From contig NZ_CP120737.1 in assembly GCF_029581195.1 (NCBI RefSeq), positions 5,309,001 to 5,373,000 of the forward strand: DNA of 64,000 bases, in the 5' to 3' direction. A program made the position numbers and the translations under genes. The stretch comes from Solwaraspora sp. WMMD791 (lineage in GTDB: Bacteria > Actinomycetota > Actinomycetes > Mycobacteriales > Micromonosporaceae). Below the pieces are notes generated by a model that was not told where the DNA came from, did no database searches, and saw only the letters and a program-made list of their open reading frames with translations. Positions 1 through 64,000 of the stretch are shown here, piece by piece (within the stretch, counting starts at the first letter, position 1; each line of letters starts with the position of its first letter).

Positions 1-322
<322 letters not shown>

Positions 323-383
323 CCGGCCAGCCCGTCTCCGGATGCCAATTATGACCTGACATCTGACCTGATGAGATGGGCAA

Positions 384-626
384 GTGGCGAACCTGGAGGC
401 GGCGGTACGGAAGTTGCGCACGGCGCAAGCTGCGGTGCCTCGTGCCGAAGAACGGGCCGCCCGGCTCGTGGCCGAGGCCCGAGTGAAGGTGGACCGGGCA
501 CGCGCCGACCTGGCCGAAGCGATCAGGGCCGCCGACCGGGACGGCGTGCGCCAAGTGGACATCGTGGCGGCCACCGGCTACAGCCGGGAGCGGGTCCGGC
601 AGATCATCCGCGACGGGGAACCCTGA
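384..626 (+). CDS. Small helix-turn-helix protein, hypothetical
   Basis: An 80-residue protein with a GTG start. The first two thirds are a charged, Ala/Arg/Glu-rich helix likely to form a coiled coil. The last 30 residues (GVRQVDIVAATGYSRERVRQ) look like a helix-turn-helix of the kind found in sigma region 4 and small actinomycete regulators. Such proteins are common in actinomycetes, often as lone genes, and their targets are unknown. It follows the fumarase gene by 61 bases on the same strand, so it may be co-transcribed with it. No function is assigned beyond probable DNA binding. Confidence 0.6.
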   Translation: MANLEAAVRKLRTAQAAVPRAEERAARLVAEARVKVDRARADLAEAIRAADRDGVRQVDIVAATGYSRERVRQIIRDGEP

Positions 627-770
627 CGTCTCGACGCCGGACGCCAGCGCCGCCGGGGCCTTGCGGCAGGCGGGCTGGCGTCAGACGTCGGTGGCCGAAC
701 TTCGGAGAGCGTGGCCGTGTACGGGCGGGCCGGATCTGGTCGGTCCGGCCCACCCGTACGGTCGATCGGG

Positions 771-2246
771 TCAGCCCAGGTACTTCTCCCAGGGGCCGGT
801 GATGGCCAGGGTGAGGCCCGGGTCCTGCATGTTGACGAAGAGCACCTTGCCGTCGGCGGTGAAGACCGGCCCGCAGAACTCCGAGTCGTTGAGCTGGTTG
901 CGGGCGATCGCGTAGGTCGGGCCGCCCGGGACCGAGCTGAGTACGTGGGACGCGCCCGAGCCGTCCTCGGCCAGCACCAGGCTGCCCCACGGGGTGACGG
1001 TCACGTTGTCCGGCCCGTCGAAGGTCAGGTCGCTGTACCTGGCCGGCGTACCCTCCTCGGACGACGTCTGGTGCGGGAAGTACGTCACCAGCTGGATGGT
1101 CTGCGCCCGGTAGTCGTAGAACCAGACCATGCCGTCGTGCGGAGCGGCGTCCGCCGGCAGGTCACCGTCCTCCCATGCGTACGAGTTGACCACGTACACG
1201 CCCTGGTCGGTGCCCCACACGCCCTCGAACTTGCGGCCCCGGGTGACCTGATCGTCGGCGAACTGCTCCCGCAGGGGCGTGGCACGGGCGTCGCGCTCAG
1301 GGACCTCGATCCACCGTACGGGGAACGGCCGGCCCAGCTGCGCGGAGGTCAGGTAGGCGACGTCCGGCAGCACCGAACCGTCATCCATGATGATCTGCAT
1401 CGCGGCGAGGGTGCCCGCGTCCGGGGCGAGGCGGGTGAGCACTCCGGGGCCGAGCTTCACGCCGCGCGGCGCGGTCCACCGGTAGAACAGTCCGTTCGGC
1501 CCGTCGGCGTCCTCGGACAGGTAGATCCTCGTACGATCCTTGTCGATCGCCAGGGCTTCGTGGGCGTACCGGCCCAGGCACTTGATCGGCCTCGGGTCGG
1601 CACGGCCGTCGGCCCACACCTCGAAGACGTAGCCGTGGTCCTTCTGGTAGACGCCGGTGCGGCCGTCCTCGTCCCACTCGTCGCCGGCCCGGTCCTCGGT
1701 CTCCTCGCAGGTCAGCCAGGTCCCCCACGGGGTGGGCCCGCCCGCGCAGTTGTCGACGGTGCCGGAGATGGCGACGAACTCGCCGAGGTTGCGCCCGGCC
1801 CGGTCGGTCCGGATCACCGTGCAACCGCCGGCGTCGACCGCTCCCGGGTCGTAGACGGTGCCGGCGACGTGCGGTACGCCGTACTCGGCTCCCGGGCCGA
1901 GCTCGTGGTTCTGGATCAGGGTGTACCGGCCGTGTCCGGCGTCGAAGACGGCCATCCCGTCGTGCTCGGCCGGGGTCAGGCCCTGGCCGCGGTCGAGGCG
2001 GGTGACGCCGGTGCGGGTGACCACGGTGTACCGGAAGCCCTCGGGCAGGGCGAGGATGCCGGCGGGGTCGTCCACCAACGGCGGGAACGGTACGTGGCCG
2101 CCGCCCCTCGGCGGGTGGCTCCGGCCCGGGTGGGCCTGGGCCGGGTGGGCCTGGGCCAGTGACGGCAGGCCGCCGGCGACGGCGAGGCCGACGCCGGCCG
2201 CGCCGACGGCACCACCGGCGAGGAAGGTACGACGAGAGGAAGGCAC
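771..2246 (-). CDS. PhoX-family (DUF839) secreted phosphatase-like protein
   Basis: A protein of about 491 residues resembling PhoX/DUF839 alkaline phosphatases, which are exported calcium/iron-dependent phosphomonoesterases. The N-terminus has a twin-arginine signal (SSRRTFLAGGAVGAAG) followed by an Ala-rich segment. Family-like stretches include PEGFRYTVVTRTG, LIQNHE, GGCTVIRTDR, CEETEDRAG and GTDQGVYVVNSY. The GTG at 2246 is chosen because GGAG lies about ten bases upstream and the Tat signal starts right after it; the frame stays open further upstream but reads as noise. It probably acts outside the cell in phosphate scavenging. No Pho box was recognised. Confidence 0.85.
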   Translation of the reverse strand: MPSSRRTFLAGGAVGAAGVGLAVAGGLPSLAQAHPAQAHPGRSHPPRGGGHVPFPPLVDDPAGILALPEGFRYTVVTRTGVTRLDRGQGLTPAEHDGMAVFDAGHGRYTLIQNHELGPGAEYGVPHVAGTVYDPGAVDAGGCTVIRTDRAGRNLGEFVAISGTVDNCAGGPTPWGTWLTCEETEDRAGDEWDEDGRTGVYQKDHGYVFEVWADGRADPRPIKCLGRYAHEALAIDKDRTRIYLSEDADGPNGLFYRWTAPRGVKLGPGVLTRLAPDAGTLAAMQIIMDDGSVLPDVAYLTSAQLGRPFPVRWIEVPERDARATPLREQFADDQVTRGRKFEGVWGTDQGVYVVNSYAWEDGDLPADAAPHDGMVWFYDYRAQTIQLVTYFPHQTSSEEGTPARYSDLTFDGPDNVTVTPWGSLVLAEDGSGASHVLSSVPGGPTYAIARNQLNDSEFCGPVFTADGKVLFVNMQDPGLTLAITGPWEKYLG

Positions 2247-2409
2247 GTCGATCGACTCCAGTTCACATCGAGGGTGACGATGTGACGCAACTCCGACGGA
2301 CCGACGGCCGTCTATCGGCGCGGTGGCGAACGGGCGACATCGATGTAAAGAGTCGGGGTCGCGGCCGCCGGCGACCTGCGGCCCGCTCGGGCCGTGCCAG
2401 GTGGCCGCG

Positions 2410-2817
2410 CTACGACTCGCCATGACCGCTTTCTTCCCGGCCGGTGGTCCGGGTTGCCTGCTCGTGCGCCCGGTGCAGGGTCGCGGCAGCCTCCTGGCGG
2501 GCGGCGGACAGGATCGCCTCGGCCTCGCGAGTCGCCTCGCGCCGATGGTCATCGGCCTGCTCCTCGGCGAGTCGCAGAATCTGTTCCACCCGGGTGCCGA
2601 GGCCACCGAGGGCAAACTGTTGCCCGTCGTGGCCGGGCGGACGGCTGCCCGTACCGGTCAGGTATCGGTCGTCCGTCGGACCCGCCACACTGAGTGCGAC
2701 ACCGAGCGCGGCGATCACGACTCCTACCCAGAGCGCCGCGTCGCCGAGGAACGGACCGGTGACGACGCCGACACCGATCCCGAAGACCATTCCCGCTGCC
2801 GTCGCCGATCTGCGCAT
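2410..2817 (-). CDS. Membrane protein with coiled-coil tail, hypothetical
   Basis: A 135-residue protein. Residues 5-50 form two closely spaced hydrophobic segments (AAGMVFGIGVGVVTGPFLG and WVGVVIAALGVALSV). A charged region rich in Glu, Ala and Arg follows (EQILRLAEEQADDHRREA and onward), predicted to be a long coiled coil resembling the tails of DivIVA/Wag31-type or cell-envelope scaffold proteins. The design suggests a membrane-anchored protein with a cytoplasmic coiled coil. It sits 107 bases downstream of the ferredoxin-type frame and could belong to that transcription unit. No enzymatic motif is visible. Confidence 0.6.
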   Translation of the reverse strand: MRRSATAAGMVFGIGVGVVTGPFLGDAALWVGVVIAALGVALSVAGPTDDRYLTGTGSRPPGHDGQQFALGGLGTRVEQILRLAEEQADDHRREATREAEAILSAARQEAAATLHRAHEQATRTTGREESGHGES

Positions 2818-2924
2818 GACTCACTCCTCGGCGTGCGACGCGGAAGCTGGACCGTCCCACGGGCAACGGTGGCAAGCGGAGTCAACATTCGACCACCTGC
2901 CCGGTCGGCCGGTCACGGATCGGC

Positions 2925-3251
2925 TCACGGATCGGCGATGTCGATGGTGACCGTCGACGTCGGACGGCCTCCGCAGGTCAGCACGTAGCCGTCGGCCTTC
3001 TGCCGGGGAGTGCGGCAGTCCGGTCCGTCCTGCGTGACCTGCCCGGCGAGCAGTTTCACCACGCACTCCCCGCAGTTGCCGACCATGCACGAGTACGGCA
3101 TCGGCAGCCCGGCCGCGAGCCCCGCGTCCAGCAGGGTCTGACCCGGCTCGACCAGTACGGTCCCGACCGGGCGTCCGGCCTGCTCGACGGTCATCCGCTG
3201 AGGTTCGGCCCGGCGCGGTCGCCGGCCCTGCGCCGCGGGTGTAGAGCTCAT
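2925..3251 (-). CDS. 2Fe-2S ferredoxin domain (separate frame of the fusion)
   Basis: A 108-residue open frame holding a complete plant-type 2Fe-2S ferredoxin domain. The cluster cysteines are readable in PYSCMVGNCGECVVKLL (C-x4-C-x2-C), with the fourth in GYVLTCGG. The ATG at 3251 overlaps codons of the reductase frame, so the domain could be expressed alone through translational coupling. It more probably represents the C-terminus of the reductase fusion after a one-base frameshift. The leading TPAAQGRRPRRAEPQR stretch looks like an interdomain linker. It would accept electrons from the adjacent flavin reductase. Confidence 0.7.
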   Translation of the reverse strand: MSSTPAAQGRRPRRAEPQRMTVEQAGRPVGTVLVEPGQTLLDAGLAAGLPMPYSCMVGNCGECVVKLLAGQVTQDGPDCRTPRQKADGYVLTCGGRPTSTVTIDIADP

Positions 3252-3522
3252 GGTGCATTCGCGTGTCCGGCACCCCGAGGCCGGTCAGCACTCCTCGCAC
3301 GGTGTCGATCAGCGGCTCCGGGCCGCAGATGTAGTAGTGGGCGTCCCGGTGCGGGGACAGTGCGGTGATCCAGCGCCGTACGCCGTCCGCGTCGAGCCGC
3401 CGGTCCCGGCAGGTCAGGACGTGGGTGACCGACAGCCGGTCCGGGTGCTGCCGTTCCAGTCGGCGCAGCTCGTCGGCGAAGATGACGTCCTGCTCGGTCC
3501 GGCTGCTGTAGAGCAGCGCGAT

Positions 3523-3582
3523 CCGGCCGCCCTCGGCCCGGCCGCCCTCGGCCCGGCCGCCCTCGGCCCGGCCGCCCTCGGC
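3523..3582. repeat. Four tandem copies of a 15-bp in-frame repeat
   Basis: The unit ccggccgccctcggc occurs four times without interruption. On the minus strand it encodes AEGGR repeated four times within the reductase part of the fusion gene, between the GVTPMMSIIRTRL helix and the IALLYSSR strand. The unit is a multiple of three bases, so copy-number change keeps the frame. Confidence 0.9.
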
Positions 3583-5190
3583 CTTGGCGGCGAGCCGGGT
3601 ACGGATGATGCTCATCATCGGCGTCACGCCGCTGCCCGCCGCGACCAGCACGATGTCACCGCCGGCCTGCGGCCCGGTGTGGGAGGAGCCCGACGGGCCG
3701 CGTACCGCGAGGCGGTCGCCGGCGCGCAGGTGCTGGTGCACGTACGTGGAGAAGCGCCCGCCCTCGATCTGCTTGACGGTCACCTCCAACTGTGGCGAGC
3801 CGGGTGCAGACGAGGCCGAGTACGCCCGGCGCACCGGGCGGCCGTCGATGTCGACGACGAGCGTGAAGAACTGGCCGGGCCGGAAGTCGAACGGCGCCGC
3901 GTTGCCGTCGGCGTCGGCCAGCACGAGGGTGACGACGTCCGGTGTCTCCCGGCGTACCCGCACGATCCGTACCTCGCGGAGCGGGTCGTCCCGCCGCGAC
4001 CCGGCCGCCGGCTGGCGGCGCAGCCGGGCCAGCAGGCCGTGGCGTCGGCCGCCCGCGTCGGTCTCGACGCCGTCGTAGCCCTCCTTGTGCAGCCCGGAAC
4101 GGTATGCACGGTCGAACACCAGCCGCAGCAACCGGGGCATCCCCGGGACCGCCCCGATGGCCTTGAGCAGGAACGTTGGTGGGCCGCCCGGGACGTTCGC
4201 CAAGCCGGCGGCGAGGTGGTCGGAGGCCAGAGCCATCAGGTCCGGCACCTCGCCGGGCCGGACGTGCCGGTCGGGCGTCCATGGCCGCGAGCGCGCCACG
4301 GCCAGGTTGTCGGTGATCTCGGCGTGCTCGACGTCGATGAGCAGCGCCGCGTGCGGTGCCATGCCCCGCAGCGCCATCGTCTCCAGCAGTACGGGATCGT
4401 CGGTGATCGCGCCTCGGCCGCGTACGTGCAGTACGCCGCTGCGGCCGGGAACGAGTGCGGCGAACGAGAGTCGGTCGTCGGACAGCAGGTTGTGCAACGT
4501 GTCGGCGCGTTTGTTGCCTTTGCGGTCGGCGATGGCGAGCGTGTGACCGTCGAGGATCCGGACCACCGTCGGCTGGTCACCGCGCGGGCTGGTGTCGCTG
4601 CCACCAACGGAGTCCCAGCTGGACAGCGCGAGGAACGGTGCGCCGGCCAGGAACTCGGCGACACCGGGTCGGCACAGCGGACCGTCACCTGAGATCTCCG
4701 CCACCGGCGGCCCGACCGAGCTGGGTGGCTGCCACAGGCGGGACCGCAGTACGGCCTGGGCGCAGTGCACGTACGCCTGCTCGATGTCGACCGTCGTCTG
4801 CGCGCCCTGACGCGCGACCACCGCGCCGTTGACCCGCAGGATCTCCCCGACGCCGGGCAGGAGGAAGAAGAACGAGACCGGACCGTACGGGTCGCCGGGC
4901 TCCGGCAGGGCGAACGAGATCCGGGTGGGGGAGTGGACGCGGGTGAAGCCCGGCGTGCCGCCGATGAAGGTGGTCCTGCTGGCACCGCCGGCGTCCCGGT
5001 AGCCGAAGGCCGCGATCGGGCAGCGGGCCAGGACGGCCCGGCAGCCGTCGTCGAGGGCGCTGATCTGCTTGACCATGACCATCGACGCCGGTCGGCCGAC
5101 GATGGCCTCTACCTGCTCCACCGTGGTGAGCCGCCGTGCGGTGGCCACCTGGTCTACCTGTCGCACAAGGGATTCCTCTCCGCAGAGAAT

Positions 5191-5991
5191 TCAGCCGGGT
5201 GCGGCCCGGCCGAGACGCCAGTAGCCGAAGAACGAGATGTCCCGTTTGGCGACTTCTCGGTCGTGGACCAGGTGTCGCCGTACCGTGGTGGCCAACCAGG
5301 ACTCGCCCGCGACCCAGGTGTAGAAGCGGTCCGATGGCAGGGCCGCGTCGCGTAGCGCCGCCACCAGCAGAGCACCGGGTCGCAGATCCGCGCCGTCGCG
5401 GCTGAACCAGTGGACGCGTACGCCGGCGGGTGTCTCGACCGACCGGATGTCAGCCCCGGTCGGGACCTCCAGGTAGACCTCCGTGGCCACCGTCGGCGGC
5501 GTACCGTCGAGGATCGACAGTACGGCGGGCAGTGCGCTCTCGTCGCCGACCAGCAGTTGCCGGTGCACCTGCTCCGGAAGCCGGTACATGGTGCCGATGT
5601 CGAAGATCCCGGCGGGGGTGCCCGGCTCGGCGGTGCGTGCCCAGGAAGACATGGGTGAGTCGCCGTGCAGGGCGAACTCGATGTCGATCTCGTCGTCGGC
5701 GGGTCGGGCCCGCCGGATCGTCAGGTTGCGGACCCACGGCCGGGTCGACCTCGGCCACAGCAGCAGCTGGGCGATCCAGGCGTCGTTCGAGACGGTGGGC
5801 ATCCGTAGTCCGGTCTGTCCCTGGCGGGGGAAGAACAGCCGGACTGCCTGGTCGTTGCCGGCGACGACGAGGTCCCTGATGGCGGGGCCACCCAGGGTGA
5901 CGCTCGCGAAGCCCGGGGTGGGGAACTCGCGGCGGCGCACCTCCAGCGTGATCATCGTCCGTGACTCGGGCAGTTGGACCTTGGGTATCAC
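5191..5991 (-). CDS. Siderophore-interacting protein (FAD-dependent)
   Basis: A protein of about 266 residues of the siderophore-interacting protein (SIP/ViuB) family: flavin reductases that release iron from ferric siderophores in the cytoplasm. The N-terminal half is the FAD-binding barrel (FASVTLGG, then RNLTIRRARPADDEIDIEFALHG with the family R-x-(Y/L)-T-like signature). The C-terminal half is the NAD(P)H domain (LLVGDESALPAVLSIL, TWVAGESWLATTVRRHL, ISFFGYWRLG). A GTG at 5991 was chosen; an ATG at 5955 is an alternative that trims 12 residues. The gene starts 24 bases upstream of the fusion gene and is divergent from a TetR regulator, which probably controls it. Confidence 0.87.
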   Translation of the reverse strand: MIPKVQLPESRTMITLEVRRREFPTPGFASVTLGGPAIRDLVVAGNDQAVRLFFPRQGQTGLRMPTVSNDAWIAQLLLWPRSTRPWVRNLTIRRARPADDEIDIEFALHGDSPMSSWARTAEPGTPAGIFDIGTMYRLPEQVHRQLLVGDESALPAVLSILDGTPPTVATEVYLEVPTGADIRSVETPAGVRVHWFSRDGADLRPGALLVAALRDAALPSDRFYTWVAGESWLATTVRRHLVHDREVAKRDISFFGYWRLGRAAPG

Positions 5992-6044
5992 GATCCACCA
6001 CCGAGCTGACGGTCGCCCTTGTTTTCGCAGCTCACCACTATATT

Positions 6045-6060
6045 CTGAGTAATAGCTCAG
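6045..6060. promoter_or_regulatory. Palindromic operator between SIP and tetR genes
   Basis: CTGAGTAATAGCTCAG has matching CTGAG/CTCAG arms around a 6-bp AT-rich centre, and near-matching ATATT sequences extend it on both sides. It lies in the 110-bp divergent gap, 41 bp before the tetR start. Size, symmetry and position are typical for a TetR-family autoregulatory operator. The local AT-rich sequence also fits overlapping promoters. Confidence 0.6.
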
Positions 6061-6101
6061 ATATTGGCTACTCGCTTTTCCTGCCGTCGAGGAGGACCCG
6101 G

Positions 6102-6722
6102 ATGCCGTCGGGCGACGACCGTCTTGCGCCACGTCGCAGGCCACGCCAGGTGCGTGCGGAGCTGACCCGGGAGCGCATCCTCACCGCCGCTGCTCACGTT
6201 TTCACCGAGTACGGCTACGCCGCCGGGACCACCAACCGCATCGCCGAGCGGGCCCGCATCTCCATCGGCTCGCTGTACCAGTACTTCCCGAACAAGGACG
6301 CGATCCTCGCCGAGCTGCTGGTCCGCCACATCGATCGCGGTGCCTGGAAGCAGGCCGATCAGCTCGACATGTCCCCCGGCAGCCTGAAGGCGATGGTCCG
6401 GGCGATCGTCCGCGACGCGATCGACAACCACCGGGACGATCCGCAGCTGCTCCGCATCATGATCGAGGAGGCGCCGTTCTCGCAGGAACTGCTCGACACG
6501 GTCAACCGGCACGGCGAGATCCGGGCCGGTCAGCTGCGGGACCTGCTCACCCGGCATCCGGATGTCGACGTCCGCGACGTCGGCACCGCGGCCGAGCTGA
6601 TCCTGTTCACCGTGGAGGTCAACACGCACAAACTGATGGCCGATCCACGGGGCATCCCGGTCGAGACGCTGGAGAACGAACTGGTCGACATGGTGACCCG
6701 GTATCTGCGCGGCGACAGCTAG
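6102..6722 (+). CDS. TetR/AcrR family transcriptional regulator
   Basis: A 206-residue regulator. Residues 20-66 form the TetR helix-turn-helix (RERILTAAAHVFTEYGYAAG, then RISIGSLYQYFPNKDAI). The helical C-terminal part would bind a ligand. The ATG at 6102 has an excellent GGAGGA site five bases upstream; the longer open frame upstream overlaps the divergent gene and is rejected. It probably represses itself and the divergent siderophore-interacting protein/flavoprotein genes through the palindrome at 6045-6060. The ligand is unknown; an iron or redox signal is only suggested by context. Its stop overlaps the end of the convergent HTH gene by four bases. Confidence 0.88.
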   Translation: MPSGDDRLAPRRRPRQVRAELTRERILTAAAHVFTEYGYAAGTTNRIAERARISIGSLYQYFPNKDAILAELLVRHIDRGAWKQADQLDMSPGSLKAMVRAIVRDAIDNHRDDPQLLRIMIEEAPFSQELLDTVNRHGEIRAGQLRDLLTRHPDVDVRDVGTAAELILFTVEVNTHKLMADPRGIPVETLENELVDMVTRYLRGDS

Positions 6723-7012
6723 CGGATGCCGTCCAGAGACGGGTGACCGGGTGGGTCGGGTACTTCTGCAGGCCCGGGTGGAGCCACGCTGAACAGGTCA
6801 CCTGGCTGGCAGCGGAGCACGTCGCAGATGGCGGTGAGGGTGGAGAACCGGACGGCTCTGGCCCGGTCGTTCTTCAACACCGACAGGTTCACGACGGTGA
6901 CCCCGGCCCGCTCGGCGAGTTCGGTGAGGGTCATCCGGCGCTCGGCGAGCAGCCGGTCGAGGTGGCAGACCACCCGGTGTCCGGCGGACTGTTCGTCGTC
7001 GGCGGCGGCCAT
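6719..7012 (-). CDS. Cro/C1-type helix-turn-helix regulator
   Basis: A 97-residue XRE-like DNA-binding protein. The helix-turn-helix spans about residues 15-75 (CHLDRLLAERRMTLTELAER, GVTVVNLSVLKNDRARAVRF, LTAICDVLRCQPGDLF), followed by a Pro-rich tail. This small HTH type (YozG/HTH_26-like) is typically encoded next to DUF2975 membrane proteins, as here. The ATG overlaps the stop of the upstream gene (TGATG), showing translational coupling. The pair probably works as a membrane-associated regulatory module; its signal is unknown. Confidence 0.82.
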   Translation of the reverse strand: MAAADDEQSAGHRVVCHLDRLLAERRMTLTELAERAGVTVVNLSVLKNDRARAVRFSTLTAICDVLRCQPGDLFSVAPPGPAEVPDPPGHPSLDGIR

Positions 7013-7647
7013 CAGACCAGTCCGTCGAGGTCGGCGCGCATCGCCGCGCCCCGGCGCAGGAATTCGGCCGCCGCACCGAGGCCGAGGCCGAGCAGCAGGA
7101 CGGCTGCCGGCGGGTCGATGACGGCCTGCAGGGCGAGTGTCTGGTCCGGCGGCCAGGCGCGCCGGGCGGCGTCGACGAGTGCGAGGTGGCCGGCGGCCTG
7201 CAGCGCGGCGGCCAGCGATCCGCCGACCAGGAGTACGGCGGCCGCCGCGCCGACCCGGCGGGCGTTGCGCGGATGGAACGGATCCGCTGTGCGCAGCGAC
7301 CGCACCACCCGCCACAGCAGTCCGCCTGCTGTTGCGATGACGGCGGCGAGCAGCAACGCCGGCCCGAAGATCCAGAGTCGGTCGCCGGCGGTCGGGTCGG
7401 TCACGGTCAGGACGGCGCCGCCTTGGGGCGCGAGCGCGAAACGGCCTGCGGCGCCCTGCGGCCCGAGGTCCGTGGCCGGGTCCACCGTCACGGGTACGAC
7501 CAGGTTGTCGGCGATCAGTACGCCGATCGCCGAGCCGACGGCCAGCAGGGTGCCGAGCGCCACGGCGCCCGCCGTGACCGCCTCGACGGCCCACTGACCA
7601 GCTGGACCGGTACGGGGACGGGCCCCCTGTTCGATGTCCTGCCGCAC
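7012..7647 (-). CDS. DUF2975 membrane protein
   Basis: A 211-residue integral membrane protein with four likely transmembrane segments: AVEAVTAGAVALGTLLAVGS, WIFGPALLLAAVIATAGGLL, VGAAAAVLLVGGSLAAALQA and AVLLLGLGLGAAAEFL. The topology and the stretch RTADPFHPRNARRV match DUF2975 proteins, which pair with a small HTH regulator. The GTG start has GGGAGG seven bases upstream. Two identical palindromes at 7659-7705 lie immediately upstream and suggest tight repression. The biochemical role of the family is not established. Confidence 0.82.
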   Translation of the reverse strand: MRQDIEQGARPRTGPAGQWAVEAVTAGAVALGTLLAVGSAIGVLIADNLVVPVTVDPATDLGPQGAAGRFALAPQGGAVLTVTDPTAGDRLWIFGPALLLAAVIATAGGLLWRVVRSLRTADPFHPRNARRVGAAAAVLLVGGSLAAALQAAGHLALVDAARRAWPPDQTLALQAVIDPPAAVLLLGLGLGAAAEFLRRGAAMRADLDGLV

Positions 7648-7658
7648 GCCGACCTCCC

Positions 7659-7705
7659 TATCGAAATTCGATATGCCCTTCGTCTAGTATATCGAAATTC
7701 GATAT
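7659..7705. promoter_or_regulatory. Two palindromic operators upstream of the DUF2975 gene
   Basis: TATCGAAATTCGATA (7659-7673) and ATATCGAAATTCGATAT (7689-7705) are perfect palindromes with one-base centres. Their centres are 31 bp apart, about three helical turns, so two dimers would bind the same face of the DNA. The first starts 12 bp before the DUF2975 start codon and the second sits where a promoter would be. The CPBP protease gene starts 73 bp away in the other direction and may share the control. Confidence 0.75.
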
Positions 7706-7778
7706 GCGACCCGGCGGGACACCCGCCACCTGGCATGTCGAACGACCCGAGCCGTAGACCGGAAGGCTGGACCAGCCC

Positions 7779-8465
7779 GTGACCATCCCCGTTTCCGTCC
7801 GTACCGCCGGGGTGTTTCTCGCCGGCGCGATCGTCTGCTTCGTCGGCCCGCCGCTGGCCATGGGCGTGTTCGCGGCCGACGGGGTACCGGCGGTGCTGGT
7901 CGCGGTCGCCGCCGCCGAACTGGTGTCGGCCGCCGCCCTCGTCGTCTGGTGGGTACGCCGCCACAGGCTGACCCGCCGCAGCCTCGGTGTGACGTCGCGG
8001 CACTGGCGGCGGGACACCCTGATCGCGGCGGCCACCGTTCCGCCGCGCCTGCTGCTGGAGTTCGGCGTACTGCTGCCGGCGGCCGGCGGCGAAGCCAACC
8101 CGGAGGTCCAGGAGATCCTGCGAATGTCCGCCGCCGGACCAGCCGCGTTGGCCGCCACCCTCTTCCTCGCCGTCGTCGGCGGCGGCATCGCCGAGGAACT
8201 GTACTTCCGTGGGTTCCTGCTCGGGGCGATCCCGCAACGGTCCGCCCGCCCCCGGCGGGCGCTGTGGGTGGCGGCGGTCGTCTCGGTGGTCCTGTTCGGC
8301 CTGCTGCACCTGCCGGCCAGCGCCCTGGACGCGCTGTCCATCGCCGTCGCCGGCCTGGTCTACACCGGGCTGTTCCTGGCCACCCGCCGGCTGACGGCGT
8401 CGATGGTGGCCCACGCGCTGTGGAACGCGACCGCGCTCGGCACGGTCCTCGTCAGCTACGGCTGA
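7779..8465 (+). CDS. CPBP family intramembrane metalloprotease
   Basis: A 228-residue multi-span membrane protein of the CPBP (CAAX protease and bacteriocin-processing, Abi) family. The zinc/catalytic motifs are visible: EELYFRG (EExxxR) near residue 140, FGLLHLP (FxxxH) near residue 175 and AHALWN (HxxxN) near the C-terminus. The N-terminal half holds hydrophobic segments. The GTG start follows a GGAAGG site. It is divergent from the DUF2975/HTH pair and may share its palindromic operators. Family members process prenylated proteins or peptides or act in bacteriocin self-immunity; the substrate cannot be told here. Confidence 0.87.
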   Translation: MTIPVSVRTAGVFLAGAIVCFVGPPLAMGVFAADGVPAVLVAVAAAELVSAAALVVWWVRRHRLTRRSLGVTSRHWRRDTLIAAATVPPRLLLEFGVLLPAAGGEANPEVQEILRMSAAGPAALAATLFLAVVGGGIAEELYFRGFLLGAIPQRSARPRRALWVAAVVSVVLFGLLHLPASALDALSIAVAGLVYTGLFLATRRLTASMVAHALWNATALGTVLVSYG

Positions 8466-8490
8466 TCGCACTCGTCAGCTACGGCTGATC
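8448..8490. repeat. Stop-codon-spanning 20-bp direct repeat (two copies)
   Basis: ctcgtcagctacggctgatc occurs at 8448-8467 and 8471-8490 (period 23 bp). The first copy holds the last codons and stop of the CPBP protease gene. The second lies just beyond it and overlaps the end of the convergent LysR gene. Confidence 0.85.
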
Positions 8491-9337
8491 ACATCCGGGT
8501 GGCCGTCCGGACGAGGCCGGCGACGGCCCGGGATCGGTTGTCCGGCAGCCAGGCGAGCACGGTCGTCACGTACGGTGCGTCGGTCAGCGGCACGGCGGCG
8601 TGCGCACCCCACAGCCAGGACCGGGACGAGGCACACAGGACGGCCATGGTGTGCCCGAGGGCGATCAGCTGGGCCAGCTGCGACTGGTCGTGGATCTCCG
8701 GGCCCGGCCCGGGTTCGTACTTGCCGTCGGGGCGCGGCCAGCGGGCGAGCGGCAGACCCGGCACATCGGTGATGTCGGCCATGGTCAGTGACGTACGCAT
8801 GGTGAGCGGATGCCCGGCCGGCAGGATCGCGATCTGCTGTTCGGTCAGCAGATCCTCGGCGTCGAGCCCGGCGAGCGAGTCGAACGGCCGCTGCATGAGC
8901 GCGGCGTCGGCACGGCCGTCGCGCAGCATCCGCGCCTGGTCGCCGATGCCGCACAGCACGACGTCGATCTCGGCGGCGTCCGGCTCGGCGGCGTGCGCGT
9001 CGAGCAGTTTCTGCAACAGTTCGTGCCCGGCGCCGGCCTTCGTGGCCAGGGTCAGCCGGTTCGCGCCGGCGGCGGCCCGGCGGGTACGCCGGGCCGCCGC
9101 CGCCGTGGCATCCAGGATGGCGCGGGCCTCGTCGAGCAGCACCTTACCGGCGTCGGTGAGGGCCACCCCTCGGCGGTCGCGGTCGAGCAGGGTGACGCCG
9201 AGCCGGCGTTCGAGCTGGGCGATCGCCCGGGACAGCGGTGGCTGGGCGATGCCGAGCCGTTCGGCCGCCCGGCTGAAGTGCAGCTCCTCGGCGACCGTGA
9301 CGAAGTACCGCAGCTCACGGGTCTCCAACTGGTCCAC
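8489..9337 (-). CDS. LysR family transcriptional regulator
   Basis: A 282-residue LysR-type regulator. The N-terminal winged helix (residues 5-65) is clear: LRYFVTVAEELHFSRAAERL, QPPLSRAIAQLERRLG, LLDRDRRGVALTDAG. A periplasmic-binding-protein-like effector domain follows from about residue 90. A GTG at 9337 gives the canonical N-terminus; longer starts would run into the divergent gene. It faces the SDR dehydrogenase gene across a 94-bp gap holding a T-N11-A LysR box, so control of that gene and autoregulation are likely. The co-inducer is unknown. Confidence 0.88.
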   Translation of the reverse strand: MDQLETRELRYFVTVAEELHFSRAAERLGIAQPPLSRAIAQLERRLGVTLLDRDRRGVALTDAGKVLLDEARAILDATAAAARRTRRAAAGANRLTLATKAGAGHELLQKLLDAHAAEPDAAEIDVVLCGIGDQARMLRDGRADAALMQRPFDSLAGLDAEDLLTEQQIAILPAGHPLTMRTSLTMADITDVPGLPLARWPRPDGKYEPGPGPEIHDQSQLAQLIALGHTMAVLCASSRSWLWGAHAAVPLTDAPYVTTVLAWLPDNRSRAVAGLVRTATRM

Positions 9338-9358
9338 GCCGACAACGATACGTCGGTG

Positions 9359-9373
9359 ATACCCGCCGGGTAT
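9359..9373. promoter_or_regulatory. LysR-type operator
   Basis: ATACCCGCCGGGTAT is a perfect 15-bp palindrome containing the T-N11-A pattern expected of LysR boxes. It lies 22 bp upstream of the lysR start and about 58 bp before the divergent SDR start. Confidence 0.7.
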
Positions 9374-9431
9374 GACGTCCGCACTCAGATGGTGTAACGC
9401 CGGCACCCGCCGCCGCGCCACCATCGGCGTC

Positions 9432-10166
9432 ATGACCGAGAAGAAGACCGCGCTGGTCACCGGCGCGAACAAGGGACTGGGCTACGAGATCGCCGCCGGG
9501 CTCGGCGCGAAGGGCTACCGGGTGGCGGTGGGGGCGCGCGACGCCGCCCGCGGTGAGGCGGCCGTCAAGACGCTGTCCGCCGCCGGAGTCGACGCGTTCG
9601 CCGTACCGCTCGACGTCACCGACGACCGCAGCGTCGCCGAGGCCGCCCAACTGATCGAGCGCCGGGTCGGCGGACTGGACGTCCTGGTCAACAACGCCGG
9701 CATCTCCGGCGAGACCGGGCCAGGGTGGGTGCAGGACCCGACCACCCTCGACATCGACGCCGTACGCGAGATCGTCGACACCAACGTGTTCGGGGTGATC
9801 CGGGTGACCAACGCGATGCTGCCGATGCTGCGCCGGTCGCCGTCGCCGCGCATCGTCAACATCTCCAGCAGCGTCGGGTCGCTGACCTGGCAGTCGGACC
9901 CGGAGATCAACGTCGGCCCGATCATGGCGGCCTACTCGCCGACGAAGACGTACCTCAACGCGATCACCGTGCACTACGTGCGCCAACTCGCCGACACCAA
10001 CATCCTGATCAACACCGCCTGCCCGGGGCTGGTCGCCACCGACTTCACCGGCGGTGTCGGACGTCCGGTGCACGAGGCCGCCGCCACCCCGATCCGGCTG
10101 GCGACCCTGCCCGACGGCGGCCCGACCGGCACCTTCGTCAACGACGACGGCACCATTCCCTGGTGA
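9432..10166 (+). CDS. SDR family NAD(P)-dependent oxidoreductase
   Basis: A 244-residue short-chain dehydrogenase/reductase. The nucleotide-binding glycine motif is TGANKGLG near the N-terminus, NNAG follows near residue 85, a serine lies in VNISSSVGS, and the catalytic Tyr-Lys pair is in AYSPTKTYLNA. The C-terminal proline-glycine signature ACPGLVATDF is also present. The length is normal for classical SDRs and the protein is probably cytoplasmic. It resembles carbonyl-reductase-like SDRs, but the substrate is not predictable. Its divergent LysR neighbour and the operator at 9359-9373 suggest induction by the substrate or a related compound. Confidence 0.9.
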   Translation: MTEKKTALVTGANKGLGYEIAAGLGAKGYRVAVGARDAARGEAAVKTLSAAGVDAFAVPLDVTDDRSVAEAAQLIERRVGGLDVLVNNAGISGETGPGWVQDPTTLDIDAVREIVDTNVFGVIRVTNAMLPMLRRSPSPRIVNISSSVGSLTWQSDPEINVGPIMAAYSPTKTYLNAITVHYVRQLADTNILINTACPGLVATDFTGGVGRPVHEAAATPIRLATLPDGGPTGTFVNDDGTIPW

Positions 10167-10195
10167 CGTGACGGCTGACGCCGGACACCGTGCCA

Positions 10196-10260
10196 AGATC
10201 GATGTGAGCGGGATCGTTGTCAAAGGAGCGACCTGGCAACGATGACGCTCACATCGATCT
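10196..10260. terminator. Large hairpin between convergent genes
   Basis: Arms AGATCGATGTGAGCG (10196-10210) and CGCTCACATCGATCT (10246-10260) pair perfectly over 15 bp. Inner ATCGTTG/CAACGAT segments extend the stem after two mismatches, leaving a loop of roughly 12-17 bases. It sits between convergent genes and probably ends transcription in both directions, although no T-run is present. The arm shares TCGATGTGAGCG with a site upstream of the GH5 gene, so a protein-binding role is also possible. Confidence 0.6.
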
Positions 10261-10293
10261 GATGGAGCCGCGCACGACGGCGCGCCGGTCGGG

Positions 10294-11931
<1,638 letters not shown>

Positions 11932-11965
11932 TCAGCCCGTTCGTCGAAGCGGGATCTCCGAACAT

Positions 11966-13552
11966 TCAGTCGGCGACCACGGTGACGACCAGTGGGCCGT
12001 CGGGGATGGGGTTGCCCGCGTTGTTCGGGTAGCCCCACAGGCTGGTATTGCCGGCGCCGTCGGTCAGGGAGAAACCGATCGTGTACTGCCCCGGCTCCAG
12101 CCCACCGGTCGACACCGCCAGCCCGAAGACGCCGGTGCCGTCGTCATTCTCGCCGCCGTACATGCCGCCCCGCGACACGCCCGTGCTGTCGTAGATCGTC
12201 GCGCTGTAATTTGAGATCGGCGCGAACTCGTCGACCTCGATCGTGACGTCGAAGCCGATGCCCCATGCGTCGTCAACTTCCTGTTGGGTCCAGGTCGCCT
12301 TGGGCAACGTCGCCGAGAGCACGACCGGTGCCTGCTGATCCGGCACGCGCGTGACCGTGAGGCCGAGGTCGGGGGCACCGTACGTCGTGCCGTAGAGCGC
12401 GACGTTGCCTGCCCCGTCGGTCAGCTTGACGCCTTCGATCCGGCAGGAGTCGATCCAGCTCGAATGCACGACGATCTCCACCGAGAACGAGCCGTCATCG
12501 CCCGCTGTCGGCGTACGCGACGGCTGCGAGCACCAGGACACGTCGACCTCGACAGACGCCAGGCCGCCGACCGCGCCGTGCGGGGTGAAGGTGAGCGCGG
12601 TCGACGCCGGCTGGCGCCAGTTGTTCACCTGCGTCTCGGTGAGCGCGAAGCCGGACGCGGCGACCACGTCGTTGCGGCTCACCAGGACCGGAGCTGCCCC
12701 CTGCGGGGCGGTGTCGGTCCGGGTGTTACCCCAGATGTCGGTCAGATCGAGCCGGGCGACCCGCCAGGTGCCCGACGGCGTGCCGGCCGGTACGACGATC
12801 GAGATGGGACAGCTCAGCCAGGTCGGGTCATAGGTCGCCTCGCCGTTGCAGGACCACCCTGATCCGCTCCGGGCGAGCTGGAACGTTGCGGTGAGCCGTA
12901 CGCCGGCCGGCCCGGCCAGCACAAGCTTGCCCTTCTTGAAGGCGGAGTCGTCCACGATCTGCACCCGGTAGCGCAACGTCACGCCCGAGCCGTCATCGTA
13001 GAACGCCGGCGGCTGGCCGAAGTCGAAGTAGAAATGGTCGGCGACCGGTCCTTCGGCGTCGACGAGCTGGGTCACTGCCAGCGCGGCCGGGCCAGGGTCG
13101 CGCACCGTACGGGCATGAGCGACGTCGTCGGCGATGGTCACCTTCGTCACCCGCCAGACCGTCTCGGCGGCCGACGCGTACCGCGGCACCAGGAACTCGT
13201 AGACGTAGGTGGACTCCTGCGCCGTTCCGGAGCCTCCGACCTGCGCCTGGCCCCAGTGCAGGTGGTAGCTGACCGTGTGCGGCTGACCGACCTGCTCGCT
13301 GCCAGCGAACTGGCGCAGCTCGACCGCGCCGTTGACCCACTGGGCCTTGGCGGACCGGTTGCTGATCGTCCACCTCAGGTTGACTGCGGCGTAGTCCTGC
13401 GTGACGTCGACCTGCGGATGGTCGAAGGCGATCGACGCGACGTCCAGCACCGGGCCAGCGGCTGGTGCCGCCATGGCGGCAGGTGCGATCGACAGGGCAA
13501 CCGCGACGCCTGCCACGGTTGAGACAAGCGCGCGGAGGCGCCAAGGCTTCAT
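11966..13552 (-). CDS. Secreted protein with Ig-like repeats, unknown function
   Basis: A 528-residue protein with a clear Sec signal peptide: MKPWRLRALVSTVAGVAVAL, then a cleavage-like AAMAAPAAG. The mature part is rich in Thr, Val, Ser and Gly with alternating beta-strand patterns. Similar phrases recur, such as LTDGAGNVALYG, LTDGAGNTSLWG and LTDIWGNTRTD, at intervals of 100-140 residues, suggesting three or four bacterial Ig-like or adhesin-type domains. A few cysteines (WSCNGEATYDPTWLSCP, DSCRIEG) could form disulfides. No catalytic motif is seen. It may be a cell-surface or extracellular binding protein. The divergent neighbour is an ECF sigma factor. Confidence 0.72.
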   Translation of the reverse strand: MKPWRLRALVSTVAGVAVALSIAPAAMAAPAAGPVLDVASIAFDHPQVDVTQDYAAVNLRWTISNRSAKAQWVNGAVELRQFAGSEQVGQPHTVSYHLHWGQAQVGGSGTAQESTYVYEFLVPRYASAAETVWRVTKVTIADDVAHARTVRDPGPAALAVTQLVDAEGPVADHFYFDFGQPPAFYDDGSGVTLRYRVQIVDDSAFKKGKLVLAGPAGVRLTATFQLARSGSGWSCNGEATYDPTWLSCPISIVVPAGTPSGTWRVARLDLTDIWGNTRTDTAPQGAAPVLVSRNDVVAASGFALTETQVNNWRQPASTALTFTPHGAVGGLASVEVDVSWCSQPSRTPTAGDDGSFSVEIVVHSSWIDSCRIEGVKLTDGAGNVALYGTTYGAPDLGLTVTRVPDQQAPVVLSATLPKATWTQQEVDDAWGIGFDVTIEVDEFAPISNYSATIYDSTGVSRGGMYGGENDDGTGVFGLAVSTGGLEPGQYTIGFSLTDGAGNTSLWGYPNNAGNPIPDGPLVVTVVAD

Positions 13553-13724
13553 CTACTCTCCCCGTGCATCAAACTCCTCGATGGATACCTCGGCTCAGAT
13601 TAACGTTGCTGCACAAGGGGTTTCGGCGGCCGTACCGTGCCTGACGGGTCTTGGTCCTGATCGAGTCGCGCCGCATCCGACGAGCTGCGGTAACCCTGGC
13701 GGCGGAGGCGGAAACAGACCGGGC

Positions 13725-14270
13725 ATGGACGACGACCGGAGACGATTCGCGGAGCTGTTCCGGCGGCACTACGGCCAGGTCATGCGGTACGCGGCCCGCC
13801 GGGTCGGCCGGGACCGCGCTCCCGACATCGTCAGCGAGGCGTTCCTGGTGGCCTGGCGACGCCTGCCGGACGTGCCGGCCACCGACCCGCTGCCCTGGCT
13901 GTACGCCACCACCCGGCACCTGATCGGCAACGAGATCCGGGGCCGGGACCGGCAGGCGAGGCTGACGTCCCGGCTGGGCGCGGCCGTCGAGACGGTCACG
14001 GCCGACCACGCCGATGTCGTGATCGACCAGGTACGGGTCCGCCACGCGCTGGCCCAACTGTCCGAAGCGGACCAGGAGGCGCTGCGGCTGGCCGCCTGGG
14101 AAGGGCTGGACGCCACTGCCGCCGCCACCGTCATGGGGTGCAGTCGTACCGCGTACAAGGTGCGGTTGTTCCGGGCCCGGCGGCGGCTGGCGGCCGCGTT
14201 GGCGCCGACCCCGACCAGGAGGCCGGCGGACGCCGCGCTCTCCCCGCTGGCGAACGAAGGAGGACGATGA
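13725..14270 (+). CDS. ECF-type RNA polymerase sigma factor
   Basis: A 181-residue extracytoplasmic-function sigma factor. Region 2 is seen at residues 8-50 (FAELFRRHYGQVMRYAARRV, DIVSEAFLVAWRRLP). Region 4 lies at 110-160 (LSEADQEALRLAAWEGLDAT, CSRTAYKVRLFRARRRL). It would redirect RNA polymerase to a specific promoter set. The ATG at 13725 begins a canonical N-terminus; the longer frame upstream overlaps the divergent signal-peptide gene. Its stop overlaps the start of the next gene (ATGA), a standard sigma/anti-sigma arrangement. Confidence 0.87.
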   Translation: MDDDRRRFAELFRRHYGQVMRYAARRVGRDRAPDIVSEAFLVAWRRLPDVPATDPLPWLYATTRHLIGNEIRGRDRQARLTSRLGAAVETVTADHADVVIDQVRVRHALAQLSEADQEALRLAAWEGLDATAAATVMGCSRTAYKVRLFRARRRLAAALAPTPTRRPADAALSPLANEGGR

Positions 14271-14992
14271 TGGAGACCGACCGACTGATACGCGAGGCGG
14301 ATCCGGTCGCCGACTGGCGGGTGGACGCCGAATCGTCCCAGGCCACGGCGATGCTGGCCGGCATCCTCGCGCAGCCCCGGTCCGACACCGCGCAACCTTC
14401 CGGCACGACAGGGGTACGCCGTCCGCGTGCCGCCGTTCGTCGGGTGCGGCACCGGCGGCTCATGCTCGGCGGGGTCGCCGCCGCAGCGGTGGCGGTGGCC
14501 CTCGCGGCGTCGACGATCTGGCTCGACGGCCCCGGCGGGGCCACCCCCGCGTACGCGGTGACCGCCAACCCGGACGGCTCGGTGGAGCTGATCGTGGAGT
14601 GGGACCGGCTCGACGATCCAGGTGGTATTGCCGCCGACCTGCGCCAAGCCGGCGTACCGACGGAGGTGCACTACGACATGCCAGCTCGGCCCGTACCCTT
14701 CTGTGATCCATCGGAGACGGACAAGACAGGCGAAGGCTTGAACAACATGAGTCCCAGCGGGGAGCCGATCTCCACTGACGGATACGTCATGCGGCCGGCG
14801 CTGTTCCCTGAAAACAGCGTTCTGACCATCTCGCACTACTCCGACCCGGCGACTCAGACGACGTACACGATGTTCTATCTCGCGCCGACCGGCGGCACAT
14901 ACTGTGCCCTGTCAGGCGTGCTTGGCTCAGCCCGCTACACCGGGCCCGGCCCGCACCCGACGAGGATCGTGTGGCCGCAGCCAGGAGAGTGA
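14267..14992 (+). CDS. Single-pass membrane protein, probable sigma-factor partner
   Basis: A 241-residue protein translationally coupled to the sigma gene (ATGA overlap) with AAGGAGG upstream. Residues 1-65 are cytoplasmic and charged. About 65-85 form one transmembrane helix (LMLGGVAAAAVAVALAASTIW). The remainder is an exported domain of unknown fold with three cysteines (PFCDPS, TYCALSG). Position and topology suggest an anti-sigma factor or a sensor partner, but the typical zinc-binding HxxxCxxC anti-sigma motif is absent. The partnership is therefore inferred from the operon only. Confidence 0.7.
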   Translation: MMETDRLIREADPVADWRVDAESSQATAMLAGILAQPRSDTAQPSGTTGVRRPRAAVRRVRHRRLMLGGVAAAAVAVALAASTIWLDGPGGATPAYAVTANPDGSVELIVEWDRLDDPGGIAADLRQAGVPTEVHYDMPARPVPFCDPSETDKTGEGLNNMSPSGEPISTDGYVMRPALFPENSVLTISHYSDPATQTTYTMFYLAPTGGTYCALSGVLGSARYTGPGPHPTRIVWPQPGE

Positions 14993-15033
14993 GCATGGTT
15001 GCGTGAACGCCCCGGTTGTTGGTCGCCTCGCTA

Positions 15034-15110
15034 CATCGGCTCAGCCGATGACGCGAGGGAACCCACATGGTTGTCTCAGGGTCGATTTGACGACAATGAA
15101 GGTTCCCTCG
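15034..15110. terminator. Two hairpins between convergent genes
   Basis: CATCGGC-TCA-GCCGATG (15034-15050) is a tight 7-bp hairpin. It is followed by CGAGGGAACC (15054-15063) paired with GGTTCCCTCG (15101-15110), which encloses an inner TTGTC/GACAA stem. They lie between the sigma-operon membrane protein and the convergent VOC gene. Bidirectional termination is the simplest reading; a small structured RNA is possible. Confidence 0.5.
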
Positions 15111-15144
15111 ACAGTTGCCGGCAACAGTGCGGCGAGCTCGTAGG

Positions 15145-15882
15145 TCAGGCTGGGGTGAGGAGGCAGAATTCGTTGCCTTCCGGGTCGGTGAAGACCTTCC
15201 ACGGGATGTCGCTTCGGCCGAGGTCGACGGGGGTGGCGCCGAGCGCCCGCAGCCTGGCCGCTTCGGCGTCCAGGTCGTCATCCGGGTACGGGCGGACGTC
15301 GAGGTGGACGCGGTTCCACCCGACCTTCGCGTCGGGCGTGCGGACGAACTCCAGGTACGGGCCGACGCCGGCGGCGGAGCGCAGCCTCGCAGTCGCGTCG
15401 GTCACCTCGTACAAGGTCCAGTCCGTGGCCGCGCTCCAGAAGCGGGCCATGGCTCGCGGGTCCGCGCAGTCGACCACGACCGTGGCGATCGGCCCGGTGT
15501 CCAGGTAGACCGGCCGGGGCTCCAGCACGCAGAACTCGTTGCCTTCCGGGTCGGCCAGGACGGTCCACGGCGCGTCGCCTTGGCCGATGTCGATGGGGGT
15601 CGCGCCGAGTTCCGTCAGTCGTGCGACCAGCTCCGCCTGATGGGCCGCCGAGGTGGTGGCGAGGTCGAGGTGTACGCGGTTCTTCACCGTTTTGGGTTCG
15701 GCAGACATGACGAGGTCGATGCAGACGGCGACCGGGTCGGGGTAGACGAAGCCTGCGGGTTCGAGGTTGGTCACGCCCGGTCCCTCGCTGGAGACTTCCC
15801 AGCCGAGGACCGCCGCCCAGAAACCGCCCAACGCGGAGTCGTTGCGGGCCTTCATGTTGATCTGCACCAGCCGCGTCGCCAC
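15145..15882 (-). CDS. Tandem VOC (glyoxalase/bleomycin-resistance-like) protein
   Basis: A 245-residue protein made of two vicinal-oxygen-chelate domains, about residues 5-120 and 128-245. Each ends with the same signature: PWTVLADPEGNEFCVL in the first and PWKVFTDPEGNEFCLL in the second. Metal-binding-type histidines and glutamates lie in NRVHLDLA and NRVHLDVR. The domains are tandem paralogues. VOC proteins include glyoxalases, dioxygenases and drug-binding proteins; no specific substrate can be assigned. The GTG start at 15882 begins VATRLVQINMKA, the first beta strand. Confidence 0.85.
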   Translation of the reverse strand: MATRLVQINMKARNDSALGGFWAAVLGWEVSSEGPGVTNLEPAGFVYPDPVAVCIDLVMSAEPKTVKNRVHLDLATTSAAHQAELVARLTELGATPIDIGQGDAPWTVLADPEGNEFCVLEPRPVYLDTGPIATVVVDCADPRAMARFWSAATDWTLYEVTDATARLRSAAGVGPYLEFVRTPDAKVGWNRVHLDVRPYPDDDLDAEAARLRALGATPVDLGRSDIPWKVFTDPEGNEFCLLTPA

Positions 15883-15949
15883 CCCGACGATGCTAGACGG
15901 CGTTGACGCAGGACAGATAGCTGTCGCTGGACGGCGGTACGGTGACGCA

Positions 15950-16498
15950 ATGCGGGCTGTCCGGATTGGGCTACCCATCGCCGTGCTGTTCGTGGTCGCC
16001 AGCGCCACGGCGGTCGCCGTGCCGCTGATACAGGCCAGCGTGTCAGCGAATGAGCCGGACGGTCGGCCGGCGGCAACGGTGGAGCAGTTAATGTGTGCCC
16101 AGGTGGTGTCCAGCGTGGATGACTACTGCGAGCGCATCGCGGAGGATCTCGGCCGGCGTGCGCCGCTGACCGACGACGAGCGGGTAGCGGCGCAGCCGCG
16201 CCGGCAGGCGCTACTGGACGGCTTCGTCCGCCAGCTCGGCGCAGACTGTGGCGGGCCGTTGGAACATTGTCGGCTCCCGGTCACGACACCGGAGGCGGTC
16301 CGGCAGGCGCTGATCGCCGCCGGCTTCAACGAACCGGTGGTACGGCCGGCCCGGTTCACCGATCCGGCTCCGGCGGGGGCGATCCTGTACGCCGTACGGG
16401 CCGGGCGTGCCTGCCTGCTCGGGCACGTTCGGTCGGAGACCGCCGCGCCGCCCCTGATCGTCGGTCGCCTGCCCGACGACGCCTGCCTGCCGCTGTAG
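15950..16498 (+). CDS. Exported hypothetical protein
   Basis: A 182-residue protein with an N-terminal hydrophobic segment (RIGLPIAVLFVVASATAVAV) that could be a signal peptide or anchor. Four cysteines follow in the exported part (MCAQVV, DYCERI, ADCGGPLEHC), suggesting disulfides. Two more lie near the end (RACLLG, DDACLPL). The stretch VTTPEAVRQALIAAGFNEPV resembles small secreted actinomycete proteins of unknown function. An ATG at 15950 is used; a GTG eight bases earlier is in another frame. A short hairpin terminator follows. Confidence 0.6.
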   Translation: MRAVRIGLPIAVLFVVASATAVAVPLIQASVSANEPDGRPAATVEQLMCAQVVSSVDDYCERIAEDLGRRAPLTDDERVAAQPRRQALLDGFVRQLGADCGGPLEHCRLPVTTPEAVRQALIAAGFNEPVVRPARFTDPAPAGAILYAVRAGRACLLGHVRSETAAPPLIVGRLPDDACLPL

Positions 16499-16511
16499 CA
16501 GGCAGCATCTG

Positions 16512-16529
16512 CCCGTGCTCCTGCACGGG
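16512..16529 (+). terminator. Short stem-loop after the exported protein gene
   Basis: CCCGTGC-TCCT-GCACGGG forms a perfect 7-bp stem with a 4-base loop, 14 bp after the stop codon. There is no T-tract. It separates this gene from the conflict-type operon that follows. Confidence 0.55.
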
Positions 16530-16636
16530 TAACGGTGAATGGACGCTGTCGCCATGATCACTTGACTCGTCCCAGCCTTGCGATGTCGGAGTTCTGACCG
16601 ACTTCCGGCTCGATCAGTGACCGATCAGGATGAAGA

Positions 16637-16984
16637 ATGGTGACATCGACGCGGGACAAATCATGGTGGGGCAGCATAGTGGATGAACCAGACCCAAACA
16701 CTCGCGTACAGGTCGTGGAGTTGCGCAGTGGTCGAGAGATCAGCTGGAGCGACGGGCTGACGGAGCGGCTGGGTGAGCGCGTCGACGATGTGCGTACGGC
16801 CGTTGTCGACGGAGTTCGGGCCGTAGCGGAGAGCCTGCCGGACATGGCTTCGGTCGACGGCTGGAAGCTGGCCGAGGTTTCCGCCACCTTTGGTGTCGCA
16901 CTCGTCGCCGAGGCGGGCGTCGTGCTGAGCAAGGCGTCGGCCGAGGCGACGTTCGAGGTGACCGTCACTTTCCAGCGCGCCTGA
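16637..16984 (+). CDS. Trypsin-co-occurring domain 1 (Trypco1/CU044_2847-type) protein
   Basis: A 115-residue protein matching, from memory, the Trypco1 (CU044_2847) family. It shows the usual layout: an N-terminal strand pair (VQVVELRSGREISWS), a central amphipathic helix (ERVDDVRTAVVDGVRAVAES), and the C-terminal hallmark of this family, FGVALVAEAGVVLSKASAEA followed by TFEVTVTF. These small domains are found next to trypsin-like proteases in predicted bacterial conflict systems, where they may regulate or be cleaved by the protease. The next gene, 29 bp downstream, is such a protease, so the pairing is the expected one. The molecular role is not established. Confidence 0.83.
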   Translation: MVTSTRDKSWWGSIVDEPDPNTRVQVVELRSGREISWSDGLTERLGERVDDVRTAVVDGVRAVAESLPDMASVDGWKLAEVSATFGVALVAEAGVVLSKASAEATFEVTVTFQRA

Positions 16985-17013
16985 CGGCCGCGTACTCGAT
17001 AGCCGCGCCCCTG

Positions 17014-18018
17014 ATGACAGACGCAACCATCCTGCTGGAGCCGGGGGGACGTACGCTTGGCAGCGCATTCTTGTGCCTGCCGGGAGTCGTGGTCACTGCG
17101 GCCCACGTGCTGGGCAGCAGGCCGGCCGGCCAGATCCGGGTACGGCTTGGAAGCGATTCGGTGGCGGTGCCGGTCGAACGCCTCGAGTGTGCAGAAGAGC
17201 TTGATGTCGCCGCCCTGTGGCTGGCGGCCCCGGAGGTCCGAGCTCTGCGGGCCGGCGCAGCCGGCGTCGACACCAGGTGGATCGTGACCAGTCGGCCGGC
17301 CGACAACGACCCGCAGTTGACCGGCCGGGTTGTGGCGACGAACCGTGACATCGTCAACGGTGGCGGCGCTGTGGTGTCGATGCTGCAACTGGACGTGGAT
17401 CAGGCACTCGGCGACTACGGCGGATACTCGGGCAGCGCTGTTCGGCTGCGGGAGCGCCCCGACGTCGTGATCGGCGTGCTCTGCGAGCAGGTCCGTGCTC
17501 GACAGCGGCGTCCGGAGGGGCGGTCGGCGACCACAGTGCTCTACGCCGTCCCGATCGACGCAGCGCTTCGGCGCCTCGGCCTGCAGCTAGCACGGGACGT
17601 GCCCCACCGGTTCGCCGGGGTGCGGGAAAGGCTCGGCGAGCGCGACATGGACGGTGCCGATCGGGCGTTGGCCCGGGTGCCGGCCGATGCCCGGGACGCC
17701 GAGTACTGGTTCTGGCGTGCCCAGACCGCACGGGCTCGCGGCAACTGGCATGTCGCGGCCGCGTACCTGGATGAGGCGCTGAAGCGCGACGCGCGGCATG
17801 CGCCGAGTATCAGTGTCAAGATCTGCCAACTTCTACTGACGAACGATCCGACCGACCGGACCGCCGCAGCACGGCTGGTCGAGAAATCCCGAGGGTGGGA
17901 TCCCGATCTGGACGCTTGGACAGGTTGTGTCGAGCAGTGCGGGCTCCTGACGCCAGGGATTCGCTCAGAGACGGAACTGATCCGTCTCTGCCCCCTACCC
18001 GAGTTCGACTTGCACTGA
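17014..18018 (+). CDS. Trypsin-like serine protease with C-terminal TPR-like region
   Basis: A 334-residue protein. Residues 1-190 form a chymotrypsin-fold peptidase with a visible triad: His31 in VVTAAHV, Asp64 in EELDVAAL and Ser139 in GGYSGSAV. No signal peptide is seen, so it should act in the cytoplasm. Residues 200-320 are helical with TPR-like repeats (DGADRALARVPADARDAEYW, NWHVAAAYLDEALKRDARHA), likely for protein binding. It stands between a Trypco1 gene and a vWA gene with gaps of 29 and 10 bp, so the three form one operon. A regulated intracellular protease in a defence-like system is the favoured role. Confidence 0.85.
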   Translation: MTDATILLEPGGRTLGSAFLCLPGVVVTAAHVLGSRPAGQIRVRLGSDSVAVPVERLECAEELDVAALWLAAPEVRALRAGAAGVDTRWIVTSRPADNDPQLTGRVVATNRDIVNGGGAVVSMLQLDVDQALGDYGGYSGSAVRLRERPDVVIGVLCEQVRARQRRPEGRSATTVLYAVPIDAALRRLGLQLARDVPHRFAGVRERLGERDMDGADRALARVPADARDAEYWFWRAQTARARGNWHVAAAYLDEALKRDARHAPSISVKICQLLLTNDPTDRTAAARLVEKSRGWDPDLDAWTGCVEQCGLLTPGIRSETELIRLCPLPEFDLH

Positions 18019-18028
18019 GGAGATTCCG

Positions 18029-20254
18029 ATGTCCAGTACCGGCGAACATGGCCAACCCAAGGTTGTCATCGCCGTCTGGCCGTGCGACCGCCTGGATGAC
18101 GAGGCCGAGCGCTCCGCTGGGCACGAATCGCATCTAGAGTTGGCCGTTGAGTACGGGTGGCACATTCTCGACGAGATCACGATCCCGCTGTGTCCACTGT
18201 CTGTCCCGCATGACGGGCACCGCGCCTTGGTCGAGGCGGCGCTCAGCAGGGTTGAGGAAGTCCTGCAAGCGGGTGGTGGCCGGAGGTTGTTGCTGTTCGG
18301 ACCTCCGGAGCCGTCGAGGTTTCCCGATGGATGGCAGAATTTCCTGACGGATATATTGCTGAACTTGAATCTCGACAGAAGTCATTCCTTGATCAGGGTT
18401 CTGGAACTACTTCTGTCGCCTGATCCCAGAAGAGCCACAGGAAGCGAGGTGGATTTCCTTGTTGAGGAATTCGATGCCGAGGAGGTTGAATATGGTGGAC
18501 GGCTACAGCATGACTCGGTTGGAGTGCACACTTACAGACTCGTAGAATCATTTGATGGATGGGTAGCCGAGGCGGTTTCGGCGGGAGCGTCTGCCGTGCC
18601 CGCCGGGCACGCTTGGGGGCTGGATGACGTACCGCCACCGCTGGTGCCGGCCCGGACCGGCCCGTTGCCGCACGATGGCTTGTTCGTGCGGCGCAACAAC
18701 GCCTTCGGCACGCGGCCGACGCTGGGTATCGCGGATCTGATCGACCAGGGCGTGCTGATCGACCAGACCCGGATCCGGTTCGACGACTTCGTCGCGTCCA
18801 ACACGGATGGCATCCCGTTGCCAGGTCCGGGCAGCGCTGTCGCTGTGAGCCACGGTTCGACCGCCGTGTCCGGCCCGTTCAGGACCCACGATGACACCAC
18901 CCATCTGGTCGAGATCGCGTTGCGGGCCGGTTCGCAGGCGCCAGCGGACCAACTGGCCGGTGAGTCGACCGGCGAGCCGCTGTCCGTGAACTTCGTGTTC
19001 GCCGTCGACGTCAGTTGGTCGATGTCGGGCGAGAAGTTGGGCGACGCCATTATTGCCATCCGTGAGCTGTACGCACAGCTGCGCGACACCGACGTCCTTG
19101 GCATCATCGTCTTCAACGATCAGGCCCGTACGCTGCTGCGGGCAACTCGTAAGGATGAGCTGTCCGATGATCAACTGGGGCAGATCCTTGCTGGCATGCA
19201 CGCCGATGGCGGCACCGATCTCAACCTCGGGCTGTCGTTCGCGTTCGATGAGATCCAGCGCCACAGTGCGCTGGGTACCGTGAACTGCGTCTACCTGTTC
19301 TCTGACGGTGACCCGACCTCAGGCGAGACGAACTGGGTCACCATTCGCGCCAACGTCGCCGCCCGGGTCCGAGGCGATGTCACTCTTTCCTGCTTCGGCT
19401 TCGGCTCGGACGCGCGGGTGGCCGAGCTGCGTGCCCTCGCCGGGGTCAGCGGCGGACACTGGACCTTCGTCACGGAGGCGACCGACGTCACCTCCGTACT
19501 GTCGGAGGATCTGGCCCGGCGGGACAGCCTCGCCGCGATCAACATTCAGCTGCGGATCGACATCCCTCCGCAGACCACCGTCTGGCACATCTACGGCCAT
19601 GACCTGATCACCGATCCGGCGGGCCGGGCGGCGGTGCTGACTGAGGCTGAGTCGGCGCGGCAGCGGTCCCGTGACGAGTATCAGGTGGAGAACCTGCCCG
19701 ACCTGATCCGCGACGAGCGGGGCATCCGCATCTTTGCCCCTGACCTCGCCTACGGCGAAACGTACTGGGTTGTCGTGGAGCTGCAAGTCCCTGCCGACGC
19801 CGCCGCCGATGGCGCGTTCGGCAGGGCGACCGTTCAGTACCTCGACACCCTCGCCCGCGACAATCGCCGCGTCGAAATCGAGTTGTCGGCCGCCGGCGGG
19901 ATCCCCACAGAGACCGTCCTCACTCACGGCCTCGGGCTGCGGACCAGTGAGGTCACCTTCCTCGCTCTGGACGACCTTTACGACGACGACAAGGAGGCCG
20001 CGACGCGGCGACTCCATCAGCACGCACAGACGCTCAAGGTCGCCTTCGCCACGGTTCCGTCGCCGCAGTTTCGTGACGACGAGATCACTCTGGCCAAGCT
20101 GACGTCGCTCGCCATGAACCTGGGCACCCAGCGGACGTCATTCGAGGGGGCAGCGGTCCGGGGTGGTGCCTTCGGATACGCCGTCTACCAGATGAACCAG
20201 TTCGGCCGGGTCCGCGGCGGCTACCTCTCCCACCGCGGGGCCGCTACCCGCTGA
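18029..20254 (+). CDS. von Willebrand factor A domain protein of the protease operon
   Basis: A 741-residue cytoplasmic-looking protein. Residues 1-180 are an unrecognised domain encoded by noticeably AT-richer DNA. Residues 315-495 form a vWA domain with a full MIDAS metal site: Asp327-x-Ser329-x-Ser331 (FAVDVSWSMSG), Thr396 (GGTDLNLGL) and Asp426 (FSDGDPTSG). Residues 500-741 are beta-rich, then helical. vWA domains assemble protein complexes through the metal ion. A GGAG site (18018-18021) precedes the ATG, which is 10 bp after the protease stop. It may act as scaffold or switch for the adjacent protease. No AAA+ (MoxR) partner, the common vWA companion, is present nearby. Confidence 0.82.
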   Translation: MSSTGEHGQPKVVIAVWPCDRLDDEAERSAGHESHLELAVEYGWHILDEITIPLCPLSVPHDGHRALVEAALSRVEEVLQAGGGRRLLLFGPPEPSRFPDGWQNFLTDILLNLNLDRSHSLIRVLELLLSPDPRRATGSEVDFLVEEFDAEEVEYGGRLQHDSVGVHTYRLVESFDGWVAEAVSAGASAVPAGHAWGLDDVPPPLVPARTGPLPHDGLFVRRNNAFGTRPTLGIADLIDQGVLIDQTRIRFDDFVASNTDGIPLPGPGSAVAVSHGSTAVSGPFRTHDDTTHLVEIALRAGSQAPADQLAGESTGEPLSVNFVFAVDVSWSMSGEKLGDAIIAIRELYAQLRDTDVLGIIVFNDQARTLLRATRKDELSDDQLGQILAGMHADGGTDLNLGLSFAFDEIQRHSALGTVNCVYLFSDGDPTSGETNWVTIRANVAARVRGDVTLSCFGFGSDARVAELRALAGVSGGHWTFVTEATDVTSVLSEDLARRDSLAAINIQLRIDIPPQTTVWHIYGHDLITDPAGRAAVLTEAESARQRSRDEYQVENLPDLIRDERGIRIFAPDLAYGETYWVVVELQVPADAAADGAFGRATVQYLDTLARDNRRVEIELSAAGGIPTETVLTHGLGLRTSEVTFLALDDLYDDDKEAATRRLHQHAQTLKVAFATVPSPQFRDDEITLAKLTSLAMNLGTQRTSFEGAAVRGGAFGYAVYQMNQFGRVRGGYLSHRGAATR

Positions 20255-20309
20255 CCGAGGTGGCCGGTAGGTCTGGCCGATCGCGTTCCTCCAGCAGCAT
20301 CCAGGCCGC

Positions 20310-20703
20310 TCAGCTGTCGGTCTGCTGGTCGATCGCAGCCTCGTAGAAGGCGTCCGCGAGGGCCATGACGACGGCGCTGATGCCGGGGCCGTCGCTGAAG
20401 AAGTAGTCGGCCATGGTGTTGTGGGCTTCCTGGTTGTCGACAACCGCCTCGATGACCGCCGACTGGAAGTCCTGCGACTCCATGAACTGCTTCTTCGAGT
20501 TCACCAACGTCTGGTTGATCAGGTCTGGGCGGGTGAGCAGCCACGTCGAAGCCAACCGCTACACAGGATGAAAATGGCCAAAGGATGCCGTCGAGACGTC
20601 GCAGGATTGTGAGCGGAAGGATGACGTTCCCGTACTGGTTGGGGCGGTAGGGGCCTCGTAGCTGGTCGGCGATAGACCAGATGAAACTACCAAGGGTGCT
20701 CAC
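20310..20703 (-). pseudogene. Remnant of a type I restriction-modification locus (hsdM' / 'hsdR)
   Basis: Two pieces remain. From a GTG at 20703, the frame reads STLGSFIWSIADQLRGPYR and continues to LTILRRLDGIL, the conserved N-terminus of HsdM methyltransferase subunits. Homology stops near 20580. A second frame, 20555 to 20310 (NSKKQFMESQDFQSAVIEAV and DYFFSDGPGISAVVMAL), resembles the extreme C-terminus of an HsdR restriction subunit. The methyltransferase core, the specificity subunit and the helicase-nuclease are gone, as expected from one large internal deletion of an hsdM-S-R operon. Neither piece can be functional. The second piece is assigned with less certainty than the first. Confidence 0.66.
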
Positions 20704-20896
20704 AAGGCTCCATGCGCGGATCACTCGACGACAGATGCAGGACGCCCAGCGCAGGTCCGTGCGTGCCGTGGAGCGGGCGGCGCACAGCCTGCAGCAGCCG
20801 ATGCGTCAGCAAGCATGATCGCGCACCACGACACCCGCCGGCCATCGTGGCCCGCGTGTCGTTGCTCATCTGGTATGTCGATCCGCGTCTGCCTGG

Positions 20897-21316
20897 CTAC
20901 TCCCTGCTTGTCGTGGCGTCTTTGCGCCGCTGGCCGCCGTGGTGCTGTAGCCAGTTGGTCAGCAGTTCGGGCTGGTGCAGTTTGACGTCGCCGTAGGGCT
21001 CCCAACGCAGCCAGCCGGGTATCACGCCGAGCGTGATCAGCTCGGAGCCGTCGCTGTCGATGATCTTGAGCCAGCAATCGGGCCAGGGCATCCAGTCCAT
21101 GAGCCCAGACTCGGGCTGGAGGCGAAGCGCGGCTGCGAGCGCTACCAGGGCGTCAGCATCTACGACATCGGCGAGTAGCCACGGGCGACCATGAGTACGC
21201 CGTTTGCGAGCTGGGCGATCGCCGCCTTGGCGATCGAGGATCTGGACCCGGTGCGCGCGGAGCAGCCTGGCGGGTAGTGCCTCGGCAAGCTGCTCGGCGG
21301 TGACGCTAGGGTCCAC
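20897..21316 (-). CDS. Hypothetical protein downstream of DUF397 gene
   Basis: A protein of about 139 residues starting at a GTG 11 bases after the DUF397 stop, so it is probably the third gene of that operon. The N-terminal half is basic. The C-terminal half is better structured and Trp-rich (SGLMDWMPWPDCWLKIIDSD, GWLRWEPYGDVKLHQPELLT). No family is recognised. Between 20704 and 20896 (193 bp) nothing is recognised. Confidence 0.5.
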   Translation of the reverse strand: MDPSVTAEQLAEALPARLLRAHRVQILDRQGGDRPARKRRTHGRPWLLADVVDADALVALAAALRLQPESGLMDWMPWPDCWLKIIDSDGSELITLGVIPGWLRWEPYGDVKLHQPELLTNWLQHHGGQRRKDATTSRE

Positions 21317-21327
21317 GTGCAGGTCGG

Positions 21328-21528
21328 TCAGTGGGTGTCGGTGAGGGTGGAGAGGAAGGACGTCCAGTCGGCGGGGGAGAAGGTGAGTGCCGGGCCGGCG
21401 GGGTCTTTGCTGTCGCGTACGAGGACTGTGGCGGGGACGTTGGTGGCCACCTCGACGCACATGCCCTGCCCGTTGCTGCGGGTGCTCTTGCGCCAGATCG
21501 CCTGATCCAGGCCACGAGGGGTGGTCAT
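21328..21528 (-). CDS. DUF397 domain protein
   Basis: A 66-residue DUF397 protein with the typical opening IWRKSTRSNGQGMCVEVA, the central VLVRDSKDPAGPALTFSP and the ending DWTSFL. DUF397 proteins are almost always encoded next to XRE/DUF5753 regulators in actinomycetes and include BldB-like developmental factors and toxin/antitoxin-like partners. Its ATG overlaps the stop of the upstream regulator (ATGA), confirming coupling. It probably works with that regulator through direct contact. Confidence 0.9.
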   Translation of the reverse strand: MTTPRGLDQAIWRKSTRSNGQGMCVEVATNVPATVLVRDSKDPAGPALTFSPADWTSFLSTLTDTH

Positions 21529-22397
21529 TCGGGGCTCTCCCTTGCTCCCTGCGCCAGCATCGCCTCCGCCCTCATCCGCAGGAAGGCCAGCGTGTCGGCG
21601 GGTGAGAGCGCGGTCGCACGGAGGTGGTCGAACGCCAGCCCGTGCGTCTCCACATGGTAGTCCTTGTCCAGGTACAGAGCGCCACTCAGATTTTCCTGGT
21701 AGACGACCGTCGGGTGGTTGCTGAAGTCGAGCATGGTGAAGGACACGCCCATGCCCATGTGGGCGCCTTGGCGGAACGGCAGGACTTGGACGGTGATGGC
21801 TGGCCGCTGCCCGATGGCGATCAGGTGTTCCAGTTGCTCTGCCATCACGTGCGGGCCGCCGACCGGCCGGTGCAGTACTGCCTCGTCCAGGACGAACCAC
21901 ATCCGGGGCGGGTTCGGCCGGTCCAGGATCTTCTGGCGGACGAGACGTACTTCGATCCGCTCCTCGACCTTCGCTGCTGGGCCGTCCGGGAACTCGGCGC
22001 TGATGATGGCGCGGGCGTAGTCGGTGGTCTGGAGTAGACCGTTGACGAGCTGGACGTTGTAGGCGCGAAGCTGGGTCGCCTCGTCCTCGAACGCGACGTA
22101 CTCGGCGAGTTCGTGTGGCATGGCGTTGGAGTAGTCGTGCCACCAGTTGTACTGCTGGGCCTCGCGGGCGAGCTGGACCAGCGCTTCGACGTCCTCGTCT
22201 GAGACGCCGTAGAGCCGGAGTAGGTGCGTGACGGTTCTCGGCGTGACCGAGACCTGGGCATTCTCGACGCGCGACAGCGTCGACTTGCCGACCTTCACCT
22301 TCTGAATGACCTGGTCGATGGTCAGATCGGCGGCTTCGCGACGTGCGCGGAGCTCTGCTGCGAGTCGACGGCGTTGAACGCTCGGGATTCCTGCCAT
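21525..22397 (-). CDS. XRE family regulator with DUF5753 domain
   Basis: A 290-residue protein. Residues 8-70 form the Cro/C1 helix-turn-helix (LAAELRARREAADLTIDQVI, KSTLSRVENAQVSVTPRTV). Residues 95-280 form the DUF5753 domain (NWWHDYSNAMPHELAEYVAF, IRVEV-like ERIEVRLVRQKIL, ALYLDKDYHVETHGLAFDHL). It is the usual partner of DUF397 proteins in Streptomyces and Micromonosporaceae, with roles in development and secondary metabolism in the studied cases. It is cytoplasmic and DNA-binding, and probably controls its own three-gene operon. Confidence 0.9.
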   Translation of the reverse strand: MAGIPSVQRRRLAAELRARREAADLTIDQVIQKVKVGKSTLSRVENAQVSVTPRTVTHLLRLYGVSDEDVEALVQLAREAQQYNWWHDYSNAMPHELAEYVAFEDEATQLRAYNVQLVNGLLQTTDYARAIISAEFPDGPAAKVEERIEVRLVRQKILDRPNPPRMWFVLDEAVLHRPVGGPHVMAEQLEHLIAIGQRPAITVQVLPFRQGAHMGMGVSFTMLDFSNHPTVVYQENLSGALYLDKDYHVETHGLAFDHLRATALSPADTLAFLRMRAEAMLAQGARESPE

Positions 22398-22666
22398 AGA
22401 GGACAGTGTGCAGCATGATTCAGACTTTGGCGAGTCCCGCGCAAAGGAATCTATGCGCCTATGGGAGTTGCAAGATCACATTTTTGGTGCCAACGTAGGC
22501 GGTGCATCGAAGGTGGACGGTTGATCAACTGGCCGGCTGCTGGGTAGCGGGGAGCGGCGAGTTCATGATCGTTTCCCGTTGCGTTTCGCTGTATTCCCAG
22601 GTGGTCGGGCGGGTCGCGGCAACGGCCCGCCCGGCTGCCTCCCCAGCCCAATCGGAAGGGTTGATC

Positions 22667-22795
22667 ATGATCGTGTTCAGTGCCCTGGCTTCCGGAGTCC
22701 TGCTCGGGTTCTTCGTCGGGCTGTTCTGCTTCAAGGTCAAATCCCGGTGGTGCCCGGTCTGCGGTCGATGGACCGTGCCGGCGGCCCATAGGTAG
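22667..22795 (+). CDS. Small membrane protein with CxxC motif
   Basis: A 42-residue protein with a GGAAGGG site upstream of its ATG. It consists of one transmembrane helix (VFSALASGVLLGFFVGLFCF) and a short cytoplasmic tail bearing a CPVC motif (RWCPVCGRWT) that could bind metal. It is the first gene of a small same-strand cluster reaching 25309. The 269 bp upstream (22398-22666) hold its likely promoter; nothing else is recognised there. Confidence 0.55.
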   Translation: MIVFSALASGVLLGFFVGLFCFKVKSRWCPVCGRWTVPAAHR

Positions 22796-23048
22796 CGGGT
22801 CGGCTGGCCGTTCACCTGCCGATCCCCGGCCCGGCGACGAGTTGATCATCGACGGTCGGGCGAGTGTGCAGTTCGCGGCCGGCCGAGGTTTCCGGTTCCG
22901 GGTGACGGCAGTGGACAAGGGCTGGACGTACGACGGTTGGGTCTGGCTCGCCGGCTACGTGCTCGGACCCGACGGCGGAGCCCGCGAACGCCGCGACATC
23001 TTCGTCCAACGCGCCGGCCTGCGCTTCGCACCCCGCCGGCACCGCTGA
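22680..23048 (+). CDS. Hypothetical protein, start uncertain
   Basis: The convincing part is about residues 50-122: RPGDELIIDGRASVQFAAGR, then VDKGWTYDGWVWLAGYVLGP and REIFV-like RRDIFVQRAGL. It is a compact, beta-rich domain of about 70 residues found in small actinomycete proteins. No ATG or GTG lies close to the domain. The only upstream start (ATG 22680) overlaps the previous gene by 116 bp in another frame, and an in-frame TTG at 22842 would remove the first few domain residues. The start therefore remains open. The function is unknown. Confidence 0.45.
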   Translation: MPWLPESCSGSSSGCSASRSNPGGARSAVDGPCRRPIGSGSAGRSPADPRPGDELIIDGRASVQFAAGRGFRFRVTAVDKGWTYDGWVWLAGYVLGPDGGARERRDIFVQRAGLRFAPRRHR

Positions 23049-23120
23049 CCAGGGCGGCGACACCACGACATGCACCGCGCCTCCTTCACCCGTACCCCCT
23101 GATTGAAAGGTGGTCCTGCC

Positions 23121-23537
23121 GTGCGCAGACTCCTCGACCTGTTCCGCCGGCCGCCGCTGCCCCGCAGCCGCCGGCACCGGCGGCTCCTCGCCGAAATCGC
23201 CGAACACGCCCGCCGCACCACGACGCACGCCGCCGACCGGCGTCCGCCGGTACGGCCCGTCCCGAACACCGCCGGCCACTACTACGGGCGGCCGGTGCGT
23301 CCGTCGATCAGCCCCGGCATGGTCCGCGACCGTGCGTTCGGCGACCGCGTCCGGCGCGGCTGCGACCCCACCGAGGTACGCACCTTCCTGCACCTGGTCG
23401 CCGACGAGCTGACCGCCCTGCGTGCCGAACTGCGCTCCACCCAGGACGAGAACACCCGGATCAAGCAGGCCCTGCGGGACTGGCAGTCGGAGCAGTTCCG
23501 CCAGTCCCACCGGTTCGGGGCGGGGGTGGCGGCGTGA
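23121..23537 (+). CDS. DivIVA domain-containing protein
   Basis: A 138-residue protein. Residues 1-60 are basic, Pro/Arg-rich and probably disordered. Residues 75-130 resemble the DivIVA-type domain with its coiled coil (GDRVRRGCDPTEVRTFLHLV, ADELTALRAELRSTQDENTR). Proteins of this kind in actinomycetes are short relatives of the polar-growth scaffold. A GTG at 23121 was chosen for its AAGGTGG site; a TTG at 23103 is possible. The stop overlaps the start of the next gene (GTGA), so the two are coupled. A structural role in that partner's complex is only inferred. Confidence 0.7.
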   Translation: MRRLLDLFRRPPLPRSRRHRRLLAEIAEHARRTTTHAADRRPPVRPVPNTAGHYYGRPVRPSISPGMVRDRAFGDRVRRGCDPTEVRTFLHLVADELTALRAELRSTQDENTRIKQALRDWQSEQFRQSHRFGAGVAA

Positions 23538-25309
23538 ACGGCGTCGACGCGGTACCGCCCAGCTCACTGCACATCGTCGGAGTCGGCGCGGACCGACGGC
23601 GGGCGCAACGCGTCTTCACCGTCGCCAACCTCGACACCGGGGCGGTCGCCTCCACCAGCCTGATCCCCGGCTCGTTCACCCCGATCCCGACCCCGGGCGG
23701 CACCTGGTGGCTGCCGTACGCCCCGATCGTCACCGACCTCGCCACCCGCGCGGGCATCGCCCCCGCGACGCTGCGCGACCCGGACTTCCCCGACGAACCC
23801 GGCCGGCTCCCGTCGTCCGGGCTGATGCTGCCGATCCAGTGGCAGCCCGGCATCCCGCAGCGCGACCGGCTGCGCTGGGAAGCCGTCGCGCTCACCAACC
23901 GGCAGGTCACGCCGTGGCTGGTCCTGATCGGCCGCAGCACCGAACCGCCGCCACCGGGCGACCCGGCCCGGCTGCTCGGCCGGCTCTGCGCCCTCGCCGA
24001 CCAGCTGCACGTCGACCTGGTCCTCGAAGTGCGGCCCAGCTCCAGCCGGGGCGGGCTCAGCTGGGACGTCCGGTTCGAACACCCCGGCGGTACGGTCCCC
24101 GACTACCAGCACCGCTGGATCGCCGACCTGCCGACCGCGCTCGCCACCATCCCCGCCGAACGCGCCGTCACCGGCCTGACCGTCGCCAACCCGCACCTAC
24201 CCGCCCACTACCTCACCGAGGATGCGCTGACCGCCCGCCCGGTGCCGGTCGGACTCGCCGGCCACCCCGGCGGCCACGACCTCGACCAGCTCGAACGCCG
24301 CATGGTTGCCGACGCCGAACAGCACGGCGGCGCACAGGCCATCTGGCGCAACCGGCACTGGTGGCACACCAGCCTGCGACCCGCCGACACCGCCGGGAAG
24401 TACGTGCGTGGCTGGGAGCCGCCGACCCCGAAACACTGGGGCGAGGCGATCCCCACCCACCCGTGTGGACGCTGCGCCGACCGGGTCGACCCGCCGTTCT
24501 GCCTCGACTGCTACGGCACCCGGCAGGTCCGGCGCGGCGCGGTGCTGACCGTCACCGACCTGCGCGGCCGGACCGTGCACCGCAACTGGCGACCCGACAG
24601 CGCCCCCGAGCCGGCGACTCGCACGCTCACCGACCGGCCGTCCGGCACCACCGTGTGGCAGCTGCCCGAGCACTACCAGATCGGCGCGCTCGCCGCACAG
24701 TTCGGCGTCGAGCCGACCGACCTGACCGACATCGACGGCGAACACGTCATCGACCAGCACCTGCGCAACGGCGTCAGCCAGGTCGCCCACACCGGCGGCG
24801 ACCCGCTCGACGCGTACCTCGGTGAAGTCGGCGCCACCCACGACGGCGCCCGCGTCATGGTCCTGGCCACCGACTGGCCCGGCCCCACCCTCGACGCACT
24901 TGCCGCCGTCGTGCGCGGTCTCGGTCTCGCCCTGGACGTCACCGTCGTCGACCACCGCAACACCGTCGGCCGCCCCGAACTGTCGCAGGGCCACAGCTGG
25001 TCCGTCCGGGTCGTCGACCCCGCCACCCCGCTCGCCGTCGACCCCGTCCCCACCAGCGCGAGCCTGCCCGAAGCCGTAGCGCTCTGCTACCGCTACCTGC
25101 ACGGGGCACTGCGCGCCACCATCCCCGCCGACCAGGAGAAGCCGATGCCCGTCCCACAACAGGCCGCGGCGGCCGGCACCGTCGCCGACACTGGGGCCTG
25201 GATCACCCAGGTACGCCGCCTTGCCGCCAACCGGCCCGGCCAGCCCGCCACTGTCCGGCTCCACCCCGACGGCACCCACACCACCACCACGGCCCAGCCT
25301 CGCGCCTGA
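23534..25309 (+). CDS. Large conserved-type hypothetical protein with zinc-ribbon-like motif
   Basis: A 591-residue protein with no recognised catalytic domain. It starts at a GTG overlapping the stop of the DivIVA-type gene. Near residue 320 is a possible zinc ribbon: HPCGRCADRVDPPFCLDCYG (CxxC...CxxC). Other stretches are Trp/Pro-rich (PTPGGTWWLPYAPI, WWHTSLRPAD) and mixed alpha/beta. The last 50 residues contain Thr/His-rich low complexity. There is no signal peptide or membrane segment. The tight coupling to a DivIVA-like protein suggests a joint complex. The gene ends 30 bp before an insertion sequence, whose arrival may have trimmed the cluster. Confidence 0.6.
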   Translation: MNGVDAVPPSSLHIVGVGADRRRAQRVFTVANLDTGAVASTSLIPGSFTPIPTPGGTWWLPYAPIVTDLATRAGIAPATLRDPDFPDEPGRLPSSGLMLPIQWQPGIPQRDRLRWEAVALTNRQVTPWLVLIGRSTEPPPPGDPARLLGRLCALADQLHVDLVLEVRPSSSRGGLSWDVRFEHPGGTVPDYQHRWIADLPTALATIPAERAVTGLTVANPHLPAHYLTEDALTARPVPVGLAGHPGGHDLDQLERRMVADAEQHGGAQAIWRNRHWWHTSLRPADTAGKYVRGWEPPTPKHWGEAIPTHPCGRCADRVDPPFCLDCYGTRQVRRGAVLTVTDLRGRTVHRNWRPDSAPEPATRTLTDRPSGTTVWQLPEHYQIGALAAQFGVEPTDLTDIDGEHVIDQHLRNGVSQVAHTGGDPLDAYLGEVGATHDGARVMVLATDWPGPTLDALAAVVRGLGLALDVTVVDHRNTVGRPELSQGHSWSVRVVDPATPLAVDPVPTSASLPEAVALCYRYLHGALRATIPADQEKPMPVPQQAAAAGTVADTGAWITQVRRLAANRPGQPATVRLHPDGTHTTTTAQPRA

Positions 25310-25339
25310 AGGGCTGCAGGATGTATTCGTGCTCAGCGA

Positions 25340-26795
25340 TATTCCTGTGAGGAATAATCATGGATCTTGTGTTGTGTCTGTGGGTGGTTCGGCGCGGCGT
25401 TGGTGGCGCACGCCGTTGCCCTGCCTAGGTTCTGGCTTGTCGAAGGTCAGAACTGGGAAAGGCGGGGAACGGCGTGCGTTCTGTCAGCGTATGGGCTGCT
25501 CTGCTCGGCGTCGAGCGGGCGGTGGTGGAGGACGTCGAGTTCGACGACGAAGACGCGTTGTTGGTGGTCCATGTACGGGTGCGTAGAGGGGCGCGGCGGC
25601 GGTGTCCGTACTGCGGCCGGCGGTGTCCGGGTTTCGACGCCGGTCACGGGCGGCGGCGGTGGCGGGCTCTGGATCTGGGCACGGTCAGGGCGGTCGTCGA
25701 GGCCGACGCGCCACGGGTGTCCTGCGCCGAGCACGGCGTGGTGGTCGCGGCGGTGCCGTGGGCGCGTCACAACGCCGGACACACCCGGGCGTTCGACGCC
25801 ACCGTGGCGTGGCTGGCGGTGCGCACCGCGAAATCGACGGTGTGTCAGCTGATGCGCGTCGGTTGGCGCACCGTCGGGGCGATCGTGGCCAGGGTATGGG
25901 CCGACACCGGCGAGGTCACCGACCGGTTCGCCGGGCTGCGTCGGATCGGCATCGACGAGATCGCCTACAAGAAGGGTCACCGGTACCTGACCGTCGTGGT
26001 CGACCACGACACCGGCCGACTGGTGTGGGCCGCGCCGGGCAAGGACGCCGCGACGTTGCACGCCTTCTTCGACCAGCTCGGTGAGCAGCGCGCCGCGGCC
26101 ATCACCCACGTGTCCGCCGACGGCGCCGACACGATCGCGAAGGTCGTCACCCGCCGCTGCCCGCAGGCGGTGCGGTGCGCCGACCCGTTCCACGTCGTGG
26201 CCTGGGCCACCGAAGCGCTGGACCTGGTACGCCGACAGGCGTGGAACCAGGCCGCCGGACGCGGCACCGGCCGACGCAACACCGCCCGGGGCGACGCCCG
26301 CACACTCAAGAACGCACGGTGGGCCCTGTGGAAGAACCCGGACAACCTCACCGAGGCACAGAAGGCAAAACTCGACTGGATCGCCAGGACCCAGCCCCAG
26401 CTGTACCGGGCCTGGGCCCTCAAGGAAGGCCTCCGCGCCGTGTTCGCCATGGCCAAGGACAGCCCGGCAGCGGCACTCGAAGCCCTCGACAGGTGGATCG
26501 AGTGGGCCCGCCGCAGCCGTATCGACGCCTTCGTCGAACTCCAACGCCGGATCACACGCCACCGCGACACGATCCGCGCCGCGATCGAACACCAACTGTC
26601 CAACGGACTCATCGAGTCAGTCAACGCCAAGATCCGGCTGATCACCCGGATCGCGTTCGGCTTCCACTCACCCCACGCACTGATCGCCCTCGCCATGCTC
26701 AGCCTCGGCGGCCACCGACCACAACTACCCAGATGACGATCCAGAACCGACCCACACAAACAACACAAGACCCATAATCATTCCTCACAGGAATA
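25340..26795 (+). mobile_element. ISL3-family-like insertion sequence
   Basis: A 1456-bp element bounded by imperfect inverted repeats of about 45 bp. The left end begins TATTCCTGTGAGGAATAATC, and the right end read inward begins TATTCCTGTGAGGAATGATT; both continue with a GATCTTGTGTTG-like stretch. Each end contains the internal palindrome ATTCCTGTGAGGAAT. One full-length transposase gene lies inside. The flanking octamers (ctcagcga and ccgttgga) differ, so no target duplication is seen. The element is probably intact and may be active, but an end was perhaps reshaped after insertion. Similar fused ends occur at 31860 and 57867. Confidence 0.85.
25474..26736 (+). CDS. ISL3 family transposase
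   Basis: A 420-residue transposase with a GTG start. The N-terminal zinc-binding region carries RRCPYCGRRCPGFD and SCAEHG. A helix-turn-helix-like segment follows (AKSTVCQLMRVGWRTVGAIV). The DDE catalytic core contains RRIGIDEIAYKKGHRYLTVV (first Asp), HVSADGADTIAK (second Asp) and SNGLIESVNAKIRLITRIAF (Glu). The layout, length and ending (AFGFHSPHALIALAMLSLGG) fit ISL3/IS204-type DDE transposases. The frame is complete, without a frameshift. Confidence 0.93.
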   Translation: MRSVSVWAALLGVERAVVEDVEFDDEDALLVVHVRVRRGARRRCPYCGRRCPGFDAGHGRRRWRALDLGTVRAVVEADAPRVSCAEHGVVVAAVPWARHNAGHTRAFDATVAWLAVRTAKSTVCQLMRVGWRTVGAIVARVWADTGEVTDRFAGLRRIGIDEIAYKKGHRYLTVVVDHDTGRLVWAAPGKDAATLHAFFDQLGEQRAAAITHVSADGADTIAKVVTRRCPQAVRCADPFHVVAWATEALDLVRRQAWNQAAGRGTGRRNTARGDARTLKNARWALWKNPDNLTEAQKAKLDWIARTQPQLYRAWALKEGLRAVFAMAKDSPAAALEALDRWIEWARRSRIDAFVELQRRITRHRDTIRAAIEHQLSNGLIESVNAKIRLITRIAFGFHSPHALIALAMLSLGGHRPQLPR

Positions 26796-26855
26796 CCGTT
26801 GGATCGATCACCATGGGCCCGGGGCCCGTACCCGCCGCAACCGCGCGGAGGGCGG

Positions 26856-28331
26856 TCAGACAGCCGTACGCGACCACTGCTGGTTGGTGCCGGAGTGGCA
26901 CGACCACTGCGTCAGGACCACGCCGTCGGCGGTCGCGGCGGCCGGCACGTCCACGCACTTGCCGCTGTGCCGGGCCCGGAGCTGGAAGTAGGAGCCGTTG
27001 GCGACCATCTGGAACTGCTGGTTGGTGCCGCCGCCACAGGTGTACTGGATCAGCTCGGCACCGTCGGCGGTCGACGCGCTCACCACGTCCAGGCACTTAC
27101 CGCTGTGCCGGCTGACGATCCGCCAGTAGCCGCCGCCCGCGTCCTGGAACTGCCACTGCTGCCACGCGCTGCCGTTGTAGGTGTACTGGCCGACCCGCGC
27201 ACCGTTGTCGGTGTTCGGCTGCTGCACGTCCATGGCCTTGCCGCTGTGCCGCGCGGTGACCCGGTAGAACGTCCCCGTCGGCGGCGTCGAGGGGTCGTCG
27301 CCGACGGCGTCGCCCCAGCCGTAGCGGATCCGGTCGGCACCGGAGGAGTTGCGGACCGTCAGGTCCAGGCTGGTGCCGCTGCCGCTGAGCGCGAACATCG
27401 AGTACCAGTCGTACCCGATGTTGCCGGTCTTGCCGCCAATGGCCGGCCAGTAGGTGCCACCCATCTGGTTGTCGCGCATCACCTGGGCCATGGCGCGGAT
27501 GTGGCGGACGAAGTTGTCGGTGCTGTTCGGGTCGGCGTAGTTGCGGCCGTCGTTCATGGGCGCACCGAACTCCGTGGCGACCGCGCGGGAGGCGCAGTTG
27601 CCGAGGCGGGTCTGGATGTGGCTGCGGAACGCGTCGTAGGACATCTCGCCGTAGAAGAAGGCGTAGTGGTGGAAGGAGAACAGCGTCGCGTTGAAGCGGC
27701 TGTCGTTGCAGACGTCCCGCAGGTCCTGGCTGAGGCCGGTGCCGCCGATCAGCACCCGGCTGGGCACCGCCGAGTAGTGGTAGCTGAGCCAGTTGGCCGC
27801 GACGTTGCGCCACTCCGCCGAGCTGTAGCCGTGCGGTTCGTTCATCGGCTCGAAGTAGACGTTGGGGTTCGAGCCGTAGGTGTTGGTGACCGTGGACCAC
27901 ATGGCGTTCCACGCCGCGAGGTTCGTGACCCGGCCGCCGGAGGCCGCGCCGTCCTCCCAGTACGCCAGGATGACCTTGAAGCCGCGGGCGGTCGCGGCGT
28001 CGATCGCACCCCGGTACGCCTCCCACCAGGCCGTACCGACCGTGTGGGTGTTGATCGGCAGCCGTACGGTGTTGACCCCCATGGTGGCGGCCATGTCGTC
28101 GTAGATGGCGTTGGCCTTGGCCCGTACCGTCGCGTTGCTGTCGGACATGCTCAGGCCGTGCACGACGAGCGGACCGGTGCTGAAGTTGTCACCCAGCACG
28201 GCCCAGTTCATGCCGCGGAAGTGACTGGTGGCGGCAGCCGCAGGGGAGGACGTGACGACGACGCCGCCGACCGTCGCTGTCATCGCGATCACCGGCACGA
28301 CCAGCAACCGACGCAACCAGCGGTGACCCAT
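26856..28331 (-). CDS. Secreted GH5 glycoside hydrolase with ricin-type lectin domain
   Basis: A 491-residue exported enzyme. A signal peptide (RRLLVVPVIAMTATVGGVVV up to SPAAAA) is followed by a GH5 (alpha/beta)8 barrel at about residues 35-335: RGMNWAVLGDN, NTVRLPI, FEPMNEPHG (acid/base Glu), FHHYAFFYGE and ATEFGAPM (nucleophile Glu). Residues 365-491 form a beta-trefoil lectin with three HSGK repeats (ARHSGKAMDV, SRHSGKCLDV, ARHSGKCVDV) and Q-x-W/F motifs, which bind galactose- or xylan-type sugars. Cellulase or mannanase activity is plausible but not resolved. The ATG has AGGAGG upstream. It lies just right of the insertion sequence. Confidence 0.9.
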   Translation of the reverse strand: MGHRWLRRLLVVPVIAMTATVGGVVVTSSPAAAATSHFRGMNWAVLGDNFSTGPLVVHGLSMSDSNATVRAKANAIYDDMAATMGVNTVRLPINTHTVGTAWWEAYRGAIDAATARGFKVILAYWEDGAASGGRVTNLAAWNAMWSTVTNTYGSNPNVYFEPMNEPHGYSSAEWRNVAANWLSYHYSAVPSRVLIGGTGLSQDLRDVCNDSRFNATLFSFHHYAFFYGEMSYDAFRSHIQTRLGNCASRAVATEFGAPMNDGRNYADPNSTDNFVRHIRAMAQVMRDNQMGGTYWPAIGGKTGNIGYDWYSMFALSGSGTSLDLTVRNSSGADRIRYGWGDAVGDDPSTPPTGTFYRVTARHSGKAMDVQQPNTDNGARVGQYTYNGSAWQQWQFQDAGGGYWRIVSRHSGKCLDVVSASTADGAELIQYTCGGGTNQQFQMVANGSYFQLRARHSGKCVDVPAAATADGVVLTQWSCHSGTNQQWSRTAV

Positions 28332-28350
28332 GGTGCCTCCTGGGCGAGCC

Positions 28351-28380
28351 TCGATGTGAGCGTTAACAACACTGTTGTTA
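28351..28380. promoter_or_regulatory. Palindromic operator upstream of the GH5 gene
   Basis: TAACAACACTGTTGTTA (28364-28380) is a perfect 17-bp palindrome, preceded by TCGATGTGAGCG (28351-28362). It lies 20-50 bp upstream of the GH5 start codon. GTGAGCGTTAAC-type sequences resemble LacI-family operators that control secreted polysaccharide hydrolases in actinomycetes, so sugar-responsive repression is likely. Confidence 0.6.
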
Positions 28381-28538
28381 CGTGCGTGTTGCCGACAAGT
28401 GTCAGTGATCGCATACAGGGCTGTCAATGCGCCGAGGGTCGCCGTACGGGGCGGTCGTCGCCCGGTCAGCGCCCCGGTCAGCGGCGGAGTGCCGCCGGCG
28501 GTTGACGGCCCGGATCGGCTCGGGGTTAGCTGACCGGC

Positions 28539-28967
28539 GTGCAGCGACCTCAGGTAGGGGTGGCGGTCGTCGTGCTCCGCGACGGTCGCTTCCTGATGGG
28601 CTTCCGCAAAGGTGCCCACGGGGCCGGCACCTGGTCACTGCCCGGCGGCCACCTCGAACACGGGGAGAGCTTCGAGCAGACCGCGCGGCGGGAGGTCGCC
28701 GAGGAGACCGGCGTCGAGATCACCAACGTACGCTTCGGCGCGGTCACCAACGACGTCTTCGACGCCGCCCGGCACTACGTGACGATCTGGATGATCAGTG
28801 ACCACCTGCGGGGAAGTCCTCAGGTCCGCGAGCCGGACAAGTTCGTCGACCTGCGCTGGATCGCCCCGCCCACGATGCCTGATCCACTCTTCCTCCCCAT
28901 GCGCAACCTGCTCCACCACCACGACCTGGACCAGCTGCTGGGGCTGCCACCCGCACCTGTGCGGTAG
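28539..28967 (+). CDS. Nudix hydrolase
   Basis: A 142-residue cytoplasmic Nudix protein. The Nudix box is complete: GGHLEHGESFEQTARREVAE followed by ETGV, which fits G-x5-E-x7-R-E-x2-E-E-x-G. The N-terminal strands (VGVAVVVLRDGRFLMGFRKG) and the segment FVDLRWIAP are also family-typical and resemble MutT/ADP-ribose or dCTP-type hydrolases. It cleaves a nucleoside diphosphate linked to another moiety; the exact substrate is unknown. The start is a GTG at 28539. It is convergent with the next gene. Confidence 0.9.
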   Translation: MQRPQVGVAVVVLRDGRFLMGFRKGAHGAGTWSLPGGHLEHGESFEQTARREVAEETGVEITNVRFGAVTNDVFDAARHYVTIWMISDHLRGSPQVREPDKFVDLRWIAPPTMPDPLFLPMRNLLHHHDLDQLLGLPPAPVR

Positions 28968-29042
28968 CGGATTTCCGTAGCACTCGCGCAACCTGTTCCT
29001 GCTGCTCCCGGCGCTTGCGGCAGTTGGACGCAAGGCCGCGCG

Positions 29043-29732
29043 TCAGCCGTCGGTGCCGCAGTCGGTGACCGGCTGCGTCGACTGGGTCGTGGCGATGATG
29101 GTCAGGTCGCGTTCGGCGAGTGCGTCCGGCAGCCGTACCAGGCCGGCGCGCTGACGCTCCCACAGGGCGATGCCGTCGTGGAAACGCACCGCGTACGTCA
29201 GCACCGCCTGGTCGCGCACTGCCCCCTCGCCCAGCGCCTGGTCGATCCGCGCCGCCATCGCCGGCTCGGTCAGGTCCACCTCGGTCATCGTGCACGGCGG
29301 CAGATCCGAGATCTGTACGCCGATCCGCCGTTGGATCGGCCCGCTGAACTCACGCTCCTGCACGTCGATGACCTGGACCATCTGCAGGGTCACGTCCAGG
29401 GCGGGCACCGGGGAGCGGTTCTGCACGACGACGGTTCCCCGGTCACGTCGGGTGGCCCACCAGGACACCCGCTCGGCGTACCGCCGCTCGAACCGGTCCA
29501 GCGCGAGACCGTTGACCTGCTGCTGGTCGCGGAGCGCACTGACCGCGATGATCAGCGCCACCGTGGAGACGACGGTGGCGGCGATCGCGGCGACCGCCTG
29601 GACCCAGCTGGCGACGGCGCTGGACCGCCCCGGCCGATCGGTGCCGTCGCCGCCGGGCGCGACGGCCTCGGGTCGGCCTGCCGGGACGTACAGGCCGCTG
29701 CCGGACCGGTGCCAGTCTGCCACCTCGCCCAT
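29043..29732 (-). CDS. Single-pass membrane protein, hypothetical
   Basis: A protein of about 229 residues. The first 40 residues are polar and Gly/Pro-rich. One transmembrane helix follows (WVQAVAAIAATVVSTVALII), then a charged stretch (QQQVNGLALDRFERRYAERV) and a beta-rich domain (RGTVVVQNRSPVPALDVTLQ, LPPCTMTEVDL). The domain may recognise a ligand or protein, but no family is recognised. The ATG at 29732 was chosen; a TTG at 29750 would add six residues. It is the last gene of a leftward pair with the WYL regulator upstream. Confidence 0.62.
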   Translation of the reverse strand: MGEVADWHRSGSGLYVPAGRPEAVAPGGDGTDRPGRSSAVASWVQAVAAIAATVVSTVALIIAVSALRDQQQVNGLALDRFERRYAERVSWWATRRDRGTVVVQNRSPVPALDVTLQMVQVIDVQEREFSGPIQRRIGVQISDLPPCTMTEVDLTEPAMAARIDQALGEGAVRDQAVLTYAVRFHDGIALWERQRAGLVRLPDALAERDLTIIATTQSTQPVTDCGTDG

Positions 29733-29768
29733 GATGTCGTTCGGCGGCAACCCGGCGTCATGGTGTGG

Positions 29769-30758
29769 CTACTGCCCGGTGGTCGGCAGGTGGTCGGTAT
29801 CCGTTGGTTGCCCGACGGTGGCGTACCGGCGGGCCAGGGTCGCGAAGGCGGCCGCCAGCTCCGGCGGGCCGACGACCTCGATGTCGGCGTCGAACAGGCC
29901 GACGGCGCTCGCCAGACCCACCCAGGACCAGGAAATCAGGGTCAGCCGACAGCGGCGTGGACCGACCACCTCGACGAGACCGCCGTACGCGAACGGGGCC
30001 ACCTCGGCGGCCGGCAGGTCCAGGATCACCTGTCCCTGGCACGGCCAGTCACCGGAGCCGGTCGTGCTGTCCGCGCCCCGGAACCTGGCCGTGACGAACG
30101 CGGCGACGCTGTCAGCCGGCAGCTCACGTGGGGTGAAGCGCGGCCCGGTCGGGGTGCGTGGGGTGATCCGGTCGGCCCGGAAGATCCGCCAGTCGGCGCG
30201 GTCGAGATCCCAGCCGACCAGGTACCAGCGGCCCCGCCGGGTGACCAGGTGGTGCGGCTCGACCCGCCGGGGCACAGGAGCCGACCGGTAGTCGAAGCGC
30301 AGCACCTCGTGGGCCCGTACGGCGTTGCTCACCGCCAGCAGGGTCGCGGTGTCGACCAGCTGCACGGCGGTCGATTCGACGGCGACGGCCTCGACGGCGT
30401 CGATGCGGTGGCGCAACCGCTGCGGCATGACCTGCCGGACGGTGTGCAGCGCCCGCGCCGCCGCCTCCCCGATGCCGGCGCCGCTGGCGGCGGCGGTCCG
30501 CAGCGCGATGGCGAGGGCGACCGCCTGCTCGTCGTCGAAGAGCAACGGCGGCAGTCGGGTGCCGGCGTCCAGCCGGTAGCCGCCGGCCGGTCCCTTGACC
30601 GCCGCGATCGGGTAGCCGAGCGCGCGGAGCCGGTCGACGTCGCGCCGGACGGTCCGCGGACTGACCGCCAACCGCTCGGCCAGCAGTGCGCCCGGCCACT
30701 CGGGGCGGGCCTGCAGCAGCGACAGCAGCATCAGCAGTCGCTCCGAGGTTTTCGGCAT
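29769..30758 (-). CDS. WYL-domain (YafY-type) transcriptional regulator
   Basis: A 329-residue regulator. Residues 1-60 form a DeoR-like winged helix (TSERLLMLLSLLQARPEWPG, VSPRTVRRDVDRLRALGYPI). Residues 135-225 form the WYL domain (EVLRFDYRS, VEPHHLVTRRGRWYLVGWDL). A WCX-type C-terminal domain follows. WYL domains sense nucleotides or other ligands. The gene is divergent from a VOC/PhnB-like gene (111-bp gap), a very common actinomycete arrangement in which the regulator controls the VOC gene. The ATG at 30758 starts canonically (MPKTSERLL). Confidence 0.9.
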   Translation of the reverse strand: MPKTSERLLMLLSLLQARPEWPGALLAERLAVSPRTVRRDVDRLRALGYPIAAVKGPAGGYRLDAGTRLPPLLFDDEQAVALAIALRTAAASGAGIGEAAARALHTVRQVMPQRLRHRIDAVEAVAVESTAVQLVDTATLLAVSNAVRAHEVLRFDYRSAPVPRRVEPHHLVTRRGRWYLVGWDLDRADWRIFRADRITPRTPTGPRFTPRELPADSVAAFVTARFRGADSTTGSGDWPCQGQVILDLPAAEVAPFAYGGLVEVVGPRRCRLTLISWSWVGLASAVGLFDADIEVVGPPELAAAFATLARRYATVGQPTDTDHLPTTGQ

Positions 30759-30869
30759 TTTCCCATTCTGGCTGTAGTAGCGGACACATCCTGGCCGCTA
30801 CCGCTGCGAGTGTTGCCCCCGCACCCGACACCCGTCGGGTCTGTACCGCACAGCCAAGAGGGGCCGACC

Positions 30870-31292
30870 TTGTCGATCATCACGACCACCCATCTCAACT
30901 TCCGGGGCGAGGCGCGCGCGGCGCTGGAGTTCTACCGTTCCGTCTTCGGCGGCGACCTGGTCGCCGTCACGTACGCCGACGCCGGCGCCGTCCAGGACCG
31001 ATCCGAGGCCGACCAGGTGATGTGGGGCCAGGTCCGCGCCGCCAACGGCTTCCACGTCATGGCGTACGACGTGCCCGGCCGGCTGGCCTACGCCCCGGGC
31101 GAGAACGCCTACTTCGTCTCCGTACGCGGCGAAACGGTCGAGGAGGTCACCGGCTACTGGGAGAAGCTCATCGACGGGGCAACCGTGGTGGTCCCGCTGG
31201 GCCCGGCCGCCTGGGCACCGGCGTACGGGATGGTGCGGGACCGGTTCGGCGTCGTCTGGGTCGTCGACGTCGCTGCCCCGTACAACGGTTAG
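30870..31292 (+). CDS. PhnB-like VOC family protein
   Basis: A 140-residue VOC protein of the PhnB/3-demethylubiquinone-like group, with LNFRGEARAALEFYRSVFGG near the start, QVMWGQVRAANGFHVMAYDV in the middle and YGMVRDRFGVVWVVDV at the end. These sections are typical of the small cytoplasmic PhnB-type fold. It starts at a TTG with GAGGGG upstream; no closer ATG or GTG exists at the start of the domain. It is divergent from the WYL regulator. Its substrate is unknown. Confidence 0.87.
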   Translation: MSIITTTHLNFRGEARAALEFYRSVFGGDLVAVTYADAGAVQDRSEADQVMWGQVRAANGFHVMAYDVPGRLAYAPGENAYFVSVRGETVEEVTGYWEKLIDGATVVVPLGPAAWAPAYGMVRDRFGVVWVVDVAAPYNG

Positions 31293-31350
31293 TCGGGTTT
31301 CGCGGCTGCCGATCGGGGCACCCCCGCCTCCAGGACGGGAGGGCGACGAC

Positions 31351-31788
31351 ATGGGGCGACGCAGCGACAACGCCGGGCAGGACCGGGACTACGAGCGTGA
31401 TCACGGGCAGGCGTTCGTCGACGAGTTGGAGCAGCGGTCGGCGTACCGCCAGGAGATCCTGGACGACGTGGTCGCGCCGCCGACGGACCCGGTCCGGGAG
31501 GTGAAGCAGCGTGACCTCGACGATCCGGCCGACGTGCCGATCCCGGCCGAGGTGCTGCGTGACGGCGGCCCGACCCGCTCCGGCGGCGGGCTGACCACGA
31601 CCGGCGGCACCGCCGGACCGGCCAGCACCCGCCGCGCCGCCGGCCCCGGCCGGGGCAAGGACCCCGGCCGGGGGAAGAAGGGCCGGGGTCGGGGCAAGGT
31701 GGCGCCGACGACGACCGGCGACGCGACCAGCGGCGGCATGGGTACGCCGGCGGGCGGCTCGACCAGCGACGCCACCACCCGGGAGTGA
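31351..31788 (+). CDS. Basic low-complexity hypothetical protein
   Basis: A 145-residue protein. Residues 1-60 are charged and helical (ERDHGQAFVDELEQRSAYRQ, DPVREVKQRDLDDPADVPIP). Residues 70-145 are Gly/Thr/Pro-rich and probably disordered, with a strongly basic GRGKDPGRGKKGRGRGK segment that could contact nucleic acid. No known domain is recognised. The ATG follows a GGAGGG-like stretch. A 29-bp tandem duplication includes its last codons and stop. Confidence 0.55.
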   Translation: MGRRSDNAGQDRDYERDHGQAFVDELEQRSAYRQEILDDVVAPPTDPVREVKQRDLDDPADVPIPAEVLRDGGPTRSGGGLTTTGGTAGPASTRRAAGPGRGKDPGRGKKGRGRGKVAPTTTGDATSGGMGTPAGGSTSDATTRE

Positions 31789-31833
31789 CGGCTGACCCGG
31801 CGGGCACCCGGGAGTGACGGCTGACCCGGCGGG
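31776..31833. repeat. Stop-codon-spanning 29-bp tandem duplication
   Basis: Two identical 29-bp units lie head to tail at 31776-31804 and 31805-31833 (each starts cacccgggagtgacggc). The first contains the last codons and TGA of the upstream gene; the second is entirely non-coding. Confidence 0.9.
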
Positions 31834-31859
31834 CCTGAAGGATGTATTCGCGCTCAGCA

Positions 31860-31897
31860 GTATTCCTCTGAGGAATGATCATTCCTCAGAGGAATAC
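31860..31897. repeat. 38-bp perfect palindrome related to the ISL3 element ends
   Basis: Arms GTATTCCTCTGAGGAAT and ATTCCTCAGAGGAATAC flank GATC. Each arm is itself a small hairpin, ATTCCT-CTG-AGGAAT. The palindrome equals what remains if the two ends of the insertion sequence at 25340-26795 were joined. The 20 bp before it (aggatgtattcgcgctcagc) also match the left flank of that element. It is probably a minimal non-autonomous copy or a preferred target. The other 300 bp between the genes at 31788 and 32012 hold nothing else. Confidence 0.85.
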
Positions 31898-32011
31898 TGT
31901 TTGTGCGCGACAGTGGTTCCGGACCCGGGGGCGCGGCGCCCCGGGACCAGGGGGCGCGGCACCCGGTGGCCTCGCCCACATCGTCTGCGCAGTGCCGCCA
32001 CTGGGGGCAGG

Positions 32012-33460
32012 ATGGGAAGGGTGACTGACGAGGGCATCAGCGACGGCGGCATCACCGAAGACGGCATCCGGGACGAGGGCTACCGGATCGAACGCGACAC
32101 CATGGGCGAGGTACGGGTCCCCGCCGACGCGCTGTGGCGGGCGCAGACCCAACGCGCGGTGCACAACTTCCCGGTCTCCGGCCGTACGCTCGAATCCGCC
32201 CAGATCCGCGCGCTCGCCCAGATCAAGGGTGCCGCCGCGCAGGTCAACGCCGACCTCGGGGTGATCCCGGCCGGCATCGCCGAGGCGATCGTCACCGCCG
32301 CCGCGCACGTCGCCTCCGGCGGCTACGACGACCAGTTCCCGGTCGACGTGTTCCAGACCGGTTCGGGCACCTCGTCGAACATGAACACCAACGAGGTCCT
32401 GGCCACCCTCGCCGCCCGCGAGCTCGACCGGCCGGTGCACCCCAACGACCATGTCAACGCCTCGCAGTCGAGCAACGACGTCTTCCCGACCTCGATCCAC
32501 CTGGCCGCCTCGCACCAGGTGGTGCACGAGCTGATCCCGGCACTGGACGAGCTGGCGACCGCCCTGGAAGGCAAGGTCGGCGAGTTCGCCACCGTGGTCA
32601 AGGCCGGCCGTACCCACCTGATGGACGCCACCCCGGTCACCCTGGGCCAGGAGTTCTCCGGCTACGCCGCGCAGGTCCGCTACGGCCAGGAGCGGCTGCG
32701 GTCGATCCTGCCCCGGCTGGCCGAACTGCCGCTCGGCGGCACCGCCGTCGGCACCGGGGTGAACACCCCACCGGGGTTCGCCGCTGCGGTGATCGCGAAG
32801 CTGGCCGAAACGACCGGGCTGCCGTTGACCGAGGCCCGTAACCATTTCGAGGCGCAGGGCGCCCGCGACGCCCTGGTCGAGACGTCCGGGCAGCTGCGGA
32901 CCATCGCCGTCGGCCTCTACAAGATCGCCAACGACATCCGGTGGATGGGTTCCGGCCCCCGCGCCGGCCTCGGCGAACTGCGCATCCCCGACCTGCAGCC
33001 CGGCTCGTCGATCATGCCCGGCAAGGTCAACCCGGTGGTCTGCGAGTCGGTACGCCAGGTCTGCGCCCAGGTGATCGGCAACGACGCGACGATCGCGTTC
33101 GCCGGCAGCCAGGGCGACTTCGAGCTGAACGTGATGCTGCCCGTGATGGGCAGCAACCTGCTCGAAGCGATCCGGCTGCTCGCCGCGGCCAGCCGGCTGC
33201 TCGCCGAGCGTTGCGTGGTCGAGCTGGCCGCGAACCCGGAGACCTGTCTGGCGTACGCCGAAGGGTCACCGTCGATCGTCACCCCGCTCAACCGGCACCT
33301 CGGCTACGACGAGGCCGCCTCGATCGCCAAGCAGGCCCTCGCCGAGAACAAGTCGATCCGCGCGGTCGTCCTGGAACGCGGCCACGTCGACGCCGGTACG
33401 TTGACCGCCGCCGAGCTGGACGAGGCGCTGGACGTTCTTCGGATGACCCGCCCCAGCTGA
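32012..33460 (+). CDS. fumC: Class II fumarate hydratase
   Basis: A 482-residue member of the fumarase/aspartase superfamily. The superfamily signature [11 protein letters not shown] is present, together with the fumarase-type N-terminal [47 protein letters not shown] and [13 protein letters not shown]. It interconverts fumarate and malate in the citric acid cycle and needs no iron-sulfur cluster. The start at ATG 32012 has GGGGGCAGG before it; a GTG at 32021 is an alternative. The first 20 residues are an acidic Gly/Asp-rich extension. Aspartate ammonia-lyase is the main alternative, but the wording favours FumC. Confidence 0.92.
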
Positions 33461-33479
33461 GCAGGCATACCCTGGTGGG

Positions 33480-34160
33480 GTGATTACCACCGTGGTGTTC
33501 GACGTCGACGAGACCCTCGTCGACCTGCGGCCCGCGGTCACCGGCGCGCTGCGGACCGTCCTCGCCGAGCTGCGCCAGCTGACCCCCCGCGCCGCCGAGC
33601 TGACCCTCGACGACATGGCCGAGGACTGGGATCTCGCGTTCGCCGCCGACCCGTCCGCGCCGGTGATGTCGATCCGCCGTGCCGCCCTGGCCCGCTCCGT
33701 CGCCCGGGTCGGCCTGCCGCACGAACTGGACCGGATCACCGACGTCTTCTTCGCCCGCCGGTTCGAGCTCAGCCGACCGTTCGCCGACACGCTGCCCGCC
33801 CTGAGCCAGCTGCGCCGGCGGTACGCCGTCGGCCTGGCCACCAACGGCAACAGCCGCGCCGACCGGTGCGGGCTGCGCGGCCAGTTCGCCTTCGAGGTGT
33901 ACGCCCACGTCGACGGCCTGCCGAAAAAGCCGGACCAGCGGTTCTACGGTGCCGTACTGGCCGCCGCCGGGGCCGCCCACGCCGACCGGGTGGTCTACGT
34001 CGGTGACTCGATCGCGCACGACGTGGTCGGCCCGCAGGCGGCCGGGCTGCGGGCGATCTGGCTGAACCGGCGCGGCGAGTCCTGCCCACCGGAGGTGTGC
34101 CCGGACGCCCAGGTCACCACCCTGGCACAGCTGCCCGACGCCCTCGCCGACTTGTTCTGA
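33480..34160 (+). CDS. HAD superfamily hydrolase
   Basis: A 226-residue haloacid-dehalogenase-type phosphatase. Motif I is VVFDVDETLVD (nucleophile Asp), motif II LATNGN, motif III the KKPDQRFY lysine and motif IV VYVGDSIAHDVVG. An alpha-helical cap lies between motifs I and II, as in the YjjG/PGP-like subfamily. It acts on a small phosphorylated metabolite that cannot be named. It starts with a GTG 19 bp after the fumC stop and may be co-transcribed with fumC. It converges on an IclR gene, with only seven bases between them. Confidence 0.9.
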   Translation: MITTVVFDVDETLVDLRPAVTGALRTVLAELRQLTPRAAELTLDDMAEDWDLAFAADPSAPVMSIRRAALARSVARVGLPHELDRITDVFFARRFELSRPFADTLPALSQLRRRYAVGLATNGNSRADRCGLRGQFAFEVYAHVDGLPKKPDQRFYGAVLAAAGAAHADRVVYVGDSIAHDVVGPQAAGLRAIWLNRRGESCPPEVCPDAQVTTLAQLPDALADLF

Positions 34161-34167
34161 CGAACAT

Positions 34168-34818
34168 TCACGCCTCGCCGGCCAGCAGCCGGGCGACGGT
34201 CTCGGCGGTCGCCTGCACCTGCGCGCCGATCGCCGCCACGTCCAGGGTGCCCATCGCCACCACCCCGACGCTGGCCTCCAGGCCGGGCACCCCGAGCACC
34301 GGGGCCGCGACCCCGTACGCGCCGGGTTGCAGCTCGCCGCTGCTGGTCACCGGTCCGGGCGTACCGTCGCGGCCGGCCAGGATCGCCCGCCCGGCGGCCC
34401 CGCGATCCACCGGATGCCGCGATCCGGTCCGGTACGCCACGTGGAACGCCGTCCAGCTGGGCTCGACGACGGCGAGCGCCACCGCCTCGACGCCCTCGGC
34501 GACGGTCAGGTGGGCGGTGGCCCCGGCGGACTCGGCGAGCCGGCGCAGCGCCGGCAGTGCGGCGTCGGCCAGCAGCGGCTGCGCCCGGCGGGCCAGCTGC
34601 AGCAGCCCGGCACCGAGCCGTAGCCGGCCGGCGGAGTCCCGGCGCAGCATGCCGTGCGCGGTCAGCGTGGTGGCCAGCCGGTAGACGGCGGCCCGGCCCA
34701 CCCCCAACTGGTTGGCGGCCTCGGTGACGCTGACCCCGCCGGGCGCTTCGGCGACCAGCCGCAGCAGCCGCAGCCCCCGGTCCAGGGTCTGCGCCGTCTC
34801 CGCCCCTCGCGCGTCCAC
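34168..34818 (-). CDS. IclR family transcriptional regulator
   Basis: A 216-residue regulator. The N-terminal winged helix (residues 10-65) reads TLDRGLRLLRLVAEAPGGVS, then QLGVGRAAVYRLATTLTAHG. The C-terminal GAF-like IclR effector domain (residues 80-216) includes LRRLAESAGATAHLTVAEGV and YRTGSRHPVDRGAAGRAILA. It starts at a GTG only 42 bp from the divergent cysS start; longer open sequence on this strand across cysS is noise. The ligand and targets are unknown. A role in the neighbouring housekeeping operon is not implied. Confidence 0.87.
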   Translation of the reverse strand: MDARGAETAQTLDRGLRLLRLVAEAPGGVSVTEAANQLGVGRAAVYRLATTLTAHGMLRRDSAGRLRLGAGLLQLARRAQPLLADAALPALRRLAESAGATAHLTVAEGVEAVALAVVEPSWTAFHVAYRTGSRHPVDRGAAGRAILAGRDGTPGPVTSSGELQPGAYGVAAPVLGVPGLEASVGVVAMGTLDVAAIGAQVQATAETVARLLAGEA

Positions 34819-34860
34819 TCCGACAGCGTACGGACGCCTGCCAGTCGGTACCCTCGTAGC

Positions 34861-36306
34861 GTGACGCTCCGCTTGTACGACACCGCGACCCGGTCCGTGC
34901 GGGACTTCGTGCCCCGCCAACCCGGCGAGGTCTCGATCTACCTGTGTGGGCTCACCGTCCAGTCCGCCCCGCACATCGGTCACCTTCGCTCCGGCGTCAA
35001 CTACGACGTGCTGCGCCGCTGGCTGACCCACCGTGGGCTGCGGGTCACCTTCATCCGCAACATCACCGACATCGACGACAAGGTGCTGGAGAAGGCGGCC
35101 GCCGCCGGTCAGCCGTTCTGGTCGATCGCGTACGCCAACGAGCTGGTGCTGGCCGCCGCGTACCGGTCGCTGAACGTGCTGCCGCCGACGTACGAGCCGC
35201 GCGCCACCGGGCACGTGCCGGAGATGCACCAGCTGATCGAGCTGCTCATCGAGCGCGGCCACGCCTACCCGGCCGGCGACGGCAGCGGCGACGTCTACTT
35301 CGACGTCGCCTCGTACGCCGACTACGGCGCCCTGTCCGGGCAGCGCCTCGACGCGATGCAGCCGGCCGAGGACTGCGTCGGGCGGGCCAAACGCGATCCG
35401 CGTGACTTCGCCCTGTGGAAGGGCGTCAAGCCGGACGAGCCCGCCGACGCGGCCTGGCCGTCGCCGTGGGGTCCGGGCCGGCCCGGCTGGCACATCGAGT
35501 GCTCGGCGATGGGCTGGCGCTACCTGGGTGCCGAGTTCGACATCCACGGCGGCGGACTGGATCTGACCTTCCCGCACCACGAGAACGAGATCGCCCAGTC
35601 GAAGGCGGCCGGGCTGCCGTTCGCCCGCTACTGGGTGCACCACGGCCTGCTGAACCTGGGTGCGGCGAAGATGAGCAAGTCGCTGGGCAACGTCGTCGAC
35701 CTCGGCCACGTCGCCGAGATCGGGGTACGTCCGGCCGAGTTGCGCTACTACCTGACCGCCGCGCACTACCGGTCCCGCATCGACTACTCCGACGACGCGT
35801 TGCGGGAGAGCGCGACGGCGTACCGGCGGGTCGAAGGGTTCGTGCGGCGGGCGGTGGAACGGGTCGGCGCGGTCGCCGCCACCGACGTTCCGGCGGCGTT
35901 CGCCGCCGCGATGGACGACGACCTGAACACGTCGGCGGCGTTCGCGGTGCTGCACGACGAGATCCGCGACGGCAACAACCTGCTCGCCGGCGCGAGCGCG
36001 AGCTCCGACGCCGACGGCGGCGCCGACGACCAGGCGCTGCGGGCCAGCCTCGGCCGGGTCCGCGCCATGGTGGGCGTGCTCGGCCTCGACCCGCTCGACC
36101 CGGCGTGGGGCGACACCGCCCCCCGCGACGAGCTGCGCGGCGCCGTCGACGCGCTGATCGCCCTCGCCCTCGACCAGCGGGCGCAGGCCCGCGCCCGGCG
36201 TGACTGGGCCGCCGCCGACGCGGTGCGTGACCAGCTCAAACAGGCCGGGATCGCGGTCGAGGACACCCCGCACGGACCCCGATGGACCATTGGAGAGCAG
36301 ACCTGA
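34861..36306 (+). CDS. cysS: Cysteine--tRNA ligase
   Basis: A 481-residue class I aminoacyl-tRNA synthetase that charges tRNA-Cys in the cytoplasm. The HIGH motif is HIGH itself ([11 protein letters not shown]), and the KMSKS loop reads AKMSKSLGN. The zinc ligands are visible: Cys in IYLCG, Cys in HIECSAMG and His/Glu in [23 protein letters not shown] is also highly typical. The C-terminal helical tRNA-binding part follows. It starts with a GTG and overlaps the rlmB start by one base (TGATG), the usual actinobacterial cysS-rlmB operon. MshC, the mycothiol paralogue, is rejected because the motifs match CysS better. Confidence 0.95.
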
Positions 36307-37421
36307 TGCCCGGCAACTCGCAACGACGTGGCCGGCGGGTCACCTCCAAGAAGGGCACCACCCAGGGCTCCGGCGGCAAGAACCGCTCCAGCCTGTCCGG
36401 CAAGGGCCGCACCCTGCCCGCTGACGAACGCCCCTGGCACAAGGGCTACTCCGGCACCGAGAAGCTGCCGAACAAGACCGCCTGGAAGCAGGAGAAGGAG
36501 CGCCGGGCGGCGGCCGCCGAAGGCCGGGCACCGAAGGTCGGCGTACCGGGGACGAAGGACACCACCTGGGGCGGCGGTGGCCGCAGCCGGGGCGGCCCGG
36601 TCAGCGGCAAGCTGACCCGTGGCGGTGCCCGGTCCGGGCCACGGGTCTCCCCGGGCCGCAAGGCCCACCCGCCGAAGGACGCCCCGGAGCTGCTGGTCGG
36701 GCGTAACCCGGTGGTCGAGGCGCTGCGGGCCAACGTACCGGGCACGGCGCTCTACATCGCCCAGGGTATCGACGTCGACGAGCGGGTGACCGAGCTGGTG
36801 CGGGCCGCCGGTGACCGGGGCATCGCGATCCTGGAGATCAGCCGGGCCGAGCTGGACCGGATGACCGGCGGCGTGCTGCACCAGGGCGTCGGGCTGCAGG
36901 TGCCGGCGTACGCGTACGAGCCGTTCGAGGATCTGATCGCGGCGGCGGCCGAGCAGCCGGAGCCGCTGCTGGTGGCGCTGGACGGGGTGACCGATCCGCG
37001 TAACCTCGGCGCGGTGGTCCGCTCGGCGGCGGCGTTCGGCGCGCACGGCGTGTTCGTGCCGGAGCGGCGGGCTGCCGGGATCACCGCGACGGCGTGGCGG
37101 ACCAGCGCCGGCGCGGCCGCCCGGATGCCGGTCAGCCAGGTGGTCAACCTGACCCGCGCGGTGAAGAAGTGCCAGGCGGAGGGGTTCGTCGTGGTCGGCC
37201 TGGACGCCGACGGCGAGACCGACCTGTACGACCTGGAGGCCGCCGTCGGCCCGCTGGTCGTGGTGGTCGGCTCGGAGGGCCGGGGCCTGTCGCGGCTCGT
37301 CGGCGAGACCTGCGATCTGCGGGTACGCATCCCGATGCACTCCGACGTCGAATCGCTCAACGCCAGTGTCGCCGCCGCTGTCACCCTCGCCGAAGTGGCC
37401 CGCCGCCGCGCTGTCGGCTGA
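36306..37421 (+). CDS. rlmB: 23S rRNA 2'-O-ribose methyltransferase (SpoU/TrmH family)
   Basis: A 371-residue RlmB-type enzyme that 2'-O-methylates a guanosine of 23S rRNA using S-adenosylmethionine. Residues 1-125 are a long, basic, Gly/Lys-rich and probably disordered extension. The substrate-binding domain begins at [20 protein letters not shown] (residue 130). The SPOUT knot motifs are [32 protein letters not shown] and [20 protein letters not shown]. The start overlaps the cysS stop, giving translational coupling. The stop codon lies in the first of three tandem 23-bp repeats. Confidence 0.92.
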
Positions 37422-37467
37422 CCCGCCGCCGCGCTGTCGGCTGACCCCCCGCCGTGCTGCCGGCTGA
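37399..37467. repeat. Stop-codon-spanning 23-bp tandem repeat (three copies)
   Basis: Three head-to-tail 23-bp units (37399-37421, 37422-37444, 37445-37467) each end in ...cggctga. The first two are identical (cccgccgccgcgctgtcgg then ctga) and the third differs at three positions. The TGA ending the first unit is the stop of rlmB. Because 23 is not a multiple of three, the three TGAs fall in all three reading frames. Confidence 0.9.
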
Positions 37468-37577
37468 CCCGCCGGCCGGCACCGGGACCGGGACGCTCGG
37501 CCGATCGCTGATCACCGGGTCAGCCACCCGTAGCATGCCGGGGGCGGGACGGTCCCGCCGGCAGCGGAGGTCAGCGG

Positions 37578-40292
37578 ATGACAGGGCAGGACGGGGGCTT
37601 CGCTCTCGGCGTCGACCTGGGCACGTCGCACACCGTGGCGGTGCTGCGCTGGCCGGACGGTCGGACCCGCCCGCTGCTGTTCGACGGCGCGCCGCTGCTG
37701 CCGTCCGGGGTGTTCCTCGGTGACCGGCTGTACGTCGGCCGGGACGCGCAGCGCCTCGCCCAGGCCGACCCGGCCCGGTACGAGCCGAATCCGAAACGCC
37801 GGGTCGACGAGCCGACGGTGCTGCTCGGCGACCGGGAGGTGCCCACCGTCGACCTGCTCGCCGCCGTCCTCGGCGTGGTCGCTCGGTCGGCGGTGGAGGC
37901 CGTCGGGTTCCTGCCTGTGGCGGCGTTGACGTATCCGGCCGCCTGGGGTGCCCGCCGTCGGGACGTCCTGGCGCATGCGGTGGCCCGCGCCGGCTGGCCG
38001 CCGGTCGCCGACGGGTCGGGCCGATCCGCCGGCACCGGGAACGGGCCGCCGGCCGGGACCCGGCTGGTGCCGGAGCCGGTCGCGGCGGCCCGCTACTTCG
38101 CCGACGTGCTGCGCCGGCCGGTGCCCGTCGGGCAGGCGCTGGCCGTGTTCGACTTCGGCGGCGGCACCCTGGACGTCGCCGTGGTCCGCAACGAGGGGGT
38201 GGACCCCGCCGGCCGGGCCCGGTTCGTCGTGATCGGCTCGGGTGGCCTGGCCGAACTTGGCGGCCTCGACCTGGACGCGGCGCTTGTCGAACACCTCGGC
38301 GGGGTGCTGGATCCGCAGGTGGGTCGCCAGTTGGCGGCGCCGGCGACGCCGGCGCAGTGGCGCAACCGGCGGCAGTTCTGGGACGACGTACGCGGCGCCA
38401 AGGAGATGCTGTCCCGGTCGTCGTCGGCGCCGGTCGCCGTACCGGGGGTGGACCGGGCGGTGCACCTGACCCGCGACGAACTGGAGCGGGTCGCCACCCC
38501 GCTGGTCCGCCGGGGTGTGCTGGAGGCGGCGCGGGTGATCGACGGCTGTGGGCTCGGCCGCGACCAGCTCGCCGGGTTGTTCCTGGTCGGCGGCTCGTCC
38601 CGGGTGCCGCTGGTGGCCCGGCTGCTGCACAGCGAGCTGGGCGTCGCGCCGACCGTACTGGAGCAGCCGGAGTTGCCGGTCGCCGAAGGTGCCCTGGCGG
38701 AGCTGGCCCCGGCAGCGACGCCGGCCGCACCCGGCCCGGCCACGGCCACGTCGCCGGCCGGCGCGGCTCACGTGTCCCCGGCCGCGCGCGGTCCGGTGCC
38801 GCCGGCCGCGTCCGGTCCGTTGCCGCCGGCCGCGTCCGGTCCGTTGCCGCCGGCCGCGTCCGGTCCGGTGCCGCCGGCCGCGTCCGGCGCGGCCGCGGTG
38901 CCGCCGGTCGGCGGGGCCACGGGGCGGCCGGCGCGGTCGAAGCGGCTGCCGTGGCTGGTCGGCGCGGCGTCGCTGGCCCTGGTCGCGGTGGTCACCGCCA
39001 CCGTGGTCTATTTGCTGCGGGACCCGGCCCGGCCGATCGAGTTCCGGGCGTTCACCCCGGTCGGCACGGCGATCACCGTCGGTGAGGACGCCGACGCCGA
39101 CTTCACCCAGCTCGTCGCCGGTCAGGCGTACGGCGGCTACGTCCGCGACGACGGCCGCCTCGGGGTCGTCGCCATCGACGCGGCGAGCGGCGAGAAACAG
39201 TGGGACGCCGCCACGACGGTACGGTCCGACCGGTGGGCGGGCCTGCGGGCCACCCCGGACGCGCTGATCGCCGTCGCCGACGGGTTGAGCAGCGAGCCCC
39301 GGCCGGTCGCGGTGCTCGATCCCGACGACGGCCGGCAACGGTGGAACTTCGCGATCACCGGCGACGACCAGATTTTCGTCTTCGACGACGTCCTCGTCTG
39401 GTCGGACGTGGCCGGGGCCCGGCTGGTCGGGCTGGACCTGACCGACGGCACCCGCCGCTGGTCGCACCAGAACCCGGCCGACGAGTACGGCGCCACCGAC
39501 ACGGCGGTGTATCCGGCGGTCAGCGCCGCCGACCTGACCGGGCCGGCCGGGTTCGACGGGGTGCCCACCGCGCCGGACCACGGCGACGACCGCCGGTTGG
39601 CCCAGGTCACCGCGACCCGGCAGGTACGGGTCTTCGACGCGGCCAGCGGCGAGCTGCTCGGTGAGCGGTCCAACGTGGCCGGGCCGACCGACACGGCGAT
39701 GGTGTACGCCGGCTGGCTGCTGATCGCCCCGTCGGACAGCGGCTACCGGTTGGCCGCGTACGACCTGTCGACCACCGGCGAGGCGGTCAACCTCTACACC
39801 CCGGCGGACGACCAACGGCGGTTGCAGGCCATGGTGCCCTGCGGTGGGGTGCTGGTCTGTCTGCTGGAGTCGACCGGGTTCAGCGCCGACACCAACGAGC
39901 TGGTGGTGATCGACCTGGATGAGCGGGCGCAACGGTGGCGGGTCGACGCGGCCGAGTTCGACGTCGTCGTGCCGGTGGGCGAGCACGTTCTGCTGCGGCG
40001 CAGCGCCACCGATCATCTGTCGCTGCTGCTCGACGCGTCAGGTACGGAGGTGCTGCGCCGCGAGGGCGTCGCGGTCCGGGTCGACGCGGCGAACCTGCTG
40101 TGGTTCCGGGACGACCCGAGCAGTTACGCCGACGACGTGAGCGTGGCCGGCGTACCGGTGTCGGCCCCGGCCGACCTGCTCGAACTCGGGGTGCTCGGCG
40201 ATGTGGTGGCCGCAGCGTGCTCGTGGGACCGGTCGGTGATCGTCTGCCCGACCGACGACGGGTTCGTGACGCACCGGTTCGTCGCCGACTGA
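37578..40292 (+). CDS. Hsp70-type ATPase fused to membrane segment and beta-propeller-like domain
   Basis: A 904-residue protein. Residues 8-380 are an actin/Hsp70-type ATPase: GVDLGTSHTVAV (phosphate 1), VFDFGGGTLDVAVV (phosphate 2) and LFLVGGSSRVPLVARLL (adenosine). The Hsp70 substrate-binding domain is missing. Residues 385-455 are an Ala/Pro-rich linker with four GP(V/L)PPAAS repeats. A transmembrane helix follows at about 457-478 (WLVGAASLALVAVVTATVVY). Residues 490-904 form an exported PQQ-type beta-propeller-like domain with repeats such as VVAIDAASGEKQWDAAT and LVGLDLTDGTRRWSHQ. It looks like a sensor that joins an outside binding domain to a cytoplasmic ATPase. The ATG follows GGAGG. 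Confidence 0.85.
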   Translation: MTGQDGGFALGVDLGTSHTVAVLRWPDGRTRPLLFDGAPLLPSGVFLGDRLYVGRDAQRLAQADPARYEPNPKRRVDEPTVLLGDREVPTVDLLAAVLGVVARSAVEAVGFLPVAALTYPAAWGARRRDVLAHAVARAGWPPVADGSGRSAGTGNGPPAGTRLVPEPVAAARYFADVLRRPVPVGQALAVFDFGGGTLDVAVVRNEGVDPAGRARFVVIGSGGLAELGGLDLDAALVEHLGGVLDPQVGRQLAAPATPAQWRNRRQFWDDVRGAKEMLSRSSSAPVAVPGVDRAVHLTRDELERVATPLVRRGVLEAARVIDGCGLGRDQLAGLFLVGGSSRVPLVARLLHSELGVAPTVLEQPELPVAEGALAELAPAATPAAPGPATATSPAGAAHVSPAARGPVPPAASGPLPPAASGPLPPAASGPVPPAASGAAAVPPVGGATGRPARSKRLPWLVGAASLALVAVVTATVVYLLRDPARPIEFRAFTPVGTAITVGEDADADFTQLVAGQAYGGYVRDDGRLGVVAIDAASGEKQWDAATTVRSDRWAGLRATPDALIAVADGLSSEPRPVAVLDPDDGRQRWNFAITGDDQIFVFDDVLVWSDVAGARLVGLDLTDGTRRWSHQNPADEYGATDTAVYPAVSAADLTGPAGFDGVPTAPDHGDDRRLAQVTATRQVRVFDAASGELLGERSNVAGPTDTAMVYAGWLLIAPSDSGYRLAAYDLSTTGEAVNLYTPADDQRRLQAMVPCGGVLVCLLESTGFSADTNELVVIDLDERAQRWRVDAAEFDVVVPVGEHVLLRRSATDHLSLLLDASGTEVLRREGVAVRVDAANLLWFRDDPSSYADDVSVAGVPVSAPADLLELGVLGDVVAAACSWDRSVIVCPTDDGFVTHRFVAD
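38790..38885 (+). repeat. Four tandem 24-bp repeats encoding GP(V/L)PPAAS
   Basis: Four 24-bp units begin ggtccg(g/t)tgccgccggcc and encode an eight-residue Pro/Ala linker motif in the Hsp70-propeller gene. The length is a multiple of three, so expansion or loss alters only linker length. Confidence 0.9.
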
Positions 40293-40319
40293 ACAGCCGC
40301 CTGGACCGCCAGCAGCGAC

Positions 40320-40943
40320 CTACTGCTGCGGGCCGGTGCGGCGCAGTACGGCGTGCAGGCCGTGCAGGGTGTAGCCGAGCAGGATCGGTGCCAGCACCGG
40401 GATGGTCAGGGCGCTGAGCAGGGCGGCGAGGCTGACGACCCCGGCGGCGGCCAGGATCGCCAGTGGCCGCTGTTCGACGAGCCGCCAGGTGCGGCGTACC
40501 GCCGCTCGCCAGCCGGCGCCGGCCCGGCCGACCTCGACCACGACGAGGCCGGCGAAGCCGGCGACCAGCGCGGCCAGCACCAGGGTGCCGACCAGCATGA
40601 CGGTGCCGCCGGGCACCACCCCGGCGGAGATCAGCACCGCGTTGCCGCCGAGTACGCCGATCGCGACGGCCGCCACGGCGGTGGCGGCGGCTCCGGGCAG
40701 CAGTGCGCGCCAGAAGCCGCCGGCCAGCTCCCGCAGGCTCGGCCAGTGGCCGTCGACGGTCCACCGGTGGATGGCGGTGCTGGCGGTGGCGACCGCCGCG
40801 CCCGCCGTCAGCACGGCGGCCGAGGCGAGCGCGGTGACGATGCCCAGCAGCGCCAGGTCGGTGGCGGCCCGCAGGGTGTCGCGCCAGTCGGCCCGAGCCG
40901 GGGCCGGGGTGTCCGGCCAGTCGGGTCGCGACACGGTGGTCAC
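40320..40943 (-). CDS. YesL-like (DUF624-type) membrane protein
   Basis: A 207-residue protein with about five hydrophobic segments (LALLGIVTALASAAVLTAGA, AATAVAAVAIGVLGGNAVLI, VMLVGTLVLAALVAGFAGLV, AILAAAGVVSLAALLSALTI). The cytoplasmic phrase AGWRAAVRRTWRLVEQRPL is present. Size, topology and position after carbohydrate ABC permeases fit the YesL/DUF624 family, which accompanies sugar uptake operons. Its GTG overlaps the stop of the upstream permease (GTGA). It is probably an accessory of the transporter or of its regulation; the exact role is unknown. Confidence 0.7.
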   Translation of the reverse strand: MTTVSRPDWPDTPAPARADWRDTLRAATDLALLGIVTALASAAVLTAGAAVATASTAIHRWTVDGHWPSLRELAGGFWRALLPGAAATAVAAVAIGVLGGNAVLISAGVVPGGTVMLVGTLVLAALVAGFAGLVVVEVGRAGAGWRAAVRRTWRLVEQRPLAILAAAGVVSLAALLSALTIPVLAPILLGYTLHGLHAVLRRTGPQQ

Positions 40944-41812
40944 CCCTTGAGTCCGCTGGTGTTGATGCCCTGCACCAGCATTTTCTGGAACGCCAGGAAG
41001 AAAAGGAAGACCGGCAGCAGGGAGAGCACGGACATGGCGAACATCGGGCCGAGCGAGGTCTGCCCGGTGGAGTCGATGAACAGTCGCAGCCCGATCGGCA
41101 CCGTGTAGCTTTCCACGCTCGGCAGGTAGATCAGCTGGGTGAGGAAGTCGTTCCAGGTCCAGATGAACGAGAAGATCGCCGTGGTGACCAGCGCCGGGCG
41201 GGCCAGTGGCACGATCACGTACCGGAACACCCCGAACGGCGAGCAGCCGTCGATCTTGGCCGCGTCGTCGAGGTCACGGGGGATGCCCCGCATGAACTGG
41301 ACCATCAGGAAGACGAAGAACGCCTCGGTGGCCAGCAGCTTCGGCACGATCAACGGCAGTGGGGTGTCGATCCAGCCGAACGTGTTGAACATGATGTACT
41401 GCGGCACGATCAGCACGTGGCTGGGCAGCAGCAACGTACCGATCATGATGGCGAACCAGACCTTGCGGGCCCGGAACCGTAGCCGCGCGAAGGCGTACGC
41501 CGCCAGCAGGCAGGAGACCGCGTTGGCGACCACCGTGGCGGTGGCGATCACCGTGCTGTTCCAGAAGAACCGGCCGAACGAGATGTTGCGCAGGTAGTTC
41601 CAGCCGTCCGGGTAGTTGGCCCAGGTCGGGTCCTGCGGGATGACCGACAGGTTGCTGGCCACCTCGGTCGGCGACTTCAGCGACGAGCCGACCACCCAGA
41701 TCAGCGGGTAGAGGACCACGACGAGGATGGTGACCAGCATCGCCACCCGGGCGACGGCGCGCACGCCGGTGCCGGCCCGGCGGCGGGTGTACGGAGCAGC
41801 CTGCGATGTCAT
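40940..41812 (-). CDS. Carbohydrate ABC transporter permease (MalG type)
   Basis: A 290-residue inner-membrane permease of the CUT1 family with six predicted helices, beginning VAMLVTILVVVLYPLIWVVG. The EAA loop that contacts the ATPase is DLDDAAKIDGCSPFGVFRYV followed by IVPLARPAL. The C-terminal LAFQKMLVQGINTSGLKG is typical of MalG-type proteins. Its ATG overlaps the stop of the MalF-type gene (TGATG). With that permease it forms the channel for the sugar delivered by the binding protein at 42893-44242. Given the gene neighbourhood, the cargo is probably a pectin-derived oligo- or monosaccharide. Confidence 0.92.
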   Translation of the reverse strand: MTSQAAPYTRRRAGTGVRAVARVAMLVTILVVVLYPLIWVVGSSLKSPTEVASNLSVIPQDPTWANYPDGWNYLRNISFGRFFWNSTVIATATVVANAVSCLLAAYAFARLRFRARKVWFAIMIGTLLLPSHVLIVPQYIMFNTFGWIDTPLPLIVPKLLATEAFFVFLMVQFMRGIPRDLDDAAKIDGCSPFGVFRYVIVPLARPALVTTAIFSFIWTWNDFLTQLIYLPSVESYTVPIGLRLFIDSTGQTSLGPMFAMSVLSLLPVFLFFLAFQKMLVQGINTSGLKG

Positions 41813-42804
41813 CAGTCGTTGTCTCCGTCCGAGTAGTGCACCCAGAACCGCCCGGTGCTGAAGAACAGCACCGTGATCAGGCCGATCGCGATCAGGAAGA
41901 TCCAGGCCAATGCGGACGCGTACCCCATCTGGAACTCGGTGAAGCCCTTCTCGTAGAGGTACAGCGTGTAGAGCATCGTCGAGTCGACCGGTCCGCCGGT
42001 GCCGTTGCTGATCACGAAGGCGGCGGTGAAGCCCTGGAAGCCGTTGATGGTCTCCAGCACCAGGTTGAAGAAGATCACCGGGGAGAGCATCGGCAGGGTC
42101 ACGTTGAAGAACTGCCGGACCTTGCCGGCGCCGTCGACCGAGGCCGCCTCGTACAGCTCGGTCGGCACCTGCTTGAGCCCGGCCAGGAAGATCACCATCG
42201 GGGCACCGAACTGCCAGATGGCCAGGACCATCAGGGTCTCCAGCGCCCACGCCGGGTCGTTGACCCACGGTCGGCCGGTGATGCCGAACAGGGCCAGGAA
42301 GTCGTTGAACGCGCCGTCGCCGCTGAACATCGCCCGCCAGATCAGCGCCAGCGCGACGCTGCCGCCGAGCAGCGACGGCAGGTAGAACAGGCTGCGGAAC
42401 AGCCCGACGCCGCGGGACTCGCGGTTGAGCAGCAGCGCGACGCCGAGGGCGGCGGCCAACTTCAGCGGTACGGCGACGAACGCGAAGAGCAGCGTCACCC
42501 ACACCGAGTGGCGGAACGTCTGGTCGTTGACGAACAGGTCCCAGTAGTTCTGCAAGCCCACCCACTCGACGAACTCCCAGGACGACAGGATGTCGTAGTT
42601 GGTGAAGCTCAGGTAGAGCGAGAACAGCATGGGGAAGGCGGTGATCGCCATCAGCCCCAGCAGCCACGGGGTGAGGAAGACGTACCCGGCCAGCCCTTCG
42701 CCGTGCCGGCGGCTGGCGCCCGGGGCGCTGCCGCGCCGGGCGCCGCTACGGGCCGGGGCGGTGGTGCTGGTCGTGGCCGGAGCGGGTTTCGTGGTCATGG
42801 CCAC
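41812..42804 (-). CDS. Carbohydrate ABC transporter permease (MalF type)
   Basis: A 330-residue CUT1 permease. A polar, Ala/Thr-rich N-terminus of about 35 residues is followed by six helices (GYVFLTPWLLGLMAITAFPM onward). The EAA motif reads LYEAASVDGAGKVRQFFNVT followed by LPMLSPV. The GTG at 42804 has AAAGG nine bases upstream; an ATG two codons later is possible. It pairs with the MalG-type permease and is separated from the binding-protein gene by a strong hairpin. The transporter operon encodes no ATPase; the MsmK-like ATPase at 56308-57396 is a likely partner. Confidence 0.92.
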   Translation of the reverse strand: MAMTTKPAPATTSTTAPARSGARRGSAPGASRRHGEGLAGYVFLTPWLLGLMAITAFPMLFSLYLSFTNYDILSSWEFVEWVGLQNYWDLFVNDQTFRHSVWVTLLFAFVAVPLKLAAALGVALLLNRESRGVGLFRSLFYLPSLLGGSVALALIWRAMFSGDGAFNDFLALFGITGRPWVNDPAWALETLMVLAIWQFGAPMVIFLAGLKQVPTELYEAASVDGAGKVRQFFNVTLPMLSPVIFFNLVLETINGFQGFTAAFVISNGTGGPVDSTMLYTLYLYEKGFTEFQMGYASALAWIFLIAIGLITVLFFSTGRFWVHYSDGDND

Positions 42805-42830
42805 GATCGGGGTCCTTTCTGGGTGTCAAG

Positions 42831-42872
42831 GGTCGTGGTGCCCACGGCGAGTCCACCGTGGGCACCACGACC
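42831..42872 (-). terminator. Intercistronic hairpin between binding-protein and permease genes
   Basis: Arms GGTCGTGGTGCCCACGG and CCGTGGGCACCACGACC pair perfectly over 17 bp around an 8-base loop. It lies between the binding-protein stop and the permease start. Such structures usually cause partial termination or protect upstream mRNA, so the binding protein is made in excess over the permeases. Confidence 0.8.
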
Positions 42873-42892
42873 GTGCGCCGGTCCGGCCCGGA

Positions 42893-44242
42893 CTACTTCA
42901 GGGTGGCTTGCGCCTGCCGGAAGAACTCGGCGGCGGCGTCAGCCGGGCTGGCCTGGCCGTAGGTGACGCTCTCGGCGACGGTGACCAGGGTGGAGCGCAG
43001 CGGCCCGTGGCCCTGCGGCGGCGGCGCGGGCGCCGGGCCCATCTGCGGGATCAGCTCGTTCTCGAAGGCGACGGTGGCGGTCATGTACGGGTCGTCCAGG
43101 CCGGCCTGGACGGTCTCCCGGTTGTCCAGGTTGGATGGCAGACCCCGGTCGACGCCGAGGATGGCGGCCGCCTCCGGGTCGTTGGCCAGGAAGTCGATGA
43201 TGTCGGCGACGACCTCCGGGTGGTCGGTCGCGCGGGAGCCGGCCCAGTACAGCGACGCCCGCGCCCACTGGCCCTTCGGGTCCCCGGGGTACGCGACGAT
43301 GCCCAGCTCGTTGGTGGTCGACTTGCCCAGCTCGGCGAGCTGGTTGGACCACATGAACGAGGTGGCTCCCTTGCCGGTCACCACCAGCTGGTCGGCGACC
43401 CCGCCCCCGACGGCCTCGTGCACGATGTCGGCCGGCGGGGTGGCGCCCTTGGCCCGGGCGTCGACCCACATCTCGAACCAGGCGACCAGGTCGGCCTCGG
43501 TGAAGGCCAGCTTCGGGCCGTCGTAGAACTCCTTGCCCTGCGAGCGCAGCCACAGCCAGAGCGCCTTGTAGTCGGCGCTGGGGTCCATCGCGCCCCAGTA
43601 GTCGCCGCCGGCCTTCGTGCTCAGCTCGGCCGCCCAGGTGATGAACTGGTCGTACGTCCAACCGGTCTGCGGCTCTTCCATCCCGTACTCGGCGATCTTG
43701 GTCTTGTCGTAGACCAGGGCCGGGGTGTTCTCGCCGGCGGCGACCGCGACCTGCTTGCCGTCGATCTGCCCGTACTGGGTCAGGCTCTCCGGGTGGTTGC
43801 TCAGGTCGATGGCACCGGAGGAGACGTACGGCGTCAGGTCCAGGGTGACGTTGCGGCCGGCGTACTCGGCCAGGCCGTTGTCGTCGATCTGGAAGATGTC
43901 CGGGGCGTTGCCGCCGGCGGAGATCGTGGCCAGCTTGTCGTAGTAGCCGGTGAACGCCTGCCAGGTCGGGTTGATGGTGACGTTCGGGTTCTTCTCCTCG
44001 TACAGGTCGAGGGCCTGTTCGGTGAGTGCGGCGCGGGCCTCACCGCCCCACCAGAAGAACTCGATGGTGACCGGGGCGTCGGGGTCGCTCGATGCCTCGT
44101 CGTCACCGCAGGCGGCGAGGCCGAGGACCAGCGGCACGACGGCGGTGGCGGCGAGGCCGCGCAGCAGGCGGCGTCGACCAAAGGGGGTACGGTGAGCACG
44201 CGTGGCAGGCGTGTTCGCCGTCGGTGATGTTGCGGGGTGCAT
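42893..44242 (-). CDS. Sugar ABC transporter substrate-binding lipoprotein
   Basis: A 449-residue extracellular solute-binding protein (family 1). The N-terminus carries FGRRRLLRGLAATAVVPLVL followed by the lipobox LAAC, so it is lipid-anchored outside the membrane. An Arg-rich leader might also allow Tat export. Typical parts are VTIEFFWWGG, SAGGNAPDIFQIDDNGLAEY, TPALVYDKTKIAEYGMEEP and GSRATDHPEVVADIIDFL. An ATG at 44242 is chosen because AAGGAG lies eight bases upstream; a GTG three codons earlier overlaps that site. It follows the LacI gene by 18 bp and supplies the two downstream permeases with an unidentified sugar. Confidence 0.92.
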   Translation of the reverse strand: MHPATSPTANTPATRAHRTPFGRRRLLRGLAATAVVPLVLGLAACGDDEASSDPDAPVTIEFFWWGGEARAALTEQALDLYEEKNPNVTINPTWQAFTGYYDKLATISAGGNAPDIFQIDDNGLAEYAGRNVTLDLTPYVSSGAIDLSNHPESLTQYGQIDGKQVAVAAGENTPALVYDKTKIAEYGMEEPQTGWTYDQFITWAAELSTKAGGDYWGAMDPSADYKALWLWLRSQGKEFYDGPKLAFTEADLVAWFEMWVDARAKGATPPADIVHEAVGGGVADQLVVTGKGATSFMWSNQLAELGKSTTNELGIVAYPGDPKGQWARASLYWAGSRATDHPEVVADIIDFLANDPEAAAILGVDRGLPSNLDNRETVQAGLDDPYMTATVAFENELIPQMGPAPAPPPQGHGPLRSTLVTVAESVTYGQASPADAAAEFFRQAQATLK

Positions 44243-44260
44243 TGCGCTCACTCCTTGGGG

Positions 44261-45295
44261 TTAGGAGGCGACATCGGCCGGCGCGGCGGCAGCCGCGTCG
44301 CCCGGGTCCGCATGGCGGTGCGGTCCCGGGCCCGTCGAGTCGCGGATGACCAACTCGGTCTGGAGCGTTACCTGGGCGGTGGTGCGACGGTCGTCGCCAT
44401 GCTGGAGCAGCATGTCGACGGCCGCCCGGCCGGCGGCCGCGTTGGGCGTGGCCACCGTCGTCAGTTTGGGCCGGGTGAGCCGGCTCAGCGCGATGTCGTC
44501 GATGCCGACCACGCTGATGTCCCGGGGCACCGCGATCCCGTGTGCGTCGAGCCCTTCGATCAGGCCGATCGCCATCAGGTCGTTGTAGGCCAGGACGGCG
44601 GTGACGTCGGCGCGGCGGACCTGTTCCGCCGCGGCGATGCCGCCGCCCTCGGTGGGTGGGTTGGGGCCGATCACGGTCAACGTGACGTCGGTCGAGCGGA
44701 CCGCGGCGGTGGCGGAGCGACGGATCTCCCGGTTGGTCCACGAGCCGCGCGGCCCGCCGAGCAGGGCGATCCGGCGGTGGCCGAGGCCGATCAGGTGCTC
44801 CACGGCGAGCCGGGCACCCTGGCCGACGTCGATCACCACGTTCGGCAGGCCGGTCACCTGCCGGTTGATCACCACCAGCGGTACGTCCCGGCTGAGCTGC
44901 TCGATCAGGCTGTTGCTCATCCGGGGGCTGCACAGCAGCACTCCGTCGACCTGTTTGGCGAGGGCGTGGACCAGCTCCTCCTCGACCGCCGGGTCCTCAT
45001 TGGTGTCGGTGACGAAGATGTGGTAGTCGCGGTGCCGGGCCTGGCTCTCCGCCGCCTTGATCAGCGGCGGGAAGAACGGGTTGGCGATGTCGGCGACGAT
45101 CAGCCCGATGTTGTGCGTACGGCCGGTGATCAGCGCGCGGGCCGCCCGGTTGGGGCGGTAGCCGAGGTGCTCCGCGCAGGCCAGCACCCGGCTGCGGGTC
45201 TCCGGGTTGACCAGGTGCGGGGCCGAGAACGTGCGGGACACGGTGGAGATGTGCACTCCGCAGGCCCGGGCGACGTCTCGAATGGTGGCTGGCAC
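44261..45295 (-). CDS. LacI family transcriptional regulator
   Basis: A 344-residue LacI/GalR regulator. The N-terminal helix-turn-helix is TIRDVARACGVHISTVSRTF, with the hinge region RPNRAARALITGRTHNIGLI. A periplasmic-binding-protein-like sensor follows (IANPFFPPLIKAAE, VDGVLLCSPR, VLAYNDLMAIGLIEGLDAHG, ISVVGIDDIALSRL). The GTG at 45295 with AAGGA upstream gives the standard start; a TTG at 45376 would add 27 unlike residues. It is the first gene of the transporter operon, hence autoregulated. It probably represses both divergent operons through TGCAAA palindromes at 45382 and 45531. The inducer is probably a uronate or pectin product. Confidence 0.9.
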   Translation of the reverse strand: MPATIRDVARACGVHISTVSRTFSAPHLVNPETRSRVLACAEHLGYRPNRAARALITGRTHNIGLIVADIANPFFPPLIKAAESQARHRDYHIFVTDTNEDPAVEEELVHALAKQVDGVLLCSPRMSNSLIEQLSRDVPLVVINRQVTGLPNVVIDVGQGARLAVEHLIGLGHRRIALLGGPRGSWTNREIRRSATAAVRSTDVTLTVIGPNPPTEGGGIAAAEQVRRADVTAVLAYNDLMAIGLIEGLDAHGIAVPRDISVVGIDDIALSRLTRPKLTTVATPNAAAGRAAVDMLLQHGDDRRTTAQVTLQTELVIRDSTGPGPHRHADPGDAAAAAPADVAS

Positions 45296-45381
45296 GCGGG
45301 GTCCTTGGGGTCGAAGCGGTTCACCGCCCGGGGCGTCGACGGTGACCGGTGTGGCTGGGGTCACGTGGTCCGCCAATTAAT

Positions 45382-45393
45382 GCAAACGGTTGC
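45382..45393. promoter_or_regulatory. LacI-type operator near the lacI promoter
   Basis: GCAAACGGTTGC, within TGCAAACGGTTGCT, closely matches the GalR/LacI consensus TGCAAACGTTTGCA. It lies about 90 bp upstream of the LacI start, next to AT-rich promoter-like DNA. Confidence 0.7.
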
Positions 45394-45530
45394 TCAGGTG
45401 TCAACGGTCTTCGATTGCGGATTTGTTGCGGCCGTGGTCTCGCGGAGTGTTCATAGCCTCGCGTAAGCACATGAATCGGACAGGTTGCCGAGGGGCCATT
45501 GACGAGAGTGTCCGTCTCGTGGCAACTTCT

Positions 45531-45548
45531 GCTGCAAACCTTTGCAGC
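45531..45548. promoter_or_regulatory. LacI-type operator before the uronate operon
   Basis: GCTGCAAACCTTTGCAGC is a perfect palindrome with 8-bp arms around CC, 20 bp upstream of the first gene of the rightward operon. It has the same TGCAAA half-site as the site near lacI, so one LacI protein probably controls both operons. Confidence 0.75.
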
Positions 45549-45568
45549 CAATCCGGAGGCGGAGCAGG

Positions 45569-46897
45569 ATGTCCCCAGAACCCGATCGGCGGCTGCGCTA
45601 CGCGCTCGTCGGCACCGGCGCCCGCGCCGAGATGTTCGTCCGCGCCCTGGTGCTCGACCACCGCGACACCGCCGAACTCGTCGCCTTCGCCGACAGCAAC
45701 CAGGCCCGGATGGACGCGCACAACGCCTGGCTGGAGGAGCTCGGCCGGGACGCCGTGGCGACGTACCCGGCCAGCGAGTTCGTCGCCATGCTCGGCAAGG
45801 AACGGGTCGACGTCGTGCTGGTCACCACCGTCGACCGGGTGCACGACGAGTACATCGTCGCCGCCCTGCACGCCGGCTGCGACGTGATCACCGAGAAGCC
45901 GATGACCGTCGACGTGCCCCGCTGCCAGCGAATCCTCGACGCGGTCGCGCAGACCGGGCGCAGCGTGCAGGTCGCCTTCAACTACCGCTACAACCCGTTG
46001 CACGAACGGGTCCGCCAGGTCCTCGCCGACGGTGAGATCGGCGAGGTCGGCTCGGTGCACTTCGAATGGCTGCTCGACGTGCGCCACGGTGCCGACTACT
46101 TCCGCCGTTGGCACCGCGACAAGGCCAACTCCGGCGGGCTGATGGTGCACAAGGCCAGCCACCACTTCGACCTCGTCAACTGGTGGCTGGACGCGGTCCC
46201 GGTGCAGGTCTACGCGGCCGGCCGGCTGTTCTTCTACGGCGAGTCCGGCCGCCGGCACGGCTACGCCCGCGACTACGACCGGGCGCACGGCGCGGTGGCC
46301 GCCGCCGGTGACCCGTTCGCCCTGCAACTGGCCGCCCACCCCCGGCTGCGGGCGCTCTACCTGGAGGCCGAGGCCGAGGACGGCTACCACCGCGACCAGA
46401 ACGTCTTCGCCCCCGGGGTGACCATCGAGGACGACATGTCGGTGCTGGCCACCTACTCGACCGGGGCCACGATGACGTACCACCTCACCGCGTACGCCCC
46501 CTGGGAGGGCTACCGGGTGATGTTCAACGGCAGCCGGGGTCGGCTCGAGCTGGAGGTGGTGGAGAGCGACTTCGTCAGCCCGTACGCCGCCGGCGAACTC
46601 AAGGGCGCCGCGCTGCACGGCGTCCAGGCGGCCGTCGAGGAGGGCTGGGCCAAGATCACCGTCCGGCCGTTCTGGGAACAGCCCCGGCAGGTGCCGGTCG
46701 CGGGCTACACCCGGACCGGCCACGGCGGGGCCGACGCCAAGATGACCGCCGTGCTCTTCGGCGGTGCGACCGACCCGATGGGCCGGGGCGCCACCGCCCG
46801 CGACGGCGCGCTCGCCCTGCTCACCGGCCTGGCCGCGAACCGGTCCTTCGAGACCGGCCAACCGGTGCGGGTCGCCGACCTGCTCACCGTCGACTGA
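45569..46897 (+). CDS. Gfo/Idh/MocA family oxidoreductase
   Basis: A 442-residue NAD(P)-dependent oxidoreductase. The Rossmann start is RYALVGTGARAEMFVRAL. Family motifs follow: VLVTTVDRVHDEYIVAALHA, the catalytic EKPMTVDVPRCQ and HKASHHFDLVNWWL. The C-terminal half has the open-faced beta-sheet dimerisation domain. Members oxidise or epimerise sugars and inositols. The ATG follows GGAGGCGGAG, next to a LacI-type operator. As the first gene of the uronate operon it probably converts a pectin-derived sugar or its derivative; the substrate is not known. Confidence 0.9.
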   Translation: MSPEPDRRLRYALVGTGARAEMFVRALVLDHRDTAELVAFADSNQARMDAHNAWLEELGRDAVATYPASEFVAMLGKERVDVVLVTTVDRVHDEYIVAALHAGCDVITEKPMTVDVPRCQRILDAVAQTGRSVQVAFNYRYNPLHERVRQVLADGEIGEVGSVHFEWLLDVRHGADYFRRWHRDKANSGGLMVHKASHHFDLVNWWLDAVPVQVYAAGRLFFYGESGRRHGYARDYDRAHGAVAAAGDPFALQLAAHPRLRALYLEAEAEDGYHRDQNVFAPGVTIEDDMSVLATYSTGATMTYHLTAYAPWEGYRVMFNGSRGRLELEVVESDFVSPYAAGELKGAALHGVQAAVEEGWAKITVRPFWEQPRQVPVAGYTRTGHGGADAKMTAVLFGGATDPMGRGATARDGALALLTGLAANRSFETGQPVRVADLLTVD

Positions 46898-46940
46898 CCG
46901 GCGACCTTCCCGACCCCGTACCCGCGAGGAGCCTGCTTCC

Positions 46941-48434
46941 GTGTCCCGTCAACCCGATCCGGCATCCGCGAGCGCCGGCCCGCTTGCCGACCAGCTGTTT
47001 CCGGCCGAACCCACCCAGCGGGCGATCGCCCGCGAGCTGTACGGCTACGCCCGGCACCTGCCGGTCATCTCGCCGCACGGCCACGTCGACCCGGCGATCC
47101 TGGCCGACGACGAGCCGTTCCCGGACCCGGCGCGGCTGCTCGTCGTACCGGACCACTACGTCACCCGGATGCTGCTCAGCCAGGGCATCCCGCCGGGCGA
47201 CCTCGGCGTACCGCTGCGGCCCGGGATCCGGGCCCGGCCACCGGCCGGTGACGGCGACTACGCCGCCGAGACCGACGGGCGGGCCATCTGGCGTCGGCTC
47301 GCCGCCAACTGGCACCTGTTCCGGGGCACCCCGTCGCGGCTGTGGCTGGAGAAGACCTTCGCCGAGGTGTTCGGAGTGACCGTCGGGCTGAGCGCGCAGA
47401 CCGCCGACGAGGTCTACGACACCATCGCGGCACGGCTGGCCGAGCCGGCGTACCGGCCCCGGGCCCTGTTCGAGCGCTTCAACATCGAGGTGCTGGCCAC
47501 CACCGAGTCGCCCCTGGACGACCTCGGCCGGCACGCCAAGCTCGCCGCCGACGGCTGGGGTGGCCCCGGTGGTCGGGTGATCACCACGTTCCGGCCGGAC
47601 AACGTCGTGGACTTCGAGTTCGACGGCTGGGTCGACAACGTCGCCGCCCTCGGGGTGATCACCGGGGCGGACACCGGGACGTACGCCGGCTACCTCGACG
47701 CGCTGCGGTCCCGGCGGCAGGCCTTCATCGCCGCCGGCGCGACCAGCTCCGACCACGGCCACCTGACCGCCCTCACCCTGCGGCTGGATCAGCGCGAGGC
47801 CGCCGAACTGTACGACCGGGGGCTACGCGGCGTCGCCACCGCCGAAGACGCCGAGGCGTTCCGGGCACACATGCTGGTCGAGTTCGCCCGGATGTCCATC
47901 GAGGACGGCCTGGTGATGCAGCTGCACCCCGGCTCGGTGCGCAACCACAACAAGTGGCTGTACGCCACCCACGGCCGCGACGTCGGCGGGGACATCCCGC
48001 AGGCCACCGAGTACCTGCACGCGCTGACCGCGCTGCTGGACGCCTACGGCAACGACCCCCGACTGCGGATCGTCGTCTACACCCTCGACGAGTACACCTT
48101 CACCCGGGAGCTGGCCCCGCTCGCCGGCGGGTACGCCGCCCTCTACCTCGGTGCCCCCTGGTGGTTCCTGGACTCCCCGGAGGTGCTGCGTCGGTTCCGG
48201 GAGGCGGTCACCGAGACCGCCGGCTTCTACAACACCGCCGGGTTCGTCGACGACACCCGGGCGTTCTGCTCGATCCCGGCCCGCCACGACGTGGCCCGCC
48301 GGATCGACGCCGGCTTCCTGGCCCGGCTCGTCGCCGAGCACCGGCTCAGCCTCGACGAGGCCGCCGAGACCATCGTCGACCTGGCGTACCGCCTGCCCAA
48401 GCGGGTCTTCAAGATCGGGGAAAAGCTGTCATGA
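46941..48434 (+). CDS. uxaC: Glucuronate isomerase (uronate isomerase)
   Basis: A 497-residue UxaC-type uronate isomerase that converts D-glucuronate to D-fructuronate and D-galacturonate to D-tagaturonate. The metal-binding HxH of the amidohydrolase fold is visible in VISPHGHVDPAIL. Further typical stretches are LFERFNIEVLATTESPLDDL, VVDFEFDGW and MQLHPGSVRNHN. LGAPWWFLDSPEVLRRFREA and FNDDTRAF-like FVDDTRAFCSIPARHD follow. It is cytoplasmic. A GTG with GAGGA upstream is used. The stop overlaps the start of the next gene (ATGA). It is the clearest marker that this operon degrades uronates. Confidence 0.93.
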   Translation: MSRQPDPASASAGPLADQLFPAEPTQRAIARELYGYARHLPVISPHGHVDPAILADDEPFPDPARLLVVPDHYVTRMLLSQGIPPGDLGVPLRPGIRARPPAGDGDYAAETDGRAIWRRLAANWHLFRGTPSRLWLEKTFAEVFGVTVGLSAQTADEVYDTIAARLAEPAYRPRALFERFNIEVLATTESPLDDLGRHAKLAADGWGGPGGRVITTFRPDNVVDFEFDGWVDNVAALGVITGADTGTYAGYLDALRSRRQAFIAAGATSSDHGHLTALTLRLDQREAAELYDRGLRGVATAEDAEAFRAHMLVEFARMSIEDGLVMQLHPGSVRNHNKWLYATHGRDVGGDIPQATEYLHALTALLDAYGNDPRLRIVVYTLDEYTFTRELAPLAGGYAALYLGAPWWFLDSPEVLRRFREAVTETAGFYNTAGFVDDTRAFCSIPARHDVARRIDAGFLARLVAEHRLSLDEAAETIVDLAYRLPKRVFKIGEKLS

Positions 48435-49741
48435 GCGTCACCATCACCGGCGTCGACGTGCACGACGTACGGTTCCCGACCGCCGCCGCCGGCGACGGCT
48501 CCGACGCGATCAACCGGGGCGACTACTCGGCCACCTACGTCGAACTGCGCACCGACGCGCCCGACGGGGTCTTCGGTGCCGGCTTCACCTTCACCAACGG
48601 CCGCGGCAACGAGATCACCTGCGCGGCGGTACGCGCGTTGGCCCACCACGTCACCGGCCGCACCGTCGCCGACATCGTCGCCGAGCCGGTCGCCTTCTGG
48701 CGCTCACTCACCGCCGACGTGCAGCTGCGCTGGCTCGGCCCGGAGAAGGGCGTCATCCACATGGCGTCCGGCGCGCTGGTCAACGCCGTCTGGGACCTGC
48801 GGGCCAAGCTGGAGGGCAAGCCGCTGTGGCGGCTGCTGGCCGAGATGCCGACCGAGGAGCTGGTCGCCAGCATCGACTTCCACCACATCAGCGACGCGAT
48901 CACCCCGGACGAGGCCGCCGCGATCCTGGACAAGGGGCTGGTCGGCCAGGCCGACCGGCTCGCCGAGCTGCAGCGCGACGGGTTCCCGTCGTACACCACC
49001 TCGGTCGGCTGGCTCGGCTACCCCGACGACAAGGTACGGGCGTTGACCCGGGCGGCGTACGCCGACGGCTGGCGGGCGATGAAGATGAAGGTCGGCGGCC
49101 CGATCGACGACGACGTCCGCCGGGCCCGGATCATCCGCGCCGAGATCGGCCCGGACGCGCTGCTGATGATGGACGCCAACCAGGTGTGGGACGTCGACGA
49201 GGCGATCGCCAACATGGCCCGGCTGGTCGAGGTCGACCCGTACTGGATCGAGGAGCCGACGCACGCCGACGACGTGCTCGGCCACGCCCGGATCGCCGCC
49301 GCCGTCACCGAGCTGTCCGACGGGCGCTGCCGGGTCGCCACCGGCGAGGTCGCCGCCAACCGGGTGATCTTCAAGCAGCTGATGCAGGCCGAGGCGATCC
49401 GGGTCTGCCAGATCGACGCGTGTCGCATCGCCGGGGTCAACGAGGTGCTGTCGGTGATCCTGATGGCGGCCAAGTTCGGCGTACCGATCTGCCCGCACGC
49501 CGGCGGCGTCGGCCTCTGCGAGTACGTGCAGCACCTGGCGATCTTCGACTACCTGCGGGTCGGCACCTCGCTGGACGGACGGATGGTCGAGTACGTCGAC
49601 CACCTGCACGAACACTTCGTCGACCCGGTCCGCACCCGGGGCGGCCGGTACCTGGTGCCCGACCAGCCCGGCTACAGCGCCACCATGAAGCCTGCGTCGA
49701 TCGCCGAGTTCTCCTTCCCGGACGGGCCGGTGTGGCGGTGA
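48431..49741 (+). CDS. L-fuconate dehydratase-like sugar-acid dehydratase (enolase superfamily)
   Basis: A 436-residue enolase-superfamily dehydratase that closely resembles L-fuconate dehydratase (FucD). Shared hallmarks: DVRFPTAAAGDGSDAIN, YVELRTDAPDG, QLRWLGPEKGVIHMA and NAVWDLRAKLEGKPLWRL. The catalytic residues are present: Lys in MKMKVGG, Asp in MMDANQVWDV, Glu in WIEEPT and TGEV, and His in CPHAGGVGLCEYVQHL. It dehydrates a sugar acid to its 2-keto-3-deoxy product. Standing between uxaC and a fructuronate-reductase-like gene, it occupies the place of mannonate dehydratase (UxuA), so its true substrate may be a uronate-derived acid or L-fuconate. Confidence 0.88.
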   Translation: MSVTITGVDVHDVRFPTAAAGDGSDAINRGDYSATYVELRTDAPDGVFGAGFTFTNGRGNEITCAAVRALAHHVTGRTVADIVAEPVAFWRSLTADVQLRWLGPEKGVIHMASGALVNAVWDLRAKLEGKPLWRLLAEMPTEELVASIDFHHISDAITPDEAAAILDKGLVGQADRLAELQRDGFPSYTTSVGWLGYPDDKVRALTRAAYADGWRAMKMKVGGPIDDDVRRARIIRAEIGPDALLMMDANQVWDVDEAIANMARLVEVDPYWIEEPTHADDVLGHARIAAAVTELSDGRCRVATGEVAANRVIFKQLMQAEAIRVCQIDACRIAGVNEVLSVILMAAKFGVPICPHAGGVGLCEYVQHLAIFDYLRVGTSLDGRMVEYVDHLHEHFVDPVRTRGGRYLVPDQPGYSATMKPASIAEFSFPDGPVWR

Positions 49742-51267
49742 ACGCGGCGACCCCCACCGACGGCGAGGCCGCCGGACGCGCCGCCGCCAGCGGGCCGCTG
49801 CTCGGCCTGGGCACCCTCGGCCGGGTGCCGGCGGCCAGCCGGCCGCTGGTGCGCCCCGGCGACGTCGCCGCCGGCGTCGTCCACCTCGGACTCGGCGCGT
49901 TCCACCGCGCCCACCAGGCGGTCTACACCGAGCAGGCGATCGCCGCCGCCGGCGGTGACTGGGGCATCGTCGGCGTCGCGCCCCGCAACGTCGACGTGGT
50001 CCGTCGACTCGCCGACCAGGACTGCCTGTTCAGCGTCACCACGCTGTCGGCCGCCGGAGCGCGGACCCGGGTCGTCGGCGCACTCGCCAGGGTCCGGCAC
50101 GCCGCCGGTGACCCGGCGGCGGTGGTGGCGCTGCTGGCCGACCCGGCGATCCGGGTGGTCACGCTGACCGTCACCGAGAAGGCGTACCAGTTGGACCCGG
50201 TCACCGGCCAGCTGCGCCCGGACGAGGCCGTCGCCGCCGACCTGAGCACCGACCGGCCGCCGACGACCGTGCCCGGCCTGCTGATGCGTGGGCTGGCCGC
50301 CCGGGCCGCCGCCGACGCCGGCCCGATCGCCCTGGTCAGCTGCGACAACCTGCCGTCCAACGGCCACCGGCTGCGCGGCCTGGTCCACGAGGCCCTGGCG
50401 TACGCGAAGGTGCCCGACGCGACCACCGACTGGGTGCACGACCACGTCACCTTCCCCGGCACCATGGTCGACCGGATCGTGCCGGCCGCCACCGCACAGA
50501 CCCTGGACACCGCCCGAGCCGCGCTCGGCGTGACCGACCTGGCGGCGATCGCCGGGGAGCCGTACTCGCAGTGGGTGATCGAGGACGACTTTCCCGGCGG
50601 CCGGCCCGCCTGGGACCGGGCCGGGGCGGTGCTGACCGGCGACGCCGGCCCGTGGGAACGGCTCAAGCTGCGCGCCCTCAACGGCGTCCACTCGGCCATC
50701 GCCTACCTGGGGGCGCTGGCCGGGCAGGAGACCATCGCCGAGACGCTGCGGCTGCCCGGCCTGGCCGACGTGCTGCGGCGGATGATCGCCGAGGACGTCG
50801 CGGCGAGCTTCACCCCGCCCGACGGGGTGTCGGTGGTCGGGTACGGCGAATCCGTGCTGGACCGCTTCGCCAACCCGGCGATCCGCCACCGCACCATCCA
50901 GGTGGCGATGGACGGGTCGCAGAAGCTGCCGCAGCGGGTGCTGCACACCATCGCCGACCGGCGGGCGGGCGGGCACTCGGCGTACTGGTCGGCGCTGGTC
51001 GTCGCCGCCTGGATGCGGTTCGTCCAGGGCCGGGCCGACGACGGTGCCGCGCTGCCGCTGGACGACCCGCTGGCCGGGCGGATCCGTGCCGCGCTGGCCG
51101 GCAGCACCGGTACGCCCGCCTCGGTGGTGCCGGCGCTGCTCGGTCTGACCGAGATCTTCCCGCCTGAGCTGGCAGCCGACGAGCAGGTCCGGCGCGACGT
51201 CGTGACCTGGCTGACCGCGCTGGACACCCACGGGGTGGCCGGTACGGTGACCGGCGCGGCAACCTGA
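49738..51267 (+). CDS. Mannitol dehydrogenase family protein, probable fructuronate reductase
   Basis: A 509-residue long-chain polyol dehydrogenase. The NAD-binding domain includes VVHLGLGAFHRAHQAVYTEQ, WGIVGVAPRN and TLTVTEKAYQLD. The catalytic motif K-x4-N-x2-H is found in LKLRALNGVHSAIAYLG. LVSCDNLPSNGHRL and DRIVPAAT are also typical. In this family UxuB reduces D-fructuronate to D-mannonate with NADH. With uxaC upstream, that role is likely; mannitol 2-dehydrogenase is the alternative. The start (GTG 49738) overlaps the upstream stop (GTGA); another GTG two codons earlier is possible. Confidence 0.87.
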   Translation: MNAATPTDGEAAGRAAASGPLLGLGTLGRVPAASRPLVRPGDVAAGVVHLGLGAFHRAHQAVYTEQAIAAAGGDWGIVGVAPRNVDVVRRLADQDCLFSVTTLSAAGARTRVVGALARVRHAAGDPAAVVALLADPAIRVVTLTVTEKAYQLDPVTGQLRPDEAVAADLSTDRPPTTVPGLLMRGLAARAAADAGPIALVSCDNLPSNGHRLRGLVHEALAYAKVPDATTDWVHDHVTFPGTMVDRIVPAATAQTLDTARAALGVTDLAAIAGEPYSQWVIEDDFPGGRPAWDRAGAVLTGDAGPWERLKLRALNGVHSAIAYLGALAGQETIAETLRLPGLADVLRRMIAEDVAASFTPPDGVSVVGYGESVLDRFANPAIRHRTIQVAMDGSQKLPQRVLHTIADRRAGGHSAYWSALVVAAWMRFVQGRADDGAALPLDDPLAGRIRAALAGSTGTPASVVPALLGLTEIFPPELAADEQVRRDVVTWLTALDTHGVAGTVTGAAT

Positions 51268-51287
51268 CCGACCGGAGGTTCCCGAAC

Positions 51288-52475
51288 GTGACGAACACCC
51301 CGCCCCGGGTGGCCCTGATCGGCGCCAACGGCCACGGCCTGTGGCACCGGCGGCAGATCGCCCCGCTGCACGCCGCCGGTGCGGTGCGTCTGGTCGGCCT
51401 GGTCGACGTACGGCCGGTGACGCCGGCACCGGACGCGCCGGTCCCGGCCGGCGTCGAGGTGTCGACCGACCATCGGCGGATGCTGGAGCGGACCAGCCCG
51501 GACGTGGTGGTGATCTGTACGCCGCCGTACACCCATCTGCCGATCGCCCTCGACGCGCTCGCCGCCGGTGCCGACCTGCTGCTGGAGAAGCCGCCGGTGG
51601 TGAATCTCGACGAGCACCGGCGGCTCGCCGAGGCACTGGACCGGCACGGCCGGGTCTGCCAGGTCGGTTTCCAGGCCCTCGGGTCGGCCGCCCTGGCCGA
51701 GCTGACCCGGGCGGCGACCGACGGCCGGCTCGGTACGGTCACCGGCATCTCCACGGTCGCCGCCTGGCAGCGCGACGACGCCTACTACCAGCGGTCGCCG
51801 TGGGCCGGGCGGCGCAGCGTCGACGGCCGGCCGTCGCTGGACGGAGCGCTGGCCAACCCGTTGGCGCACGCCACCATGCAGTGTCTGGCGGTGGCCGGTG
51901 CGGTGGGTGGCGGCCGGCCGGTGCTGGTCGAGCTGGAGCGCTACCGGGTGCGCCCGATCGAGGTCGACGACACCGCGTCGATGCGGATCACGCTGGACTC
52001 CGGGCTGTCGATCGTGGTCGCGGTGACCCTGGCCGGGGAGGACTTCATCGCCGGTGAGGTGCTGGTGCACGGCACGGCCGGCACCGCCGTGCTGGAGTAT
52101 CCGACCGACCGGCTGCGGCTGCCCGGCGAGGCGGCGATGCGGCTGGTACCAGGGCGGACCGGGCTGCTGCAGAATCTGCTGGCACACCGGCGGGACCCGG
52201 CCGGCGTACCGCTGATCGCCCCGTTGGCGCGGACCGCGCCGTTCACCGAGGTGCTGGAAGCCGTGCAGGCCGCGCCGGTGCCCCGGCTGGTCGACGGCGC
52301 GCACGTGGTCGCGTCCGGCGTCGCCGGCGCCGACCGGGTGGTGACGATCAGCGGGATCAACGAGATCGTCCGGCGCAGCGCCGTCGAGCTGTCGCTGTTC
52401 GCCGAGCGTGAGGTGCCCTGGGCGGTACGGCCACAGCGGATCCGACTGGGGCGGGAGGTGACGGCGGGCGGGTGA
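51288..52475 (+). CDS. Gfo/Idh/MocA family oxidoreductase, second copy
   Basis: A 395-residue NAD(P)-dependent oxidoreductase starting at a GTG behind GGAGG. Rossmann motif: VALIGANGHGLWHRRQI. The conserved EKP catalytic motif is LLLEKPPVVNLDEHRRLAEA. The substrate-binding half includes NPLAHATMQCLAVAG and VDDTASMRITLDSG. It is only distantly similar to the other Gfo/Idh/MocA enzyme of this operon and probably acts on a different intermediate. The gene closes the five-gene rightward operon. A 16-bp duplication spans its stop codon. Confidence 0.88.
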   Translation: MTNTPPRVALIGANGHGLWHRRQIAPLHAAGAVRLVGLVDVRPVTPAPDAPVPAGVEVSTDHRRMLERTSPDVVVICTPPYTHLPIALDALAAGADLLLEKPPVVNLDEHRRLAEALDRHGRVCQVGFQALGSAALAELTRAATDGRLGTVTGISTVAAWQRDDAYYQRSPWAGRRSVDGRPSLDGALANPLAHATMQCLAVAGAVGGGRPVLVELERYRVRPIEVDDTASMRITLDSGLSIVVAVTLAGEDFIAGEVLVHGTAGTAVLEYPTDRLRLPGEAAMRLVPGRTGLLQNLLAHRRDPAGVPLIAPLARTAPFTEVLEAVQAAPVPRLVDGAHVVASGVAGADRVVTISGINEIVRRSAVELSLFAEREVPWAVRPQRIRLGREVTAGG

Positions 52476-52492
52476 GGCGGCGGGCGGGTGAG
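52461..52492. repeat. Stop-codon-spanning 16-bp tandem duplication
   Basis: Two 16-bp units, 52461-52476 and 52477-52492, share cggcgggcgggtgag and differ only in their first base. The TGA in the first is the stop of the oxidoreductase gene. Confidence 0.8.
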
Positions 52493-52630
52493 CGCCGGCT
52501 GGCGCTGGCGCGGTCCGGTGCCGACGGAAAACGTACTGCAAATCGTCAGACGTCTCGGGTCCGACATATTCGGACGAAGTACCAGCCATCTCGGCGGTTC
52601 GTCGCCGGGCAAATAGAATCTGCCCGCCGA

Positions 52631-52689
52631 CAATGCAAACAATCTGCAAACATATCGCATTGACACATTTCGTCGAAAAAATTTATTGT
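52631..52689 (+). promoter_or_regulatory. Promoter with TGCAAA operator sites before the pectate lyase gene
   Basis: Two direct TGCAAAC half-sites lie inside an inverted CAATGC...GCATTG pair (52631-52662). This overlaps a good -35 box TTGACA (52660-52665), followed after 18 bp by TATTGT (52684-52689). The gap from 52476 to 52753 is strikingly AT-rich for this genome. The shared TGCAAA half-site suggests control by the island's LacI protein. Confidence 0.6.
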
Positions 52690-52753
52690 TTGGGATCAGG
52701 AAGATTACGTGTGCGTTACGTGATCCAGCCCTTGACAATAATGGAGTGTGGCA

Positions 52754-54112
52754 ATGCGACTGAGGAGACTGACCGCCGCCGTCGTCGGAGTGGCGCTCGT
52801 GGCCGTGCTGCCGGCGACGGCGGCCGTGGCGGGCAACGGCAGGGACTCCGACCGGCTGTCCTGGGTGGCCCGGTCCCTGGGCCGGCAGGTGCTGCCGACC
52901 AACGACGGCTGGGCCGCCGCAGGTCCCGGCACCACCGGCGGCGCGGCGGCCGCCGACGCCGACGTCCACGTCGTCGACAGCCGGGCTGAGCTGATCGCCG
53001 CGCTCGGCGGGGACAACGCCACCAACCGGACCAACGACACTCCGAAGATCATCTATCTGAAAGGCACGATCAACGGTTTCGAGGGGCCGGACGGCGCACT
53101 GCTGACCTGCGCCGACCTGGCCGACCCCGAATACGATTTCGACGAGTTCCTGGCCACCTACGACCCTGCGGTGTGGGGGCGGGTCAACCCGAGCGGCCCG
53201 CTGGAGGACGCTCGCCGCCGGTCGGTCACCAACCAGACCCGGCACACCCAGATCAACGTGGGCCCGAACACCACCATCATCGGCCTGCGCGGCGCACGGC
53301 TGCACAATCTCACCCTGATGGTCGACAGCGCCAACAACGTCATCGTCCGCAACGTCACCTTCGACGACGCGTACGACTGTTTCCCCGCCTGGTCGCCGAA
53401 CGACGGCGAGGCCGGCAACTGGAACTCGCAGTACGACCTGATGTCGGTCCGCCGCTCCGAGAACGTCTGGGTCGACCACAACACGTTCACCGACGGCGAC
53501 AACCCCGACAGCGCCCAGCCGGTCCACTTCGGCCGGCCGCTGCAGGTGCACGACGGAGCGCTCGACATCACCCACACCGCCAGCCTGGTCACCGTGTCGT
53601 ACAACCGGTTCGACGGCCGCGACAAGGTGATGCTGATCGGCTCGTCGAACACCGTCGGTCCGGACGTCGGCCGGCTCAACGTGACCCTGCACCACAACGT
53701 CTTCGACGGCAGCCTGCAACGCCTGCCCCGGATCCGGTTCGGTCAGATCGACATCTACAACAACCACTACCAGCTGCGCGGCGACGGATTCCAGTACGCC
53801 GTCGGCGTCGGCGTGCAGGGCGCGCCGTACCTGGAGAACAACGCGTTCGAACTGGGCGCCGGGATCACCACCGCCGACCTGCTCTACGACTGGGGCGGCA
53901 CGGTCGTCAGCGAGAAGGGCAGCTGGGTCGCGCAGGGCCACCGGCCACTGCGGCCGGCCAGTCTGCTCGCCGCGTACAACGAGGTCAACGACCCGGACCT
54001 CGGCGCGGACGCCGGCTGGACGCCGACCCTGCGGCACGGGCCGGTGCTGCCGGCCGCCGTCGTCCCGCTCTACACCGCGCTCACCGCCGGAGCCGGCAAG
54101 CTGCCGGTCTGA
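52754..54112 (+). CDS. Secreted pectate lyase (polysaccharide lyase family 1)
   Basis: A 452-residue exported parallel beta-helix lyase. The signal peptide is LRRLTAAVVGVALVAVLPAT, cleaved near AAVAG. PL1 hallmarks: NTTIIGLRGARLHNLTLMVD, NVIVRNVTFDD, SENVWVDHNTFTDGDNP (calcium site) and HHNVFDGSLQRLPRIRFGQI (catalytic RxPRxR region). It cleaves polygalacturonate by beta-elimination outside the cell. The ATG at 52754 has GGAG seven bases upstream; a GTG two codons earlier is rejected because it lies too close to that site. It supplies oligogalacturonides to the neighbouring transporter and uronate enzymes. Confidence 0.92.
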   Translation: MRLRRLTAAVVGVALVAVLPATAAVAGNGRDSDRLSWVARSLGRQVLPTNDGWAAAGPGTTGGAAAADADVHVVDSRAELIAALGGDNATNRTNDTPKIIYLKGTINGFEGPDGALLTCADLADPEYDFDEFLATYDPAVWGRVNPSGPLEDARRRSVTNQTRHTQINVGPNTTIIGLRGARLHNLTLMVDSANNVIVRNVTFDDAYDCFPAWSPNDGEAGNWNSQYDLMSVRRSENVWVDHNTFTDGDNPDSAQPVHFGRPLQVHDGALDITHTASLVTVSYNRFDGRDKVMLIGSSNTVGPDVGRLNVTLHHNVFDGSLQRLPRIRFGQIDIYNNHYQLRGDGFQYAVGVGVQGAPYLENNAFELGAGITTADLLYDWGGTVVSEKGSWVAQGHRPLRPASLLAAYNEVNDPDLGADAGWTPTLRHGPVLPAAVVPLYTALTAGAGKLPV

Positions 54113-54132
54113 CCCGGCTCCCCCTTCAGACC

Positions 54133-54165
54133 CCCGCGGGCAGTGGCGGCCCCGCTGCCCGCGGG
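54133..54165 (+). terminator. Rho-independent-type hairpin after the PL1 gene
   Basis: CCCGCGGGCAG and CTGCCCGCGGG pair perfectly over 11 bp around an 11-base loop, 20 bp after the PL1 stop codon. No T-run follows, as is common in actinomycetes. Confidence 0.75.
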
Positions 54166-54323
54166 CCCCATCGCCGGCCGGCAACTTCCAGGGGTACGGG
54201 CGACGACAGCCCGGGTTTCCCGCACTCCTCGCGGTCGGCGCCTCCCGGCGGTACGCCGACGCCCACGTCGGCGTACCGCCCTCCGCCTCCGCACCCACCG
54301 TGGTGCCAACCGAAGGAGTGTCC

Positions 54324-56147
54324 GTGCCCAGCAGAGGAAGAAGCCGACGGCGTGGCCTGCTGGCCGCCCTCGGCGCGACGGCCGTCAGCGCGGCGCTGAT
54401 CGTCACCGTCACCACCACCAGCGCCCAGGCGGCGACCCTGTTCGCCGACAACTTCGACAGCGGCGGCACCGGCAGCTGGTCGAAGTCGGGCGGCAACTGG
54501 GAGGTCGTCACCGACGGCAGCCCGGTGCTGCGTCAGGACAACACCGGCAGCGAACTGGCCCGGTTCTTCGCCGGCAGCACCGGCTGGACCGACTACCAGG
54601 TGCAGGCCCGGGTCAAGCCGTTGTCGTTCAACGGCACCAACCGCCTGGTCGGCATCGCGTCGCGGGTCACCAGCAACACGAAGATGTACCGACTGGCCCT
54701 GATCAACAACAACCGTGCCGAGCTGCAGGCGGTCAACGGCAGCTCGATCACCGTCATCGGCTCGGCGTCGCTGACCGTCTCCACCGGCACCTGGTACACG
54801 CTGCGGATCGACGCCAGCGGGAGCACCATTCGCGGCTTCGTCGACGGCACCCAGATCGGCGCCGGGACGGACACCGCCTACTCGTCCGGGCGGATCGCCC
54901 TGGTCACCAGCTACGCCGGTGCCAGCTTCGACGACGTCAGCGTGGACACCGTCGGATCCGGACCGACCCCGACGACGCCGGCCCCGAACCCGACCACCCC
55001 GGCACCCGACCCCACGACCCCCGCGCCCCACCCGACCACCCCGCCGCCGACGAGCCCGCCACCGTCGGGCAGCACGCTCTACGTGGCACCCGGTGGCAGC
55101 GACACCGCATCCGGCACCATCTCGAACCCGACGACGCTGACCTCGGCGATCACCCGGATTCCCGCCGGCGGAACGATCTACCTGCGCGGCGGCACCTACC
55201 GTTTCTCCCAGACCATCACCATCGGCCAGGGCAACAACGGCACGTCGAGCGCGCGCAAGAAGCTGTACGCCTACCCGGGCGAAACCCCGGTGCTGAACTT
55301 CTCCGCCCAGAGTGAGGACCCGGCCAACCGGGGGATCGAGCTGGGCGGCTCGTACTGGCACTTCCTCGGCATCATCGTCGAACGGGCCGGGGACAACGGC
55401 ATCCTGCTCGCCGGCAACAACAACATCATCGAACGTACGGTGACCCGCCACAACCGCGACTCGGGGCTGCAACTGTCCCGGCTGGTCGCCGGCGCACCAC
55501 GGGACCAGTGGCCCGCCAACAACCTGGTCCTGAGCTCCGTCTCACACGACAACGTCGACTCCGACGGCGAGGACGCGGACGGGTTCGCCCCGAAGCTCAC
55601 CGTCGGTACGGGCAACGTCTTCCGGTACACGGTGGCGCACAACAACATCGATGACGGCTACGACCTCTACACCAAGAGCGACACCGGGGCCATCGGGGCG
55701 GTGACGATCGAGTATTCACTGGCCTACGACAACGGCACGCTCAGCGACGGAAGCCAGGCGGGTAACGGCGACCGCAACGGCTACAAGCTTGGTGGCGAGG
55801 ACATCGGCGTCAACCATCTGGTCCGCGGCAACATCGCCTACGGCAACGGCAAACACGGCTTCACCTACAACCGCAACCTGGGCACGATGACCGTGTCGAA
55901 CAACGTCGGTGTCGGCAACGAGGAACGCAACTTCAACTTCGATGGCGGCTCCTCGGTGTTCCGCGGCAACACCTCCTGCGACAGCGGATCCACCGACCGG
56001 ATCGTCGGTAACTCCGACAGCTCGAACCAGTTCTGGTCCGGCTCGAACGGATCCCGGTGCTCGTCGTACTCCGGTGCTCTCGGCTGGTCCTTCGCCGCTG
56101 ACGGACGTCTGGTGGTGACCTTCGGCGGCCGAGTGGTGACGCCGTGA
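54324..56147 (+). CDS. Secreted pectate lyase, PL9 type, with N-terminal LamG-like domain
   Basis: A 607-residue exported protein. The signal peptide RGLLAALGATAVSAALIVTV ends near SAQA. Residues 35-210 form a jelly-roll (LamG-like) carbohydrate-binding domain (LFADNFDSGGTGSWSKSGG, WYTLRIDASGSTIRGFVDGT). A Pro/Thr linker of TTPAP-like repeats spans about 215-250. The rest is a right-handed beta-helix with strong PL9 (PelX/PelL) hallmarks: DGEDADGFAPKLTVGTGNVF (catalytic Lys) and HNNIDDGYDLYTKSDTGAIG. The GTG at 54324 has AAGGAG upstream. It digests pectate together with the PL1 enzyme encoded just before it. Confidence 0.9.
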   Translation: MPSRGRSRRRGLLAALGATAVSAALIVTVTTTSAQAATLFADNFDSGGTGSWSKSGGNWEVVTDGSPVLRQDNTGSELARFFAGSTGWTDYQVQARVKPLSFNGTNRLVGIASRVTSNTKMYRLALINNNRAELQAVNGSSITVIGSASLTVSTGTWYTLRIDASGSTIRGFVDGTQIGAGTDTAYSSGRIALVTSYAGASFDDVSVDTVGSGPTPTTPAPNPTTPAPDPTTPAPHPTTPPPTSPPPSGSTLYVAPGGSDTASGTISNPTTLTSAITRIPAGGTIYLRGGTYRFSQTITIGQGNNGTSSARKKLYAYPGETPVLNFSAQSEDPANRGIELGGSYWHFLGIIVERAGDNGILLAGNNNIIERTVTRHNRDSGLQLSRLVAGAPRDQWPANNLVLSSVSHDNVDSDGEDADGFAPKLTVGTGNVFRYTVAHNNIDDGYDLYTKSDTGAIGAVTIEYSLAYDNGTLSDGSQAGNGDRNGYKLGGEDIGVNHLVRGNIAYGNGKHGFTYNRNLGTMTVSNNVGVGNEERNFNFDGGSSVFRGNTSCDSGSTDRIVGNSDSSNQFWSGSNGSRCSSYSGALGWSFAADGRLVVTFGGRVVTP

Positions 56148-56211
56148 CCGGCACCGTGGCCCGACGACCAACGGTCGACCGGTAGCGCGGCGCGCGGGTA
56201 CCCGGACAGAC

Positions 56212-56255
56212 TCGTGCGGCCGGCCTCCCAGTGGATCGGGAGACCGGCCGCACGA
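56212..56255. terminator. Bidirectional terminator between PL9 and ABC-ATPase genes
   Basis: TCGTGCGGCCGGCCTCCC pairs with GGGAGACCGGCCGCACGA over 18 bp with a single mismatch and an 8-base loop. It lies between convergent genes. Confidence 0.85.
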
Positions 56256-56307
56256 CGGGTCAGCCGCCGGTCAGCGCCGGCAGTCAGTGTCGGTCAGCGG
56301 ACGTCGC

Positions 56308-57396
<1,089 letters not shown>

Positions 57397-57730
57397 GGTC
57401 GATGCTTCCTTTCACCGGCAGGAACGTGCCGGACGATCCGAGTGAAGGAGCGGCCGGCGCCGTACGCCGGCCCACGTGTGGGCACGCAGCCGCCTGGCGT
57501 CGTGTCGCACGTGTCACGCCACGGTAAACGGGTTTTGCCCGGCTGCCAAGACCGGGACGGGCTACCGTTACCGCTGATTCCGGACTTAACGGAAACCAAG
57601 GTGGTGTATGCCACCCCGGCGCGCCCGTCCGGACGCCCCCGCCGCCCGTACAACGGGAAAGATCGATCGGACAGACCGGCCGATGCGGCGGTAACGCCAC
57701 GTCAGTGGCTATGCTGACCTCTGAACACCT

Positions 57731-57804
57731 GCCCCTGTAGCTCAGTTGGCCAGAGCACTCGCCTTGTAAGCGAGATGTCGCCGGTTCGAGCCCGGCCGGG
57801 GGCT
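57731..57804 (+). tRNA. tRNA-Thr (anticodon TGT)
   Basis: The cloverleaf folds completely. The acceptor GCCCCTG pairs with CGGGGGC. The D-arm TAGCTCAGTTGGCCAGAGCA is typical. The anticodon stem CTCGC/GCGAG encloses the loop CTTGTAA with anticodon TGT. The T-arm is GCCGG-TTCGAGC-CCGGC. The discriminator is T and CCA is encoded at 57805-57807. It reads ACA (and wobble ACG) threonine codons. Confidence 0.95.
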
Positions 57805-57866
57805 CCAGTACCACGAGGGTGATGTCACCCTCCGTGACGATGCCTTGCCGGTGTACCGGTTCGGGC

Positions 57867-57906
57867 GGTATTCCTCTGGGGAATGATTATTCCTCACAGG
57901 AATACC
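57867..57906. repeat. 40-bp imperfect palindrome related to the ISL3 element ends
   Basis: Arms GGTATTCCTCTGGGGAAT and ATTCCTCACAGGAATACC flank GATT. It has the same double-hairpin design as 31860-31897 and the same core as the ends of the insertion sequence at 25340-26795, with three arm mismatches. It stands 60 bp after the tRNA-Thr gene. The rest of the gap 57808-58180 holds nothing recognisable. Confidence 0.8.
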
Positions 57907-58180
57907 GGTCTGCGGCAGTACCGGTCCGTTCCGGCCGGGCCGTACCGGCCGGCGGCAGCCCGTCAGTGGGCAGGCCCGTCGGTGAGCGGGCCCGGCGAGC
58001 CGGATGTCGGACTCCTGATCACGAGTTGGCGGCGATCGCGGCCCGGCGGCGGTCGCGGGGCGACCGGATGTCGCCCGGCGTCGCTAGGATCAGCCGTCCC
58101 GCACAGCCGACGCTCAGGTGGCTCTCACCGTCGGCGGTCCGCGGGTCACGGGGAATCTCTTATCTAGGAGCAGGTAGAAC

Positions 58181-58885
58181 ATGTCCGACCCCTCGCAGCC
58201 GCAGCAACCCGCTGGCCCGACCGGGCAGCCGATGCCGCCGGCTGGCGTTCCGATGGATCCCGCGTACGGCGGTCAGCCCGTCGCGCCGATGGCCGCGCCG
58301 CCGAAGAAGTCCAAGGCCGGCAAGATCATCCTGATCGTTCTCGCCGTGGTGCTGGTGCTCTGCCTCGGCGGTGCGACGGCGACCTACTTCCTGGTCCGGG
58401 ACACCGTCGGCGAGGTCGTCCAGGCCAGCCAGACCCGGCTCGTCACTCCGGACACCCTGGTCGGCCGGCCGCTGAGCACCGACCCGGAGTTCACGTCCCT
58501 GGCCGAGGAGGTGGCCACCGGGCTGAAGACCGACGTGCCCGAGTCGTCCAGCACGATCGGCGCGTTCTACGGCGACATCGAGCAGGAAGACCTGATCATG
58601 ATCGCCGGGGCGTCCGGCATCATCGCCGACCCCGAGCAGGAGTTGGCGGACGCGACCAACGGCGACGCCATGGGCTTCGGCATGACCAACGTGACCGACG
58701 TGGACGCCGGCCCCAAGGGCGGCTCGGCGCGGTGCGGCGACGCCGACCTCGAAGGCGTGCCCGGTGGGGTCTGCGTCTGGACCAGCCGCGGTGCCCTGGT
58801 GATGTACGTGTTCTACTTCAGCACCGGCGAGGAGGCCGCCGCCGAGCTGGTCACCATCCGGGACGCGGTCGAGCAGACCAGCTGA
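58181..58885 (+). CDS. Single-pass membrane protein, hypothetical
   Basis: A 234-residue protein. Residues 1-45 are Pro/Gln/Gly-rich and cytoplasmic (PSQPQQPAGPTGQPMPPAGV). About 47-72 form one transmembrane helix (IILIVLAVVLVLCLGGATAT). The outer domain of about 160 residues holds two cysteines (ARCGDADL, GVCVWTSRG) that could bridge, and ends in FYFSTGEEAAAELVTIRDAV. The layout is common among actinomycete proteins of unknown role. The ATG is preceded by GGAGCAGG. A strong terminator follows. Confidence 0.75.
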   Translation: MSDPSQPQQPAGPTGQPMPPAGVPMDPAYGGQPVAPMAAPPKKSKAGKIILIVLAVVLVLCLGGATATYFLVRDTVGEVVQASQTRLVTPDTLVGRPLSTDPEFTSLAEEVATGLKTDVPESSSTIGAFYGDIEQEDLIMIAGASGIIADPEQELADATNGDAMGFGMTNVTDVDAGPKGGSARCGDADLEGVPGGVCVWTSRGALVMYVFYFSTGEEAAAELVTIRDAVEQTS

Positions 58886-58895
58886 TCACCACCCC

Positions 58896-58934
58896 GGTCG
58901 GCGGCCCACCGGCGTCATTGGTGGGCCGCCGACC
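58896..58934. terminator. Terminator between convergent genes
   Basis: GGTCGGCGGCCCACC pairs perfectly with GGTGGGCCGCCGACC over 15 bp around a 9-base loop. Its right arm lies in the last codons of the convergent oxidoreductase gene, so it serves both directions. Confidence 0.85.
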
Positions 58935-60462
58935 CGGAGCGGGCCAGCAGCCCGTACCGGCGGATCGCCCGCAGTGGCTCGGTGGCTGCGCCCTCCCGCC
59001 GCAGGATGTGGTTCGCGGCGAGGATTCCGGTCACCGCCGCCCGTTCCATCAACGCGCTCGGCACGTCGGTGCCGATCCCGTCGCCGGCGAGGAAGAGCCC
59101 GTCGGCGTCGGTGACCACCCCGGGCCGCCGGTGTGCCGCCCCCGGCGCGAACGCCGGCGCCTGGGCCTCGACCCGGGCCCGAACCTGCCGCACCGGCAGC
59201 GTCGCCACCTCCGGCCAGAGGGTCGCCAACTCGGTTCGCATCCGTTCGGCCAGCACCTCGGCGGGCACCTGCTCCGGGCAGGCGTACGCGTGCAGTTCCA
59301 GCACCGCCCCCCGGTGGCGCTGCGCCCACTGCCGGGCCTGGTGCTCCAGCCGGTGGTAGAGGGTGACCGAGTCCAGCGTCGGCTGCCGCGACACTCCACA
59401 GAAGACCGGGCGGTCGGCGGCGACGTCACCGTCGAGCCAGAACCGGGCGACCGCGTACGGCGGCCCGACGCCCATCCCGTCGACCTGATCAGCCAGCGTC
59501 GGCGCGTCCTGCGCCAACCGGGGCGACTCGGCCAGCAGCGCCCGCAACGCGGCCGGGTCGACGGCCAGGACCACGTACCGGGCGGTGTGCGCGGCGCCGG
59601 AGGCGCATCGCACCTGCCAACCGTTGGCCCGGCGGGGCATGACGCTGCGTACCTCGTCGCCGGTGACCACCCGACCACCGTGCCGGCGCAGATGCTCCTG
59701 CAGCGGCTGCCAGATCGCGGTGTCGTAGTCGCGGTCCGGGGCGTCGAAGCCGAGCCCTTCCGGGTTGCCGAGGAAGTAGAAGTGGAAGCTCGCCACCAGC
59801 TCGGCGGCGGACATGTCCCGTTCGTGGTTGAAGAACGAATGTGAGAAGACCTCGAACAGCATCGCCCGCGCCCGGTCCGGCAGCCGCAGCGAGTCCAACA
59901 GGTCGGCGGCGCTGCGCCCGTCGAGGTCCTGGTAGGTCCGCTCCGGATGGAAAGCCAGCAGCGGCAGCGCCGCCGCACGGTCCATCTCGCGCAGTTGCCG
60001 CAGCCGCAGGCTCGGGCTGCGCAGCAGCAGCGCCAGCAGGTTGACCGGCGGGGTGGTCGGCAACCGGCCGAACTCCTCCGGCGGCCACTGTGCCGACCAC
60101 ACCGGATAGCCGTCGACCGGGTGCAGCATGCCCAGCGCCGGATCGGCGCGGCGCAGGATCGCCCGCCAGTTGTAGTACTGCCGGAAGAAGGCGTGGAAGC
60201 CGTGGTCGACGGGTTGGACGGTGCCGTCGTCGAGTGTTTCCGGCCAGGCGGCGAGCCGCCCGCCGAGCTGGGCGGCGCGTTCCAGCACGGTCACCCGTAC
60301 GCCGCGTTCGGCGAGCACGATCGCCGCCGACATGCCGGCGATGCCGCCACCGACGACCAGGGCGTCGGTGCCGGCGGCGACCTGATCGGTGCCAGTGGAG
60401 TCGGCCGGTGACACCTCGGCCCGTACGCCGAACATCCGGCCGACCGCTCGGGACAGTCCCAC
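58915..60462 (-). CDS. CrtU-like FAD-dependent carotenoid oxidoreductase
   Basis: A 515-residue flavin amine-oxidase-fold enzyme. The FAD Rossmann motif is ALVVGGGIAGMSAAIVLAER, with GGRLAAW after it. HGFHAFFRQYYNWRAILRR, EVFSHSFFN and ELVASFHFYFLGNPEGL strongly recall actinomycete CrtU, the isorenieratene synthase-type desaturase/methylase. The C-terminal FAD motif is DGLFLAGDGIGTDVPSALME. The length also matches. It may act in carotenoid synthesis, yet no other carotenoid gene is visible here, so a related substrate is possible. The GTG start has GGAGGAG directly upstream. Confidence 0.82.
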   Translation of the reverse strand: MGLSRAVGRMFGVRAEVSPADSTGTDQVAAGTDALVVGGGIAGMSAAIVLAERGVRVTVLERAAQLGGRLAAWPETLDDGTVQPVDHGFHAFFRQYYNWRAILRRADPALGMLHPVDGYPVWSAQWPPEEFGRLPTTPPVNLLALLLRSPSLRLRQLREMDRAAALPLLAFHPERTYQDLDGRSAADLLDSLRLPDRARAMLFEVFSHSFFNHERDMSAAELVASFHFYFLGNPEGLGFDAPDRDYDTAIWQPLQEHLRRHGGRVVTGDEVRSVMPRRANGWQVRCASGAAHTARYVVLAVDPAALRALLAESPRLAQDAPTLADQVDGMGVGPPYAVARFWLDGDVAADRPVFCGVSRQPTLDSVTLYHRLEHQARQWAQRHRGAVLELHAYACPEQVPAEVLAERMRTELATLWPEVATLPVRQVRARVEAQAPAFAPGAAHRRPGVVTDADGLFLAGDGIGTDVPSALMERAAVTGILAANHILRREGAATEPLRAIRRYGLLARSGSAAHQ

Positions 60463-60566
60463 CGCTCCTCCTGACGACGCCGTGCGTCCAGTGTGCCGGT
60501 CACCGCGGCGCCGTGAGCGGCTTTACGGTCACCCCGCGCGTGCCGCGGGTGACTACCATCCCGGGC

Positions 60567-62315
60567 ATGGTGGCCGACCCCTGGCGTGACCGGGCCCGCC
60601 GCGTAGGCGGCCGGTGGCGCAGCACCGCCGACAACCGTCCGCACTACGTCGTCTGTGGGCAGGACCCACTGGCGTACCGCGTGGTCGGTGAGCTGGTCGC
60701 GGCGTCGGCGCTGGTCACGGTGATCGTGCCGACCCGACCCCGGCCGGACGGCCCGGACATGCGGTCGATCAAGGGAATCCGGCTGTTGCGGGCCGACCGG
60801 CTCACCGAGCGGACGTTCCGTAGCGCCGGGCTGGCCGGTGCCCGGGGGCTGGCCCTGCTCGATCAGGACGACGTCGGCAACATCAACGCCGCGCTCTGCG
60901 CCCAGGAGGTCGAGCCGAACCTGCGGGTGGTGATGCGGATGTTCCACACCCGGCTGGGCAGCCGGGTGAAACGCCTGTTCACCGACTGCGAGGTGCTCTC
61001 CGACGCGTCGATGGCGGCACCGGCGTTCGTCGCGGCGGCGCTGGGCGTGGTGTCGCCGACCCATTTCCGCCACGGCGGCCGGACCCTGCACGTGGCCCGC
61101 CGCGACGAGGTCCGCCCGGAGCATGTCGTGTGCGGGCTGGCCGACCTGCGCGACCCCGGCCACCCCCGGGTGCTGCCGGCCGACGCGGACAGCGCGGATC
61201 TGGTGCTGGCCGAGGCGGCCGGGGCCCAGGTGGGGCCGGTGCCGGCGGCCCGGCGGATCGCCCGCGCCCGGCAGCGGGCACGGATCTGGCGCGACCCGGT
61301 ACGGGCGCTGCGCTCGTTCGCCACCCGCAAGATCGGGATGGCGACTCTCGGCGTGCTGGCCGTGGTGGTGGTCTTCGGTGTGCTGCTGTCGCGGGCCGAA
61401 GGGGTCAGCGTCGCCCAGGCGGTCTACCTGACCGTGGTGATGACCCTCAGTGGCGCCGATCCGGATCTGGGCAAGTCGGCGGCGGTCCAGGTGATGCAGG
61501 TGGTGCTCAGCCTGGCCGGTCTGGCGTTGATTCCACTGCTCACCGCCGCCGTGGTCGACGGGGCGGTGAACGCCCGGCTGGCACTGACCGACGGGCGGGC
61601 CCGCCCGGAGCGGATCGGCCACGTGGTGGTGGTCGGGCTGGGTAACGTCGGCACGAGGGTGATGTGGCAGCTGCACGATCTCGGCGTCGAGGTGGTCGGG
61701 GTGGACACCGACCCGCAGGCGCGGGGGGTGGCGGTCGCCCGGGACATCGACGTCGCGGTGGTCGTCGGCGACGGCTCCCAGGTTGAAACGCTGCGCAGCG
61801 CCTCGGTGCAGACCTGTCGGGCGATGGTGGTGGTCTCCACCGACGACGTGACGAACCTGCAGGCGGCGCTCTACGCGCGGGAGCTGAACCCGGACGTCAC
61901 CGTCGTCCTGCGGTTGTTCGACGGCGACTTCGCCAGCCGGATTCAGCGCGCCTTCAACATCGGCATCTCCCGCAGCGTGTCGTACCTGGCGGCACCGGCG
62001 TTCGCGGCGGCGCTGCTGGACCGGGAGGTGATCGCGACGATCCCGGTGAGCCGGCACGTGCTGCTGGTCGCCGAGGTGATCGTCGCGCCCGGGTCGGTAC
62101 TCGACGGGCAGACCCTGGCCGCGGTCGGCACCAATCCGGGCGTACGGGTCATCGCGTTCGCCCAGTTCGGTGAGCCGGGCCCGATCTGGTTGCCGGCGGC
62201 CGGCTACCGGCTGCACGCCCGGGACCGGATCACCGTGGTGGCCCGCCGCTCGGGGTTGAGCTGGCTGCTCAAGCAGGCGGCGGACCCGACGGACGCTGCG
62301 GGCGAGCAGCCCTGA
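60567..62315 (+). CDS. Ion-channel-like protein with two RCK/TrkA-N domains
   Basis: A 582-residue membrane protein. Residues 25-165 form a degenerate TrkA-N-type fold (HYVVCGQDPLAYRVVGELVA). Two membrane helices follow (MATLGVLAVVVVFGVLLS and VVLSLAGLALIPLLTAAVV), enclosing a pore-like loop, YLTVVMTLSGADPDLG. The loop lacks the TVGYG filter of potassium channels. A complete NAD-binding RCK domain then begins at IGHVVVVGLGNVGTRVMWQL, with a second RCK-C-like part at the end. The design resembles CASTOR/POLLUX-type or RCK-gated channels. Ion selectivity is unknown. The ATG at 60567 was chosen as the first of the conserved part. Confidence 0.83.
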   Translation: MVADPWRDRARRVGGRWRSTADNRPHYVVCGQDPLAYRVVGELVAASALVTVIVPTRPRPDGPDMRSIKGIRLLRADRLTERTFRSAGLAGARGLALLDQDDVGNINAALCAQEVEPNLRVVMRMFHTRLGSRVKRLFTDCEVLSDASMAAPAFVAAALGVVSPTHFRHGGRTLHVARRDEVRPEHVVCGLADLRDPGHPRVLPADADSADLVLAEAAGAQVGPVPAARRIARARQRARIWRDPVRALRSFATRKIGMATLGVLAVVVVFGVLLSRAEGVSVAQAVYLTVVMTLSGADPDLGKSAAVQVMQVVLSLAGLALIPLLTAAVVDGAVNARLALTDGRARPERIGHVVVVGLGNVGTRVMWQLHDLGVEVVGVDTDPQARGVAVARDIDVAVVVGDGSQVETLRSASVQTCRAMVVVSTDDVTNLQAALYARELNPDVTVVLRLFDGDFASRIQRAFNIGISRSVSYLAAPAFAAALLDREVIATIPVSRHVLLVAEVIVAPGSVLDGQTLAAVGTNPGVRVIAFAQFGEPGPIWLPAAGYRLHARDRITVVARRSGLSWLLKQAADPTDAAGEQP

Positions 62316-62356
62316 CCGCGCCGCTTCGACTCGTCGTCGCCTGACCGGGGCCGGTC

Positions 62357-63577
62357 TCAGCCGACCGGCACCTCGGTGCCGAGCACCGCCTGTTCGTCCG
62401 GGTAGTGCACCAGGACGTCGGCGAGGAACGACTGGACCGCCGGGGCCAGCCCGACGTCCCGGCCGGCCTGCTCGGACAGCCGCCAGCGGTGCTCGATGAC
62501 CTGCGCGAACAGCTCCGACGGCTCGACCTTGCGGCGCAGGTGGGCGGGGACCGCGCGGACCACCGGCTCGAACACCTCGGTCAGCCAGCGGTGCGACGCC
62601 TGCTGCTCGTCGGTCAGGTCGCTCTCCGCCCGGTACGCGTCGAGGTCGTTGAGCAGCCGGCGGGCCTGGTTCTCCTCGGCGTCGAGCCCGGTCAGGCGCA
62701 GCAGCCGGCGACTGTGGTAGCCGGCGTCGACGACCTTGGGGCGGACCAGGTAGGAGCCCCGGTCGACGACCGACATGGCCACTTCGGCGACGTCGAAGCC
62801 GAGCTCGTTGAGCCGGCGGATCCGGCGTTCGATGTCGTGCCGCGACTCGCGTTCGACGTGCTGCTCGTAGGTGATCTCGTGCCAGAGGCGTTCGTAGCGG
62901 GCGACGACCTCCTCGGCCACCGTCTCCGGGTCGATCGACTCGTGCAGCAGGCCGGCGGCCTGCAGGTCGAGCGCCTCGCCGAAGATGTTGACCCGGGCGA
63001 TCTCCAGGTCCTCGCCGCGTTGGCCGTTGGACAGGCTGGGCCGTAGCGCCCCGGTCTCGGCGTCGACCAGGTAGGCGGCGAACGCGCCCGCGTCCCGGCG
63101 GAACAGGGTGTTCGACAGGGAGCAGTCGCCCCAGAAGAATCCGGTCAGGTGCATCCGGACGATCAGCGCGGCGAGCGCGTCGAGCAGCCGGGCCAGCGTC
63201 TCCGGGCGCAGCTGGTTGGAGAACAGCGCCCGGTACGGCAGGGAGAACTGCAGGTGCCGGGTGATCAGTACCGGGTCGAGGGGCTCGCCGTCGGCGTCGG
63301 TGCGGTCGGCGACGATCGCCACCGCCTCGACGGACGGGAAGTCGATCCGTTCCAGGGCGCGCAGCAGGTCGTACTCGCGTTCGGCGACCCGTTCGCCGGT
63401 CTCCTTGACCGCGTACACGGTGCCGGCGAGTTTGACGAACCGGACGACGTGCCGGGAGATGCCCTGCGGCAGCGCCACCAGGTGATCGGCAGGCCACTGC
63501 TCCAGCGGTGTCGACCAGGGCAGGTCGAGCAGCGCCGGGTCCACAAGGGCCGAGGTGATCCGCACGGGATCAAGCAT
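62357..63577 (-). CDS. DUF4032 (kinase-like) protein
   Basis: A 406-residue cytoplasmic protein of the DUF4032/lipopolysaccharide-kinase-like group. Kinase-fold features: VYAVKETGERVAEREYDLLR (Lys and Glu), MHLTGFFWGDCSLSNTLFRR (catalytic Asp and Asn) and AYLVDAETGALR (metal-binding Asp). The C-terminal third is helical (RRLLNDLDAYRAESDLTDEQ). Such proteins are common in actinomycetes but their substrate is unknown. The ATG at 63577 gives the conserved N-terminus. Confidence 0.85.
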   Translation of the reverse strand: MLDPVRITSALVDPALLDLPWSTPLEQWPADHLVALPQGISRHVVRFVKLAGTVYAVKETGERVAEREYDLLRALERIDFPSVEAVAIVADRTDADGEPLDPVLITRHLQFSLPYRALFSNQLRPETLARLLDALAALIVRMHLTGFFWGDCSLSNTLFRRDAGAFAAYLVDAETGALRPSLSNGQRGEDLEIARVNIFGEALDLQAAGLLHESIDPETVAEEVVARYERLWHEITYEQHVERESRHDIERRIRRLNELGFDVAEVAMSVVDRGSYLVRPKVVDAGYHSRRLLRLTGLDAEENQARRLLNDLDAYRAESDLTDEQQASHRWLTEVFEPVVRAVPAHLRRKVEPSELFAQVIEHRWRLSEQAGRDVGLAPAVQSFLADVLVHYPDEQAVLGTEVPVG

Positions 63578-63726
63578 GACGGGTACGGCGGCCGCATGCT
63601 GCCTGCCGTGGCTCGGCTAACACTTGTGATTAGTCCGGTATTGATGGCATTTGTAGCATCCCGCCGCCATCCTGTCGCCACCGCGACACGACAATGTCAC
63701 GCCCGGCGTTCGGTAACCTGGCCGGC

Positions 63727-64000
63727 GTGCCCGACGCCACCGCCTCCCGCCCGTCCGCGCCGCTGGCCGACGCGTCACGGCGGCCGACGCCGACGCCGAC
63801 CGGCTGGTGGTTCGACGCGGTGCTGTTGGCGGCGCTGACCGGGCTGACCGGGGCGCTGATCGCCGGGGTGTTCCTCGACACCGACGTGGCGGTACGCGAC
63901 TGGGTCGACGCCCACCGGCCACCCGTCGGTTTCTGGATCGCCTCGGTGCTCAACTTCTTCGGCCAGGGCGGCTGGGTGCTGATCCCGGTCTCCAGCCTGC
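63727..64000 (+). CDS. PAP2-family phosphatase, N-terminal part (partial)
   Basis: The gene begins at a GTG and runs off the right edge; 91 residues are present. After a Pro/Ala-rich start comes a membrane helix (WWFDAVLLAALTGLTGALIA). The stretch VAVRDWVDAHRP then FWIASVLNFFGQGGWVL is typical of the first periplasmic loop and second helix of membrane phosphatidic-acid phosphatase type 2 proteins. The catalytic KxxxxxxRP, SGH and SRxxxxxHxxxD motifs lie beyond the window. Confidence 0.7.
   Translation, partial: MPDATASRPSAPLADASRRPTPTPTGWWFDAVLLAALTGLTGALIAGVFLDTDVAVRDWVDAHRPPVGFWIASVLNFFGQGGWVLIPVSSL

Follow-up and report, generated by a model that had tools for sequence, protein, structure and literature searches.

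A three-gene operon of Solwaraspora sp. WMMD791 that looks like a Trypco1–trypsin cassette joined to a TPR–vWA pair

Comparison with described conflict systems

Trypsin-like peptidases accompanied by Trypco1 are typical of the VMAP/MoxR–vWA ternary conflict systems, as set out in passages of Kaur et al. 2020 (PMC7159879). In these passages the systems have the gene order VMAP, MoxR, vWA, and their vWA proteins carry helical extensions on both sides. The operon described here, found in a 64,000-nucleotide stretch of the Solwaraspora sp. WMMD791 genome (the window), shares with them a trypsin-like peptidase with a neighbouring Trypco1, a vWA protein with a MIDAS site and the class of host organisms. 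The link between Trypco1 and trypsin-like peptidases in predicted conflict systems, on which the original prediction had relied, is in print. In contrast to the arrangement given there, the operon follows its own order (Trypco1, trypsin–TPR, vWA) and contains neither a VMAP-C domain nor an adjacent MoxR gene. At a limit of E = 1, Pfam matched neither VMAP-C nor any other VMAP domain in the three proteins, and VMAP-C gave no match in nine window neighbours up to E = 0.01; the genome-wide VMAP-C search was also without a match, but its controls were equally silent, so this search does not demonstrate absence. No AAA+ ATPase was detected among the nine window neighbours scanned and none of the eight AAA_3 (MoxR-core) matches of the genome, six of which are strong (E of 6e-61 or better), falls into the window, in agreement with the earlier claim that no MoxR gene is linked. 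Since the defining features, VMAP-C and an adjacent MoxR, are missing locally, membership in the VMAP/MoxR systems was rejected. The vWA proteins may differ as well: in the model of the operon protein (mean pLDDT 61), the vWA domain is flanked by strands on either side, with helices lying further out, whereas those passages report helical extensions at both ends.

Another group for comparison is represented by the nuclease–protease pairs described in parts of PMC12799240, where an upstream gene together with an N-terminally fused trypsin-like protease was acquired repeatedly by unrelated antiviral systems. By analogy, the Trypco1–trypsin cassette resembles these pairs. However, the upstream gene of the Hachiman, AVAST and Lamassu cassettes is an MBL-type nuclease according to the same parts, whereas that of the operon is Trypco1, and their cores (HamA, Avs1 and LmuA) are replaced here by TPR and vWA. 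The EACC1 two-gene systems (System 4 of PMC7159879) are likewise a membrane-linked actinobacterial arrangement with peptidase and interchangeable domains, in connection with which MoxR-independent vWA domains are mentioned, but they consist of EACC1 as first gene and a caspase-led second one, neither of which was recognised in the operon (for EACC1, in searches without a model of its own). No meaningful PADLOC match was obtained for the three proteins; the assignment to a known defence system was dropped, as only weak TPR and LmuA matches were returned (E 0.01–0.09).

The operon and its proteins

The operon consists of three plus-strand ORFs separated by gaps of 29 bp and 10 bp, exactly as first proposed (Table 1). 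The host genome (6.93 Mb in a single contig) contains one Trypco1, the sole PF19493 match, and one matching protease. All domain calls of the original prediction were matched by Pfam profiles. The Trypco1 match passed the curated cut-off of PF19493 (46.7 vs. 24.6 bits) and the VWA match was also above its cut-off, whereas Trypsin_2 and TPR_2 each stayed under their own; for these two calls, the invariant triad and the relatives lend support. By a simple hydropathy scan, Trypco1 and the vWA protein are both free of signal and TM segments, and the protease has a single marginal hydrophobic stretch (residues 15–33, score 1.87 vs. the threshold of 1.8), which lies within the catalytic His region.

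Table 1. Features of the operon and its neighbour in window coordinates
Feature	Position	Strand	Evidence
Trypco1 protein, 115 aa	16637–16984	+	PF19493 E = 5.1e-12; NF041216 E = 1.1e-9
Trypsin–TPR gene (334-aa protein)	17014–18018	+	
Trypsin-like domain, ~residues 1–195 of the 334-aa protein	17014–17598	+	Trypsin_2 E = 4.8e-5; H31, D64, S139
TPR module, ~residues 201–330 of the 334-aa protein	17614–18003	+	TPR_2 E = 1.7e-4
vWA gene	18029–20254	+	
vWA protein, N-terminal stretch before the conserved core	18029–18634	+	pLDDT <50 at residues 113–208
vWA protein, conserved core, residues 203–741	18635–20254	+	VWA E = 1.3e-16; MIDAS invariant
vWA domain, residues 323–490	18995–19498	+	within the conserved core
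HsdM N-terminal remnant (type I restriction methyltransferase), neighbour, not a member of the operon	20224–20724	−	PF12161 E = 5.3e-10, residues 11–47; PADLOC MTase_I E = 4.4e-16

The predicted catalytic triad of the protease is intact, its residues being invariant in the ten rows of alignment A4, from which L079, its copy L006, L083 and L085 were excluded as partial, broken or marginal matches. The profile made from this alignment matched DegP/HtrA chains across the His/Asp part (best E = 7e-8), and a single-sequence search of the PDB gave no match. In the AlphaFold2 model the pLDDT of the trypsin half is mostly below 50, and the block means of the TPR module range from 78 to 96. The full MIDAS site assigned to the vWA protein was also confirmed: alignment A2 shows D327, S329, S331, T396 and D426 without variation in its ten rows. 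For the stretch preceding the conserved core, Pfam gave no match even with a limit of E = 5; the conserved part of the relatives begins around residue 181–212, and the sequences before it differ among them. In the vWA model a beta-sandwich-like layout of strands flanks the vWA domain on both sides, and this layout, as far as a model of moderate confidence allows, resembles that of ITIH1/ArnB/Sec23-like proteins. The likeness to ArnB, the Catenulispora protein 4fx5, ITIH1 and the Sec23/24 core is one of fold only, with 14–18% identity and high rmsd, and implies nothing about function.

YfbK-type vWA proteins are 27–31% identical over approximately residues 237–525. One of them (L046) carries vWF_A, VWA and YfbK_C, and the YfbK paralogues, unlike the vWA protein of the operon, look lipoprotein-like by eye. 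In the tree, two YfbK rows were split from the 11 family rows with 100/100 support; L087, L091, L093 and L095, missed by the motif filter, are absent from it. The placement of the window row was without resolution, thus the tree was discarded as a means to polarise the trypsin swap.

Separate occurrence of the two units

Scanning the genome collection with two exact peptide patterns, by which relatives without these patterns are missed, yielded 13 loci from 77 candidate stretches (8 Streptomyces records, 3 from Lentzea, 1 from Symploca and 1 from Dactylosporangium). The vWA core is 46–57% identical to these 13 loci and to a protein of a Tolypothrix conjugative plasmid. In 8 of the 13 loci (L087, L090–L094, L097 and L098), the vWA gene is immediately preceded by a TPR gene, and the other five have no adjacent TPR gene. 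The TPR–vWA pair is also present on the Tolypothrix plasmid; three near-identical cyanobacterial plasmid records carry it, one of which was viewed in full context. The TPR module of the operon is 29–43% identical to the TPR partners of the relatives, and L087 aligns to the TPR partner protein over residues 5–251. In Dactylosporangium siamense (G044:C129), a member of the family Micromonosporaceae, the vWA protein shares 56% identity across residues 203–734, and the product of the preceding gene carries hydrophobic segments where the window protein has trypsin. Three hydrophobic segments, the first of them marginal, were found at the N-terminus of the TPR partner in six actinobacterial proteins scanned (L090–L093, L097 and L098). 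In Symploca, a hydrophobic segment opens the TPR partner, with one TM segment in this protein and one in the vWA protein, while the three Lentzea vWA proteins have no TPR partner and carry an N-terminal TM segment of their own. These sequence features point to membrane tethering as a frequent role of the TPR partner, with the exception of L089 and L095, where there is no TPR partner (the L089 vWA protein, the only one of the two scanned, has no TM segment), and of the Tolypothrix plasmid, whose TPR and vWA proteins both lack TM segments; its TPR protein appears by eye to form a coiled coil.

Two genes, one AAA_5/MoxR-like and the other DUF2201_N, are faced by the vWA gene in Streptomyces L090, and the surroundings of L097 look similar by eye. 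A link to a resolvase-like protein encoded next to the Streptomyces loci was rejected, as profile comparison gave a probability of 5%. So was phage carriage, since none of the 111 pattern stretches in viral contigs was confirmed as a relative. No paper describing this TPR–vWA pair was found in literature searches; the supplementary data of PMC7159879, which were outside their scope, may hold it.

Trypco1 is widespread in the family, occurring in 95 of 150 genomes. The window-type Trypco1 adjoins a related trypsin domain by tblastn in 8 of 12 other loci (L075–L077, L079–L082 and L100), and in 10 of the 12 if the Pfam-only cases L083 and L085 are added; the arrangement is divergent in L081 and downstream in L079. 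The best identities are 58.5–61% for Trypco1 (L075, L076 and L077) and 40–45% for trypsin. The cassette is carried by an AAA_16/TPR_12 protein in L075 and adjoined by an AAA_5 gene in L076 and L077, and it is found in other loci without this vWA protein. Such settings match the trypsin plus Trypco1 combination of VMAP systems as given in passages of PMC7159879.

With the protease as a query, 13 places were found in 11 of the 150 family genomes, and both halves were covered at its own place only: 11 of the 13 matches lie inside the trypsin part, none of these extending past residue 223, and in Dactylosporangium the TPR half alone was matched (residues 203–330). The order sample of 397 genomes, with five candidates scored per genome, gave matches in two, this genome and G510, the latter limited to residues 8–200. 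Conversely, no match to the trypsin half was obtained up to E = 0.01 in the 16 loci examined (two of them being re-fetched or probable repeats of others). The trypsin–TPR fusion was seen in this genome only among the genomes and loci searched. The idea of a conserved gene triad was abandoned because no other locus examined pairs trypsin with this TPR–vWA; the Trypco1 and vWA profile assignments, on which the original prediction also depended, held, but the exact trio was found in this genome only and its two halves travel separately in relatives. The operon looks, from these comparisons, like two units joined, TPR–vWA and Trypco1–trypsin, rather than a conserved three-gene system.

Genomic setting and possible function

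A DNA search of the seven genomes of the genus revealed that the flanks of the locus are conserved, and five of the six sister genomes (G034, G060, G093, G105 and G079) hold other genes between them, over some 2.7–21 kb. In G114, the sixth, the flanks lie on different contigs, and it was left out of this comparison. Matches to PglW, PglX and PDC-M55A/C, that is, BREX-type genes, were found in G079 and a 1,893-aa protein in G093; the contents of the other sisters were read by eye. The operon locus is a variable spot, with BREX-type genes in one sister and the HsdM remnant here, and this context makes a defence role plausible.

We consider it possible, with a probability of roughly 0.4, that the operon is an immune-like module in which a vWA–TPR scaffold controls a cytoplasmic protease, formed by the joining of two mobile units when the membrane part was swapped for Trypco1–trypsin. 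The complex, its gating, trigger and substrate, as well as the defence role, we infer from the parts, as follows. The TPR module would dock the vWA protein, which is MoxR-independent in this scheme and whose MIDAS site would bind a ligand, either peptide or protein. Among relatives with the pair, the TPR module would mostly tether the vWA protein to the membrane; in the operon, the protease and its companion Trypco1 would take the place of the membrane part. The vWA–TPR pair would sense or scaffold, the protease would act, and Trypco1 would be the cassette companion, perhaps the gate. While the cell is at rest, the protease may be held off by Trypco1 and by the contact with TPR–vWA, until binding of an invader-made or damage-made ligand by the vWA protein, or clustering of the complex, releases it. 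The released protease may then cut a partner, possibly the vWA protein within the low-confidence stretch of residues 113–208, freeing its N-terminal domain, or alternatively host proteins, leading to a growth stop. A more specific version, drawn by analogy and more doubtful, is that Trypco1–trypsin is an exchangeable activator/effector cassette placed, instead of the membrane part, on an undescribed, apparently NTPase-free core of TPR and a Sec23/ArnB-like vWA protein, which would be switched by the MIDAS ligand without a linked ATPase or GTPase. If true, it would extend the host cores of trypsin-like protease cassettes beyond the known STAND, helicase and MoxR carriers; the small three-gene operon would allow a direct test of the role of Trypco1, and what the TPR–vWA pair does with and without a protease could be compared using the membrane-linked relatives.

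Scaffolds made of vWA and TPR proteins often serve complex assembly. The pair might therefore be a housekeeping scaffold for the assembly or turnover of protein complexes, to which the protease was added here for local proteolysis rather than defence. By its profile the protease comes nearest to the DegP/HtrA quality-control proteases, and in several Streptomyces species the pair lies, by eye, in a similar chromosomal setting among ordinary genes, beside dnaK, a setting not expected of a gene confined to defence islands. Nevertheless, its presence is patchy. The vWA core was detected at E 1e-30 in one of the seven genus genomes, namely this one, and full vWA relatives in 2 of 150 family genomes, 2 of 394 genomes of the class sample and 1 of 339 of the cyanobacterial sample, the centre genome itself; strict E limits were applied in the genus, class and cyanobacterial searches and few candidates were scored per genome in the class and phylum samples, so the class and cyanobacterial counts are lower bounds. 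Together with the plasmid location in Tolypothrix and the variable locus in this genome, this patchiness argues against a housekeeping role, a reading that we hold to be somewhat less probable than the immune-like module.

It is considerably less probable that the operon is a reduced MoxR–vWA ternary system, in which the trypsin–TPR protein stands in for VMAP and the MoxR-type ATPase is encoded elsewhere. Candidate ATPases exist among the strong AAA_3 matches, Streptomyces L090 and, by eye, L097 have the MoxR-like neighbour mentioned above and the trypsin plus Trypco1 combination fits, but no ATPase gene is adjacent, VMAP domains were not matched in the three proteins and the strands of the vWA model may be at odds with the published helical extensions. 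That the fusion is a recent accident without coordinated function, as its restriction to one genome, its absence from sister genomes and the adjoining type I restriction debris might indicate, appears improbable in view of the open frames, the intact triad and MIDAS, the close spacing on one strand and the retention of the cognate Trypco1 beside the trypsin domain. The GC3 of the three genes is 0.77–0.79, somewhat below that of many neighbours, and some neighbours have equal or lower values.

The variable spot of the operon

Between conserved flanks, the spot equivalent to that of the operon carries PglW, PglX and PDC-M55-like genes in G079, a sister genome of the same genus (loci L111 and L112). 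Their presence there suggests that the variable spot could be a hotspot for defence genes in this genus.

Settings of related genes

The features flanking the operon, and those near related trypsin and TPR-vWA genes (the latter a TPR-module gene directly upstream of a vWA gene), are listed below.

Features around the operon and its relatives
Feature	Location	Strand	Remark
HsdM N-terminal piece, type I restriction methyltransferase remnant	window 20224-20724	-	adjoins operon
ISL3-family transposase gene	window 25474-26736	+	downstream of variable spot
Related trypsin domain	G129:C1:124050-124556 (L006, L079)		one in-frame TGA
WD40 protein, 1414 aa, Dactylosporangium	L074 2128-6372 (same locus as L098)	-	directly after TPR-vWA pair
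MoxR-like AAA_5 and DUF2201_N genes	L090 11609-14472	-	facing Streptomyces vWA gene
AAA_21 ATPase and coiled-coil genes	L101 5741-7683		upstream of TPR-vWA pair, Tolypothrix plasmid

Trypco1 lies downstream, not upstream, of the related trypsin domain in G129. By eye, the N-terminus of the WD40 protein appeared caspase-like, and a second Streptomyces locus, L097, resembled L090 in the AAA_5/DUF2201_N setting of its vWA gene.
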